Shown here one piece after another: positions 1 to 49,138 of a stretch of 49,138 bases of DNA (its first letter is position 1; each line of letters opens with the position of its first letter). The stretch is from an uncultured Clostridia bacterium (GTDB taxonomy: Bacteria > Bacillota > Clostridia > Oscillospirales > Ruminococcaceae): assembly GCA_947166945.1 (NCBI GenBank), contig CAMVGH010000006.1, forward strand, positions 1 through 49,138, given 5' to 3'. Both the position numbers and the translations under genes were made by a program. Under the pieces are notes generated by a model. The model was not told the DNA's origin, searched no databases, and saw only the letters and a program-made list of their open reading frames with translations.

Positions 1-608
1 CCTATCCGGAGATCGCTGCAATGCAGACCAAGGCTGTCATCAAGGCTGCTATCAACGTTCAGAAGAAGCATGCTGACTGGACCGTTAAGCCGGAGATCAT
101 GATCCCGCTGGTCGGCGAAGTCAAGGAGCTCAAGTACGTTAAGGATGTTGTCAAGAAGACCGCTGACGAGACCATCGCTGCTGCAGGCGCAAAGCTGGAG
201 TATGAGATCGGTACCATGATCGAGATTCCGCGTGCAGCTCTGACTGCTGATGACATCGCTAAGGAAGCAGACTTCTTCTGCTTCGGTACCAACGACCTCA
301 CGCAGATGACCTTCGGCTTCTCCCGTGACGACGCCGGCAAGTTCCTCGGCGCTTACTATGACACCAAGATCTTCGAGAACGATCCTTTCGCTAAGCTCGA
401 TCAGACAGGCGTCGGCAAGCTCATGGAAATGGCTATAAAGCTCGGCAAGCCCGTAAACGACAAGCTCCACTGCGGTATCTGCGGTGAGCACGGCGGTGAC
501 CCGACATCCGTTGAGTTCTGCCACAAGATCGGTCTTGACTATGTATCCTGCTCGCCTTTCCGTGTTCCGATCGCTCGCCTCGCAGCAGCTCAGGCAGCTC
601 TTCGCTAA
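1..608 (+). CDS. ppdK: Pyruvate, phosphate dikinase, C-terminal part (5' end outside window)
   Basis: This is the C-terminal PEP/pyruvate-binding TIM barrel of pyruvate phosphate dikinase, which interconverts pyruvate, ATP and Pi with PEP, AMP and PPi in anaerobic glycolysis. The frame is open from base 3, and the internal ATG at 21 is not the start: the preceding codons read YPEIAAMQ, matching the family's YPEI..MQ segment. Diagnostic motifs are [16 protein letters not shown] and the catalytic-cysteine segment [13 protein letters not shown], followed by the usual end [20 protein letters not shown]. The stop at 606-608 is followed by an intrinsic terminator. The N-terminal nucleotide-binding and phosphohistidine domains lie upstream of the window. 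Identity is near certain. Confidence 0.96.
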
Positions 609-642
609 GGAAAACAGCGTAACAGAATAAAGGCACAAAAAG

Positions 643-676
643 TCCCCGTACCGTAAAGGTACGGGGATATTTGTTT
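643..676. terminator. Bidirectional intrinsic terminator between ppdK and the kinase gene
   Basis: A 10-bp perfect stem (TCCCCGTACC at 643-652, GGTACGGGGA at 658-667) with a 5-nt loop is followed by ATATTTGTTT on the plus strand and preceded by an A-rich run (636-641) that becomes a U-run on the minus strand. It lies between convergent genes and probably serves both. Confidence 0.85.
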
Positions 677-690
677 ACATACAGCTCCGG

Positions 691-3426
691 TCAGGAGAGA
701 TAGCCTCTCCACTCGGCAATGATCTCTGCGATTGTATCTATGTCGCTTATCTCGGCGGCGTCTTTCAGCTTATCGAAGCAAGCCTGCTGCTTCTCGTCTG
801 AGTAGGAGTAACCGGACATCTCCTCGACCGCCTCATCTATCTGGAGGGTATCAAAGAATTCCAGAGCCTCGGAGAGCTTGTCGAGCAGCGGCAGTATAAG
901 CTCGTCGGTAGCGGGCTGGAGTTCCTTTTCTCCGACATCGGGAACATGGGGTCTGAGCACATCTTTCAGACTGCGGTAAACTTCGAGCATAGGCATTGTC
1001 TTTTCGCGGATAAGCGCCGTATTGCCCTCGTTTCCTGCCTGTTCAAGCTCGGCGGCAGTATCGGCAAGCTCCATTGCGCCTATCTGACGTGACGCGCTCT
1101 TCAGGGCATGCACCTCGACGGTGTACGCATGAATATCGCCCGCTTCGTAATGCTCCTGAATGGTATCGGCTTTCTTCTCGATAGAGACATAATATTCTTT
1201 CAGGACCGTCATAAACAGGTCGGCGCTTCCGAGCCGCTCTATCGCGGTCTTGGTGTCGAGTCCGTCTATCGGGATCTCCGGCTGGAGATACTGTTTATTC
1301 TGCTCCGCGGCCTGCGCGTCGGCAGCCGCCTGTTCCGCGGATATCGGGACTATCTTGTCTTTAGGCAGCCACTTGTGAAGCTTTGCTGTGATCTCCTTGA
1401 GATCTATCGGCTTTGCTACAAAGTCGTCCATGCCCTCGGAGAGAAACATTTCCTTCGCACCGCTTACCGCATTTGCCGTAAGCGCGATTATTGCCACATC
1501 ATCATATTCCGGCATGAGGCGGCGAATTATATGAGTCGCCTCAACACCGTCGATCTCCGGCATCATGTGATCCATGAATATCGCGTCATACTTCACCTGA
1601 TTCATCAGGTCTATAGCCTCGCCGGCGCTCTGCGCAAGGTCAACGCTCATCTTCAGAGGTTCAAGCAGACCCTTTGCTACCGTGAGGTTTACGCTGTTAT
1701 CGTCAACGACAAGCACTCTCGCCTCCGGAGCGACAAAGTTGAACGTTTCCTCTTCGGATTCATCGGTAAACAGAGTGATATTGCTGATGCCCATTGCGTT
1801 GTACAGTCCGAGTGAGTACACCGGCTTTCGGATCACATGAACATTGGGGAGCATTACCGAACTTCGGCTCGCATAATCGGCAACAGCAAGGCACTGTATC
1901 TCAGGGTGCTTTTCCAGATAGTTAAGCAGCAGATTGGTAAGTTCATTCTTGTCTATGATGAGGTACTGCGGCTCGTATGCCTCGATGTCGTCGCAGTTTT
2001 CAACCTCGACAAACTCCGCGCCTATACGGTCAAGGTCGCGGTGCATCTGGTCACGCACATACTCGTTCGCGATACATACCACAGTGCGCGGCTTGTTCTC
2101 CGGTATCGGCACGGAGGGCATTCTGTCAACTACCTTCTGGGGTATCTTTATGTAGAATGTAGTCCCCTTGTTATACTCCGAGTCGAAGCGTATGCTTCCG
2201 CCCATAAGATCGAGCAGCTGGCGCGTTATGGCAAGACCGAGACCTGTACCCTCCACATTTCTGTTACGCTTGCTGTCAACCTGCTGGAAGGAATTGAACA
2301 GTTTCTTCTTGTCTTCGTTCTTGATACCGATACCCGTATCCCTTACCTCTATCTTGAGGATAACTTCGTCCGGAGCGGTGTCGCTGAACTCCGCCGCGAG
2401 TTTCAGGGCAACATTGCCCCGCTTGGTGAACTTCACCGCGTTGTTCAGTATATTTATCATTATCTGATGTATGCGGAAATTATCGCCGTACAGCATTCTC
2501 GGGATATCCGGAGCGATATCCATGGTGAATTCCACTTCTTTGTCGCCGATACGGGTATTCACTATGTTCGCGACATCATTCACGATAGACAGCGGCTCAT
2601 AGTTGTCGGGGATTATCTCCATCTTGCCGGACTCGATCTTCGAGAAGTCGAGGATATCATTGATTATGACAAGCAGATTTTTTCCCGCGACCTTTATCTG
2701 GTTGACGAAATCCCTCGCGTTGGCGGACATATCCTCACGCAGCGCAAGATCGACCATGCCGAGAACGGCATTCATAGGTGTCCGGATCTCATGGCTCATA
2801 TTCGCGAGGAAGTCGCTCTTCATCTTTGACGCCGCCTCTACCTCACGATTGGTCTTGTAGAGCATATAGTTCTTGTATGCTATGTCGGAAAGCACTCCCG
2901 CTATGGTATAGAGCGATGCGGCAGCCTTGTCTATGGTCTCCTTGTCAACTATGCGCACCTCGTGCACTGCCTTGACATACTCGTCCGGGTCTATATTCAG
3001 TTCCTCCGCGGTCTTGCGGAATTCCGAAAGCACAGGCGGCTTTGTCAGCACCTGTCCGCCGATGAACGAGCCTATCATCTTGCCGTTTGCCATGATCGGC
3101 GCCGCAAAATCCACCAGACCTGCATGGCAGTAGTATGAGCAGGGACCGCCGGTCTCCTGCGTTATCTCCGCACCGTGCTTGTCGCACTCGAAGCATCTCA
3201 TACACCCGAACAGTGAACGGCGGGTATATTTCATACAGAAATCCGTGAAATTAGATCCCTGCGTTACCGCAACGCCGTTCTTATCGGCAGTAAGGGCAGC
3301 CATGCCCGACATATCGGAAAACGCGTCCTGAATGCTTTGCAGCGTTTTTACATCTATAAGATCGGTAAGCCGGAAATCTTCCTCTTCCTCTTCGCCGATC
3401 TGCATCTTATCCATCAATTCAGCCAT
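691..3426 (-). CDS. Hybrid sensor histidine kinase with PocR sensor, receiver and HPt domains
   Basis: A 911-residue cytoplasmic multidomain kinase with no membrane segments. Residues about 20-190 form a PocR-type ligand-binding domain with clustered cysteines (C64, C75, C78, C81, C96, C100) and the CHAGLVDFAAPI motif; these domains bind small metabolites. HisKA follows with H212 in SHEIRTPMN, then HATPase (N-box NILNNAVKF; DTGIGI; GTGLGLAI). Residues about 447-545 look like a degenerate receiver. A full receiver follows (DD575-576, phosphoacceptor D619, K672), then an HPt domain with H773 in HALKSASR. The phosphorelay His-Asp-His is therefore complete inside one chain. It starts 18 nt after the response regulator's stop, so the two are co-transcribed. 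The ligand is unknown. Confidence 0.92.
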   Translation of the reverse strand: MAELMDKMQIGEEEEEDFRLTDLIDVKTLQSIQDAFSDMSGMAALTADKNGVAVTQGSNFTDFCMKYTRRSLFGCMRCFECDKHGAEITQETGGPCSYYCHAGLVDFAAPIMANGKMIGSFIGGQVLTKPPVLSEFRKTAEELNIDPDEYVKAVHEVRIVDKETIDKAAASLYTIAGVLSDIAYKNYMLYKTNREVEAASKMKSDFLANMSHEIRTPMNAVLGMVDLALREDMSANARDFVNQIKVAGKNLLVIINDILDFSKIESGKMEIIPDNYEPLSIVNDVANIVNTRIGDKEVEFTMDIAPDIPRMLYGDNFRIHQIMINILNNAVKFTKRGNVALKLAAEFSDTAPDEVILKIEVRDTGIGIKNEDKKKLFNSFQQVDSKRNRNVEGTGLGLAITRQLLDLMGGSIRFDSEYNKGTTFYIKIPQKVVDRMPSVPIPENKPRTVVCIANEYVRDQMHRDLDRIGAEFVEVENCDDIEAYEPQYLIIDKNELTNLLLNYLEKHPEIQCLAVADYASRSSVMLPNVHVIRKPVYSLGLYNAMGISNITLFTDESEEETFNFVAPEARVLVVDDNSVNLTVAKGLLEPLKMSVDLAQSAGEAIDLMNQVKYDAIFMDHMMPEIDGVEATHIIRRLMPEYDDVAIIALTANAVSGAKEMFLSEGMDDFVAKPIDLKEITAKLHKWLPKDKIVPISAEQAAADAQAAEQNKQYLQPEIPIDGLDTKTAIERLGSADLFMTVLKEYYVSIEKKADTIQEHYEAGDIHAYTVEVHALKSASRQIGAMELADTAAELEQAGNEGNTALIREKTMPMLEVYRSLKDVLRPHVPDVGEKELQPATDELILPLLDKLSEALEFFDTLQIDEAVEEMSGYSYSDEKQQACFDKLKDAAEISDIDTIAEIIAEWRGYLS

Positions 3427-3444
3427 ATTGTTTTGTTATCTCCC

Positions 3445-4200
3445 TTATGCGAGGTTCGCTACAGTAGCAAGCAGCATTTCCATATTTATCGGTTTAAGCA
3501 GATACCCGCGGGGTTTGAGCGCCATTATCTCCTCTACCTTCTCACGCTCCGAAACACCGGTAAGGAAGCATATCGGTATGCGGTTGTAGGCTGCATTGGC
3601 ACGAAGCTTTCTGAAAACCTCGGCTCCGGTCATTATCGGCATCTCATAGTCAAGAATTATCAGATCGACCTTATTCTGTGACAGGAACTTCTCCACCATT
3701 ACGCCGTTGAGCATCGCTGTGACATCGTATTTGTCCTCCAGCGCAGATTTGATAGTCTTGAGCATGAGCCTGTCATCGTCCACGACAAGGATACGTTTCT
3801 TGAAATCGTCGTCTATCTGCTCCTCATAGCCCTTTTCCAGATAACTCTCGATAGTAAGCGCAAGGTTATCTGTGGATATCGGACGCCTGATAAGCAGATT
3901 TGCGGCATTCCTGTTGTTTTCCTCCAGTTCCCTGCACTGTTCACTGCGTGCGACTATGATTATCGGGCATTTGTTGTATGATACATGCTCTTTGAGTTTG
4001 GGAAGCTGCGCTATGGAATCCTCATAAGCGTCATCTATGAATATTACGTACACATCGGGCTTCATCATCTCAAAATGATTGGTGACATCTCTGAGGTCCG
4101 AGGTCGTGGAAAGTATCGTGAACCGCTTTCCCGCATACTGGAAGATATCCCTCATTATAGCCTGATTTGCGCCGTAATTTACAAGCACCTTATACTTCAT
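3445..4200 (-). CDS. Tandem receiver-domain response regulator without DNA-binding domain
   Basis: A 251-residue protein made only of receiver folds. The N-terminal half (about 1-120) is receiver-like with D56-D57 at the phosphorylation strand but lacks the usual acidic triad and KP lysine. The C-terminal half (about 136-251) is canonical: D141-D143 acidic pocket, phosphoacceptor D184 in LIILDYEMP, T214 and K236 in LLKP. No output domain is present, so it probably works by protein contact or as a phosphate shuttle to the HPt of the downstream kinase. First gene of the two-gene signalling operon; a promoter lies about 65 nt upstream of its start. Confidence 0.9.
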   Translation of the reverse strand: MKYKVLVNYGANQAIMRDIFQYAGKRFTILSTTSDLRDVTNHFEMMKPDVYVIFIDDAYEDSIAQLPKLKEHVSYNKCPIIIVARSEQCRELEENNRNAANLLIRRPISTDNLALTIESYLEKGYEEQIDDDFKKRILVVDDDRLMLKTIKSALEDKYDVTAMLNGVMVEKFLSQNKVDLIILDYEMPIMTGAEVFRKLRANAAYNRIPICFLTGVSEREKVEEIMALKPRGYLLKPINMEMLLATVANLA

Positions 4201-4265
4201 GCCTATTCATCCCCCCGAACGATATAATATCATAAGATAATATCGGACATTTTAAGTTACTATAA

Positions 4266-4295
4266 ATTATAACACAAATATATTAGCGTTTGCAA
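4266..4295 (-). promoter_or_regulatory. Promoter for the response regulator / kinase operon
   Basis: Reading the minus strand: -35 TTGCAA (4290-4295), 18-nt spacer, -10 TATAAT (4266-4271), in a very A+T-rich stretch. It gives a leader of about 60 nt before the 4200 start codon. Confidence 0.7.
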
Positions 4296-4350
4296 TTATA
4301 TTTCGGTAATTTATACAAATACGTCTCAATTTTCGGCGTTTTTAACAACA

Positions 4351-4384
4351 AAAAAACAGTCCTCCGGAAATTATCCGAAGGACT
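4351..4384 (-). terminator. Terminator of the S10-spc-alpha operon
   Basis: On the minus strand an 11-bp stem (AGTCCTTCGGA/TCCGGAGGACT) is followed by a run of U. One pair is a U.G wobble on the minus strand but a C.A mismatch on the plus strand, so it is built for the rplQ direction. It begins 17 nt after the rplQ stop. Confidence 0.9.
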
Positions 4385-4401
4385 TGCTTTTTCTGATGCA
4401 A

Positions 4402-4740
4402 TTAAACGAGCTCGATAACTGCCATTTCAGCACCGTCACCGCGGCGGGGTCCTACCTTGATTATTCTTGTATAACCGCCGTTTCTCTCGTTGTACTTGGG
4501 AGCGATCTCATCGAAGAGCTTCTTGGAGACTGCTTCCTTGGTAACGTATGCAAAGACCTGACGCTTGGAATGAAGATCACCCTTCTTGCCGAGTGTGATC
4601 ATCTTCTCAGCTTCACTTCTGACTTCTTTAGCTCTTGTAACGGTAGTTTCGATCTTACCGTTCTCGAGTAAGAAAGTAACCATAGCTCTGAGCATTGCTT
4701 TTCTGTGGTCGCTGGTTCTGCCTAACTTTCTCATTGCCAT
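4402..4740 (-). CDS. rplQ: 50S ribosomal protein L17 (bL17)
   Basis: A 112-residue protein with the family opening [20 protein letters not shown] and ending in the usual [12 protein letters not shown]. It binds domain III of 23S rRNA near the exit tunnel. An AAAGGAG site precedes the ATG. Last gene of the operon, 43 nt after rpoA, as in most bacteria; the terminator follows directly, so genes often found next (ecfA, truA, rplM) are not attached here. Confidence 0.97.
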
Positions 4741-4783
4741 TATGGTTTCTCCTTTCCGACGGACTTATATGTCCCTGTCGATT

Positions 4784-5740
4784 TTAATCATCTTCGTTGG
4801 AGGCAAGGTCAAAACCGAGCGACTGAAGCTTTGCTCTGACCTCCTCAAACGACTTCTTGCCTAAATTCCTTACCTTCATCATATCTTCCTGTGACTTATT
4901 GATAAGGTCGTCCACCGTATTGATGCCCGCACGCTTCAGGCAGTTGAACGAACGTACCGAGAGGTCGAGATCCTCGATAGTCATTTCGAGGAGCTTATCC
5001 TTGCTCTTGTCGTCCTTTTCTACCATGAATTCGGTCTGCTGAGGTTCATCGGAAAGATCGACGAACAGTGCGAGGTGCTCGTTGAGGAGCTTTGCCGCGA
5101 GGGAAATCGCTTCCTTTGCGGAGATAGTGCCGTCTGTCCATACTTCGACTATGAGCTTGTCATAGTCTGTTCTCTGACCGACACGGGTGTTTTCTACGGT
5201 ATAATTTACCTTTAATACAGGTGTGTAGATGCTGTCAACAGCGATCACGCCGATAGGGGGATTCAGCAGAGCCTTGTTCTTTTCTGCCGAAACATAGCCT
5301 CTGCCTCTGTCGAAGGTCAGCTCCATGAAGAGCTTTGCACCTGCGCTCAGAGTAGCTATGTGCATGCCGGGATCGAGGATCTCGATCTCGCTGTCACCCT
5401 TGATGTCGCTGGCGGTGACTTCACATTCGCCTTCCGCCTTTATGCAGACATTCTTGGGAGCGTCGCCGTACATTTTTGCGATCAAGCCCTTGACATTCAG
5501 AATGATCTCGGTAACATCTTCCTTAACGCCGGGAATAGTGGAGAACTCATGCTGTACGCCGTCGATCTTCACTGCCGTTACCGCAACGCCGGGTAAAGAG
5601 GAGAGCAAAACACGCCTTAGGCTGTTTCCCAGCGTGTTGCCGTAGCCTGCCTCGAGGGGTTCAAGAACAAACATTCCGTACTTTCCGTCAGGTCTGAGCT
5701 TTACTATCTCTATCTCAGGCTTCTCAATTTTATCAAGCAT
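4784..5740 (-). CDS. rpoA: RNA polymerase alpha subunit
   Basis: At 318 residues it has the normal length. The N-terminal domain (about 1-230) carries the dimerisation segment [18 protein letters not shown], which starts polymerase assembly. A charged linker (about 235-250, [11 protein letters not shown]) leads to the C-terminal domain (about 250-318) with [18 protein letters not shown] and [12 protein letters not shown], which touches UP elements and activators. The start has a strong AGGAGG. It is separated from rpsD by an unusually long, structured 214-nt spacer. Confidence 0.98.
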
Positions 5741-5769
5741 TCCTTTAACCCTCCTGCTGTATTTGGTTG

Positions 5770-5911
5770 GGGGAACGCGGACGTCCCCTGCTTATTCTCT
5801 AAAGGGCATTTTGATTCATCTGACTCTTGTGACTGAACAAAGCTGCCCCGGTCAATTTTAAATCACGGTGATCGCGCACGAAAGGCGGCGTGATATAAGG
5901 TCTGACCGTGA
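5770..5911 (-). promoter_or_regulatory. Structured spacer between rpsD and rpoA, possible translational control element
   Basis: In an operon where most spacers are 10-25 nt this one is 214 nt. On the minus strand TCACGGT (5911-5905) pairs with ACCGTGA (5869-5863), enclosing ATCACGC/GCGCGAT (one mismatch), and CGGTCA near 5906 can alternatively pair with TGACCG near 5850. A GGGGA..TCCCC hairpin (5788-5770) sits about 20 nt upstream of the rpoA ribosome site. Function is not shown; an S4-type autogenous site or RNA-processing site are possibilities. Confidence 0.35.
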
Positions 5912-5954
5912 ATTAAAAATAACCGCCACGCCGGCAACAAATGCCGGAAAGCTA

Positions 5955-6551
5955 TTACTTGGAATAAAGCTCTATGATGAGGTGTTCTTCGATCTCATAA
6001 TCGAGCTCGTCACGCTGAGGTAACTTAGCTATCTTAGCTGTCATAGCTTCTTTGTTCACTTCGAGCCACGAGGGGATAAGTCTGCCGTCAACGGCTTCAG
6101 CGATCTGCGCGAACTTCGGGCTCTTCTTGCTCTTCTCGGAAAGTGCGATCACATCGCCTTCCTTGATACGATAGGACGGGATATCAACTCTCTTGCCGTT
6201 CACTGTGAAGTGACCGTGACCTACCAGCTGTCTTGCTTCACGTCTTGTGATAGCAAAGCCCGCTCTGAATACGACATTGTCAAGTCTGGATTCGAGAAGT
6301 CTGAGCAGGTTCTGACCGGAGATGCCCTCTTCCTTTACAGCCATTTCATAATAATGATAGAACTGCTTTTCGAGCACACCGTAGATGAATTTGAGCTTCT
6401 GCTTTTCCTTCAGCTGGAGTCCGTATTCGGACACCTTTTTTCTCTGGTTTGCGTTCTTATTTCTCTTTGTTTCCTTGCCGTATCCCATTACCATGGGGCT
6501 TATACCGAGAGCCTTGCATCTCTTGAGCACCGGCGTTCTGTCTACTGCCAT
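5955..6551 (-). CDS. rpsD: 30S ribosomal protein S4 (uS4)
   Basis: A 198-residue primary 16S-rRNA binder that nucleates 30S body assembly. It shows the S4 RNA-binding fold RLDNVVFRAGFAITRREARQLVGHGHFTVNGKRVDIPSYRIKEGD and the end HLIIELYSK (written here in overlapping parts of the same motif region, about residues 88-135). The N-terminus lacks a cysteine cluster, so it is the zinc-free form. ACGGAGG precedes the ATG. S4 is the usual autogenous repressor in this part of the operon, and structured spacers lie on both sides of the gene. Confidence 0.97.
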   Translation of the reverse strand: MAVDRTPVLKRCKALGISPMVMGYGKETKRNKNANQRKKVSEYGLQLKEKQKLKFIYGVLEKQFYHYYEMAVKEEGISGQNLLRLLESRLDNVVFRAGFAITRREARQLVGHGHFTVNGKRVDIPSYRIKEGDVIALSEKSKKSPKFAQIAEAVDGRLIPSWLEVNKEAMTAKIAKLPQRDELDYEIEEHLIIELYSK

Positions 6552-6591
6552 TGTGTAACCTCCGTAATTGTTTTAAAAAATATCGGTTTCC

Positions 6592-6675
6592 GTACTTTGC
6601 CTTCAGCCCGGCTTTTTTCCCGCACCGGCGGGGCAAGTACAATCGACACCGAGCACATTACTGTTAAAGCTCGGT
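6592..6675 (-). promoter_or_regulatory. Structured leader between rpsK and rpsD
   Basis: On the minus strand ACCGAGC/GCTCGGT (6675-6669 with 6654-6648) forms one hairpin. Downstream GTACTTGCC (6640-6632) pairs with GGCAAAGTAC (6601-6592), enclosing a CCCGC/GCGGG hairpin (6632-6619 region). The element ends about 40 nt before the rpsD start. Its position suggests an S4-binding autogenous control site, but I cannot match it to a catalogued model from memory. Confidence 0.4.
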
Positions 6676-6682
6676 TCCTTAC

Positions 6683-7090
6683 TCAGACGCGTCTTCTCTT
6701 GGGAGGACGGCATCCGTTGTGCGGTATGGGAGTAACATCCTTTATCATACGCACTTCAAGTCCTGCTGCCTGTAAAGCTCTGATAGCCGCTTCACGTCCT
6801 GCGCCCGGACCCTTTACATATACTTCTACTGTCTTGAGACCGTGCTCCATAGCAGCCTTTGCAGCTGTTTCCGCAGCGGACTGCGCAGCGAAAGGAGTGG
6901 ACTTTCTGGATCCTCTGAATCCCAGCTCGCCTGCACTTGCCCACGAAAGAGCATTACCCTGAAGATCGGTGATAGTAACGATCGTATTGTTGAAAGACGA
7001 CTGGATATGCGCTGCGCCGTTTTCGATGTTCTTTCTTTCGCGGCGGCGGCGGATAACGGCCTTCTTTCCGGTGTTCTTAGCCTGTGCCAT
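6683..7090 (-). CDS. rpsK: 30S ribosomal protein S11 (uS11)
   Basis: At 135 residues it is slightly longer than usual because of a basic N-terminal extension ([19 protein letters not shown]). The core has [15 protein letters not shown] and the diagnostic C-terminus [17 protein letters not shown]. It sits in the 30S platform near the 3' end of 16S rRNA and the E site. AAAGGGGG precedes the ATG; it follows rpsM by 16 nt. Confidence 0.97.
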
Positions 7091-7106
7091 TTATTAACCC
7101 CCTTTA

Positions 7107-7475
7107 TTATTTCTTCTTGTTCGCGATTGTCTTCTTGGGACCCTTGCGGGTTCTCGCGTTTGTCTTTGTTCTCTGACCACGGCAGGGCAGACCCTTGCGG
7201 TGACGTGTTCCGCGGTAGCAGTTGATCTCGACGAGTCTCTTTATGTTGAGAGCAACATCTCTTCTGAGGTCACCTTCAACGATGTAGTGTCCGTCGATGA
7301 CTTCACGGATCTTCGCCTCTTCGTCCTCGGTAAGATCCTTGACACGTGTGTCGGGATTTACGCCTGCTTTTGCGAGAATATCATTTGCGGATTTTCTTCC
7401 GATGCCGTAAACGTATGTGAGACCGATCTCAACACGCTTTTCCTTCGGGAGATCCACACCGGCGATTCTTGCCAT
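7107..7475 (-). CDS. rpsM: 30S ribosomal protein S13 (uS13)
   Basis: A 122-residue 30S-head protein with [20 protein letters not shown], the helix-two-turn-helix [12 protein letters not shown], and the basic tail [20 protein letters not shown] that reaches the P-site tRNA and the L5 bridge. AGGAGG precedes the ATG. It begins the S13-S11-S4-alpha-L17 block. Confidence 0.97.
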
Positions 7476-7506
7476 ATTTTTTTCCTCCTGTTATAATCGG
7501 GGCCGA

Positions 7507-7620
7507 TCAGCCCTGTCTCTGCTTATGCTTGGGCTCTTTGCAGATAACCATTACCTTGCCCTTGCGCTTGATAACCTTGCACTTATCGCACATAGGTTTT
7601 ACCGAAGGTCTTACTTTCAT
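7507..7620 (-). CDS. rpmJ: 50S ribosomal protein L36 (bL36), zinc-binding form
   Basis: A 37-codon gene found by translating the gap between infA and rpsM; the product starts [15 protein letters not shown] and ends PKHKQRQG. The ligands C11, C14, C27 and H32 of the C+ zinc form are present. The start has AAGGAGGG upstream. Its place after infA and before rpsM is the standard one. Confidence 0.96.
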
Positions 7621-7664
7621 TGTTATAACCCTCCTTTATAAGGTTACGTTGTTCCTGAGGGCGT

Positions 7665-7883
7665 TTATTTTGCTCTCCATGTGATCCTGCCCTTTGTAAG
7701 ATCGTACGGGGACATTTCCACCGTTACCTTATCTCCGGGAAGGATTCGGATAAAGTTCATTCTGAGCTTTCCGCTAACATGAGCGAGTATTTTATGCCCG
7801 TTCTGAAGCTCTACCCTGAAAGTCGCGTTGGGCAGTGCTTCAAGTATGGTTCCCTCTACTTCGATCACATCTTCTTTAGACAA
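7665..7883 (-). CDS. infA: Translation initiation factor IF-1
   Basis: A 72-residue OB-fold protein ([19 protein letters not shown] ... [11 protein letters not shown]) that occupies the 30S A site during initiation. The start codon is TTG at 7883-7881, preceded by CAGGAGTG; no ATG is available upstream in frame with a better site. TTG starts recur in this operon (rplO, rpsE) and may tune output. Confidence 0.96.
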
Positions 7884-7928
7884 GCTTTGATCACACTCCT
7901 GTAACTTGCTGACAGATTTTATTCGTCC

Positions 7929-8171
7929 TCAACCCTTCGCCGACAGCTCCCGCAGCGCTCTTCGCAGAGCCTTGTCGGATATGCCGTCCGTCTCTGTCCG
8001 CATATCTGTGCGGGCAAGGTGCTTCGGGTTCTTTTTCTTGGGTCTTGCAAGCGGTCTTTCCTTGCCGTCGGCTACGAGCACGAAGTCCCCGTCGGTGCCG
8101 ACCACCGCGAGCAGGCTGCCTTTGTCGCGCCCTGCCCTGCTTATTACGACCATACCCTTCACAAGATCCAT
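7929..8171 (-). CDS. Small KOW-domain putative RNA-binding protein
   Basis: An 80-residue basic protein. The KOW-like segment is at the start (LVKGMVVISRAGRDKGSLLAV), followed by a basic linker RPLARPKKKNPKHLARTD and a charged C-terminus. Archaeal/eukaryotic L14e/L27e-type proteins share this kind of KOW fold. It sits between map and infA, 10 nt after map, a place where many Clostridia carry such a gene. It is likely a ribosome- or RNA-associated factor; its role is not established. Confidence 0.85.
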   Translation of the reverse strand: MDLVKGMVVISRAGRDKGSLLAVVGTDGDFVLVADGKERPLARPKKKNPKHLARTDMRTETDGISDKALRRALRELSAKG

Positions 8172-8181
8172 ACTTTCACCG

Positions 8182-8937
8182 TCAATGAGATTCGAGCGTC
8201 ATTATGAGCGGCTTATCGTTCGTGATCGCTATGCAGTGCTCAAAATGTGCGCTGAGTTTACCGTTTGCCTCTACGACTGTCCACTTATCCGGAAGCACCT
8301 TTACCTCCGGGGTGGATTCGTTGACCATCGGCTCGATACAAATTGTCATACCGGGGACCAGTCTCGGGCCTCTGCCCGCCTTGCCGAAGTTCGGAACTTC
8401 GGGGTCCTCGTGCATTTCGGTGCCGATGCCGTGACCGACATACTGTCTTACTACATGGTAGCCGTTGCTTTCAACATGAGCCTGTACCGCCGCAGAGATA
8501 TCTCCGATACGGTTACCCGGCACAGCCTGTTCGATACCTTTCCAGAGTGCTTCTTCGGTTACTTTCATCAGTCGTTCCGCTTCCGGAGAAACGGTCCCGA
8601 TCCTGAATGTGCGGGCATTGTCGCCCTGCCATCCCTTATACAGTGTAGTGACATCGACTGTTACTATATCGCCCTCCCTGATTATCTTCTTCCTGGAGGG
8701 GATACCGTGTATAAGCTCTTCATTCACCGAGATGCAGCAGCTGTTGGGAAATCCGCCGTATCCGAGCGATGAGGGTATCGCACCCTTGCTCACTATGAAA
8801 TCGTGAACTATCTTGTCAAGCTCCCATGTACTCATTCCCGCATGGACCGATCTTCCTGCGAGAGCGAGCGCCTGCGCGGCTATTTCGTTTGATTCCATCA
8901 TCAGACGAAGTTCCGCGGACGATTTGACTTTTATCAT
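8182..8937 (-). CDS. map: Methionine aminopeptidase, type I
   Basis: A 251-residue dinuclear metallopeptidase that removes initiator Met from nascent proteins. Metal ligands are visible in VTVDVTT and QGDNARTF (two Asp), GHGIGTEMHEDP (His), CIEPMV (Glu) and FEHCIAIT (Glu). The short N-terminus without zinc fingers is type Ia. It follows adk by 5 nt and has AGGAT upstream of the ATG, so it is coupled to the adk message. Confidence 0.97.
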   Translation of the reverse strand: MIKVKSSAELRLMMESNEIAAQALALAGRSVHAGMSTWELDKIVHDFIVSKGAIPSSLGYGGFPNSCCISVNEELIHGIPSRKKIIREGDIVTVDVTTLYKGWQGDNARTFRIGTVSPEAERLMKVTEEALWKGIEQAVPGNRIGDISAAVQAHVESNGYHVVRQYVGHGIGTEMHEDPEVPNFGKAGRGPRLVPGMTICIEPMVNESTPEVKVLPDKWTVVEANGKLSAHFEHCIAITNDKPLIMTLESH

Positions 8938-8942
8938 TTGTG

Positions 8943-9581
8943 TTAATCCTGACTTTCTATCGCTTCAAGCGTGAGCTTAGCGGTGTCGGCGATGCCGTCC
9001 TGTCCGATCACGGTCTTGAGCTTGCCCTTCGCAGTGTAGTAATCCTTGAGGGGCGCTGTCTTTTCGTGGTATGTTGCGAGTCTTGAAAGCACTGTCTCGG
9101 GCTTGTCGTCAACTCTCTGCACCACTTTGCCGCCGCAGCTGTCGCATACACCCTCCTGCTTGGTGGGCTTGTGATCGACATGGTAGGAAGCTCCGCAGCT
9201 TTCGCATACACGTCTGCCGGAGAGTCTTGAGCAGATCTTGTCGTCGGGGACATAGATCTCGATGACCTTGTCGATATTGACGCCCATAGCGTCGAGTGCT
9301 TCAGCCTGTGCGACTGTTCTCGGAAATCCGTCGAGGATAAATCCGTTCTTTGCGTCGTCCTTGGCGATCCTGTCCTTGAGAATGCCGATAACGACATCGT
9401 CCGGAACAAGGTCTCCCCTGTCCATATACTCCTTTGCCGCAAGTCCGGTAGGTGTACCGTTCTTTACCGCTTCACGGAGCATATTGCCTGTTGAGAGTGC
9501 GGGAATACCGAGCTTCTCGCAGACGATCTCCGCCTGTGTGCCTTTTCCTGCGCCGGGAGCGCCTAAAAAGATCAGATTCAT
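8943..9581 (-). CDS. adk: Adenylate kinase with zinc-binding LID
   Basis: A 212-residue long-type enzyme converting ATP + AMP to 2 ADP. P-loop GAPGAGKGTQ is at residues 7-16, the AMP-binding DGFPRT near 84-89. The LID carries two cysteine pairs (CESCG and CDSCGG), the structural zinc site typical of Gram-positive adenylate kinases. AGGAAGG precedes the start. The secY-adk-map order is classic. Confidence 0.97.
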   Translation of the reverse strand: MNLIFLGAPGAGKGTQAEIVCEKLGIPALSTGNMLREAVKNGTPTGLAAKEYMDRGDLVPDDVVIGILKDRIAKDDAKNGFILDGFPRTVAQAEALDAMGVNIDKVIEIYVPDDKICSRLSGRRVCESCGASYHVDHKPTKQEGVCDSCGGKVVQRVDDKPETVLSRLATYHEKTAPLKDYYTAKGKLKTVIGQDGIADTAKLTLEAIESQD

Positions 9582-9678
9582 ATATTAACCTTCCTATACG
9601 ATGTGACCCGGCACGGCGGGAAACGTATGTCTCCTCTCCGCACCGCGGTCTGTTGTTTGGTCTTTGACAGGCACTTTC

Positions 9679-10980
9679 TTATTCGAGGAAGCCCTTGTGG
9701 TGACGCATCATCATCTGGGACTCGAGAGAACGTACCGTTTCGAGCGCAACGCCGACAAGGATCAGCATTGTAGTACCGCCGAGCGCGATATTGATGCCCG
9801 AAAGCTGTCTGAATATTATCGGGAATATCGCAATGAACGCGAGGAACATTGCACCGATAAGCGAGATCTTGGAAAGCGAATTCTGAATGAAGTCCGATGT
9901 GGGCTTGCCGGGACGGATACCCGGAATAGCGCCGTTGTTCTTCTTCAGATTGTTGGCGATCTCTACGGGATTGTACTGGATCGCGATATAGAAGTAGTTG
10001 AACGCGATTATCAGCAGGAAGTAGAGTATCGCATATAGCCAGCTGGACTGGCTGAACAGTCTTACGAAGCCTTCCCAGAAATCATTTCCGCTGCTTCCGT
10101 CTCCGTATATGCCGAAGAACGAGCAGATCGTCTGGGGGAGTGCCATGACCGACATCGCGAAGATGATCGGCATAACGCCCGCCATAGCTACCTTGATCGG
10201 AATGAACGTGGACTGACCGCCGTACATCTTTCTGCCGACAACTCTCTTTGCGTACTGGACGGGTATTCTTCTTTCCGCGTTGGTCATCAGTACAACGAGA
10301 CCGATCATTATCACAAAGATGATACCCACCACCGGAACGAGGATAGCGTTCTTCATATCCGCGCTCATGGACTGTATCAGTGCGAAGACGCTCGAAGGAG
10401 CTCTTGCGATGATACCGGCGAAGAGTATGATCGAGATACCGTTTCCTATTCCCTTCTCATTGATCTGGTCACCAAGCCATATAATGAGCGAAGCACCTGC
10501 CACGAAGCATATTACTATCGTGATCGCGGCAAGGATACCTGAAAATCCCTGATCGAGACTGTACTTTACCGCACCTCTTACATTGAGCAGTGCGTAGAAG
10601 CCGATTGCCTGGAAAATTGCCAGACCCAGCGATGTGAGCTTTGTGATGGTATTCAGTTTCTTGCGCCCCTCATCGCCTTCCTTTTGCAGCTTCTCAAGAG
10701 CGGGTATCGCCACGGCGAGCAGCTGGATTATGATGGAAGCGTTGATATACGGGGTGATCGACATTGCGAGCAGCGTACCGTTCGAGAGCGAACCGCCGGT
10801 CATGGTATCGAGGAAGCTCAGCAGAGACTCATCGCCCATGAGATCGGATATCACGCTCATATCGAGGAACGGAACGAAGATGTTGGAACCAAGACGGAAA
10901 ATCACTATGATGAATAATGTGTATAAAATCTTTTTGCGGAGATTTGTATCTTTCCACGCATTGCGAAAGACTTCAAACAT
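9679..10980 (-). CDS. secY: Preprotein translocase subunit SecY
   Basis: A 433-residue, roughly ten-helix membrane protein forming the SecYEG channel. It starts [21 protein letters not shown], has the plug/helix 2 region SLSNGTLLAMSITPYINASI, and the cytoplasmic-loop signature KKNNGAIPGIRPGKPTSDFI. The ATG overlaps the rplO stop by one base (TAATG), so translation is coupled. A 97-nt spacer separates it from adk. Confidence 0.97.
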   Translation of the reverse strand: MFEVFRNAWKDTNLRKKILYTLFIIVIFRLGSNIFVPFLDMSVISDLMGDESLLSFLDTMTGGSLSNGTLLAMSITPYINASIIIQLLAVAIPALEKLQKEGDEGRKKLNTITKLTSLGLAIFQAIGFYALLNVRGAVKYSLDQGFSGILAAITIVICFVAGASLIIWLGDQINEKGIGNGISIILFAGIIARAPSSVFALIQSMSADMKNAILVPVVGIIFVIMIGLVVLMTNAERRIPVQYAKRVVGRKMYGGQSTFIPIKVAMAGVMPIIFAMSVMALPQTICSFFGIYGDGSSGNDFWEGFVRLFSQSSWLYAILYFLLIIAFNYFYIAIQYNPVEIANNLKKNNGAIPGIRPGKPTSDFIQNSLSKISLIGAMFLAFIAIFPIIFRQLSGINIALGGTTMLILVGVALETVRSLESQMMMRHHKGFLE

Positions 10981-11423
10981 TATACCACCTCAGCCTTTCC
11001 GCCCGCCTTCTCGATTTTTTCCGCTGCAGCAGCGGTAAACTTGGAAGCCTTAACGGTAAAGCTCTTTGTCAGTTCTCCGTTACCGAGGATCTTGATGCCG
11101 TCGTAAAGCTTCTTTACGAGGCCGATCTCAACGAGTGCCTGTGCGTCGATCTCGGCACCGCTCTCAAAACGGCTCTCAAGATCGGATACATTGACTGTTG
11201 CGTATTCCGTTGCGAAAATGTTATTGAATCCGCGCTTAGGGATACGCATAGCGAGCTTGGTCTGACCGCCCTCGAATCCGGGCTTTACTCCGCCGCCGGA
11301 ACGAGCCCACTGACCTTTATGTCCTTTGCCCGCAGTCTTGCCGTGACCGGAACCGTGTCCGCGTCCGATGCGCTTTACTTCCTTTGTTGCGCCGACTGCA
11401 GGAGATAATTCGTGCAGCTTCAA
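10980..11423 (-). CDS. rplO: 50S ribosomal protein L15 (uL15)
   Basis: A 147-residue late-assembly 50S protein, [20 protein letters not shown] followed by the glycine/basic stretch [20 protein letters not shown]. The start is TTG at 11423 with AGGAGG eight bases upstream. It overlaps secY by one base. C-terminus [14 protein letters not shown] fits the family. Confidence 0.97.
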
Positions 11424-11449
11424 TTGTTACACCTCCTGTTATTAAGATA

Positions 11450-11617
11450 TTACTCGGATACTTCTACAAGATATCCGATCTCTTTGATCTTTCCCTTTGT
11501 AGCCGCGTTATCGGGCTGCTCTGTAACATCGCCGATCTTGCGAAGACCGAGCGACTTTGCAGTCGCGATGTGGCTGTCCTTACGGCCGATGAGGGACTTT
11601 ACGAGTTTGATCTTCAT
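11450..11617 (-). CDS. rpmD: 50S ribosomal protein L30 (uL30)
   Basis: A 55-residue gene found by translating the rpsE-rplO gap. The product begins [20 protein letters not shown] and continues [16 protein letters not shown], the hallmark L30 sequence, ending [20 protein letters not shown] lies upstream. It is in the standard S5-L30-L15 position. Confidence 0.96.
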
Positions 11618-11637
11618 AATACGAGATCCTTCCTTTC

Positions 11638-12138
11638 TCAGCCTAATATTTCCTTGACTGTCTTGCCTCTGATAGCAGCTACCTGCTCAGCATCTCTGAG
11701 GGAAGCGAGACCTGCGATAGTTGCTCTTACGACGTTGCAGGGGTTATTGGAACGCAGGGACTTTGTACGGATATTCTTGATGCCTGCCATTTCTACGACC
11801 GAACGCACGGGGCCGCCTGCGATAACGCCGGTACCTTCGGGAGCGGGTCTCATAAGAACTGCGCCTGCGCCGAACTTTCCTACTGTCTCATGCGGGATCG
11901 TTGTACCCTTGAGGGAAACCTTGATAAGGTTCTTCTTGGCGTCCTCGATGCCCTTGCGGATAGCGTCCGGAACTTCGTTTGATTTACCGAGACCGAAACC
12001 TACGATGCCGTTTCCGTCACCGACTACTACGAGCGCGGAGAACTTCATGATACGTCCGCCCTTGACTGTCTTGGATACACGGTTGATAGCTACGACTTTC
12101 TCGGCGAGTTCTAATTTTGATGCGTCTATAAGTGCCAA
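11638..12138 (-). CDS. rpsE: 30S ribosomal protein S5 (uS5)
   Basis: A 166-residue decoding-fidelity protein. The double-stranded-RNA-binding N-terminal part reads [20 protein letters not shown], followed by [19 protein letters not shown]. The start is TTG at 12138 with AGGAGG eight bases upstream. It follows rplR by 22 nt. Confidence 0.97.
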
Positions 12139-12160
12139 AGCTTTTTCCTCCTGTTATATT

Positions 12161-12520
12161 TTAGAAATTGAGTCCGCCTTCGCGCGCACCGTCTGCGAGC
12201 GCAGCTACTCTTCCGTGATAGATATAACCGCCTCTGTCGAATACAACATCGGTTATACCCTTTTCCTTTGCTCTTTCTGCGATCTTCTCGCCGACTTTCT
12301 TGGCTGCTTCGCAGTTTCCGCCGTACTCTGTGAAGTCCTTCTCATTGGAGGATGCCGCGCAGAGTGTCACACCTGCTTCATCATCGATGATCTGAGCATA
12401 GATGTTCTTGGAAGAACGGAAAACATTCAGGCGGGGGCAGGAGGCTGTACCGGAGATCTTGTTTCTGATCCTCTGATGACGCTTGATTCTCTGCTTATTG
12501 CTGTCTTTCTGCTTTATCAT
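12161..12520 (-). CDS. rplR: 50S ribosomal protein L18 (uL18)
   Basis: A 119-residue 5S-rRNA binder with [35 protein letters not shown] core and the C-terminal [21 protein letters not shown] chose ATG at 12520, which lies seven bases after AGAGGTGA; a TTG two codons upstream is too close to that site. It follows rplF by 13 nt. Confidence 0.95.
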
Positions 12521-12533
12521 TTCCAATCACCTC

Positions 12534-13079
12534 TTACTTCTTGCCCTTGCCGGCCTTGCCTTCTTTGCGGCGTACATACTCGTCAACGTATCTGATGCCC
12601 TTGCCCTTGTACGGCTCGGGAGGACGCTTGCCGCGTACTTCTGCTGCGAACTGGCCGACCTTCTGCTTGTCGATACCCTTGATCACGATCTGGTTGGGCT
12701 GAGGAGCTTCGATCTTGATATCGTCTGTATCGGACACGATGACATCGTGGGAATAGCCGATCTTCAGGATAAGATCCTTGCCCTTCTTCTCGCATCTGTA
12801 ACCGACGCCCTGTATTTCGAGCTGCTTTTCAAAGCCCTCTGTAACGCCGACTACCATGTTGTGGATAAGGGTTCTTGTGAGGCCGTGGAGAGCGCGGTTA
12901 GAAGCTTCGTCATCGGGACGCTCTACCTTTATCTGACCTGCCTCGGAAGTGATCTTCATCGAGGGCTTGAATTCTCTTGTGAGGGTACCCTTGGGTCCCT
13001 TTACTGTTACTGTGGATCCGTCGATCTTTACATCTACTCCGGCAGGAACAGCGATCGGGTGTTTACCTATTCTGGACAT
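12534..13079 (-). CDS. rplF: 50S ribosomal protein L6 (uL6)
   Basis: A 181-residue protein of two repeated folds near the sarcin-ricin loop. It starts MSRIGKHPIAVPAGVDVKID and ends with PPEPYKGKGIRYVDEYVRRK followed by a lysine-rich tail. GGAGGAACAGAT precedes the ATG. It contributes to the GTPase-factor site. Confidence 0.97.
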   Translation of the reverse strand: MSRIGKHPIAVPAGVDVKIDGSTVTVKGPKGTLTREFKPSMKITSEAGQIKVERPDDEASNRALHGLTRTLIHNMVVGVTEGFEKQLEIQGVGYRCEKKGKDLILKIGYSHDVIVSDTDDIKIEAPQPNQIVIKGIDKQKVGQFAAEVRGKRPPEPYKGKGIRYVDEYVRRKEGKAGKGKK

Positions 13080-13091
13080 ATCTGTTCCTCC

Positions 13092-13490
13092 TTACCATAC
13101 GAATGCGAGGATCTCACCGCCGACATGGAGTTCTCTTGCCTTCTTGTCGGTCATGATGCCCTTGGAAGTGGACACGATAGCGATACCGAGACCCTTCATT
13201 ACCTTGGGCATATCCTTGCAGTTCGAGTAAATTCTTAAACCGGGCTTGCTGACTCTGCGTAAACCCGTGATGACTTGTGACTTATTCTCAGTATACTTGA
13301 GCGTGATCCGGATCACTCCCTGCTTGTTGTCCTCGATCACTCTGAAGTTCTTTATATAACCCTCATCTACGAGGATCTGAGCGATCTGCTTCTTGACATT
13401 GGAGCAGGGAACATCTATTGTGGGGTGCTTTGCGGCACTCGCGTTGCGGATCCGTGTGAGCATATCTGCGATAGTATCAGTGATCTGCAT
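13092..13490 (-). CDS. rpsH: 30S ribosomal protein S8 (uS8)
   Basis: A 132-residue primary 16S binder (central domain), beginning [20 protein letters not shown] with the conserved C-terminal [20 protein letters not shown]. It starts after AGGAAGCAGAAA. S8 is the usual autogenous regulator of the spc block; no obvious 16S-like mimic was identified near rplE. Confidence 0.97.
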
Positions 13491-13523
13491 TTTCTGCTTC
13501 CTCCTTAAATTTATGATGTAAAA

Positions 13524-13709
13524 TTACCAGCTTGCCTTCTTGACACCGGGGATCTGTCCCTTGTACGCGAGTTCTCTGAAGCAGATTCTGCATATTCCGA
13601 ACTTGCGCAGATAAGCGTGAGGTCTGCCGCAAATCTTGCATCTGTTATAAGAACGGGTAGAAAATTTTGCAGGTCGCTGCTGCTTAGCGATCATTGATTT
13701 CTTTGCCAT
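13524..13709 (-). CDS. rpsN: 30S ribosomal protein S14, short zinc form (uS14)
   Basis: A 61-residue type Z protein, starting [20 protein letters not shown], with zinc ligands in CKICGRPH and [11 protein letters not shown] and the conserved end [11 protein letters not shown]. It assembles into the 30S head. It lies between rplE and rpsH, as usual. Confidence 0.97.
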
Positions 13710-13729
13710 GTTGATTTCCTTAACCTTTC

Positions 13730-14269
13730 TTATTTCGCAAACGGAGCGCCCATGAGTGTAAGCAGCTCTTTTGCCTCTTCGTCTGTCTTTGCTGTTGTTA
13801 CAAAGTTGATGTCCATACCGCGGATAGCGTCGATCTTCTCATACTCGATCTCCGGGAAGATGAGCTGTTCCTTGATACCTACGCTGTAGTTGCCTCTGCC
13901 GTCGAACGAGTTGGGGTTGATACCTCTGAAGTCACGTACACGGGGCAGCGCGATATTGAAGAATCTGTCGAGGAATTCGTACATCACTTCGCCGCGGAGT
14001 GTTACCTTGACGCCGATGATGTTGCCCTCACGGAGCTTGAAGTTTGCGATAGCCTTCTTTGCGCGGCAGATGACCGGCTTCTGACCTGTTATCTGGCTGA
14101 TATCGCTCATTATTGCTTCGATCTTCTTGTTATCGTCCTTTGCTTCACCGCAGCCTACATTGATAACGATCTTATCGAGTTTAGGAGTCTGCATTACGCT
14201 CTTGTATCCGAACTTCTTGAAGAGTGCGGGAGCTACTTTCTCCTTGTAATAGGTTTTCATTGTTGACAT
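13730..14269 (-). CDS. rplE: 50S ribosomal protein L5 (uL5)
   Basis: A 179-residue 5S-rRNA/central-protuberance protein with [20 protein letters not shown], the [21 protein letters not shown] region and [24 protein letters not shown] lies seven bases before the first ATG (14269), which is why I prefer it over the ATG three codons inside. A 61-nt spacer separates it from rplX. Confidence 0.97.
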
Positions 14270-14330
14270 TGTTTTTCTCCTTACCGACGGAAGCCGGAAG
14301 TTACTTTATCCGACCCCTCCGTCAAGCCGA

Positions 14331-14645
14331 TCAGAGTTCAGCGCCGCACTTCTTGCAGACTCTGATTTTCTTTCCGTCCTTTATCTCTGCGCCTACGCGT
14401 ACAGCCTTCTTGCACTTGGGGCAAACGGGCATTACCTTGCTTGCATACAGAGCGCCTTCTGCCTTTACGATACCGCCGGGCTGTCCCTGCTGTCTGGGCT
14501 TTACATGTTTTGTTACCATGTTGAGTCCTTCAACAATTACCTTGCCTTCGGAAGGCGATACCTCAAGGACCTTACCGCTCTTGCCCTTGTCCTTGCCCGA
14601 GATGATCTGTACCTCGTCGCCTGTTTTAACGTGAAGTTTGTTCAT
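14331..14645 (-). CDS. rplX: 50S ribosomal protein L24 (uL24)
   Basis: A 104-residue assembly initiator with the N-terminal KOW motif ([20 protein letters not shown]) and a C-terminal zinc-ribbon-like pair of cysteine motifs ([11 protein letters not shown] and VCKKCGAEL), a form common in many bacteria. AAGGAGGTCC precedes the start. It follows rplN by 12 nt. Confidence 0.97.
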
Positions 14646-14657
14646 TTCAGGACCTCC

Positions 14658-15026
14658 TTATAATACTTCGGGGGCAAGAGAGAGGATCTTCATGAAATCC
14701 TTCTCGCGAAGTTCTCTTGCTACCGGCCCGAAAATACGTGTGCCTCTCGGAGTCTTGTCCTCCTTGATTATAACGGCTGCGTTCTCATCGAAACGGATAT
14801 AGGTTCCGTCTGCTCTTCTGAGACCTGTTGCCGAACGAACGATGACACACTTTACAACGTCACCCTTCTTTACGGTGCCGCCGGGAGTCGCCTTCTTTAC
14901 GGAAGCGACTATTATATCGCCGATGTTGGCGTATTTTCTGCGAGTTCCGCCCAGTACCCTGATGCACATGAGCTCTTTTGCTCCTGTGTTGTCAGCGACT
15001 TTGAGGCGTGTCTGCATCTGAATCAT
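14658..15026 (-). CDS. rplN: 50S ribosomal protein L14 (uL14)
   Basis: A 122-residue protein, [20 protein letters not shown], with the signature [20 protein letters not shown] and the end [13 protein letters not shown]. It lies at the subunit interface, contacts 16S helix 44 and is the target of the silencing factor RsfS. GGAG precedes the ATG with a somewhat long spacing. Confidence 0.97.
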
Positions 15027-15046
15027 GTTTTTTACGCTCCTTCCGC

Positions 15047-15301
15047 TTACTTAGCTCTCTCGATCACATTCACAAGTCTCCATCTCTTGTCCTTGGACAG
15101 AGGTCTTGTTTCCATGATCTCCACGGTGTCGCCTATATTGCAGGTGTTCTCTTCATCATGTGCCTTGAGCTTGATGGTTCTCTTTACGATCTTGTCGTAG
15201 AGGGGGTGACGAACGTTATCGGCGATCGCAACGACAATGGTCTTATCCATCTTGTTGCTTACTACCCTGCCGACTCTTGTTTTTCTGAGGTTTCTTTCCA
15301 T
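15047..15301 (-). CDS. rpsQ: 30S ribosomal protein S17 (uS17)
   Basis: An 84-residue OB-fold protein starting [20 protein letters not shown], followed by TIVVAI, with the signature [20 protein letters not shown]. It stabilises the 5' domain of 16S rRNA. GGGGAGG lies upstream; 19 nt after rpmC. Confidence 0.97.
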
Positions 15302-15320
15302 TGTGCTTTATCCTCCCCTC

Positions 15321-15527
15321 TCAGCTTTTAGCCGCAAGCTCACGCTCACGCTGGATCGTCTTGATTACCGCGATCTCCTTCTTGACTGCCTTGATCCTTG
15401 TGGGGTTGTCAAGCTGGTTCACAGCAAGCTGGAAACGGAGATTGAACAGTTCCTGCTTGAGCTCTGCGGCTCTGTTCTGAAGTTCGACTTCGGAAAGGTC
15501 TCTGATCTCTTTGGTTATCTTTTTCAT
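15321..15527 (-). CDS. rpmC: 50S ribosomal protein L29 (uL29)
   Basis: A 68-residue helical-hairpin protein at the exit tunnel, with [20 protein letters not shown] and a C-terminal [10 protein letters not shown]. It contributes to the docking site for trigger factor and SRP. The start overlaps the rplP stop (ATGA), implying coupled translation. Confidence 0.97.
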
Positions 15528-15949
15528 TCTGCGTCAGCCTCCTTTTCCTTTGCTACGAACTTGCACTTGATCGGGAGCTTGTGCATTGCGAGACGCATTG
15601 CCTCTCTTGCAACATCTTCCGTAACGCCGGCGATCTCGAAGAGAACTCTGCCGGGCTTTACGACAGCCACCCAGTACTCAGGCGAACCTTTACCGGAACC
15701 CATTCGGGTCTCGGCGGGCTTTTCGGTAACGGGCTTGTCGGGGAATATCTTGATCCATACCTGACCGCCTCTCTTGATGTAACGTGTCATCGCGATACGG
15801 GCAGCCTCGATCTGGTTGGAAGTGATCCATGCCGGCTCAAGAGCCTGCAGACCGTAATCTCCGTTTGTTACCTTATTGCCGCGAAGAGCCTTACCGGTCA
15901 TACGGCCTCTCTGCTGTCTTCTGTATTTAACTCTCTTTGGAAGTAACAT
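15524..15949 (-). CDS. rplP: 50S ribosomal protein L16 (uL16)
   Basis: A 141-residue protein close to the A-site and peptidyl-transferase region, [20 protein letters not shown] with [19 protein letters not shown] and [19 protein letters not shown]. It overlaps rpsC by one base (TAATG) and rpmC by four, so S3-L16-L29 are tightly coupled. Confidence 0.97.
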
Positions 15950-16734
15950 TATTCATTACCCCCTTCTGTCTTTCTTTCAGCTCTCGGAGCTCTTTCGCCG
16001 TTTCTCGGACGGGAGGGTCTTCTCTCTCCTCTGTCGGCTCTGTCTCCTCTGTCATTTCTTCTTCTTCTCTCGGGTCTTTCGGGTCTGTCGGAACGAACCT
16101 CGCCCTTGAGGACTTCACCCTTGTAGATCCATACCTTTACGCCGATAACGCCGTATGTGGTATTTGCTCTTGCAACGCCGTACTCGATATCTGCACGGAG
16201 CGTCTGAAGCGGGATAGTACCCTCATGATAGCTCTCGGAACGTGCGATCTCGGCACCGCCGAGTCTTCCCGAAACCTGTGTCTTGATACCCTTTGCGCCG
16301 AGCTTCATTGTTCTGCCGATGCAGGACTTCATAGCTCTTCTGAAGGATACACGCTGCTCAAGCTGGGAAGCGATGTTCTCTGCAACGAGCTGTGCGGAGA
16401 GGTCGGGGCTCTTTACTTCGATGATGTTCACGAGGACGGTCTTGCCCTTTGTGAGCTTCTCAAGTTCTGTTCTGAGCTTTTCGATCTCTGCGCCCTTCTG
16501 ACCGATGACCATACCGGGCTTAGCGCAGTGGATATTTACCTTTACCTTGGCAGCGTCTCTCTCGATCTCGATATCCGGGATGCCTGCCTTGTAAAGCTTC
16601 TTTTTAAGATATTCACGGATCTTGTAGTCCTCAACGAGTGTGTCGCCGAAGGTGGATTTTCCGGCAAACCAGCGGGAATCCCAATCCTTGATGACGCCTA
16701 CTCTGAGACCGTGCGGATTAACTTTTTGTCCCAT
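15949..16734 (-). CDS. rpsC: 30S ribosomal protein S3 (uS3) with long arginine/glutamate tail
   Basis: A 261-residue protein at the mRNA entry tunnel. It has the KH domain ([19 protein letters not shown]) and the C-terminal lobe ending [15 protein letters not shown]. After about residue 213 a low-complexity tail rich in Arg, Glu, Asp and Pro ([20 protein letters not shown] and more) adds nearly 50 residues compared with typical S3. Such tails vary between Clostridia. It follows rplV by 12 nt. Confidence 0.97.
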
Positions 16735-16746
16735 TTGTTTACCTCC

Positions 16747-17082
16747 TTATTCAGCTTCCTTAACTACCAGAACGATGTTCGATGTTCTCTTGAGGATACG
16801 GTGTGCGCTGCCCTTTGCAGCGGGTCTTATTCTCTTGAGTGTAACACCTGCGCCGACGTGCGCTTCTGCAACGTAGCAGCGGCTGAGATCCATGTTATGG
16901 TTGTTCTCCGCGTTTGCCATAGCGCTCTTGAGGAGCTTCTCCAGAGGCTCGCATGCAGCCTTGGGAGTGTTCTTCAGAACAGCCATAGCGACTTCGCAGG
17001 GCTTATTTCTGATCAGGTCGAGTACGATCCCTACCTTGCGGGGAGAAATACGAACCTGTCTTAATTCCGCTCTTGCTTCCAT
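16747..17082 (-). CDS. rplV: 50S ribosomal protein L22 (uL22)
   Basis: A 111-residue protein whose beta hairpin lines the exit tunnel (macrolide-resistance site). It shows [20 protein letters not shown] and [26 protein letters not shown] is upstream of the ATG. It starts 13 nt after rpsS. Confidence 0.97.
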
Positions 17083-17095
17083 TCGTTTCTCCTCC

Positions 17096-17371
17096 TTACT
17101 TCTTGGTGGTCTTGCCGCTCACATGACCCTTGAAGGTCCTTGTGGGGGCGAACTCGCCGAGCTTATGACCTACCATATCTTCGGTAACATATACCGGAAC
17201 GTGCTTGCGTCCGTCATGCACCGCGATAGTGTGACCCACGAAATCGGGGAATATTGTGCTGGAACGGCTCCATGTCTTGAGGACCTTCTTCTCGTTAGCC
17301 TCGTTCATTGCGAGAACGCGCTTGTAGAGAGCTTCCTGGACATAAGGGCCTTTCTTTATGCTTCTGCTCAT
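17096..17371 (-). CDS. rpsS: 30S ribosomal protein S19 (uS19)
   Basis: A 91-residue 30S-head protein starting [20 protein letters not shown], with [20 protein letters not shown] and the C-terminal [18 protein letters not shown]. The true start is ATG 17371, preceded by AAAGGAAA; the longer open frame upstream is not family-like. The 107-nt spacer to rplB is long for this operon, but I see no clear element in it. Confidence 0.97.
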
Positions 17372-17478
17372 ATTAAAATTTCCTTTCAAGCTTTGCTGCA
17401 AGTTAATGAATAACGCTTTACACGCAGCCTTGCGCCGCACTACGCACTCTTATTAACAGCAGCCTGACAATGTGTTGT

Positions 17479-18312
17479 TTACTTAGCGTTTCTTCTCTTG
17501 ACGATGAACTTATCGGTTCTGTTGTTCGTCTTTCTGGTCTTGTAACCGAGAGCGGGCTTACCCCACGGAGTTACAGGGCCGGGTCTGCCGACAGGCGACT
17601 TACCCTCACCACCGCCGTGCGGGTGGTCGTTCGGGTTCATAACGGAACCTCTTACGGTCGGTCTGACGCCCATGTGTCTGATGCGTCCTGCCTTACCGTA
17701 GTTCACATTGGCGTGGTCGGCATTGCTTACGCCGCCGATGGTAGCCATGCAGTTCTCGGGAACATTTCTGAGCTCGCCGCTGGGAAGTCTCAGGAGAGCC
17801 ATACCGTTCTCCTTAGCCATGAGCTGTGCCATGTTGCCTGCGGAACGCACGAGCTGTGCGCCCTTGCCGGGATGAAGCTCAACATTGTGGATGAATGTAC
17901 CCACGGGGATATTTGCGAGCGGGAGTGCGTTGCCGGGCTTGATATCGGCGTCCGCGCCGCTTCTGATCTTATCGCCTACCGCGAGCTTGTCGGGAGCGAT
18001 GATATATCTCTTCTCTCCGTCCTCATACTCAACGAGAGCGATGAATGCGGAACGGTTAGGATCGTATTCAAGTGTCTTGACTTCCGCATCCATACCGAGC
18101 TTGTTTCTCTTGAAGTCTATTACTCTGTACTTTCTTCTGTTTCCGCCGCCCTTATGTCTGACGGTTATTCTGCCGTAGCTGTTGCGTCCGGAGTGCTTTT
18201 TGAGAGTTTCGAGAAGACTTCTCTCGGGAGCGACCTTTGATAAGCCGCTGTAGTCAATGACCGTCATTCCGCGTCTGCCGGGGGTGACGGGCTTATATGT
18301 CTTTATAGCCAT
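17479..18312 (-). CDS. rplB: 50S ribosomal protein L2 (uL2)
   Basis: A 277-residue protein essential for subunit joining and peptidyl transfer. It starts [20 protein letters not shown] and contains the conserved histidine loop [20 protein letters not shown] near the C-terminus. Normal length; AGGAGTG precedes the start. Confidence 0.98.
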
Positions 18313-18325
18313 TTCTCTTCACTCC

Positions 18326-18622
18326 TTATATCATTCCGTCGAAGAACTCGATGGTCTTGGAATCAGCTGTGAGTGTTACGACAGCCTTTTTCCAGTCGGA
18401 GGTATAACCCTCGCTTCTGCCCATTCTCTTCTTCTTGCCTTTGACGCTGATCGTATTCACTTTATCGACCTTTACGCCGAAAAGCTGCTCGACAGCCTTC
18501 TTTATTTCGATCTTGTTAGCGGACTTTGCGACTCTGAAAGTGTACTTGCGGTCCGCGATTCCTTCCATAGATCTTTCGGTGATTATAGGGCGGACGATTA
18601 TGTCCTGTGCTGTTCTTTCCAT
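18326..18622 (-). CDS. rplW: 50S ribosomal protein L23 (uL23)
   Basis: A 98-residue exit-tunnel protein that docks trigger factor and SRP. It has the start [20 protein letters not shown] and the loop [20 protein letters not shown]. The ATG overlaps the rplD stop by one base (TGATG), with AGGAGG ten bases upstream inside rplD. Confidence 0.97.
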
Positions 18623-19245
18623 CAGGCGTAAACCTCCTCTATCTTAGCCACCGCATCCTTTACGACAACGAACTTGTTGCAGTTAAGGATATCGTAAACA
18701 TTGAGCGTGTTGAACTGTGTTGTCTTTACGCCGGGAATATTGGAAGCGCTCTTGATCACTTTCTTGTCGTTGCTGTCGAGCACGATGAGTGCCTTTCCGT
18801 CAACATTGAGTGCCTTGAGCATATTCACGATCGTCTTTGTCTTGAACTCATCCGTCTTTATAGCGTCAACAACCACGATATCGTTGTCGATCACCTTGGA
18901 CGAAAGAGCGGAAAGGAGAGCGAGTCTCTTTACCTTTTTATTTAATGAGTAGCTGTAGCTTCTGGGCTTCGGACCGAGAGCAACGCCGCCGTGTCTCCAC
19001 TGAGGAGATCTGGTCGAACCCTGTCTTGCGTGGCCGGTACCCTTCTGTCTCCACGGCTTCTTGCCGCCGCCGCTTACCTCGGTTCTTGTGAGGGTGGACT
19101 GTGTACCCTGACGCTGATTAGCGAGATAATTGACAACTGCCGCGTGCATTACCGTTTCGTTCGGTTCAATGCCGAATACATTATCATTAAGCTCGAGGTC
19201 GGAAACAGGCTGACCGTTCATATCATATACTTTTACGCTTGCCAT
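18622..19245 (-). CDS. rplD: 50S ribosomal protein L4 (uL4)
   Basis: A 207-residue protein whose long loop lines the exit tunnel ([36 protein letters not shown]). In gamma-proteobacteria L4 represses its own operon; whether that holds here is unknown, though structured spacers precede rplC and rpsJ. Starts after GGAGGAGG. Confidence 0.97.
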
Positions 19246-19259
19246 ATCGATCCTCCTCC

Positions 19260-19892
19260 TTACGCCTTAACCGCATCAGTAATGCAAAGTACTCCGCCCT
19301 TGGGACCGGGAACAGCACCCTTGATTGCGATAAGATTGTTTTCCGCGTCAACTTTGACGACTACGAGGTTCTGTACCGTTACGGTATCAACGCCCATGTG
19401 TCCGGGCATACCCTTGCCGGGGAATATTCTCGAAGGCGAGGAGCATGCGCCCATGGAACCCGGTTCTCTGTGGACAGGACCGGCACCGTGAGTCATCTTG
19501 AGTCTGTGCTGGTTGTGGCGCTTTACAGCACCCTGATAGCCTTTACCTTTGCTTGTACCCTGTACGTCGATAACGTCGCCTGCCGCGAATGTGTCGGCTT
19601 TCAGGACATCGCCCACATTGAGGCCGGAGATGTCGTCAAGTCTGAACTCCTTGAGGGTCTTCTTGAACGGAACATCATTCTTCTTGAAATGTCCCTGCAT
19701 AGGCTTGTTCGTGTGCTTGGGCGATACATCGCCGAAGCCCAGCTGAACTGCCTCATAGCCGTCGTTGTCGGTAGTCTTCTTCTGTACTACTACGCACGGG
19801 CCTGCTTCAACTACGGTAACGGGAACTACGTTTCCCGCTTCGTCGAAGATCTGTGTCATACCGATCTTCTTTGCGATCAAACCTTTTTTCAT
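19260..19892 (-). CDS. rplC: 50S ribosomal protein L3 (uL3)
   Basis: A 210-residue assembly-initiator protein near the peptidyl-transferase centre, [20 protein letters not shown] with the long loop [28 protein letters not shown] lies eight bases before the ATG. It is preceded by a 144-nt spacer packed with hairpins. Confidence 0.97.
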
Positions 19893-19915
19893 GGTTTTTC
19901 CTCCTTTGGTTATTG

Positions 19916-20020
19916 GTCGGGGGCTTTCCCCGACATGACCAAGTGCAGCGTATCTGCCTTGGTTAGTGGTCGGCTTTAGCCGACATAACTCGAAACTTCA
20001 TCTTTGGTGACTTTTGTCAC
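19916..20020 (-). promoter_or_regulatory. Four-hairpin spacer between rpsJ and rplC
   Basis: On the minus strand, in order: GTGAC-AAAA-GTCAC (20020-20007), GTCGGCT-AAAGCCGAC (19984-19969), CCAAG..GCAG-CTGC..CTTGG (19962-19939), and GTCGGGG-AAAGCCCCCGAC (19934-19916). The second and fourth share ATGTCGG..AAAGCC..CGACCA and a following CTAACCAAGG-like segment, an imperfect duplication. The last hairpin ends about ten bases before the rplC ribosome site. It could regulate rplC or mark RNA processing. Confidence 0.5.
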
Positions 20021-20036
20021 GGGTGGGGAACCATTT

Positions 20037-20345
20037 TTAGAATTCCATTGAAATTTCTACGCCCGCCGGCAGCTCAAGATTCTGAAGTGCATCAATTGTC
20101 TTGTTTGTCGGACGGATCACGTCGATGAGACGCTTGTGAGTTCTGAGCTCGAACTGCTCACGGCTGTCCTTGTACTTGTGGACTGCGCGAAGGATCGTGA
20201 TAACTTCCTTGTTTGTGGGAAGCGGGATAGGCCCTGCAACTCTGGAGCCTGTTCTCTTTGCTGTCTCAACGATCTTTGCCGCAGCTGCGTCAACGATACC
20301 GTGCTCATAGCCCTTGATCTTTACTCGAACTACTTCCTTTGCCAC
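20037..20345 (-). CDS. rpsJ: 30S ribosomal protein S10 (uS10)
   Basis: A 102-residue protein, [20 protein letters not shown], with [20 protein letters not shown] and the end [14 protein letters not shown] place the start at GTG 20345, after AAAGGGG, because it gives the standard S10 N-terminus and length; an ATG 11 codons upstream would add an atypical [12 protein letters not shown]10 is also NusE, the antitermination factor. First gene of the operon. Confidence 0.95.
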
Positions 20346-20596
20346 TGTCTTTTTACCCCTTTCGTAATATTCTGTCATCGGGTGTCATAAGGCATTTTTC
20401 CGCTCACACTATCCCGTGTGTTCCCCGAACCCCGATATATCCTCGGAGCCGTTCCCGGCGCAGGGGGTATCCGCCTCGGGCGAACCCTTCCCCGTTATTA
20501 AAGCCTTATTGTCCGCAGAGGTCTCTGCCTCCGCATACTCCGCCGAAATTCCCGGCTTTCGCCGCAACCTCCGGCATCACCGCTGTTACAGTGCAA
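20346..20596 (-). promoter_or_regulatory. Long leader of the S10 operon
   Basis: About 250 nt of 5' untranslated RNA. A long-range pair links ATAAGGC (20509-20503 read on the minus strand) with GCCTTAT (20393-20387). Hairpins GCAGA/TCTGC (20528-20515) and CACAC/GTGTG (20420-20405) are also clear. Such leaders often bind a ribosomal protein for feedback; the ligand protein is not evident here. No gene lies in this gap. Confidence 0.5.
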
Positions 20597-20601
20597 GAAT
20601 T

Positions 20602-20630
20602 ATTATACTATATTTTACCGCCGATTACAA
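20602..20630 (-). promoter_or_regulatory. Promoter of the S10-spc-alpha operon
   Basis: Minus strand: -35 TTGTAA (20630-20625), 17-nt spacer, -10 TATAAT (20607-20602), preceded by an A/T-rich UP-element-like stretch (20631-20645). It fits sigma-A consensus well. Confidence 0.85.
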
Positions 20631-20725
20631 TATTTTTTTGAAATTTATCATGTAGAATTTTCAGCAGCACGCCGCCGGCAAATTGTGCAGTTTTCACAAA
20701 TAAGAAGCCGCCGGCGCTTGAGAAC

Positions 20726-20763
20726 GGGGGAGGAACCTTTTCCGAAGAAAAGATCCCTCCCCC
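20726..20763 (-). repeat. Palindromic repeat element, possibly also the DUF2085-operon terminator
   Basis: An imperfect palindrome with GGGGGAGG at one end and CCTCCCCC at the other and CTTTT/AAAAG inside, loop TTCG-like. On the minus strand it is preceded by AAAGTTTTTTGGAAGAGGGG, a sequence also seen at 32271-32290. Related elements occur at 32281, 36277 and 49075. There is no proper U-run, so terminator function is uncertain. Confidence 0.6.
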
Positions 20764-20799
20764 AAGCCCCTCTTCCAAAAAACTTTTGACGCTGCGCCC

Positions 20800-21174
20800 T
20801 TATTTCAGAGCTTTCAGCGCTTTAAAAAGCGCCGCCGCGATATGAAAGTAGAGGAATATTATGCCCGCTCCGCCCATTATTCCGGTAATAAGCCGGCGGA
20901 TATTGTCCGATTCAAGGACGCCGATACGCTGAATGAACCAGTCGGCTCCCATGACCAATAATAATACGAGAGATAATACCGGGGATAACGCTTTGCGGAA
21001 AATAAGCATCACCACCGCGGATAATTGCCCGAGAAATACCCCCGTACAGCGTGCGCAGAGCGGGAACTGATAGCCGCCGATAAAAAAGCTGCGGTCCGCC
21101 CGCTGATGACACCCGGCGCGCTCCCCCAGTTCCATCAGCCGGAACCACAATTCATCTTTCTTCAGACTTTCCAT
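20800..21174 (-). CDS. DUF2085 family membrane protein
   Basis: About 124 residues. The family signature is clear: AGCHQRADRSFFIGGYQFPL followed by CARCTGVFLGQ, a conserved Cys/His/Arg cluster next to the first membrane helix. Three hydrophobic segments follow (LSAVVMLIF, VLSLVLLLVMGADWFI, ITGIMGGAGIIFLYFHIAAA). I use ATG 21174, overlapping the upstream zinc-ribbon gene by 13 bases; an ATG seven codons further upstream is possible. Function of the family is unknown. Last gene of the five-gene cassette. Confidence 0.8.
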   Translation of the reverse strand: MESLKKDELWFRLMELGERAGCHQRADRSFFIGGYQFPLCARCTGVFLGQLSAVVMLIFRKALSPVLSLVLLLVMGADWFIQRIGVLESDNIRRLITGIMGGAGIIFLYFHIAAALFKALKALK

Positions 21175-21371
21175 TTGTGTCCGCAGTTCCCGCATATCCA
21201 GTACTGGCGCGTTTTCGTTTTCTGCCCTTCTCCGCACAGTCCGCACAGCAGCCCTATCCAGCCGAACAGCAGATACCCGATACAGCCCTTCCCTGCGGAA
21301 AAATCCTTTCCGGTAGTCTGCGTCTCATTTATGATCTGGCAATATTCATACCCGCATTTAGGACATCTCAC
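21162..21371 (-). CDS. Small zinc-ribbon protein, paralogue 1
   Basis: A 69-residue protein starting at GTG 21371, seven bases after AAAGGAG; the longer frame upstream has no ribosome site. It has paired motifs CPKCGYEYC near the N-terminus and CGNCGHKWKV at the very end, around a glycine-rich hydrophobic middle (GCIGYLLFGWIGLLCGLCG). The layout matches the next gene upstream: CPxCG, T..D.S...G..GYL.G, GLL.G..G, CG.CG.KWK. A likely zinc-binding or membrane-touching protein of unknown role. Confidence 0.8.
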   Translation of the reverse strand: MRCPKCGYEYCQIINETQTTGKDFSAGKGCIGYLLFGWIGLLCGLCGEGQKTKTRQYWICGNCGHKWKV

Positions 21372-21384
21372 AGCTGATCTCCTT

Positions 21385-21606
21385 TCAATCTTCCAGCATC
21401 TTCCACTTTGCGCCGCATTCACCGCAGCAACACACTTCTTCATAGAAGACCTTTTCGTCCCCGAGAAATCCGAGCAGCAGTCCCCTCTTCTTCTTCCCGC
21501 TCATAAGATACCCCGATACTCCGAGCCTGGGAGAGTAATCGTTCCTTGTAGTGAATCGTTCGGTAGTTGTACCGACATCATCACTGCCGCACATCGGACA
21601 CGTCAT
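21385..21606 (-). CDS. Small zinc-ribbon protein, paralogue 2
   Basis: A 73-residue protein starting MTCPMCGSDDVGTTTERFTT and ending CGECGAKWKMLED. The ATG at 21606 overlaps the stop of the upstream membrane-protein gene (ATGA) and has GGAGACC before it; the longer open frame is rejected. It shares its whole pattern with paralogue 1 (13 nt downstream), so the pair probably arose by duplication. Between the ribbons lies LGVSGYLMSGKKKRGLLLGF. Function unknown. Confidence 0.82.
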   Translation of the reverse strand: MTCPMCGSDDVGTTTERFTTRNDYSPRLGVSGYLMSGKKKRGLLLGFLGDEKVFYEEVCCCGECGAKWKMLED

Positions 21607-22235
21607 AGCAGGTCTCCTTTCGCGTTGCCGCCGAATTTGTTGTTTGCAAGTTTTATCACCGCCGCTATACCCGCTACAAGCGCCATTAATCCGAAAAACC
21701 AGAGCGCAAGTTCCCACACCGGGTGATCATGCGTCTCGAAAAATGGATACGGTGCCGGCGCAAGATAGAAATAGTTCAGCGTATATACCGTGAAAGCATA
21801 TACCGCAGTCGCCCCGAACGGCAGCCATAAAGCGCGGCGCTCTCTTACGCCCTCCTCGAACACAATGTAGGAAGTCACAGAGATAAGCGGGCAGGCAAGG
21901 TGATGCATGAACCCGTTCACATGACCGAGCAGCCGGCTTATCATCTCGGAAGCGCCGCCGAACGGGATAAAAATGCACATCACCACGATAAATGTCATGG
22001 TAAGTCCGCAGGCGGAGAGATACCTCATTCCCCGGACACACGCCCGGAGCTTTCTGTTCCTCGTACTGCGGAACGCTATGTACATTGCCGAGGAAATGAC
22101 CGCGACAACATTCGACAATTGGGTGTAGTACAGCCAGAAATCCGGTATGTTCCGCGCTATCCGGACAATGATGCCGATACTGCCGAGAACGAAAGCTATG
22201 ATATTCAGGGTAAGGGCGATCTTTGGTTTGTTCAT
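21603..22235 (-). CDS. Six-helix membrane protein, Pr6Pr / FAR-17a/AIG1-like
   Basis: A 210-residue protein with six predicted membrane segments (about residues 6-26, 37-56, 70-92, 104-128, 137-160, 172-195). The YYTQLSN motif after helix 1 and the His-rich HVNGFMHHLACP segment fit the Pr6Pr/FAR-17a/AIG1-like superfamily, in which eukaryotic members are lipid (FAHFA) hydrolases with Thr/His active sites. Whether this bacterial protein is an enzyme is not known. It overlaps both neighbours by four bases (ATGA), so the cassette is translationally coupled. Confidence 0.72.
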   Translation of the reverse strand: MNKPKIALTLNIIAFVLGSIGIIVRIARNIPDFWLYYTQLSNVVAVISSAMYIAFRSTRNRKLRACVRGMRYLSACGLTMTFIVVMCIFIPFGGASEMISRLLGHVNGFMHHLACPLISVTSYIVFEEGVRERRALWLPFGATAVYAFTVYTLNYFYLAPAPYPFFETHDHPVWELALWFFGLMALVAGIAAVIKLANNKFGGNAKGDLL

Positions 22236-22936
22236 TGTGCGTTCTCCGTTAATGCAGGGGGTTCGGCGCGTTCTATCGGCGCGGAGGGGTCACATTCCTG
22301 TACAGCTATCATAAATTTCTGTTCTTTTCCGTCGAGGAGATAGCTTACAGTTAGACCACTGCATTCTCCTTCACGATGTACTGACAGAAGATATTCCTGA
22401 CAATAGTCCGTAACGCCTGTCATCTGCTCATTCTGTGAGATCTTGCTGTCGTCATAGCTGACGATCACGCTCTTTGCTTCGCCAACCTCACTTCTGATCT
22501 TCGCGGTCTTTACCGCACTCGCGTAATCGTTGAGCAGCAGTTCCCCGTCAGCAAAGTAGTGGCGTTTTGCGCGGGAGTAGTTGTAGAAGCCCTCACTGCC
22601 CTTTGCGGCGAACGACCACTCCGTATCTCCGGTGTGCCATGTGTCGAGCTCGGTGCCGTTGTTGAATTCGTAGTATTCCTCGCCGGTCCCGGCGTCGCGC
22701 CCGATATACATATACTGCATCACATCTCCGGCAAAGCGGTAGGTTATTTCCTGAACAACTGTTCCCGTGATCTCGTCGGTCACCGTGATATGGGCGGCTT
22801 CAAGCTCCGTGTGCAGCTTCTTTGCCTTATCCACGAGTTCTTTGCCCTCGTAACTCGCGCTGCTGCACGCCGACAAAGCGAAAATGCAATATACCATTAT
22901 AATATATACAGGGATAAGTCTTTGGAATTTCCTCAT
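22232..22936 (-). CDS. Putative lipoprotein of unknown function
   Basis: A 234-residue exported protein. The signal peptide MRKFQRLIPVYIIMVYCIFA ends in a lipobox LSAC, giving Cys24 as the lipidated residue. The mature part reads like a beta-rich domain of the LolA/LppX-like or outer-surface type (alternating strands such as VVQEITYRFAGDVMQYMYIG), but I cannot assign a family. ACGAGGAAAT precedes the ATG. First gene of the five-gene cassette; its start lies only about 20 nt after the ptsH terminator stem, so it may depend on read-through or an unseen promoter. Confidence 0.8.
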   Translation of the reverse strand: MRKFQRLIPVYIIMVYCIFALSACSSASYEGKELVDKAKKLHTELEAAHITVTDEITGTVVQEITYRFAGDVMQYMYIGRDAGTGEEYYEFNNGTELDTWHTGDTEWSFAAKGSEGFYNYSRAKRHYFADGELLLNDYASAVKTAKIRSEVGEAKSVIVSYDDSKISQNEQMTGVTDYCQEYLLSVHREGECSGLTVSYLLDGKEQKFMIAVQECDPSAPIERAEPPALTENAQ

Positions 22937-22955
22937 ATATTTCCTCGTAAAACAT

Positions 22956-22979
22956 AAGCCGCACCATCAGGCGCGGCTT
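22956..22979 (-). terminator. ptsH terminator
   Basis: Minus strand stem AAGCCGCGC / GTGCGGCTT (22979-22971 with 22964-22956, one G.U pair), loop of six, followed by ATGTTTT. It begins 21 nt after the ptsH stop. The short U-run suggests incomplete termination into the lipoprotein operon. Confidence 0.75.
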
Positions 22980-23000
22980 TGTTTCTGCTATTTATTTGAA

Positions 23001-23264
23001 TTATTCTTCAAATCCGCTTTCGATAAGCTTTGTGAGGCCGTCAACAGCAAGCTGCTCATCAGAACCGTCTGCGATGATCCTGATAGGTGTACCGCCTACG
23101 ATACCGAGAGAAAGGATACCGAGCAGGCTCTTTGCGTTTACTCTGCGCTCTTCCTTTTCTACCCAGATAGACGATTTATACTCATTTGCCTTCTGAATGA
23201 AGAATGTAGCGGGTCTTGCGTGCAGACCGACCTGATTCTTGACCTCAACTTCTCTTACGAACAT
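23001..23264 (-). CDS. ptsH: HPr family phosphocarrier protein
   Basis: An 87-residue phosphocarrier of the sugar PTS. His15 is in QVGLHARPATFF and the regulatory Ser46 in VNAKSLLGILSLG, so both the PEP/EI site and the HPr-kinase site are present, as expected for a carbon-catabolite-control HPr. The start is ATG 23264, with GGAGGGA eight bases upstream; the longer frame adds only MEGSF. It is monocistronic in appearance, with its own promoter and terminator, and not linked to ptsI here. Confidence 0.95.
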   Translation of the reverse strand: MFVREVEVKNQVGLHARPATFFIQKANEYKSSIWVEKEERRVNAKSLLGILSLGIVGGTPIRIIADGSDEQLAVDGLTKLIESGFEE

Positions 23265-23340
23265 GAAAGATCCCTCCATCTTTTTACTTTATATGTGTCT
23301 CCTCAATTGCAGCTTCTGATCGTAACCGCATTACATCATT

Positions 23341-23369
23341 AGTATAGCCGCAAAAGCCTTTCAAGTCAA
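23341..23369 (-). promoter_or_regulatory. ptsH promoter
   Basis: Minus strand: -35 TTGACT (23369-23364), exactly 17 nt, -10 TATACT (23346-23341). Leader of about 70 nt to the ATG at 23264. Confidence 0.85.
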
Positions 23370-23432
23370 CAGATTTTTTTCGATTTTATTCCAAAATCGT
23401 CATAATTCTCCGATTTAATCCAATTGAACCTT

Positions 23433-23453
23433 AAAAAAACAACCCTCGTTGTT
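23433..23453 (-). terminator. Terminator of the rimM-trmD operon
   Basis: Minus strand stem AACAAC-GAGG-GTTGTT (23453-23438) followed by five or more U. It lies about 65 nt after the trmD stop. Confidence 0.8.
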
Positions 23454-23519
23454 GATTTTGTCTAAAATCTTTTCAACAGCCTATGAATAATGACCAATAT
23501 CTTTCAACAGGACGGCATT

Positions 23520-24221
23520 TCACGTATCTTTGACATTCCCCGTCAACATATCCGGACGTTTCTCACGGGTGACAGCAAGCGACTGTTCGTCCTGCCATTT
23601 CTGAATGTTCGCGTGGTGTCCGGAAATCAGCACCTCGGGGACGCGGCGCCCCCGCCATTCCTCGGGGCGGGTGTACTGCGGATATTCAAGCAGCCCGTTG
23701 TAGTGGCTTTCCTTTGAATAGGCGTCCTCGTTCGGGAGGACCCCCGGCTGGAGGCGGCAGACAGCGTCCGCAAGGATAAGTGCGGGAAGCTCCCCGCCCG
23801 TCACCACGTAATCCCCGACCGAGACTTCCTCGAATTCAAGTTCGTCGAGCACCCGCCTGTCAACGCCCTCGTAATGCCCGCAGAGGATTATAAGATCCTC
23901 CTCCGAAGCAAGTTCGCGGACAAGCTGCTGATCCAGCTTTCTGCCCTGCGGGGACATATATATCAGGCGGGGACGTGCATTTTCACCGAGATCGTTTATT
24001 ATCGACATCACACAATCGTAGATCGGCTGCGCCTGCATCACCATTCCCGTGCCGCCTCCGAAAGGCTTGTCGTCAACGCGGCGGTGTTTGTCGAGAGTGT
24101 AGGCGCGTATATCCCGGCAGCCTATCTCCACCGCCCCGGATCTTCTGGCTCTTCCGATTATGCTTTCGCCGAGGACGGCTTCGCACATTGCCGGGAACAG
24201 CGTAGCTATGTTAATTCTCAT
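23520..24221 (-). CDS. trmD: tRNA (guanine37-N1)-methyltransferase
   Basis: A 233-residue SPOUT enzyme that makes m1G37 and prevents +1 frameshifting. It starts MRINIATLFPAMCEAVLGES, carries DKPFGGGTGMVMQAQPIYDC, the knot segments LIILCGHYEGVDRRV and VSVGDYVVTGGELPALILAD, and the C-terminal LISGHHANIQKWQDEQSLAV. The start lies 11 bases inside rimM (AGGAG upstream), so the two are translated together. The usual companions rpsP and ffh are not adjacent. Confidence 0.97.
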   Translation of the reverse strand: MRINIATLFPAMCEAVLGESIIGRARRSGAVEIGCRDIRAYTLDKHRRVDDKPFGGGTGMVMQAQPIYDCVMSIINDLGENARPRLIYMSPQGRKLDQQLVRELASEEDLIILCGHYEGVDRRVLDELEFEEVSVGDYVVTGGELPALILADAVCRLQPGVLPNEDAYSKESHYNGLLEYPQYTRPEEWRGRRVPEVLISGHHANIQKWQDEQSLAVTREKRPDMLTGNVKDT

Positions 24222-24747
24222 CGTCTTTTATCTCCTCGGGGTCGAACAATCCGTCAAGCGGGCGTATGGTTATCCTCCCGCCCTCGATATCCGTTTCGAG
24301 CAGCACTTCCGGTATGGACGGGAACATCAGCTGACCGCCGGACGGGGTCTTTATGGAATAAACGTCCGCGGTGCCGTTCTGATAGACATCGTCCACCTTT
24401 CCGTAGCATTTTCCGGTATCGGCGTCATAGACCTCCAGCCCGATCACGTCCTGTATGAACCATGTATTCTCCGGCAGCTCTATGTCGTCCCGCCTGAAAT
24501 ACAGCATCTTCCCTATAAGCTTTTCCGCGTCCTCCGGAGTATCCGTGCCGTCAAGCCTGAGCACCGCCACATCACTTTTCAGGTAGCGGACTTTCTTCGG
24601 GTGTACCGGAGTATGCTCCCTGCCGAGGTACAGCGTTTCAAAATCGCAGAGCATTTCAGGCTCGTCGCAGTAATACTGTACCCGCACATCGCCTTTCAGA
24701 CCTTGCAGTTTAGTTATCTTTCCTATTTCAAGAAACTCTTTTTTCAT
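24211..24747 (-). CDS. rimM: 16S rRNA processing protein RimM
   Basis: A 178-residue 30S-maturation factor. The N-terminal RimM barrel starts MKKEFLEIGKITKLQGLKGD and the C-terminal PRC-barrel includes DVIGLEVYDADTGKCYGKVD and VLLETDIEGGRITIRPLDGL. ATG 24747 with CGGAGG is the start; the 78-codon open frame upstream is not family-like. It precedes and overlaps trmD, the classic pair. Confidence 0.96.
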   Translation of the reverse strand: MKKEFLEIGKITKLQGLKGDVRVQYYCDEPEMLCDFETLYLGREHTPVHPKKVRYLKSDVAVLRLDGTDTPEDAEKLIGKMLYFRRDDIELPENTWFIQDVIGLEVYDADTGKCYGKVDDVYQNGTADVYSIKTPSGGQLMFPSIPEVLLETDIEGGRITIRPLDGLFDPEEIKDDEN

Positions 24748-25033
24748 AACAGCCTCCGTTTGTCTTATATAGAATAGTATATCACATTCCCGCCAAAAAT
24801 AAAAGGGGGAGTGAACAAAAGGCTCGATATCGGGCGAAAAGTGGGCGGGTTCACCACTTTTATATAACGACCGCAAGATATTGTGTCTGCGGAGTTCCAA
24901 AACACAATATTTTGTAAAATGTGACAAAAATTTGTGAATACACTTCAAATCCGCATATCCAAATTTGTACAAATCAACCAAAAAAATCAGCCAAATTTTT
25001 ATGCTTTTGGTTTATCAAATCTTAAATTTGTTC

Positions 25034-25062
25034 TTGCAATTTCCCGTCGGGGAGTGTATAAT
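25034..25062 (+). promoter_or_regulatory. Promoter of the dcw cluster (mraZ promoter)
   Basis: -35 TTGCAA (25034-25039), 17-nt spacer, -10 TATAAT (25057-25062). It gives a leader of about 190 nt before the mraZ start. AAAGTGGTAT lies at 25070-25079 and AAAGTGTTGA at 25170-25179, resembling the AAAGTG core reported for Mollicute MraZ boxes, but they are not closely spaced repeats. Confidence 0.8.
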
Positions 25063-25127
25063 ATAGAGTAAAGTGGTATAGAAGTCATATAAGTTGTGAT
25101 TTCGTCACTTTTGAACCTATTCAACAG

Positions 25128-25184
25128 AGTTTTCAACAGTTTTGCGGTTTGAAACCCCGAAAACAGTTGAAAGTGTTGAAAACT
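25128..25184 (+). promoter_or_regulatory. Large inverted repeat in the mraZ leader
   Basis: AGTTTTCAACA (25128-25138) pairs perfectly with TGTTGAAAACT (25174-25184). Inside, GTTTT/AAAAC and GGTTT/AAACC can pair too, so the whole segment can form a long hairpin. There is no U-run after it. Possibly a translational or transcript-stability control of mraZ. Confidence 0.5.
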
Positions 25185-25260
25185 TCCGGGCGCGGGCAGA
25201 AATATCCCCGCCGCACTTACCATAATACCCCCCCATTTTCAGCGAAAGGAGATGACAGCA

Positions 25261-25680
25261 TTGCTCGGCGAATTCAAAAGCACACTTGACAGCAAAGGAC
25301 GCATGAACTTCCCCGTGAAAGTACGCGAGGAGCTGGGCGATGTGTTCATGATCTCCAAAACGCTGGATCAGCACTGTATAAAAGTATATACCATGGAAGA
25401 CTGGAATGCCCTCGCGGACAAGATAAAGGAGCTTCCCCAGACCAAGACCGCCAACTTACAGCGTGTGCTGTTCGGAAGCGCTTTCGCTGTGGAGCCGGAC
25501 AAGCAGGGGCGCGCCCTCATACCTGCCCCGCTGCGTGAATACGCAGGTCTGAAGACCGACGTTGTCATAGTCGGACTGGTGGGCAGAGCCGAGATATGGG
25601 ACAAGGAAAAGTGGGAGGAATTCAACAGCGCCGACAAGGACGAGGATATCGTGTCCGTGGCAATGGAACTGGGACTGTAA
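25261..25680 (+). CDS. mraZ: Division/wall cluster transcriptional regulator MraZ
   Basis: A 139-residue protein of two AbrB-like MraZ repeats: the first has GEFKSTLDSKGRMNFP, the second GSAFAVEPDKQGRALIPAPL. MraZ forms rings and represses its own dcw promoter. I choose TTG 25261, nine bases after AAAGGAG, which gives the family start MLGEF; the ATG at 25252 abuts the ribosome site. rsmH follows after one base. Confidence 0.95.
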   Translation: MLGEFKSTLDSKGRMNFPVKVREELGDVFMISKTLDQHCIKVYTMEDWNALADKIKELPQTKTANLQRVLFGSAFAVEPDKQGRALIPAPLREYAGLKTDVVIVGLVGRAEIWDKEKWEEFNSADKDEDIVSVAMELGL

Positions 25681-25681
25681 T

Positions 25682-26605
25682 ATGGAGTTTTCGCATAAGT
25701 CTGTGCTGCTCATGCCCGCAGTTGACGGGCTCGCGGTGAAAGAGGGCGGCATTTACGCCGACTGTACCGCGGGCGGCGGCGGACACAGCCTTGAAATAGC
25801 AAAACGGCTCGGAAAGAACGGTAAGCTGATATGCTTCGACCGGGACCCCGAGGCGATAGATGCCGCAAAAAAGCGGCTTGCGGGGTTCAGCCCCGTTTTT
25901 GTCAACCGCAATTTCAGCGAGATCAGCGAAGCGCTTCGCGAACTCGGGGTGGATCACCTCGACGGCGCTCTCATGGATCTCGGAGTGTCGTCGCATCAGC
26001 TCGACGACCCTGAGCGCGGTTTTTCATTCCATAATGACGCGCCGCTCGATATGAGAATGAGCGGTACAGGCATGAGCGCCCGCGACGTGGTCAACGAATA
26101 CCCGGAGGACAAGCTTGCCGCCATACTCTTTGAGTACGGCGAGGAGAAATTCGCGCGGGGTATCGCAAGAGGTATCGTACAGGCACGGCTTGCCGCTCCG
26201 ATAGAAACTACCGGAGAACTTGCGGAAATAATAAAGCGCAATGTTCCCCTGAAAGTAAGAAAAGAGAAAAATCCCTGCCGCAAGACCTTCCAGGCTGTGC
26301 GCATAGAGGTCAACGGCGAACTGGACGCCCTCGAAAAGGCGCTGGACGATATATTTGAACTGTTGTCGCCGGGAGGAAGACTGTCGGTGATAACATTCCA
26401 TTCACTGGAAGACAGGATAGTAAAACAAAAATTCAGGAGCCTTCTCGAAGGCTGTACCTGCCCGAAAGACTTCCCCGTATGTGTGTGCGGGAAGAGACCG
26501 AGAGCGGTACAGATAACGAGAAAGCCGGTAACGGCGGACGAGGCGGAGCTTGCGGACAACCCCCGCAGCAGAAGTGCCAAGCTGCGCGTTATCGAAAAGA
26601 TATGA
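25682..26605 (+). CDS. rsmH: 16S rRNA (cytosine1402-N4)-methyltransferase
   Basis: A 307-residue SAM-dependent enzyme (MraW). It opens MEFSHKSVLLMPAVDGLAVK, with SAM motif ADCTAGGGGHSLEIAKRLG, LDGALMDLGVSSHQLDDPER and RTFQ-type segment NPCRKTFQAVRIEVNGELD, ending NPRSRSAKLRVIEKI. It methylates C1402 in the decoding centre. One base separates it from mraZ, and a 128-nt repeat-rich gap from ftsL. Confidence 0.97.
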   Translation: MEFSHKSVLLMPAVDGLAVKEGGIYADCTAGGGGHSLEIAKRLGKNGKLICFDRDPEAIDAAKKRLAGFSPVFVNRNFSEISEALRELGVDHLDGALMDLGVSSHQLDDPERGFSFHNDAPLDMRMSGTGMSARDVVNEYPEDKLAAILFEYGEEKFARGIARGIVQARLAAPIETTGELAEIIKRNVPLKVRKEKNPCRKTFQAVRIEVNGELDALEKALDDIFELLSPGGRLSVITFHSLEDRIVKQKFRSLLEGCTCPKDFPVCVCGKRPRAVQITRKPVTADEAELADNPRSRSAKLRVIEKI

Positions 26606-26649
26606 CCCGGAAAACGGGCAGTATCGTCAAAGAGGAGCCTTTGCTCCGC

Positions 26650-26727
26650 AAAAGGAAGGACAAGGTCTGAAAATCAGAGATTTTCAGACTATGCTTCGGC
26701 ATTGTGCGCCAAAGCGAAAAGGAAGGA
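26650..26727 (+). repeat. Hairpin element flanked by an 11-bp direct repeat between rsmH and ftsL
   Basis: AAAAGGAAGGA occurs at 26650-26660 and again at 26717-26727, the second copy being the ftsL ribosome site. Between them is a perfect 11-bp stem GTCTGAAAATC-AGA-GATTTTCAGAC (26665-26689). Just before it is GGAGC/GCTCC (26632-26647 region). The arrangement looks like an insertion that duplicated the Shine-Dalgarno sequence. Confidence 0.55.
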
Positions 26728-26733
26728 TAATAA

Positions 26734-27249
26734 ATGTACTACGACCCCAACAGCAACCTCGCGTATGATCTTTCGCTGTTCGATACAGATGAAGAACTCG
26801 AAAGAAAGCGCAAGGAACGCGAAAAACAAAAGCAGGAACGCTCAAAGATAAAGATAACCGAAAAGAAGTCCATAGGACGAAACGGAAGCGTCGCCGCAGT
26901 GGTAGCGGTGGTGATCTGCGCGCTGGGAGTGGCTTTTTCCGTGCTGTACAGCAAACTCCAGATCTCCGATTACACTACCATGATAAGTGAAGCGAAAAGC
27001 GAGATGGAGCAGCTCGAACGCGATAATATACGTCTGCACGCGGAACTTGACAGTATGTACACCCTCGACAATGTCGAACAGGCAGCCTCCGAAGAACTGG
27101 GGCTACAGAAGACACAAAGCTCACAGATCACCTACATCACGATGAACACGGAGGAAATGACGGAAGTAGCGGAGGAGAATACCAACGTATTCGTTTCTAT
27201 ACAGAACTGGTTCTACAGTATCCTCGATTATCTGGGATTCAAGTCATAA
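26734..27249 (+). CDS. ftsL: FtsL/DivIC-like septum protein
   Basis: A 171-residue bitopic membrane protein. A cytoplasmic charged N-tail (about 1-50, ERKRKEREKQKQERSK) is followed by one membrane helix (about 52-70, SVAAVVAVVICALGVAFSVL) and an extracytoplasmic coiled coil (about 75-115, ISEAKSEMEQLERDNIRLHA). The ending ASEELGLQKTQSSQITYITM matches the FtsL pattern. Position between rsmH and a class B PBP also fits; sequence alone cannot separate FtsL from DivIC. The C-terminal NWFYSILDYLGFKS tail is extra. Confidence 0.85.
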   Translation: MYYDPNSNLAYDLSLFDTDEELERKRKEREKQKQERSKIKITEKKSIGRNGSVAAVVAVVICALGVAFSVLYSKLQISDYTTMISEAKSEMEQLERDNIRLHAELDSMYTLDNVEQAASEELGLQKTQSSQITYITMNTEEMTEVAEENTNVFVSIQNWFYSILDYLGFKS

Positions 27250-27276
27250 TCCCGTACAAGTACTAATATAATTTAA

Positions 27277-27329
27277 TGCGGACTTGCTCCGCACAAACTC
27301 TTCAAGGCTGCACTGTTTCCGATGCAGCC
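27277..27329 (+). repeat. Two hairpins between ftsL and the PBP gene
   Basis: TGCGGA-CTTGC-TCCGCA (27277-27293) and GGCTGCA/TGCAGCC (27306-27312, 27323-27329). Neither has a U-run. They may be RNA-processing or stability elements, and resemble the GGAGC/GCTCC type hairpin before ftsL. Confidence 0.45.
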
Positions 27330-27380
27330 CTGTCGTTTCAATAAGCACATTTGACGCCGAGAAAGATCACAGGAGACAAT

Positions 27381-29738
27381 ATGGCAATAAATAAAATGCC
27401 CGACAGCAAGGATACCGAGCCTATCATAGCTCCGACCAACAAAATGAGAAGGCGTATGTTCTGGGTAGTGCTTCTCGTCATTGTTGCAGCAGCGGGATAT
27501 GTTACTTCCGTCATATACAATACCGCCGTTACCAGAAGCGAATATTACCGTTCCCTCGCAAACGATCAGCAGCTCAAGAGCTACAAGATCACCGCGAACC
27601 GCGGGACGATATATGACCGCAACGAGAAGATACTCGCACAGAGTACCACCGTGTGGGACGTGGTACTGTCCCCGAAAGTAATAGCGGAGCATGACGCAGA
27701 GCTTGCCGAAGACGGAAAGCCCGGACTTACCAAAACTATATGCAGCACACTCTCAAAAATGCTGGACGTGGATCAGGAACGCATCGAGAAAGGCTGCGAA
27801 AATACCAAAAACCAGTATTTCATTGTCAAGAAAAAGGTTGACAAGGAAACTTACGACAAGGTGCAGAAGTTCATAATAGACAATCACCTTGCCGCTTACA
27901 GCGTAAACCTCATGGAGAGCAGCAAGCGCTACTACCCCAACGACAGCCTCGCTTCGTCGCTGATCGGATTCACCAACGACGAGGGCGGCGCCTACGGGCT
28001 TGAAGCGTACTATGACGACTATCTCCAGGGAACGGACGGTCTGATAGTCATGGCAAAGGACAACAACGGCAATGCCATGCCCTACGACTACGAGAACCGC
28101 TTCGAGGCAAGCGACGGCAACAGCCTTATCCTCACCATAGACAGTACCGTGCAGTATTACCTCGAGAAAAACCTTGAGAACGCGGTCAAGGAATACAAGG
28201 CGGCAAACCGTGCCACCGGCATAATAATGAACGCCAAGACAGGAGCAATAATCGCCATGGCGACCGCTCCGGGCTATAACCTGAACTACCCCGCCAATCT
28301 GTCGGAGATCGACGAGCAGAAGCTCGAAGAATACCACGAACAGCTTGTTCTCGACTATATGGCAGGCTCACTGTCCGATCAGGACGAGATAAACGAGCGT
28401 ATCGAGCAGGATATGGCGGATATGGAGGGGACCCTCCGCGAGCTTCAGTGGAAGAACAAGGCAGTGTCCGAACTGTACTTCCCCGGCTCCGTATTCAAGG
28501 TCATCACCTGTGCTTCCGCTCTCGAAGAGGAAGTCATACACCTCAACGACTCCTTCCAGTGCCTCGGCGTTTATACTGTCGAGGATACAAAGATCCACTG
28601 CTGGGAGCTTGGCGGACACGGCACCCTCGTATTGCAGGACGCTATCACAGCCTCCTGCAACCCTGCCTTTATCCAGATAGGGCTTAAACTCGGCAGGAGA
28701 ATGTTCAGCAACTACTTCACGGCATTCGGATTTACCGAAAAGACCGGGATCGACCTTCCCGGTGAGGCAAGCCCGCTCTATGTGCCGTATGAAAGAATGG
28801 GTAATGTCGAACTTGCGTCCTCGTCCTTCGGACAGACCAACAAGATCACCCCGATACAGATGATATGCGCCTACAATGCCGCTATCAACGGCGGATATCT
28901 GCTCACACCCTACGTTGTGGATAAGATAGTAGATGCAAACGGCAATGTCATAAAGGCTGCCGAACCTACCGTAAAGCGGCAGGTGATAAGCGGAGAGACC
29001 TCCGCTCTCATGCGTGAGATCACCGAGAACATAGTTACTTACAACGGTGGTTCCAACGCCTATATACCCGGATACCGCATCGGCGGCAAATCGGGAACAT
29101 CACAGAAGCTCGACGAATACCACAACAGCTGGGATATGCGCTATGTCGGTTCATTCTGCGCGTTCACGCCCGCGGACGATCCGGAATATATCATGCTCGT
29201 CTGCGTTGACGAGCCTATGGGCGGCAAGTACTACGGAAGCCGTGTGGCTGCGCCTGTTGTCTCCGCGGTATTCAGCGAATGTCTCGAATATCTCGGAGTT
29301 TATCCGCAGTACACAGCGGAAGAACTCGCCACACAGAACACGACAGTTCCTTATGTAAACGGCGCAAGCCTTCTCGACGCGATCACATCTATCAACACAA
29401 AGGGTCTTAAATACACCATAGTAGGCGACGAAAGCAGCAATATCGTGAGCTACACCATTCCCGAAGCGGCGGCTTCTATCCCCAAGAACGGAAATGTAGT
29501 CATCTACATGAACGGGGCGGCGGAACAGACTGTCACAGTCCCGGATCTTACCGGTTACACCGTCGATCAGGTAAACTCTACGCTCACCTACTACGGACTG
29601 AATGTTGCGCTCAGCGGAGGAGCTGTCAACAACACCGATGCCGTAGTCTCCTACCAGTCCATAGAACCGGGGACTACCGTAAGCAAGGGTACCGTTGTGG
29701 AGGTAACATTCCTCGTCAATAACTCCGACGCAGGATAA
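27381..29738 (+). CDS. Class B penicillin-binding protein (FtsI/SpoVD type) with PASTA domains
   Basis: A 785-residue septal transpeptidase. The N-terminus has one membrane helix (about 27-45, MFWVVLLVIVAAAGYVTSVI), then the dimerisation domain with ITANRGTIYDRN. The transpeptidase motifs are SVFK (Ser370, in YFPGSVFKVIT), SCN (Ser425) and KSGTSQ (Lys570). Two PASTA repeats occupy roughly 650-785 (e.g. VTVPDLTGYTVDQVNSTLTY). The start is ATG 27381 after AGGAGA. Between the NYP and WKNKAVS segments there is an acidic, helical insert (about 302-357). It cross-links peptidoglycan with FtsW as partner; whether it serves vegetative division or sporulation cannot be told. Confidence 0.93.
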   Translation: MAINKMPDSKDTEPIIAPTNKMRRRMFWVVLLVIVAAAGYVTSVIYNTAVTRSEYYRSLANDQQLKSYKITANRGTIYDRNEKILAQSTTVWDVVLSPKVIAEHDAELAEDGKPGLTKTICSTLSKMLDVDQERIEKGCENTKNQYFIVKKKVDKETYDKVQKFIIDNHLAAYSVNLMESSKRYYPNDSLASSLIGFTNDEGGAYGLEAYYDDYLQGTDGLIVMAKDNNGNAMPYDYENRFEASDGNSLILTIDSTVQYYLEKNLENAVKEYKAANRATGIIMNAKTGAIIAMATAPGYNLNYPANLSEIDEQKLEEYHEQLVLDYMAGSLSDQDEINERIEQDMADMEGTLRELQWKNKAVSELYFPGSVFKVITCASALEEEVIHLNDSFQCLGVYTVEDTKIHCWELGGHGTLVLQDAITASCNPAFIQIGLKLGRRMFSNYFTAFGFTEKTGIDLPGEASPLYVPYERMGNVELASSSFGQTNKITPIQMICAYNAAINGGYLLTPYVVDKIVDANGNVIKAAEPTVKRQVISGETSALMREITENIVTYNGGSNAYIPGYRIGGKSGTSQKLDEYHNSWDMRYVGSFCAFTPADDPEYIMLVCVDEPMGGKYYGSRVAAPVVSAVFSECLEYLGVYPQYTAEELATQNTTVPYVNGASLLDAITSINTKGLKYTIVGDESSNIVSYTIPEAAASIPKNGNVVIYMNGAAEQTVTVPDLTGYTVDQVNSTLTYYGLNVALSGGAVNNTDAVVSYQSIEPGTTVSKGTVVEVTFLVNNSDAG

Positions 29739-29771
29739 ACAGTAAGATGCCGGCAGCAGGAGGTGAGTCCC

Positions 29772-31211
29772 GTGCGGCTATACGATATACTGAGCGAGGA
29801 AGAACGGCGGGATATTGCCGACTGTGATATCGGGATAATTACCGACGATACCCGTAAAGTTAAGCCCGGTGATGTGTTTGTTGCCATAACCGGACGAAAT
29901 TTCGACGGACATTCGGCGTGCCGTGAAATGCTTGAAAAAGGCGCCGCTGCCGTGGTCGCCGACCATGACCTCGGACTGCCGCAGCAGATACTGACAGACG
30001 ACACAAGAAAAACTTTCAGTATATTATCATCACGCTATTACGGAATGCCGACAAAACAGCTGAAACTGATCGCTGCTACCGGCACTAACGGAAAAACCAC
30101 AACAGTCAATCTGATAAAACATATATTGAATTCCTGCGGTCACAAGTGCGGAAGCATAGGTACAGCAGGCTATGATGTCTGCGGAAGGACATACGAAGCT
30201 CATCTGACCACGCCGTACCAGTTCGATCTGTACGGATATTTCCGCGAAATGGCGGATAACGGCGCCGGATACTGTGCCATGGAAGCCTCGTCACAGGCTC
30301 TTTCACAGTCCCGGTTCGTGGGTGAGACATTTGAGTGCGGCATTTTCACCAACCTCACGCAGGATCACCTTGACTGGCACGGTACAATGGAAAACTATTA
30401 CCAGGCAAAAAAATCACTGTTCGCAAGCTGTAAGTCCGCCGTAATAAATGTCGATGACCCATGGGGGAAACGGCTGTATGACGAACTTTCGGCTGAGAGC
30501 AGTATCCGGCTCACCGCTCTGAGCGAGCGGGAAATGACCGATGTGTCGGCTTGCAGGATCGCACTGCGCAGCGGCGGAGTTTCCTATATGCTCACCGACA
30601 AGCGCTCGGAACAGGCTTTCCCCGTTTCCATACCTATGCCGGGGGATTTCAATGTGATGAATTCCATGGGAGCAGCGGCAGCCTGCGCGGAGTCCGGCAT
30701 TTCCATGCGTGAGGCAGTCGCGGGGCTGAACACTTCCAAGGGTGTCTGCGGACGCGCAGAAGTCCTGTACGACGGAGAATATACCGTCATCTGCGACTAC
30801 GCCCACACCGAGGACGCCCTCGACAAGACGCTCGGCGCAATAAAGCGCTTCGTAAAGGGACGGCTGATAGTCGTTTTCGGCGCGGCGGGAGAGCGTGACG
30901 CGGGCAAGCGCCCCGGAATGGGACGGTGTGTGTCAGGATATGCCGATATCGCTGTGGTCACATCGGATAATCCCCGCTTCGAGGATCAGCAGTCTATCAT
31001 AGATCAGGTGCTGTCGGGATTTGAGGGAAACTGCGAAGTCCACAGCTATATCGACCGGCTCGAAGCGATAAAATACGCTGTGAGCATCGCCCGCAAAGAC
31101 GATATAATCGCGCTGTGCGGCAAGGGACACGAAGAATATCAGGTGATCGGCGACGATTATATGCCGTTCAGCGAACATAAGATAATCAAAGAATTGTGCG
31201 GGGGAGACTGA
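29772..31211 (+). CDS. murE: UDP-MurNAc-tripeptide synthetase MurE (meso-DAP adding)
   Basis: A 479-residue ATP-dependent ligase adding the third amino acid to UDP-MurNAc-dipeptide. ATP loop ATGTNGKTTTV contains K108, the carbamylated lysine lies in YYQAKKSLF, and the diaminopimelate-recognition motif DNPR is in TSDNPRFEDQ, indicating meso-DAP peptidoglycan. The start is GTG 29772, eight bases after AGGAGG; a GTG three codons earlier overlaps that site. mraY starts immediately after the stop. murF, usually next, is missing. Confidence 0.96.
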   Translation: MRLYDILSEEERRDIADCDIGIITDDTRKVKPGDVFVAITGRNFDGHSACREMLEKGAAAVVADHDLGLPQQILTDDTRKTFSILSSRYYGMPTKQLKLIAATGTNGKTTTVNLIKHILNSCGHKCGSIGTAGYDVCGRTYEAHLTTPYQFDLYGYFREMADNGAGYCAMEASSQALSQSRFVGETFECGIFTNLTQDHLDWHGTMENYYQAKKSLFASCKSAVINVDDPWGKRLYDELSAESSIRLTALSEREMTDVSACRIALRSGGVSYMLTDKRSEQAFPVSIPMPGDFNVMNSMGAAAACAESGISMREAVAGLNTSKGVCGRAEVLYDGEYTVICDYAHTEDALDKTLGAIKRFVKGRLIVVFGAAGERDAGKRPGMGRCVSGYADIAVVTSDNPRFEDQQSIIDQVLSGFEGNCEVHSYIDRLEAIKYAVSIARKDDIIALCGKGHEEYQVIGDDYMPFSEHKIIKELCGGD

Positions 31212-32225
31212 ATGCTTTTACCGATAATAGTCACCGCGGCTGTCGCAGTAGCTGTGACATTCCTGCTGGGACTTGCGCTTATACCGTGGCTCAGAAAGCT
31301 CAAATTCGGACAGACAATACTCGATATAGGGCCTATATGGCATAAAAAGGATAAACAAGGCACTCCGACAATGGGCGGAATGATGTTCATTATCGGAACG
31401 GTCGCCGCAGCGGCAGCGGGAATTTTCCTGCTCGCGTTCAACGGGGAGATCAGCATAGATTCCCTCGGTCAGAGAGACACTTTCGGTCTTATCGCCGCGA
31501 TCGCAGCCGCATTCTTTTTCGGATTTATCGGATTTCTTGACGACTTCATCAAGGTAAAGAAAAAACAGAACGAAGGACTGACACCTATGCAGAAGATAGT
31601 TCTGCAGGTGCTTGTCATAGCGGCATATTTCACCGCGAGAATACTTTCGGGCGACACGAACACAGCTATAAGATTCCCGTTCATCGGCAGCCTTGACTTA
31701 TGGTATTTCTACTACGTCATAATGGGTCTCGGCATTCTCTATATAGTCAACGCGGTCAATCTTACCGACGGCATCGACGGGCTTTGCGGCTCGGTAACAT
31801 TCGTTTACTGCATCGTGTTCGCTGTCATCTCCGCAATGCTCGGCTTCTCGGGATACACCATACTGTCCGTCGCGGCAGCGGGAGGCTGTCTCGGCTTCCT
31901 GATCTGGAACTGGCACCCGGCAAAGGTATTCATGGGAGACACGGGATCTATGTTCCTCGGCGGTATAGTCGCCACTCTCGGAATGGGAATGCACGTTGAG
32001 GTGCTTATGGTGATCGCGGCCGCCGTATATCTCTGGGAAGCGCTCACGGTGCTTATACAGATGGGTTATTTCAAGATCACCCACGGTAAGCGGCTCTTTA
32101 AAATGACACCCATACATCACAGTTTTGAAATGCGCGGCTGGAAAGAGGAGAAGATCGTCATTGTATTTTCTCTCATAGGCGCCGCCTGCGGGATCGTTTC
32201 GATCCTGCTCATCAACGGAATATAA
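31212..32225 (+). CDS. mraY: Phospho-MurNAc-pentapeptide transferase MraY
   Basis: A 337-residue polytopic membrane enzyme making lipid I from UDP-MurNAc-pentapeptide and undecaprenyl phosphate. Signature loops are KKDKQGTPTMGGMMF, the catalytic FLDDFIKVKKKQNEGL, AVNLTDGIDGL and VFMGDTGSMFLGG, then TPIHHSFEMRGWKEEKIV near the end. The ATG directly abuts the murE TGA, with GGGGGAG upstream. Confidence 0.98.
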   Translation: MLLPIIVTAAVAVAVTFLLGLALIPWLRKLKFGQTILDIGPIWHKKDKQGTPTMGGMMFIIGTVAAAAAGIFLLAFNGEISIDSLGQRDTFGLIAAIAAAFFFGFIGFLDDFIKVKKKQNEGLTPMQKIVLQVLVIAAYFTARILSGDTNTAIRFPFIGSLDLWYFYYVIMGLGILYIVNAVNLTDGIDGLCGSVTFVYCIVFAVISAMLGFSGYTILSVAAAGGCLGFLIWNWHPAKVFMGDTGSMFLGGIVATLGMGMHVEVLMVIAAAVYLWEALTVLIQMGYFKITHGKRLFKMTPIHHSFEMRGWKEEKIVIVFSLIGAACGIVSILLINGI

Positions 32226-32246
32226 CTGCCTGTAAAACAAACTCCG

Positions 32247-32352
32247 ACATTTAATACGAAGTTATTAAATGTTTTTGGAAAGAAGGGGATCCGGGGGAGA
32301 AAACCTTTTTTCAGAAAAGTTTTCTCCCCGGTCCCGAGCGCCGTGAGGCGCC
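32247..32352 (+). repeat. Palindromic repeat cluster between mraY and ftsW
   Basis: Three hairpins: ACATTTAATA/TATTAAATGT (32247-32272), CCGGGGGAGAAAAC/GTTTTCTCCCCGG (32291-32331) and GCGCC-GTGA-GGCGC (32338-32351). The middle one shares TTTTTGGAA..GGGG..CCGGGGGAG with the elements at 20726 and 36277. No U-run follows, so read-through into ftsW is likely; murD would be expected here in many genomes. Confidence 0.65.
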
Positions 32353-32370
32353 GGAAAAAAGGGGTATCTG

Positions 32371-33645
32371 ATGGAAAATCTTAATTATCGCAGCAGTGCT
32401 GCTCCCGCCCTGCCGGTGCGAAGATCCGCACCGCAGCAACAGCAGCAGCAGCGCGTAAAGCCGCCGCAGCAACAGCGGCAAGGGGCTGCCGCCAAGACAG
32501 CTCCCAAAAATAAAAAGAAGCTGATCGACTGGTCAATGCCGCAGAAATTCGACTTCTCGTTTTTCCTCATAGTTACAATACTGCTGGCGTTCGGGCTTGT
32601 CATGCTGTTTTCCGCGACTTACGCGTCGTCAAAGATAGCGCATGACGGGGACAGCCTGTACTATATCAAACGACAGGGAATATTCGCCATAATGGGATTT
32701 GCCGCTATGATCGTCATTTCCTTTATCGACTACCATATATTCCTGAATAAGATAATCATGCGGTTTGCCGTAGTGATAAGCGTCGGTATGATGCTGCTCG
32801 TTAAGTTCGCCGGAAAGACGACGAACGGTTCCGAACGCTGGCTCATGGTCGCCGGTATCACTATCCAGCCTTCCGAGATACTGAAATTCGTCACGATCAT
32901 CGTGATCGCCGCGTATATGCAGCGGAATTACGATAAGATGCACAGCTTCGTTCACGGATTCATTCCCCTGATGATACGTGTCGGGATAGCCTGCTTCCTC
33001 GTCGTTATACAGCCGCACCTCTCCGCCACGCTCATCATTCTTGCGATCTCGGTGGCTATGATCTTCATAGGCGGTGCCAAAACCACACACGTTCTCCTTG
33101 TTCTCGGAGGAATAGTCGTCGCGGGATACCTCGTTATCGAAATATTCCCGAAGATCGGATTTGACTATGTTTCCGACAGAATGCTCAGTTTCAGGGACCC
33201 GGAGGCGGATATCCTGAAATCGACCTACCAGACCTACCAGTCCCTTATAGCGATAGGTTCCGGCGGAATGTTCGGACAGGGGCTCGGAAACTCCCACCAG
33301 AAATACAGCTACCTGCCTTTCGTAAGCAACGACTTCATTTTCTCGATAATCGTCGAGGAACTCGGTTTCGTAGGCGCGGCGGTAGTTATCCTGCTCTTCC
33401 TTATCCTTATAATACGCGGCTTCTATATCGCAACTTCGGCACCGGATAAGTTCGGTATGCTCTTGTGCGCAGGAATAGTTATACAGATAGGGGTACAGGC
33501 GCTCCTTAATATCGCCGTCGTTTCCAACGCTTTCCCAAATACCGGCGTTTCGCTGCCGTTCATCAGTTACGGCGGCACCGCACTTCTGATGCAGCTCGCC
33601 GAAATGGGGATCGTTCTGAATATTTCACGAAAGGCATCTATATAA
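32371..33645 (+). CDS. ftsW: Peptidoglycan polymerase FtsW (SEDS family)
   Basis: A 424-residue SEDS glycosyltransferase with about ten membrane helices. It shows KRQGIFAIMGFAAM, GSERWLMVAGITIQPSEILK, VVIQPHLSATLIILAISVAM and the C-terminal NTGVSLPFISYGGTALLMQL. The N-terminal ~50 residues are a soluble, Gln/Pro/Ala-rich tail (PQQQQQQRVKPPQQQRQG), longer than usual. AGGGG precedes the ATG. It should pair with the class B PBP encoded upstream. Confidence 0.95.
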   Translation: MENLNYRSSAAPALPVRRSAPQQQQQQRVKPPQQQRQGAAAKTAPKNKKKLIDWSMPQKFDFSFFLIVTILLAFGLVMLFSATYASSKIAHDGDSLYYIKRQGIFAIMGFAAMIVISFIDYHIFLNKIIMRFAVVISVGMMLLVKFAGKTTNGSERWLMVAGITIQPSEILKFVTIIVIAAYMQRNYDKMHSFVHGFIPLMIRVGIACFLVVIQPHLSATLIILAISVAMIFIGGAKTTHVLLVLGGIVVAGYLVIEIFPKIGFDYVSDRMLSFRDPEADILKSTYQTYQSLIAIGSGGMFGQGLGNSHQKYSYLPFVSNDFIFSIIVEELGFVGAAVVILLFLILIIRGFYIATSAPDKFGMLLCAGIVIQIGVQALLNIAVVSNAFPNTGVSLPFISYGGTALLMQLAEMGIVLNISRKASI

Positions 33646-34766
33646 TGAGAATTATCCTCGCGGCAGGCGGTACGGCAGGTCATATAAATCCTGCGCTTGC
33701 CATTGCAGATAAGCTGAGGCAGCTTTTTCCCGAATGTGCGGTCAAATTTGTGGGCGCACAGGGCGGAATGGAAGAAAGACTTGTGAAAAAAGCGGGTTAT
33801 GACTTCACAGCGTTCAGAATGGCAGGCTTGCAGCGAAAACTCACACCCGAGAATATCAAGCGCAACATACAGGCTGTACACTACTATATCACAGCCAGAG
33901 GCGACGCCCACAAGCTCCTTAAAGAGTACGCCCCCGATATCGTTATCGGTACAGGCGGGTATGTGTGCGCACCGGTACTGACCGCGGCGGCAAAAATGGG
34001 GATAAAAACAGCTGTCCACGAGAGCAATTCCCTGCCGGGGATCACCACTGCAATGCTCTCAAAACACGTGGATAAAGTGCTGCTGCCAAACGAGGACGCA
34101 CTGACACACCTCACCCACAAGGAAAACTGCGTTATCACGGGAAATCCGCTCAGAAGCAATATCCCTATCGAGGAGCGCGGCGAAGCAAGAAAAAAGCTCG
34201 GACTGCCTGAGGGAATGACTATCGTGTCCTTCGGCGGAAGTCTCGGAGCGAACAAGATCAGCGAATCCGTAGCCGAGGTCCTCAAATGGGAAAAAGAGGT
34301 CGGCGATGTAAACCACATACATTCTTTCGGCGGCAACGGCAGAGATATGTTCGATGACCTGCTCAGGAAGAACGGGCTTGAAACAAGTGAGCGATTCCGT
34401 GCAAGGGAATACATAGACAATATGTACACCTGCCTGTGCGCGGCGGATCTTGTGATCTCACGCGCGGGCGCAATGACGCTCACCGAGCTGAAAGCCACCG
34501 GCAGGGCCAGCATTCTTATCCCCTTCCCGCAGGCAGCCGAAAATCATCAGTATTACAACGCTCTCACAATGAGCAAGAACGGCGCCGCTATTCTCATCGA
34601 AGACAAGGACTTGTCCGGCGAAAGACTTCTCGCGGAAGTAAAAGCACTGTACAATGACCGGGAAAGGCTCGCAAAAATGGGGGAAAGCGCCGCGGCGCTT
34701 AATATACCCGATTCAACCGACCGTGTCATCAGCAATATACTCGATCTCGTAAAAGACAAACAATGA
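33645..34766 (+). CDS. murG: UDP-GlcNAc:lipid I GlcNAc transferase MurG
   Basis: A 373-residue GT28 glycosyltransferase making lipid II at the inner membrane face. It starts MRIILAAGGTAGHINPALAI, with the second Gly-rich loop SFGGSLGANKISE and the donor-binding region SRAGAMTLTELKATGRASIL followed by IPFPQAAENHQ. It overlaps the ftsW stop by one base (TAATG). Confidence 0.97.
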   Translation: MRIILAAGGTAGHINPALAIADKLRQLFPECAVKFVGAQGGMEERLVKKAGYDFTAFRMAGLQRKLTPENIKRNIQAVHYYITARGDAHKLLKEYAPDIVIGTGGYVCAPVLTAAAKMGIKTAVHESNSLPGITTAMLSKHVDKVLLPNEDALTHLTHKENCVITGNPLRSNIPIEERGEARKKLGLPEGMTIVSFGGSLGANKISESVAEVLKWEKEVGDVNHIHSFGGNGRDMFDDLLRKNGLETSERFRAREYIDNMYTCLCAADLVISRAGAMTLTELKATGRASILIPFPQAAENHQYYNALTMSKNGAAILIEDKDLSGERLLAEVKALYNDRERLAKMGESAAALNIPDSTDRVISNILDLVKDKQ

Positions 34767-34874
34767 TCCCGATATATCGGATCATATAGCAATAACACTC
34801 AGAAGCGCTGTACAAATCACATATATCACCTGTTCTGCATAATATGACAGAAAAAGCAGAAAAAGGGTGATAAT

Positions 34875-36137
34875 ATGTCGGTACAGCGCAGGCTTATTAT
34901 AAAGGGCGGACGGCGGATAGAAGGAGAGATCGCCGTTCAGGGCGCAAAGAACAGCGCACTGCCGCTGCTGGCGGCGGCGGTGCTCTGCAAAGGACAGACG
35001 GAATTTCACAACTGCCCGGAACTGTCCGACTGCGGGGCGGCTTGCAGGATATTATCCTCGCTGGGCTGCACGTGCAGGAGAGAGGGCAAGGTGGTATGTA
35101 TAAACTCATCGGCGGTAAGCGGGACGGCAATATCCGAACGCCTGATGCGCGAGATGCGCTCGTCGATAATATTCATGGGGGCGCTGCTCGGACGAACGGG
35201 ACAGTGCAGGCTTTCTTTCCCCGGAGGCTGCGAGATAGGCTCGCGTCCGATAGACTTCCACCTCGACGCCTTTTGCCGGATGGGCGCAAAGATACGTGAG
35301 GAGCATGGCTGCATAGAATGCAGCGCTCCTAAACTCCGCGGTGCGCGGATATCATTCCCGATCCCTTCCGTCGGAGCGACAGAGAACGTGATGCTCGCGG
35401 CTGTTCTTGCCGAAGGGACCACCGAAATACACAACGCCGCACGTGAGCCGGAGATCTGCGATCTCGCGGGATATCTGACCCGGTGCGGCGCGAAGATCAG
35501 CGGAGCCGGCACCGGCACTGTAACAATAGAAGGCGTAAGAGAACTGAACGGCTGCTCATATACGGTAATGCCCGACAGGATAGCCGCGGCTACATATCTT
35601 TGCTGCGGAGCGATCACCCGCGGGGAGATTCTGCTCACAAAAGCGGATATCTCGTCCCTCGGACTTATTGTGCCGGTCCTTGAACAGACCGGATGCAGCA
35701 TATACGGTTTCGGCGGCGACAGCATTTATCTCAACGCCCGCAAAACTCTGAAAGCACCCCAGTCCATACGCACCGCGCCGTACCCGGGATTTCCCACGGA
35801 CGCGCAGCCGCCGCTTATGGCTCTGTGCGCAACACTCCCCGGTACTACTATATTCGTGGAGACCATTTTTGAGAACCGCTACCGTCATGTGAGCGAACTT
35901 ACAAGGCTGGGAGCAAAGATAAACACCGAGGGCAGAGTCGCGGTAGTGGAGGGCGTGAACCGGCTTACCGGAGCGGAGCTTGAAGCCTGCGACCTTCGGG
36001 GCGGTGCTGCTATGGCTGTTGCCGCGCTTTTTGCCGAGGGTACCACCAAGATAAGCAAGACCTGCTACATTGAACGCGGGTATGAGGATATGGAGGGCTG
36101 TCTTAAAAGCGTGGGCGCCGACATCAGAATGGGATAG
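34875..36137 (+). CDS. murA: UDP-GlcNAc 1-carboxyvinyltransferase MurA
   Basis: A 420-residue EPSP-synthase-fold enzyme for the first committed peptidoglycan step. Lys25-Asn26 sit in QGAKNSALPLL, the fosfomycin-target Cys119 in FPGGCEIGSRPIDFH, and the catalytic Asp in FPTDAQPPLMA. AAGGGTG precedes the ATG. Placement in the dcw cluster between murG and ftsQ occurs in some Clostridia, replacing murB seen elsewhere. It may be one of two MurA paralogues. Confidence 0.96.
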   Translation: MSVQRRLIIKGGRRIEGEIAVQGAKNSALPLLAAAVLCKGQTEFHNCPELSDCGAACRILSSLGCTCRREGKVVCINSSAVSGTAISERLMREMRSSIIFMGALLGRTGQCRLSFPGGCEIGSRPIDFHLDAFCRMGAKIREEHGCIECSAPKLRGARISFPIPSVGATENVMLAAVLAEGTTEIHNAAREPEICDLAGYLTRCGAKISGAGTGTVTIEGVRELNGCSYTVMPDRIAAATYLCCGAITRGEILLTKADISSLGLIVPVLEQTGCSIYGFGGDSIYLNARKTLKAPQSIRTAPYPGFPTDAQPPLMALCATLPGTTIFVETIFENRYRHVSELTRLGAKINTEGRVAVVEGVNRLTGAELEACDLRGGAAMAVAALFAEGTTKISKTCYIERGYEDMEGCLKSVGADIRMG

Positions 36138-36276
36138 CCGGATCGTGCTGCCGCTTTGCACCGATGTCTGACAAACGATTTGATTAAATCAATAAATATT
36201 CTCCTCTCCCGAAGATGAGGACTGCAAAAGCAGAAGACTGGTCACGGGCTTAAATGCGCAGCGCTCAGAGTCTTTC

Positions 36277-36329
36277 GGGAAGGGAGTCCGGGGGAGATGT
36301 CACCGCAGGTGACAGAGGGGCTTCCCCGG
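36277..36329 (+). repeat. Palindromic repeat element between murA and ftsQ
   Basis: GGAAGGGAGTCCGGGGGAG is followed by a TGTCACC-GCA-GGTGACA hairpin (36298-36314) and TTCCCCGG, so CCGGGG (36289-36294) and CCCCGG (36324-36329) close an outer stem. The left arm matches the element at 32281. The flanking ACTGAGCGCAGCGAATG-type sequence runs up to the region where ftsQ starts. Confidence 0.65.
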
Positions 36330-36410
36330 TACTGAGCGCAGCGAATGTATCGCAGTGAGGTGAGAAAGATACCTGATTTTCACAGGCTCAACAAGAGCAG
36401 GACAACAGAA

Positions 36411-37481
36411 ATGAACAGCGCGGAGCTTAATGCAAGGCTGCGCGAGGAAGCTGCGCGCTCTGCGAAGAACGCAAAGCGGAAGAAACCGGCACAGGAACAC
36501 AGCAAAAAGCAGCAGAAGATCTCCGAACAGACCAAAAAGCAGATGCCGCCGCAAAGCCCGGCACGCAAACGCCGGGAGCAGGAACTGAGACGGCAGGCGG
36601 AACTTGAGCTGAAAGAACGCAAACGACGCCGCAAACACGGAAGCAACGTCGTTTACTACGTTGCTCTCGCCGCGATCGCGGCGATCGTGTTCGCTGTGCT
36701 GTCCGTCACGGTTCTTTTCAATATCGAACAGATCATAGTGGCAGGAGATTCCATATACACCGACGAACAGATAATAGCCGCCAGCGAATTACAGGGAAAC
36801 GAGAACCTCGTCCGGCTCAATCTTTCCGGCACCGCCGAAAAGATACTCGATAAGCTCGTCGAGCTTGACAGCTGCCGCGTGGACAAGACCTATCCCTCCG
36901 CAGTCACCATTACCGTAGAGCCGTCCGTACCTATGGCCAATTTCTACTTCGGCGGGAGGAACTACGTTATTTCCCATACCGGCAGAGTCATGCGCATGGG
37001 GGAAGAAGACGAGAACTGTATGCGCATAATCGGCTATGAACCGGCGGATTCGGTGATCGTCGGCGGATTCGTCAAGGCAAAAGACGAAGAACAGGATATG
37101 CTCATCAAACAGATAAGCGATGCTGTCGAAAAGGGCGGCATAACCGATAAGATAACTACCGTCAATATCGCCGACCCTATCGGCATAAAAATGTCTTATG
37201 AGGACAGAGTGGAGATATTCCTCGGCACAGTGCTGCAGATAAACGAGAAAGTAAAGATCATAAATGAGCTTATAGACAATTATATCGCGAACACAGAGTA
37301 CGTTACCCTCGATGTTTCCGATATAAGCCAGGCAAGACAGCGCCCGATAACAACTTCCGGAGCCGCGACACTGCCGCCGGAGTCAGAAAACAGCGCCGAA
37401 ACCGATGAAAACGGCGATCCGGCCGATACAACACAGGACGGGGACGCTTCCGATTCCGAAGAACAGGTTACAGACAGGTAA
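36411..37481 (+). CDS. ftsQ: Cell division protein FtsQ/DivIB
   Basis: About 356 residues. A long basic cytoplasmic tail (1-82, many Lys/Arg/Gln) leads to one membrane helix (about 83-105, VVYYVALAAIAAIVFAVLSV), a POTRA domain starting FNIEQIIVAGDSIYTDEQII, the FtsQ beta domain, and an acidic low-complexity C-tail (SENSAETDENGDPADTTQDG). I place the start at ATG 36411 after AGCAGGA; ATG 36345 lies inside repeat-like DNA and lacks a ribosome site. It scaffolds FtsL/DivIC at the septum. Exact start is uncertain. Confidence 0.85.
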   Translation: MNSAELNARLREEAARSAKNAKRKKPAQEHSKKQQKISEQTKKQMPPQSPARKRREQELRRQAELELKERKRRRKHGSNVVYYVALAAIAAIVFAVLSVTVLFNIEQIIVAGDSIYTDEQIIAASELQGNENLVRLNLSGTAEKILDKLVELDSCRVDKTYPSAVTITVEPSVPMANFYFGGRNYVISHTGRVMRMGEEDENCMRIIGYEPADSVIVGGFVKAKDEEQDMLIKQISDAVEKGGITDKITTVNIADPIGIKMSYEDRVEIFLGTVLQINEKVKIINELIDNYIANTEYVTLDVSDISQARQRPITTSGAATLPPESENSAETDENGDPADTTQDGDASDSEEQVTDR

Positions 37482-37571
37482 CAGGTTGCACCAAAATATT
37501 CCATAAACCACTACATTTAGTCAGCAGAAGTTAAAAAAACACAAAATTTTGATTTTTTTTTAAAAAACCTA

Positions 37572-37637
37572 TTGAAATTTTTAACGAAATCTGCTACAAT
37601 TGAAAGTGAGAAATTTTGCGTATATAATGCGCAAAAT
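37572..37637 (+). promoter_or_regulatory. Tandem ftsZ promoters with palindrome over the second -10
   Basis: P1: TTGAAA (37572-37577), 17 nt, TACAAT (37595-37600). P2: TTGAAA (37600-37605), 17 nt, TATAAT (37623-37628). The last T of the P1 -10 is the first T of the P2 -35. An 8-bp inverted repeat ATTTTGCG (37613-37620) / CGCAAAAT (37630-37637) brackets the P2 -10 and would form a hairpin at the 5' end of P1 RNA. It looks like an operator. Confidence 0.75.
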
Positions 37638-37702
37638 CGTTCACAAATGCAGTAAATATGCACGGTGAGCCGTGAAGTATAAATATCAGGAGGTACATCA
37701 GA

Positions 37703-38923
37703 GTGGCAGTAGAGATCGATGAGGAAGGCTTCACAGTAGAGACAGAGGAGCCGGAGTTTGACCACCTTGACGAAAATGCCGTTTACAATATCCGCATAAA
37801 GGTATTCGGCGTCGGAGGAGGCGGCGGAAATGCCGTCGAGAATATGGCGAAAAAAGGTCTGCGCGACAAGAATTCAAAAGATGTTGCGCAGGATGATGTT
37901 GACATTGAGTATGTAGCGGTAAATACCGATGTCGCAGCACTTAAAAATAAGGACAAGACTATAATGCGCCGCGTACAGATAGGCAGAAAGTGCGCTAAGG
38001 GCCGCGGAGCCGGCGGACGTGCCGAAGTGGGCGCAGAAGCCGCAAGAGAAGATAAGGAAGAGATCGAGAAGTACCTCAAGGGCGCTTCCCTCGTGTTCAT
38101 CTCCGCAGGTATGGGCGGCGGCACGGGTACAGGCGCGGCTCCCGTTATCGCAGAGATAGCACAGGAAATGGGTATCCTCACCGTCGGCGTAGTCACAAAA
38201 CCCTTTGACTTTGAGCGCACACAGAAGATGAATCAGGCTATGAAGGGTATCGACGAGATCAGAAAGCATGTTGACGCTCTCGTTATCATTCCTAACCAGA
38301 AGCTGCTGCAGCTCAACGAAAAGGCTCTTACGGTACAGCAGGCATTCCTTATGGTAGATGACGTGCTCCACCGTTCGGTAAAGATAGTATCCGATATGAT
38401 AAACACCACAGCGCTCATAAACGTTGACTTCTCCGACCTGAGCACCATAATCAGGAACGCCGGCGACGCTCATATCGCTATCGGAAGCGGCACTGGCGAC
38501 AAGAAGGTAGAGGAAGCGGTATCACAGGTCGTAAACAGCCCGCTGCTTGAAACTTCCATAAAGAACGCAAGCAGACTGCTCGTTTACATTACACTGTCTC
38601 AGGACGCTCTCATGAGCGATGTTGACGAGGCTATGCAGGCTATCACAAGAGCTTGCGATCCCGACGCGGAGATCATCACCGGTGCAAACTACGGTCCCGC
38701 GGATATGAAGGATTCCATAACCATTTCCGTTATCGCGACCTGCTTCAAGGACAGCTTCGATGCCTCCGGCAGCGGTCCGAGCGTTGCCGAAGAGATCATC
38801 AGCAATACTTCCCAGAACAATTCCGGCAGCAGCTACACAAGCTACCTCAACAACAGAAAGAATCCCGGTACCGGCGACGATCCTTATACCGCCCTCGAAG
38901 ACCTCTTCAAGAGCAGATCATAA
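37703..38923 (+). CDS. ftsZ: Cell division tubulin FtsZ, divergent
   Basis: A 406-residue GTPase forming the Z ring. The start is GTG 37703 after AGGAGG. The tubulin signature GGGTGTGAAP, the loop GVGGGGGNAVENM, and the T7-loop region NVDFSDLSTIIRNAGDAHIA are present. Oddities: a 12-residue or so insert (RDKNSKDVAQDD) before IEYVAVNTD, GAGGRAEVG in place of the common GAGANPEVG, and a C-terminus ending YTALEDLFKSRS instead of the usual short FLR-type peptide that binds FtsA/ZapA-like partners. Still the likely main FtsZ because it closes the dcw cluster. Confidence 0.94.
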   Translation: MAVEIDEEGFTVETEEPEFDHLDENAVYNIRIKVFGVGGGGGNAVENMAKKGLRDKNSKDVAQDDVDIEYVAVNTDVAALKNKDKTIMRRVQIGRKCAKGRGAGGRAEVGAEAAREDKEEIEKYLKGASLVFISAGMGGGTGTGAAPVIAEIAQEMGILTVGVVTKPFDFERTQKMNQAMKGIDEIRKHVDALVIIPNQKLLQLNEKALTVQQAFLMVDDVLHRSVKIVSDMINTTALINVDFSDLSTIIRNAGDAHIAIGSGTGDKKVEEAVSQVVNSPLLETSIKNASRLLVYITLSQDALMSDVDEAMQAITRACDPDAEIITGANYGPADMKDSITISVIATCFKDSFDASGSGPSVAEEIISNTSQNNSGSSYTSYLNNRKNPGTGDDPYTALEDLFKSRS

Positions 38924-38936
38924 GCAGAATACAGAC

Positions 38937-38965
38937 AGCTCCTCCAAAATCGGGGGAGCTTTTTG
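38937..38965 (+). terminator. ftsZ terminator
   Basis: AGCTCCTCC (38937-38945), loop AAAATC, GGGGGAGCT (38952-38960), then TTTTG. It begins 13 nt after the ftsZ stop and ends the dcw cluster. Confidence 0.9.
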
Positions 38966-39020
38966 TATGATATGAATAAATAACAAGACTGCAAAATGTT
39001 GATTTTGTTCAAAAAATCGT

Positions 39021-39049
39021 TTGAAATATAACAAAAAGTGTGATATACT
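39021..39049 (+). promoter_or_regulatory. Promoter of the ABC-F gene
   Basis: -35 TTGAAA (39021-39026), 17-nt spacer, -10 TATACT (39044-39049), about 45 nt before the ATG. Near consensus. Confidence 0.85.
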
Positions 39050-39094
39050 ATTTATTGCTATACTATATATTAAAGAACAGAACGGAGAAAGATA

Positions 39095-40711
39095 ATGATA
39101 ACAGTCTCGAATGTAAGTCTGCAATTCGGCGGACAGATGCTTTTCAAGGACGTTGACCTGCTGTTCACCGAGGGAAACTGCTACGGCGTCATCGGTGCAA
39201 ACGGCGCCGGTAAGTCCACATTCCTGAAAATACTAAACGGCGAGCTTGAGCCTACCACCGGCAGCGTCACGATCCCGAAGGAACTGCGTATGTCGGTGCT
39301 GAGGCAGGATCACTTCGCTTTCGATGAATATACCGTGCAGGATACCGTCATAATGGGCAACAAACGCCTTTATGAAGTTATGAAAGAGAAGGACGAACTG
39401 TACGCAAAGGAAGATTTCACCGAAGAAGACGGCAACAAGGCAAGTGAGCTGGAAGCCGAATTCGCGGAACTCAACGGCTGGGAAGCCGAGAGCGACGCTT
39501 CCAAGCTGGTGCAGGGTCTGGGACTCGATGAAAGCATAATGTACAGCCAGATGTCGAGCCTTTCCGGCAACGAGAAGGTCAAGGTGCTGCTCGCGCAGGC
39601 GCTTTTCGGCAATCCCGATATCATTCTCATGGACGAGCCGACCAACCACCTCGATATAGACGCGGTCGCATGGCTGGAGGATTTCCTTGCCGAATACTTC
39701 GGGACAGTCATTGTCGTTTCCCATGACAGACATTTTCTGAATAACGTATGCACCCATACTGTCGATATCGACTACGGCAAGATAAAGATGTATGTCGGCA
39801 ACTACGAATTCTGGTATGAGTCCTCACAGCTCATTCAGAGAATGATAAAACAGCAGAACAAGAAGAATGAGGAAAAGATAAAGGAATTACAGACATTCAT
39901 TCAGCGTTTCTCGGCAAACAAGTCAAAGTCAAAGCAGGCTACCTCCCGCCGCAAGCTGCTCGATAAGCTCACAGTACAGGAACTCCCCGCCTCCAGCAGA
40001 CGCTATCCCTTCATAGGCTTCGATATGGAGCGCGAGCCGGGCAAGGATATCCTGCAGGTAAGCGGTATTTCCAAGACTATTGACGGTGTAAAGGTACTCG
40101 ACAATGTTTCCTTCACTGTCGGCAGAGAGGACAAGATCGCATTTTTCGCGGAAACGGAAATAGCAATAACTACACTTTTCCGCATAATTATGGGTGAACT
40201 CGAACCCGACGAGGGTACCTACAAGTGGGGCAGCACCATAACCCAGAGCTACTTCCCCATAGACTCCGACCACTTCTTCAACGGCTGCGATATGTCTATC
40301 CTCGACTGGATAAGACAGTATTCCAATGATGTGACCGAAGCGTATCTCCGCGGATTCCTCGGCAGGATGCTGTTCTCCGGCGACGATATCTACAAGCCCG
40401 TAAACGTCCTCTCCGGCGGTGAAAAGGTAAGATGTATGTTCTCCCGTATGATGCTCTTCAACTCCAACGCCCTTATCCTCGACCAGCCCACCAACCACCT
40501 CGATCTCGAAAGCATCACAGCCGTCAACAACGGTCTGCGTGACTTCAAAGGAGTCGTGCTGTTCGCTTCCCATGACCACGAGATCGTTCAGACCGTCGCC
40601 AACCGCATCATAGAGATAACCGAGTCCGGCTGCCGCGATAAAGTCGGCACCTACGAGGAATTCGTCGATTGGCGCCGCGCTCAGACCGGAGGAAGCGCGT
40701 TTACTCTGTAA
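39095..40711 (+). CDS. ABC-F ATPase of the YkpA/YbiT subfamily
   Basis: A 538-residue soluble protein of two ABC domains and no membrane part; ABC-F proteins act on the ribosome E site. Domain 1 has Walker A GANGAGKST, signature LSGNEKVKV and Walker B ILMDEPTNHLD. The linker FIQRFSANKSKSKQATSRRK lies near 270-290. Domain 2 has a degenerate Walker A (FFAETEIAITTLFRI), normal signature LSGGEKVRC, but Walker B LILDQPTNHLD, with Gln464 where catalytic Glu is expected. A weak Walker A2 is usual in this subfamily, the Gln is not. It has its own promoter. Not of the antibiotic-resistance branch, as judged by sequence pattern. Confidence 0.92.
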   Translation: MITVSNVSLQFGGQMLFKDVDLLFTEGNCYGVIGANGAGKSTFLKILNGELEPTTGSVTIPKELRMSVLRQDHFAFDEYTVQDTVIMGNKRLYEVMKEKDELYAKEDFTEEDGNKASELEAEFAELNGWEAESDASKLVQGLGLDESIMYSQMSSLSGNEKVKVLLAQALFGNPDIILMDEPTNHLDIDAVAWLEDFLAEYFGTVIVVSHDRHFLNNVCTHTVDIDYGKIKMYVGNYEFWYESSQLIQRMIKQQNKKNEEKIKELQTFIQRFSANKSKSKQATSRRKLLDKLTVQELPASSRRYPFIGFDMEREPGKDILQVSGISKTIDGVKVLDNVSFTVGREDKIAFFAETEIAITTLFRIIMGELEPDEGTYKWGSTITQSYFPIDSDHFFNGCDMSILDWIRQYSNDVTEAYLRGFLGRMLFSGDDIYKPVNVLSGGEKVRCMFSRMMLFNSNALILDQPTNHLDLESITAVNNGLRDFKGVVLFASHDHEIVQTVANRIIEITESGCRDKVGTYEEFVDWRRAQTGGSAFTL

Positions 40712-40717
40712 GCCTGA

Positions 40718-40784
40718 TCGCTGCGCTTGAGTGGTCGCTGCGCTTGAGTGCCTCCGGCGGCCAACCCCTTTAAAAAGGGGTTGG
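40718..40784 (+). repeat. Tandem 17-bp duplication plus palindrome after the ABC-F gene
   Basis: TCGCTGCGCTTGAGTG occurs at 40718-40733 and 40735-40750 (period 17). A 24-bp palindrome CCAACCCCTTT-AA-AAAGGGGTTGG (40761-40784) follows, without a U-run. It looks like a dispersed intergenic repeat; the real terminator is further on. The rest of this 520-base gene gap is described in the next entries. Confidence 0.6.
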
Positions 40785-40879
40785 ATCCCTAAACCGAACC
40801 GCTTCGCCTTGCAGATCCGTTAATGTGTGCTCCTGTGCGGAGAAATGTATTTAAACAAAAAAGAACCTTTGAAAAAATG

Positions 40880-40917
40880 CCTGTTGTTCCGATAAGAACG
40901 ACAGGTTTGTTTTTTTG
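40880..40917 (+). terminator. Terminator downstream of the ABC-F gene
   Basis: CCTGTTGTTC (40880-40889) pairs with GAACGACAGG (40896-40905), one U.G pair valid only on the plus strand, followed by TTTGTTTTTTT. It is 169 nt after the stop codon and isolates the speA promoter. Confidence 0.9.
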
Positions 40918-40947
40918 CCGTGTCAACCGATTACACTTTCTATGTAC

Positions 40948-40976
40948 TTGACAAAAAAATGTATTTATGCTATAAT
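40948..40976 (+). promoter_or_regulatory. Strong promoter of the polyamine operon
   Basis: Perfect hexamers TTGACA (40948-40953) and TATAAT (40971-40976), spacer exactly 17 nt. Transcription should start near 40981-40984, giving a leader of about 250 nt before speA. Confidence 0.9.
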
Positions 40977-41019
40977 ATGTATTGACCATTAAAAAAGCCC
41001 ATACGGACAGGCGGGTCAG

Positions 41020-41079
41020 ATGCCGAGAGCAGCAGGAAAAGCTGCATTATTGATTGAGTTAAAAGCTCAAATTTTATAA
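41020..41079 (+). CDS. Possible 19-residue leader peptide upstream of speA
   Basis: ATG 41020 to TAA 41079 encodes MPRAAGKAALLIELKAQIL. A purine-rich AGGCGGG lies 5-11 bases upstream and can be masked by pairing with the RNA 5' end. The GCAGC and TTGAG hairpins are inside the reading frame, so a ribosome would change the fold of the leader. Polyamine genes in other bacteria are known to use ornithine-sensing leader peptides (SpeFL in gamma-proteobacteria), but there is no sequence similarity visible. A chance ORF cannot be excluded. Confidence 0.35.
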   Translation: MPRAAGKAALLIELKAQIL

Positions 41080-41183
41080 GATGATAACTTTATAATCAGT
41101 CACTTGTGAAACGGTCAATAAGAACGGCATAGTCCGAACGGAATTCCGGAAGTATATTTTTTCCTTACGGATATAGACTATTT

Positions 41184-41212
41184 AAAGTGATACGATTATG
41201 TATCACTTTTTT
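41184..41212 (+). terminator. Intrinsic terminator (attenuator) just before speA
   Basis: AAAGTGATAC (41184-41193), loop GATTAT, GTATCACTTT (41200-41209), then TTTGTTTG. A perfect 10-bp stem with a U-run, ending about 20 nt before the speA ATG. As no gene ends in front of it, its natural role is premature termination of the leader transcript. Confidence 0.88.
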
Positions 41213-41233
41213 GTTTGTTACGGAAGTATAACT

Positions 41234-42688
41234 ATGGATATTGAAAGACAAAAATCAGCACCCGTCTATGAGGCGCTCGAAAGATTCAGAAAACAGCGCG
41301 TGGTACCCTTCGATGTGCCGGGACACAAGCGCGGCCGCGGCAACCCCGAACTCGTGAAGCTCCTCGGAGAACAGTGCGTTTCACTCGATGTCAATTCGAT
41401 GAAACCGCTCGATAACCTCTGCCACCCCGTTTCGGTAATATATGAGGCGGAACAGCTCGCCGCAGACGCTTTCGGAGCCGCCCACGCATACTTCATGGTA
41501 GGCGGCACCACCTCGGCGGTGCAGAGTATGATACTCTCGGCATGCAAGGCGGGAGATAAGATAATCATGCCGCGAAATGTGCATCGAAGCGCAATAAACG
41601 CACTCGTGCTCTGCGGCGCCGAACCGGTCTATGTCAACCCTGACGTGGATAACCATATCGGCATCGCCCTCGGTATGGAGACAGATCTTGTAAAAAAGGC
41701 TATGGACGAAAATCCCGACGCCGTTGCCGTGCTGATAAACAATCCCACTTATTACGGTATATGCTCCGACCTTCGGTCGATAGTACGGCTTGCCCATGAG
41801 CATAATATGCTTGTGCTGGTAGATGAAGCACACGGTACGCATCTGTATTTCCATGAAGAGCTGCCCGTTTCCGCTATGGAAGCAGGCGCGGATATGGCGG
41901 CAGTGTCCATGCACAAGTCCGGAGGAAGCCTTACGCAAAGCTCCCTGCTCCTGCTGAACGATACTGTCAATACACGCTACGTCGAGCAGATAATAAATCT
42001 CACCCAGACCACGAGCGCGTCGTACCTTCTTTTGTCGAGTCTTGACATTTCCCGCCGTAATCTCGCCCTCCGTGGTCATGAGTCATTTGAGAAAGTCACA
42101 AAAATGGCGGAATATGCCCGCAGCGAGATAAACTCGATCGGCGGTTACTACGCATACGGAAAAGACCTCGTCAACGGCAGCAGCATCTTCGATTTCGATG
42201 TGACCAAGCTCTCGGTTTATACACGGGATATGGGACTTACCGGAATTGAAGTGTATGATCTGCTCCGCGACGAATATGATATTCAGATAGAATTCGGGGA
42301 TATCGGAAATATCCTCGCTTATATCTCCATCGGAGACAGGATACAGGATATCGAGCGCCTTGTCGGTGCGCTGGAGGATATCAAGAGACTGTATTCAAAG
42401 CCCGTGTCAAGGCAGCATAACGCGGAATATATCACCCCTATCGTTGCCGCGACACCGCAGAAGGCTTTCTACGCAGACAAGAAACTGGTGCCGATACATG
42501 AGACGGCAGGTATGATATGCGGAGAGTTCGTTATGTGCTACCCGCCGGGAATACCGATACTCGCGCCGGGCGAGCAGATAACCGAGGAGATAATCAGCTA
42601 TATCCTCTACGCGAAGGAAAAGGGCTGCTCGATGCAGGGTCCGGAAGACCCGGAGATCGAAAAACTCAACGTCCTGACCGATATATGA
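41234..42688 (+). CDS. speA: Arginine (Orn/Lys/Arg family) decarboxylase
   Basis: A 484-residue fold-type I PLP decarboxylase without the N-terminal wing domain of the big inducible enzymes. It shows PFDVPGHKRGRGNPEL, the PLP-ring stacking and Asp of VDEAHGTHLYF (D197), and the Schiff-base lysine K228 in SMHKSGGSLTQ; the small C-terminal domain ends GPEDPEIEKLNVLTDI. Family members act on arginine, lysine or ornithine; the agmatine-converting genes downstream make arginine the probable substrate. Start ATG 41234 has CGGAAG upstream; the ATG at 41198 lies inside the terminator stem. First gene of the operon. Confidence 0.92.
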   Translation: MDIERQKSAPVYEALERFRKQRVVPFDVPGHKRGRGNPELVKLLGEQCVSLDVNSMKPLDNLCHPVSVIYEAEQLAADAFGAAHAYFMVGGTTSAVQSMILSACKAGDKIIMPRNVHRSAINALVLCGAEPVYVNPDVDNHIGIALGMETDLVKKAMDENPDAVAVLINNPTYYGICSDLRSIVRLAHEHNMLVLVDEAHGTHLYFHEELPVSAMEAGADMAAVSMHKSGGSLTQSSLLLLNDTVNTRYVEQIINLTQTTSASYLLLSSLDISRRNLALRGHESFEKVTKMAEYARSEINSIGGYYAYGKDLVNGSSIFDFDVTKLSVYTRDMGLTGIEVYDLLRDEYDIQIEFGDIGNILAYISIGDRIQDIERLVGALEDIKRLYSKPVSRQHNAEYITPIVAATPQKAFYADKKLVPIHETAGMICGEFVMCYPPGIPILAPGEQITEEIISYILYAKEKGCSMQGPEDPEIEKLNVLTDI

Positions 42689-42704
42689 TTTAAGGAGCTC
42701 TTAA

Positions 42705-43571
42705 ATGGATTTTTGGTTTTCTGAAATGCACACTTCAAATGTGAAGATGTCCATAAGGGTTGAAAAACAGCTTTTCAGCGGAACAAGCGATTTCCAGAGG
42801 ATCGACGTGTTCGAGTCCCCGGAATTCGGAAAGTTCGTTACATCGGACGGAAGTGTTATCTTCTCCGAACAGGACGAGTTCACCTACGACGAGATGATAG
42901 TCCATGTGCCTATGGCGGTCCACCCGAATGTGCGCAAGGTGCTGGTCATCGGCGGCGGCGACGGCGGTGTTGCGCGTGAGCTGTCACATTATGACGAGAT
43001 AGAACAGATAGATGTGGTGGAGCCGGACGAGATGTTCGTGAACGTCTGCCGGGAATTCTTCCCCGATAACTCCAAAGGGCTCGACGACCCGAGAGTGTCC
43101 GTCATCAACCGCGACGGACTGCGGGTGCTTCGCGGAAAGCAGGACGAGTACGACCTCATAATCAACGACAGCACAGATCCCTTCGGGCATACTGCGGGAC
43201 TGTTCACAAAGGAGTTCTACGGAAGCTGCTTCAAGTCGCTCCACGATGACGGGATAATGGTGTATCAGCACGGAAGCCCGTTCTTTGACGAGGACGAGGA
43301 AGCCTGCCGCGCCATGCATCGGAAAGCATACAAATCATTCCCAATAAGCAGGGTATATCAGGCGCATATCCCGACCTGCCCGTCAGGGTACTGGCTGTTC
43401 GGATTTGCTTCAAAAAAATACCACCCTCTTCATGACCTTGACGCCGCGCGCTGGAATGCACGGGGGCTGAAAACATGGTACTACACCACAAACCTCCACA
43501 TGGGCGCGTTCATGCTGCCGAAATATGTGGAAGACCTGCTCGAAGAGGAAGAAAGGGCTGAGAAAAAATGA
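42705..43571 (+). CDS. speE: Spermidine synthase (aminopropyltransferase)
   Basis: A 288-residue Rossmann enzyme transferring aminopropyl from decarboxylated SAM to putrescine. It shows QRIDVFESPEFGKFVTSDGS, DEFTYDEMIVHVPMAVHP, the nucleotide loop VLVIGGGDGGVARELSHY and the catalytic segment YDLIINDSTDPFG. A strong AAGGAG precedes the ATG, 17 nt after speA. No speD (SAM decarboxylase) is in the operon, so its donor must be made elsewhere. The next gene overlaps it by four bases. Confidence 0.93.
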   Translation: MDFWFSEMHTSNVKMSIRVEKQLFSGTSDFQRIDVFESPEFGKFVTSDGSVIFSEQDEFTYDEMIVHVPMAVHPNVRKVLVIGGGDGGVARELSHYDEIEQIDVVEPDEMFVNVCREFFPDNSKGLDDPRVSVINRDGLRVLRGKQDEYDLIINDSTDPFGHTAGLFTKEFYGSCFKSLHDDGIMVYQHGSPFFDEDEEACRAMHRKAYKSFPISRVYQAHIPTCPSGYWLFGFASKKYHPLHDLDAARWNARGLKTWYYTTNLHMGAFMLPKYVEDLLEEEERAEKK

Positions 43572-44239
43572 CAGAGGTGAAATTCGGGACACCGCAGCCC
43601 ATACCGTTCAGGCTTGCTGACTGCGGCAATATCGACATTATGCTCAGAGCAAGGGGAACGATCTCGGCTGATACCGACGATCCTAAGCTGAACAAGATCA
43701 TATCGGCAGAGGCTTTGAAACAGCTGAACAGATATCTCACCGACCATTCCGGGAAATTGAATTATGCCATGCTTACAAAACTTTACCCGGAACCGGAAAA
43801 GTTCCTGTCGTCGGAGCTGACAGACAAAATGGGGTTCACCTGCACGGCAAAGATAGAGGAGATCTCTCCGACCGAGGATTCAAAGAAGGTCGTGACCCAA
43901 AAACTTAATGAAATATTACAGAGCACGACAATATGTATCGATGAAAATTACAAGGGAGACTGCGTTCCGCCGGCAGGAATAAAATTCGGCAGCGCGTTGC
44001 CTGTGGGCATGGACGATGCTCTCAGATCAAAGGAGACTGCCGAAGAAGCGGATCGCCGGAAAAGCGGCTTTCCGGACTATGACGCGATGTGGGACAAGAT
44101 ACGTGAAAGTATTCCCCCGATACCGCAGCCCGTTCACGGGATAATGGCAGACAGCAGGCCGAAATTCTGCCGGAAATGCGGAAGCCCGCTGCCGCAGACG
44201 GGGAATTTCTGCGGGGAATGCGGGCAACCTATAATGTAA
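43568..44239 (+). CDS. SPFH-like (virion-core type) protein fused to a zinc ribbon
   Basis: A 223-residue protein of unknown function. The N-terminus (VKFGTPQPIPFRLADCGNID, LRARGTISADTDDP) resembles the SPFH domain of 'virion core protein/YdjI-like' families, with the pattern FGT.QPIPFR....LRA.GT.S. The C-terminus is a double-CxxC zinc ribbon (FCRKCGSPLPQTGNFCGECG). The middle (about 60-190) is not recognisable. Its ATG overlaps the speE stop (ATGA), so it is translated with the polyamine enzymes. The SPFH part is shorter than in usual proteins (which exceed 300 residues), so this may be a reduced form. Confidence 0.7.
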   Translation: MTEVKFGTPQPIPFRLADCGNIDIMLRARGTISADTDDPKLNKIISAEALKQLNRYLTDHSGKLNYAMLTKLYPEPEKFLSSELTDKMGFTCTAKIEEISPTEDSKKVVTQKLNEILQSTTICIDENYKGDCVPPAGIKFGSALPVGMDDALRSKETAEEADRRKSGFPDYDAMWDKIRESIPPIPQPVHGIMADSRPKFCRKCGSPLPQTGNFCGECGQPIM

Positions 44240-44261
44240 ATCCATAAAGGAAAAACCGGTC

Positions 44262-44456
44262 ATGCCATATAAAGCAAGATTTATTTATCCCGAACCGAAG
44301 GCAAGAACGGAAACTCTGAGAAAAGTCTTTGAGACGGAAAATGAAGCATTTCTGTACTCCGAAGAGCTGAGGAAGAAGCGCGAAAGCAAGGCTCCCGACT
44401 CTATGAAGTATGTTCTGACAGAAATCAGGGAAGTAAAGCAGAGAGATAAGAAGTAA
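44262..44456 (+). CDS. Small charged protein of unknown function
   Basis: A 64-residue protein, MPYKARFIYPEPKARTETLR then ETENEAFLYSEELRKKRESK, rich in Lys, Arg and Glu, with no signal or membrane segment. Predicted shape: a short strand followed by helices. AAAGGAAA lies upstream of the ATG, 22 nt after the zinc-ribbon gene and 16 nt before the dehydrogenase gene, so it belongs to the operon. I do not recognise the family. Confidence 0.7.
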   Translation: MPYKARFIYPEPKARTETLRKVFETENEAFLYSEELRKKRESKAPDSMKYVLTEIREVKQRDKK

Positions 44457-44472
44457 AATTACGGAGGTCAAT

Positions 44473-45726
44473 ATGAAGTTAATGGTAATAGGCTGCGGCG
44501 GAGTAGCGACCGTCGCAATACACAAGTGCTGCGAAAATCCGATATTTACGGAGATAATGATAGCGAGCAGGACAAAGAGCAAGTGCGACGCACTTGCGGA
44601 CAAGTTGAGAGACAAGACCAAGGCTGTGCTTACAACGGCGACAGTTGACGCGGACAGCTTCGATTCTCTCTGCGCACTTATGAAAGAGTTCAAGCCCCAT
44701 ACCGTGCTGAATGTGGCTCTGCCCTATCAGGATCTTACGATCATGGACGCGTGCCTTGAGTGCGGCGCGAACTATGTCGATACCGCAAACTACGAAGCCG
44801 AGGACACCGACGATCCGGAGTGGCGCGCGATATACGAAAAACGCTGCAAGGAAAAGGGCTTCACCGCATACTTCGATTATTCGTGGCAGTGGGCATATCA
44901 GGACAAGTTCAGAGCAGCGGGACTTACCGCGCTGCTGGGTACCGGATTCGACCCCGGCGTAACAAGCGTTTATACCGCTTATGCCCTCAAACACTACTTC
45001 GACGAGATCCACTATATCGACATTCTCGACTGCAACGGCGGCGACCACGGCTACCCCTTCGCCACAAACTTCAACCCGGAGATAAATCTGCGCGAAGTCT
45101 CCGCCAACGGCTCCTACTGGGAGGACGGTCACTGGGTAGAGACAAAGCCCATGGAGATAAAGCGGGAGTATAACTTTGACGGCGTAGGTATGAAGGATAT
45201 GTACCTGCTCCACCATGAGGAGATAGAGTCCCTCGCCAAAAATATCCCGAACGTAAAGAGAATACGCTTCTTCATGACCTTCGGACAGTCATACCTCACC
45301 CACATGAACTGCTTGCAGAATGTTGGTATGCTCGGTACAACACCCGTTATGTTCGAGGGCAGGGAGATAGTTCCGATCAAATTCCTGAAAGCACTGCTCC
45401 CCGACCCGGCTTCGCTGGGTCCCCGCACTGTCGGAAAGACAAATATCGGCTGCATTTTCCGCGGCATAAAGGACGGCAAGGAGCGCAATATCTATATCTA
45501 TAACGTCTGCGATCATCAGGAGTGCTACAAGGAGACAGGCGCACAGGCTGTTTCCTATACCACCGGCGTTCCCGCAATGATAGGCACGGCAATGGTAGCA
45601 GGCGGAACATGGAAGGGCGCGGGTGTGTTCAATGTCGAGGAGTTCGACCCCGACCCGTATATGGACGCGCTCAATAAGTACGGTCTGCCGTGGCAGGTGA
45701 ACGAAAACCCCGTACTGGTGGACTGA
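44473..45726 (+). CDS. Carboxynorspermidine/carboxyspermidine dehydrogenase (saccharopine dehydrogenase-like)
   Basis: A 417-residue NAD(P)H enzyme starting MKLMVIGCGGVATVAIHKCC (Rossmann), with TANYEAEDTDDPEWRAIYEK, LGTGFDPGVTSVYTAYALKH and CNGGDHGYPFATNFNPEINL, the layout of the carboxynorspermidine synthase branch of the saccharopine dehydrogenase fold. It condenses aspartate semialdehyde with putrescine (or diaminopropane) to carboxyspermidine. ACGGAGG precedes the ATG. The decarboxylase partner starts one base after the stop. Confidence 0.92.
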   Translation: MKLMVIGCGGVATVAIHKCCENPIFTEIMIASRTKSKCDALADKLRDKTKAVLTTATVDADSFDSLCALMKEFKPHTVLNVALPYQDLTIMDACLECGANYVDTANYEAEDTDDPEWRAIYEKRCKEKGFTAYFDYSWQWAYQDKFRAAGLTALLGTGFDPGVTSVYTAYALKHYFDEIHYIDILDCNGGDHGYPFATNFNPEINLREVSANGSYWEDGHWVETKPMEIKREYNFDGVGMKDMYLLHHEEIESLAKNIPNVKRIRFFMTFGQSYLTHMNCLQNVGMLGTTPVMFEGREIVPIKFLKALLPDPASLGPRTVGKTNIGCIFRGIKDGKERNIYIYNVCDHQECYKETGAQAVSYTTGVPAMIGTAMVAGGTWKGAGVFNVEEFDPDPYMDALNKYGLPWQVNENPVLVD

Positions 45727-45727
45727 G

Positions 45728-46876
45728 ATGATGAACCAAAGACTGCTGCCGAGAACAGAGCTGGGCGAGATGATGACACCCGCTTATGTCATAGACGAGA
45801 GCGCACTGCACCGCAATCTGAAGATACTCCTTGATGTTCAGCAGCGCTCCGGCTGTAAGATATTGCTTGCGCAGAAAGCGTTTTCTATGTTCGCGGTGTA
45901 TCCGCTGATCTCGGAATACCTCGCGGGAACCACCGCAAGCGGGCTGTATGAAGCAAGGCTCGGACATGAAGAGTTCGGCGCAGGGGACGTTCACGTTTTC
46001 AGCCCCGCGTACAAGGAAAATGAGATATGTGACATAGCAAATTATGCCGACCATATCGTGTTCAATTCATTTGCGCAGCTGCGGAAGTTCCGCGGGTACT
46101 GCAAAGGCAAAAGTCTCGGCATACGCATAAACCCGGAGTGTTCGACACAGGATGAGCCTATATATGACCCCTGCGCAGAGGGCTCACGGCTCGGCGTTAC
46201 GCTTGCGAACTTCGATGAAGCGGAGTTCGGGGGCGTTGACGGCATACACTTCCACACGCTCTGCGAACAGGGCTTTGAGCCGCTTGCAAAAACCGTGGAA
46301 GTTGTGGAGCAGAAGTTCGGCAAGTATCTGCACAAATGCAAATGGGTGAATTTCGGCGGCGGACATCATATCACTAAGCCCGGTTACGACATCGAGGGGC
46401 TTGTATCGCTGATAAAGCGGTTCTCCGAGAAGTACGGGGTACAGGTGTATCTCGAACCCGGAGAAGCCGTGGTGCTGAACGCGGGTTGGCTCGTTGCCGA
46501 AGTCATGGAGATCGTGCATAACGGCATGGATATCGCTATACTCGATACCTCCGCAGCGTGCCATATGCCGGACGTGCTGGAGATGCCGTACCGCCCGCCG
46601 CTTTTTAACAGCGGACACCCCGGCGAAAAAAGATACACATACCGCCTGTCCTCACGGACCTGCCTTGCGGGCGACATCATCGGCGACTACAGCTTTGATG
46701 AACCGCTGAGCGAAGGTGACAGACTGTGCTTCGAGGATATGGCGCTCTATACTATGGTAAAGAACAACACCTTCAACGGAATGCCGTTGCCCGATATCGG
46801 CATACTTCACAAAAACGGAGAATATGAGCTTGTGAAGCGGTTCGGGTATGAGGATTTCAGAGGGAGACTGTCATGA
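45728..46876 (+). CDS. nspC: Carboxynorspermidine/carboxyspermidine decarboxylase
   Basis: A 382-residue alanine-racemase-fold PLP decarboxylase. K50 in LLAQKAFSMFAVYP binds PLP; the family segments RINPECSTQDEPIYDPCAEG, SRLGVT, VNFGGGHHITKPGYDIE, LEPGEAVVLNAGW and the Cys-containing SAACHMPDVLEMPYRPP are all present. It releases CO2 to give spermidine (or norspermidine). The ATG may be 45728 or 45731. It overlaps aguA by four bases. Confidence 0.94.
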   Translation: MMNQRLLPRTELGEMMTPAYVIDESALHRNLKILLDVQQRSGCKILLAQKAFSMFAVYPLISEYLAGTTASGLYEARLGHEEFGAGDVHVFSPAYKENEICDIANYADHIVFNSFAQLRKFRGYCKGKSLGIRINPECSTQDEPIYDPCAEGSRLGVTLANFDEAEFGGVDGIHFHTLCEQGFEPLAKTVEVVEQKFGKYLHKCKWVNFGGGHHITKPGYDIEGLVSLIKRFSEKYGVQVYLEPGEAVVLNAGWLVAEVMEIVHNGMDIAILDTSAACHMPDVLEMPYRPPLFNSGHPGEKRYTYRLSSRTCLAGDIIGDYSFDEPLSEGDRLCFEDMALYTMVKNNTFNGMPLPDIGILHKNGEYELVKRFGYEDFRGRLS

Positions 46877-47952
46877 GTTTTTATATGCCCGCCGAGTTCT
46901 CGGAACAGCAGGCGGCAATACTGATATTCCCCGAACGTCCGGGTTCATGGGGGTTCGGGGCAAGACCCGCGCAGAAAGTCTTTGCAAAGATAATAAACAC
47001 GATCGCAAAGCATGAGCAGGTATATGTGATAGTAAGCGATAAGACACGCAAGGCAGCGGAAGAACTGCTCCGCCCCGACAATATCACTCTGCTCGATATT
47101 CCCGCCGATGACGCATGGGCGCGTGACACGGCTCCCACTTTCGTGAAAGACCGTGAGACAGGCGAGATTTGCGGCATTGACTGGAAATTCAACGCGTGGG
47201 GCGGTGAATATGACGGGCTGTATGCCCACTGGGAGCGCGATGACGCTCTCGCGGAAAAATTCTGCGAAGCTGCGGGATTCGGCTGCATCAGCGCGGGAGA
47301 TTTCGTGCTGGAGGGCGGCTCGATACACACAGACGGCGAAGGTACAGTGATGGCGACCGAAGCCTGTCTGCTAAGTCCGGGGAGAAATCCCGGAATGACA
47401 AAGCGGCAGATAGAACAGAAGCTTCTCGGTATGCTCGGCTGTGAGAAGATGATATGGCTGCCGAGAGGGATATACAACGACGAGACGAACGAGCATATCG
47501 ACAATGTGTGCGCGTTTATCCGCCCCGCCGAAGTCGTACTCGCATGGACGGACGATACGGACGACCCGCAGTATGAGCTGTCCGCCGCCTGTCTGAATGT
47601 ACTTGAAAATTCCACAGATGCCAAAGGACGGAAGATCATAGTCCACAAACTCCCGATACCGGATATACCTGTGTGCGTATCGGAACACGATCTTGAGGGC
47701 TATGAATTCGAGGAGGGCGAGGACACCCGCGAGGTCGGGGAACGGCTCGCCGCATCTTATGTTAATTTCTTCTTTGCAAATGATATAGTGCTGCTCCCGC
47801 AGTTCGGCGGCGAAAATGCGTCAGGCGACAAACGCGCGCTCGACATAATGCGCAGTCTTCTCCCGGAACGTGAGATCATACCCGTTGACGCCATTGAGAT
47901 AATCAAAGGCGGCGGGAATATACACTGTATCACGCAGCAGATACCGAAATGA
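46873..47952 (+). CDS. aguA: Agmatine deiminase
   Basis: A 359-residue member of the guanidino-group-modifying fold that converts agmatine to N-carbamoylputrescine and ammonia. Substrate and catalytic motifs are DDAWARDTAPTFV, FNAWGGEYDG, LEGGSIHTDGEGT and the nucleophile Cys352 in GGGNIHCITQQIPK at the C-terminus. The start overlaps nspC (ATGA), with GAGGGAG upstream. It links SpeA's product to putrescine. Confidence 0.96.
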   Translation: MSFYMPAEFSEQQAAILIFPERPGSWGFGARPAQKVFAKIINTIAKHEQVYVIVSDKTRKAAEELLRPDNITLLDIPADDAWARDTAPTFVKDRETGEICGIDWKFNAWGGEYDGLYAHWERDDALAEKFCEAAGFGCISAGDFVLEGGSIHTDGEGTVMATEACLLSPGRNPGMTKRQIEQKLLGMLGCEKMIWLPRGIYNDETNEHIDNVCAFIRPAEVVLAWTDDTDDPQYELSAACLNVLENSTDAKGRKIIVHKLPIPDIPVCVSEHDLEGYEFEEGEDTREVGERLAASYVNFFFANDIVLLPQFGGENASGDKRALDIMRSLLPEREIIPVDAIEIIKGGGNIHCITQQIPK

Positions 47953-47997
47953 GCGCTTATCCGCAAAAAAATCTTAAAAAGCAGAAATCAGGTTTAT

Positions 47998-48873
47998 ATG
48001 AAAAAGGTATGTACCGCCGCGGTACAGATGCACTGCGGCAGAGATGTCAATGATAATATCGCACTCGCGGAGAAGCTGGTAAGACAGGCTGCCGCGGACG
48101 GCGCAAACATTATCCTGCTCCCGGAGCTGTTTGAACGGCAGTACTTCTGCCAGGAACGCAGATATGACTACTACAGTTTCGCAAAACCGACAGAGGAAAA
48201 CGACGCGGTGAAGCATTTCCGTAAGGTCGCGGAAGAACTGGGCATCGTACTTCCGATAAGCTTCTACGAACGGGACGGTAATGTCCTGTACAATTCCATA
48301 GCGATCATAGACGCGGACGGAACTGTTCTCGGTGTTTACCGCAAGACCCATATCCCGGACGATCACTACTATCAGGAAAAATTCTACTTCACGCCCGGCA
48401 ATACCGGATTTAAGGTATGGAAAACAAAGTATGCCGTTATCGGTGTAGGGATATGCTGGGATCAGTGGTTCCCGGAGACCGCAAGATGTATGGCGGTACA
48501 GGGTGCGGAGCTTTTGTACTTTCCCACCGCTATCGGAAGCGAGCCTATACTCGAAGTGGACAGTATGCCGCACTGGAGGCGAGTGATGCAGGGACACGCC
48601 GCCGCAAATGTCATACCCGTCATAGCGGCAAACAGAACAGGCACAGAAACAGTCGAGCCAACCGAGGAAAACGGCGGACAAAGCTCCGCCCTGAAATTCT
48701 ACGGTTCTTCATTCATAACCGACGCCACCGGCGAAATTATAAAGGAATGTGACCGCGAACGTGACGCGGTCATAACAGCAGAGTTCGATCTCGCGGAGAT
48801 CGACGAGCTGCGGCTCGGGTGGGGGCTATTCAGAGACCGCCGTCCCGATAAATACGGCATTATAGCAAAATAA
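47998..48873 (+). CDS. aguB: N-carbamoylputrescine amidase
   Basis: A 291-residue nitrilase-superfamily hydrolase giving putrescine, CO2 and ammonia. The Glu-Lys-Cys triad is E43 ([11 protein letters not shown]), K116 ([10 protein letters not shown]) and C153 ([10 protein letters not shown]). The family tail reads [15 protein letters not shown]. The ribosome site is weak (CAGG) and the gene follows aguA by 45 nt. It ends the polyamine pathway genes. Confidence 0.96.
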
Positions 48874-48899
48874 ACCATAACGAAAGGAGGTCATTTTCC

Positions 48900-49055
48900 A
48901 TGAAGTATGTATGCGATCTTTGCGGCTGGGAATACGACGAGGCTGTCGGTGATCCCGAAAACGGCATAGCTCCCGGCACCAAATTCGAGGATCTTCCCGA
49001 GGACTTCGCTTGTCCGCTTTGCGGCGCCGATAAGTCCAGTTTCTCCCAGGCATAA
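48900..49055 (+). CDS. Rubredoxin
   Basis: A 51-residue iron protein found by direct translation: [20 protein letters not shown] with CDLCG and [11 protein letters not shown] providing the four Fe ligands. AAAGGAGG lies before the ATG. It carries single electrons in anaerobic redox or oxygen-defence reactions. 26 nt after aguB; co-transcription is possible, but a functional link is not evident. Confidence 0.95.
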
Positions 49056-49070
49056 GCCTGCGGCAGGAGG

Positions 49071-49138
49071 AGAGCGCAGGGGGAGGAAGGAAGAGGAGAA
49101 GGAAGGGACCCTTTCGAGAAAGGGTCTCCTCCCTCCCC
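49071..49138 (+). repeat. Purine/pyrimidine palindromic repeat at the window end
   Basis: A G/A-rich run from GGGGGAGG (49079 on) is followed by GACCCTTT-CGAG-AAAGGGTC and a matching pyrimidine run TCCTCCCTCCCC, giving a long imperfect hairpin. It resembles the other G-rich palindromes here and may act as the rubredoxin terminator; its end lies beyond the window. Confidence 0.55.

Follow-up and report, generated by a model that had tools for sequence, protein, structure and literature searches.

Polyamine riboswitches have long been sought. The literature searched for polyamine riboswitches yielded one experimentally supported class, a variant of SAM-I, and an earlier description of the RNA reported here may exist elsewhere, including in supplements. 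In the parts of the report by Salvail et al. (2023) considered here, this spermidine riboswitch, which lies upstream of ldcC, speB and speE, was shown by experiment to be an OFF switch acting by premature termination; it is called rare (its consensus comes from 13 representatives), and the authors expect additional polyamine riboswitch classes still to be discovered (PMC10853860). Candidate RNA regulators of polyamine genes are also described by Brewer et al. (2021), where, in the sections drawn on here, the odc1 motif is an alpha-proteobacterial hairpin with overlapping UUG start codons, which sequesters the RBS and is associated with an 11-residue uORF peptide, and the potE-associated motif has weak covariation and an expression platform that is not obvious (PMC8632094). 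The leaders of Salmonella speF and E. coli mdtJI are long, precede polyamine genes and work by premature termination, and, in the portions of the two reports used here, they need translation of a conserved uORF together with Rho (PMC6386406; PMC7815308). The main text of a genome-wide RNA screen (PMC11109978) contains none of six polyamine words.

The RNA analysed in this work is a leader in a 49,138-nt stretch of DNA from an uncultured Clostridia bacterium of the Ruminococcaceae (GCA_947166945.1, contig CAMVGH010000006.1; the whole stretch is called the window below, and features are on the + strand unless stated otherwise). An initial annotation had proposed an attenuation leader for polyamine biosynthesis, a proposal that our comparison supports, with a leader larger than first noted. 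The window RNA resembles the Salvail riboswitch in its OFF logic before polyamine genes, which for the window RNA is only proposed; the two differ in that the former class, as described in the sections cited above, is rare and has a four-stem SAM-I fold, whereas the window RNA is made of other helices and occurs in 86 sampled genomes. Given this different fold and the lack of any SAM-family match in Rfam scans of the window (E up to 10), the known spermidine riboswitch was rejected as its identity. The raiA motif (RF03072, ModT) is likewise a long, extremely conserved Bacillota RNA, but it is, in the part of the source considered, an abundant trans-acting RNA (PMC11706538), while the window RNA is a leader with a terminator tied to it. 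It was rejected because RF03072 was unmatched in three Rfam scans, and also in a search of six genomes, which is weak alone since that search matched no control genome either. The odc1 and potE motifs are set apart from the window RNA by their published descriptions, as far as these are covered by the sections cited, and the speF and mdtJI leaders by the intrinsic terminator of the window RNA and by the lack of conservation of its short ORF at 41020.

The initial annotation had recognised no known class in the leader, which stands only in part. The first 44 nt of the leader (40983-41026) match Rfam RF02440 over the full model (positions 1-54) with 51.3 bits, exceeding the gathering threshold of 37.2 (E 2.1e-06), and the other four Rfam matches in the window (E up to 10) are all far below their thresholds. 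This is formally a match to a known class. Nevertheless, the record (SpF59_sRNA, "ldcC RNA", representing F59/srn235/SN20 of Streptococcus pneumoniae and filed as type Gene; sRNA) consists of one hairpin, ends at 54 positions and gives neither an expression platform nor a mechanism, so the match to these 5' positions does not explain the finding away. Its 54 positions correspond to the 5' domain of the window family (P2, P3, the inner hairpin, the CATACGGACA loop and GCCGA), and past the match conservation runs on for about 200 nt. RF02440 is a 5' fragment of a much longer RNA, and the streptococcal F59 and the window leader belong to the same family; F59 also appears, in the part of a 2025 conservation study seen, under the name M7 (PMC12323649). 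RF02440 is thus an example of a large regulatory RNA concealed behind an incomplete Rfam entry.

In the window, the leader is preceded by a consensus promoter, as had been annotated (TTGACA at 40948-40953, a 17-nt spacer and TATAAT at 40971-40976; 40948-40976), whose spacing points to a transcript start at about 40982-40983. The candidate aptamer would consequently begin at the very 5' end of the RNA, which starts with TGACC. Farther upstream, inspection by eye shows a hairpin CCTGTTGTTC/GAACGACAGG and, after it, a T-rich run (40880-40917), which together probably terminate the preceding ABC-F-like gene and would insulate the polyamine operon. The leader folds more stably than 200 of 200 dinucleotide shuffles (z -3.21). 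Its conserved core, at 40983-41121, matches our covariance model R1 over the full length with 120.5 bits, a score to be read knowing that the window is itself among the 68 training sequences.

The 5' domain (40983-41018) is closed by P2 (40983-40987 with 41014-41018) and contains, as indicated by covariation and alignment, an inner hairpin (40997-40999 with 41010-41012) which closes the strongly conserved loop CATACGGACA (41000-41009). According to the alignment, the window RNA has lost the P3 hairpin seen in relatives. A GCCGA segment follows (41022-41026), conserved to at least 90% in the alignment of 68 sequences, and then the P4 hairpin GCAGC/GCTGC (41029-41045), in which all six pair positions are changed on both sides in relatives. 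The remainder of the core is the P5 domain (41047-41121), formed by TTATTGAT (41047-41054) with GTCAATAA (41114-41121) and enclosing, as aligned, P6a (41055-41058/41066-41069), P6 and P7 (41082-41085/41095-41098); in the family core it encloses the variable P8 as well. P6 probably has nine pairs, TTTTATAAG (41072-41080) with CTTGTGAAA (41103-41111). After the core, a comparison by eye points to a hairpin ATAGTC (41129-41134)/GACTAT (41176-41181), which keeps the motif ATATAGACT and would be the counterpart of the GAGT...ACTCT module of the relatives; this hairpin (41129-41181) is uncertain, since the minimum-energy fold pairs GTCCG/CGGAT there. The leader ends in an intrinsic terminator (41184-41212; ten perfect pairs followed by a T-run), which was read in the sequence as annotated and was also recovered by a terminator scan.

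Model R1 has 163 positions and 41 pairs and was built from 68 sequences (alignment A1), chosen from 95 less-similar cores among 115 usable ones; those left out by hand were L064, for lack of a placeable P2 strand, and a further 26, mostly cores with long inserts or short cores. The potA-type loci are represented in A1 only by L133. In this alignment, 79 positions are conserved to at least 90% (32 invariant and 47 more), 93.0% of the cells are paired, and 22 pairs show changes in both partners (202 cells). Each of five covariation measures exceeds all 500 shuffles, and in a control with slid partners pairing is at most 47.4%. The covariation that the annotation's own check called for is also present in 41 sequences with cores outside the training set, where 93.1% of cells are paired and 25 pairs show double changes (187 cells), with no shuffle in 500 as high on any of the five measures and slid controls at or below 43.8%; this second alignment, from whose 42 rows L240 was excluded as equal to a training row, was fitted to model R1 and is biased in its favour. 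The two helices closest to the switch, P5 and P6, carry almost no covariation because they hardly vary (taken with its probable extension, P6 has 98.0% of its cells paired in the 68 sequences and no covariation).

The elements named in the initial annotation all lie where it had placed them (TGACC 40983-40987; GGTCA 41014-41018 and 41113-41117; CGGAC 41004-41008; GTCCG 41132-41136; ATGCCG 41020-41025; CGGCAT 41125-41130; GTCACTT 41099-41105; AAGTGAT 41185-41191), and their proposed pairings fared differently. The pairing of TGACC with GGTCA at 41014 is P2, which, like the antiterminator, recurs across the family more than expected by chance. The alternative pairing with GGTCA at 41113 was rejected: the isolated window core folds in this way, yet the relatives do not keep the pairing. 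In them the first base of TGACC is T, G or C, and in 66 of 68 sequences its match is found in the 41014-41018 strand; in the 41113 strand, TCA is invariant in all 68. The proposed CGGAC/GTCCG pairing does not generalise either, as GTCCG occurs within 40 nt after P5 in only two of 119 loci (the window and L050). The ATGCCG/CGGCAT pairing survives as a helix, having lost its proposed role as a competitor. It is the closing helix GCCG(A)/(T)CGGC of a short form of the RNA (41020-41025 with 41125-41130, with GCCGA in its 5' strand), whose 3' motif is present in 6/7 short-form sequences versus 1/110 standard-form ones, and it coexists with P2, P4 and P5 in the minimum-energy fold of the window. In most members, an outer stem is formed instead by a strand just upstream of P2 with the 3' module; in the 100 of 113 module-bearing loci that entered the test, the outer-stem duplex has an energy of -9.96 with its own strands versus -7.23 (sd 0.22) with strands swapped between loci. 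The window, as a short-form member, is without the GAGT module used by this stem.

The strand carrying the conserved ACTTG forms the 3' side of P6 and, towards its own 5' end, of P7 or P8; the 5' arm of the terminator (41185-41191 and 41194-41199 in the window) is complementary to it. In the window, this antiterminator 5' strand (ATAATC, GTCACTT; 41092-41105, the 3' strand of P7/P6) can pair with 41185-41199, giving 13 pairs (41099-41105 with 41185-41191 and 41092-41097 with 41194-41199). The GTCACTT/AAGTGAT antiterminator had already been proposed, and its counterpart is conserved in the relatives by locus-specific complementarity. A terminator of -10 kcal/mol or better lies 3' of the core in 92/116 loci; the duplex statistics, which take in only loci with such a terminator, give a mean antiterminator energy of -11.72 kcal/mol with a locus's own arms. 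Shuffling the arms gives -6.52, and exchanging them among the 92 loci gives -9.81 (sd 0.21; best of 300, -10.39). The difference persists once four duplicate loci are removed (88 of 112 with terminator; own -11.80, swapped -9.88) and when exchange among these 88 loci is confined to members of one gene group (-10.30, sd 0.19; best of 300, -10.87). Among 53 further loci, which were collected as model matches rather than sampled blindly and include many from one Paenibacillus-like family, the 47 with a terminator gave -11.70, compared with -5.96 for shuffled and -10.63 (sd 0.26; best -11.49) for swapped arms. In 53 of the 92 loci, other 20-nt segments tried from the same RNA never pair as well with the arm. 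At single loci the significance is modest, duplexes beating their own shuffles at p 0.05 only in 55/92 and 32/47 loci, and the duplex is weak in L218 (-3.1) and L220 (-3.7). A first scan found no strong terminator in 24/116 and 6/53 loci; in 21 of those 24, a fixed 420-nt scan finds a hairpin with a T-run, and it finds none in L054, L107 and L113. This second scan was kept out of the statistics, because it may enter coding DNA (as in L061) and its matches in L055 overlap the gene start. These results predict a conserved antiterminator that uses the 3' strand of the aptamer helices P6/P7(P8) and is mutually exclusive with the terminator. That the leader is a structured RNA of attenuator design is well established by comparison, and we hold it with little doubt.

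Loci carrying the RNA were located purely by its sequence. RF02440 was found in 18/398 genomes of a phylum sample and in 38/148 of a family sample, the window's own genome being included in both. A pattern scan across named genomes found at least 119 stretches, of which the 80 listed ones were analysed and two removed as chance matches (L072, from Nocardioides, and L127, from Paenibacillus turpanensis, which by eye lies within a coding sequence). Among the stretches listed, the same long RNA was recognised in Paenibacillus, Bacillus, Neobacillus, Blautia, Faecalibacterium, Flavonifractor, Acidaminococcus and Phascolarctobacterium. Model R1 matches 20/398 genomes of the phylum sample, 33/348 in the class of genome G376 and 40/291 in the window's class, giving 86 distinct Bacillota genomes over the three samples; one of these is the window's own, and 12 hold a training core (ten by handle, and G929 and G911 by an identical core).

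Without the two chance matches, loci L001 to L135 provide 133 loci for gene context, whose first recognised gene is speD in 49, a speA-type decarboxylase in 36, potA in 19, a carboxynorspermidine synthase-like gene in 15 and a gene for a C39-like protein in 3, the DNA being too short in the remaining 11. In 119 of the 122 loci with an assignable first gene, that gene is thus a polyamine gene preceded by the RNA in the same orientation. In all 86 R1 genomes, the first recognised downstream gene is of the speA type, speD, carboxy(nor)spermidine dehydrogenase or potA, and this holds even for the weakest match (E 2.8e-4); for these sampled loci, "first recognised gene" means the first BLAST match to nine gene clusters, so that small unrelated genes lying before it would escape notice. 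Intervening genes have little space, the distance to the gene being at most 653 nt from P2 (119 loci) and at most 484 nt from P5 (53 loci); in L249 this distance is about 690 nt, and two ORFs (77 and 46 codons) lie within or behind the RNA. Gene identities are NCBIfam matches of cluster representatives and of the window proteins, those of the speA-type and dehydrogenase proteins staying under the curated cut-offs. Locus counts are slightly inflated by repeated cores, which are identical in L008/L091, L021/L105, L026/L063 and L035/L037, while L209, L223, L229, L240 and L256 repeat the cores of L007, L020, L066, L067 and L062, respectively.

In the window, the genes at 41234-48873 would form one operon, to go by their spacing and common strand. 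The first gene encodes a speA-type PLP decarboxylase of the Orn/Lys/Arg family (41234-42688), which matches NCBIfam models for lysine, ornithine and arginine decarboxylases, all far below the curated cut-offs; arginine is the presumed substrate, because aguA and aguB lie further along the operon. It is followed by speE (42705-43571; NCBIfam/Pfam), by a gene for a protein without an NCBIfam match (43568-44239), which shows weak C-terminal zinc-ribbon matches below the Pfam cut-offs and separates speE from the carboxyspermidine dehydrogenase gene, by that carboxynorspermidine synthase-like gene itself (44473-45726; 391 bits, cut-off 800), and by nspC (45728-46876), aguA (46873-47952) and aguB (47998-48873), all three matched in NCBIfam/Pfam. 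Parts of two spermidine routes therefore stand side by side at 42705-46876 on the + strand, namely speE and the carboxynorspermidine synthase-like gene with nspC. Between 41234 and 48873 no speD was recognised, in a window that extends to 49138.

Taken together, the leader is probably a cis-acting OFF switch for polyamine supply, with spermidine as the likeliest ligand. In the proposed mechanism, plentiful spermidine (or a near relative) would bind the folded core and P6/P7 would stay closed, allowing the terminator to form and stopping transcription at about 41212, whereas under scarce spermidine the strand 41092-41105 would be released to pair with 41185-41199, and the operon would be transcribed. 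The direction of the switch follows if ligand binding stabilises the core. The complementarity of the terminator arm to an aptamer strand would couple terminator formation to the folded core. Computed energies for the window are -57.4 kcal/mol for the OFF fold versus -46.0 with the antiterminator forced; for an RNA ending at 41199 they are -46.2, or -43.4 with the family fold forced, versus -40.5. As free energies favour the OFF fold even without ligand, a kinetic switch must be assumed.

Gene context makes a polyamine the likely direct ligand, and among polyamines we prefer spermidine because the RNA precedes both spermidine routes (speD and carboxyspermidine dehydrogenase), the shared speA step and potA, a gene of the spermidine/putrescine importer. 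The same RNA and attenuation could conceivably answer to another compound of the pathway (agmatine, putrescine, arginine, carboxyspermidine, decarboxylated SAM or MTA), given that speA, speE, aguA and aguB stand behind the window leader and that a polyamine context suits several compounds; we find this unlikely, since arginine and agmatine misfit the loci that begin with speD, the dehydrogenase gene or potA, a SAM-derived ligand misfits those in which carboxyspermidine dehydrogenase comes first, and spermidine suits all. The annotation's guess of a ligand from the polyamine pathway was a natural one, the speD, carboxyspermidine and potA contexts favouring spermidine over arginine or agmatine. 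Protein-dependent attenuators exist, and the ligand is here deduced from context, so a polyamine-responsive regulatory protein or other factor might bind the RNA and set termination. Conservation of at least 90% at 79 positions over 68 sequences extends, however, to the CATACGGACA loop and GCCGA as well as to helices, a pattern that ligand pockets show more typically than protein-binding sites do, and a bound protein or factor seems distinctly improbable. The same unpartnered segments, CATACGGACA and GCCGA, would be unexpected if polyamines and Mg2+ merely stabilised a compact RNA that lacks a specific pocket. Such a crude cation sensor, which we rate as a slight chance, draws its appeal from the unspecific binding of polyamines to RNA, the main experimental difficulty according to the sections of the Salvail report considered (PMC10853860).

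The RNA might also be a small RNA acting in trans, as RF02440 is filed, and F59/srn235/SN20 of S. pneumoniae is indeed catalogued as an sRNA between SP0915 and SP0916 in the part of the source consulted (PMC3395615). Against this stand the same-strand position before a polyamine gene (119/122 loci and 86/86 R1 genomes) and a terminator mostly tied to the RNA by complementarity; moreover, a terminated leader would itself register as an sRNA, and we give a trans-acting role very little credence. Even less credible is leader-peptide attenuation, in which ribosomes on a short ORF of 19 codons (41020-41079) would decide the fold. This ORF starts with an ATG at 41020 that follows a purine-rich stretch, and uORF control of speF and mdtJI is published, as the sections cited describe (PMC6386406; PMC7815308); yet a counterpart of the ATG is present in only 41 of 115 sequences, with ORFs ranging from 3 to 331 codons, and a conserved leader peptide at 41020 was rejected for that ORF.

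Returning to the spermidine-responsive OFF switch, three of the features by which riboswitches are recognised are found together in this RNA: a covarying structure, a cis location before related genes and a predicted terminator/antiterminator platform. With its strong covariation, consistent link to polyamine genes and clear platform, the window RNA has the traits expected of a further polyamine class. We lean, by a little more than even chances, to the broader reading that it represents a second polyamine/spermidine riboswitch class, structurally unrelated to the first and much commoner, its core spanning some 140-200 nt, or some 300 nt once the outer stem is included, which across Clostridia, Bacilli and Negativicutes would stop both spermidine synthesis and import, F59 being its terminated product. 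If true, this would explain constant spermidine in many gut and soil Bacillota and would offer a large new RNA-polyamine structure. Three loci (L054, L055 and L059) count against an OFF switch for polyamine supply, as they precede a gene for a C39-like protein without known polyamine link.

These three loci share the 5' domain, L054 and L055 have the ACTTGT[AG]A segment as well, and all are without the usual 3' part; the downstream gene encodes a lipoprotein-like protein whose peptidase domain is C39-like (PF13529 for the L054 protein), and the three loci may represent a variant class that has a different ligand or role. Loci L218-L221, all from one genus in the class of G376, are divergent members with a shortened inner loop. 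The element AATAAATAA is found twice, 21-29 nt apart from start to start, 3' of the core in four of 125 loci (L017, L033, L055 and L130), and as a single copy in five more (L010, L011, L013, L015 and L054); a putative accessory role may be assigned to it. Elsewhere in the window, on the - strand, the S10-Clostridia ribosomal protein leader (Rfam RF03136) was found at 20513-20588, with 44.5 bits.
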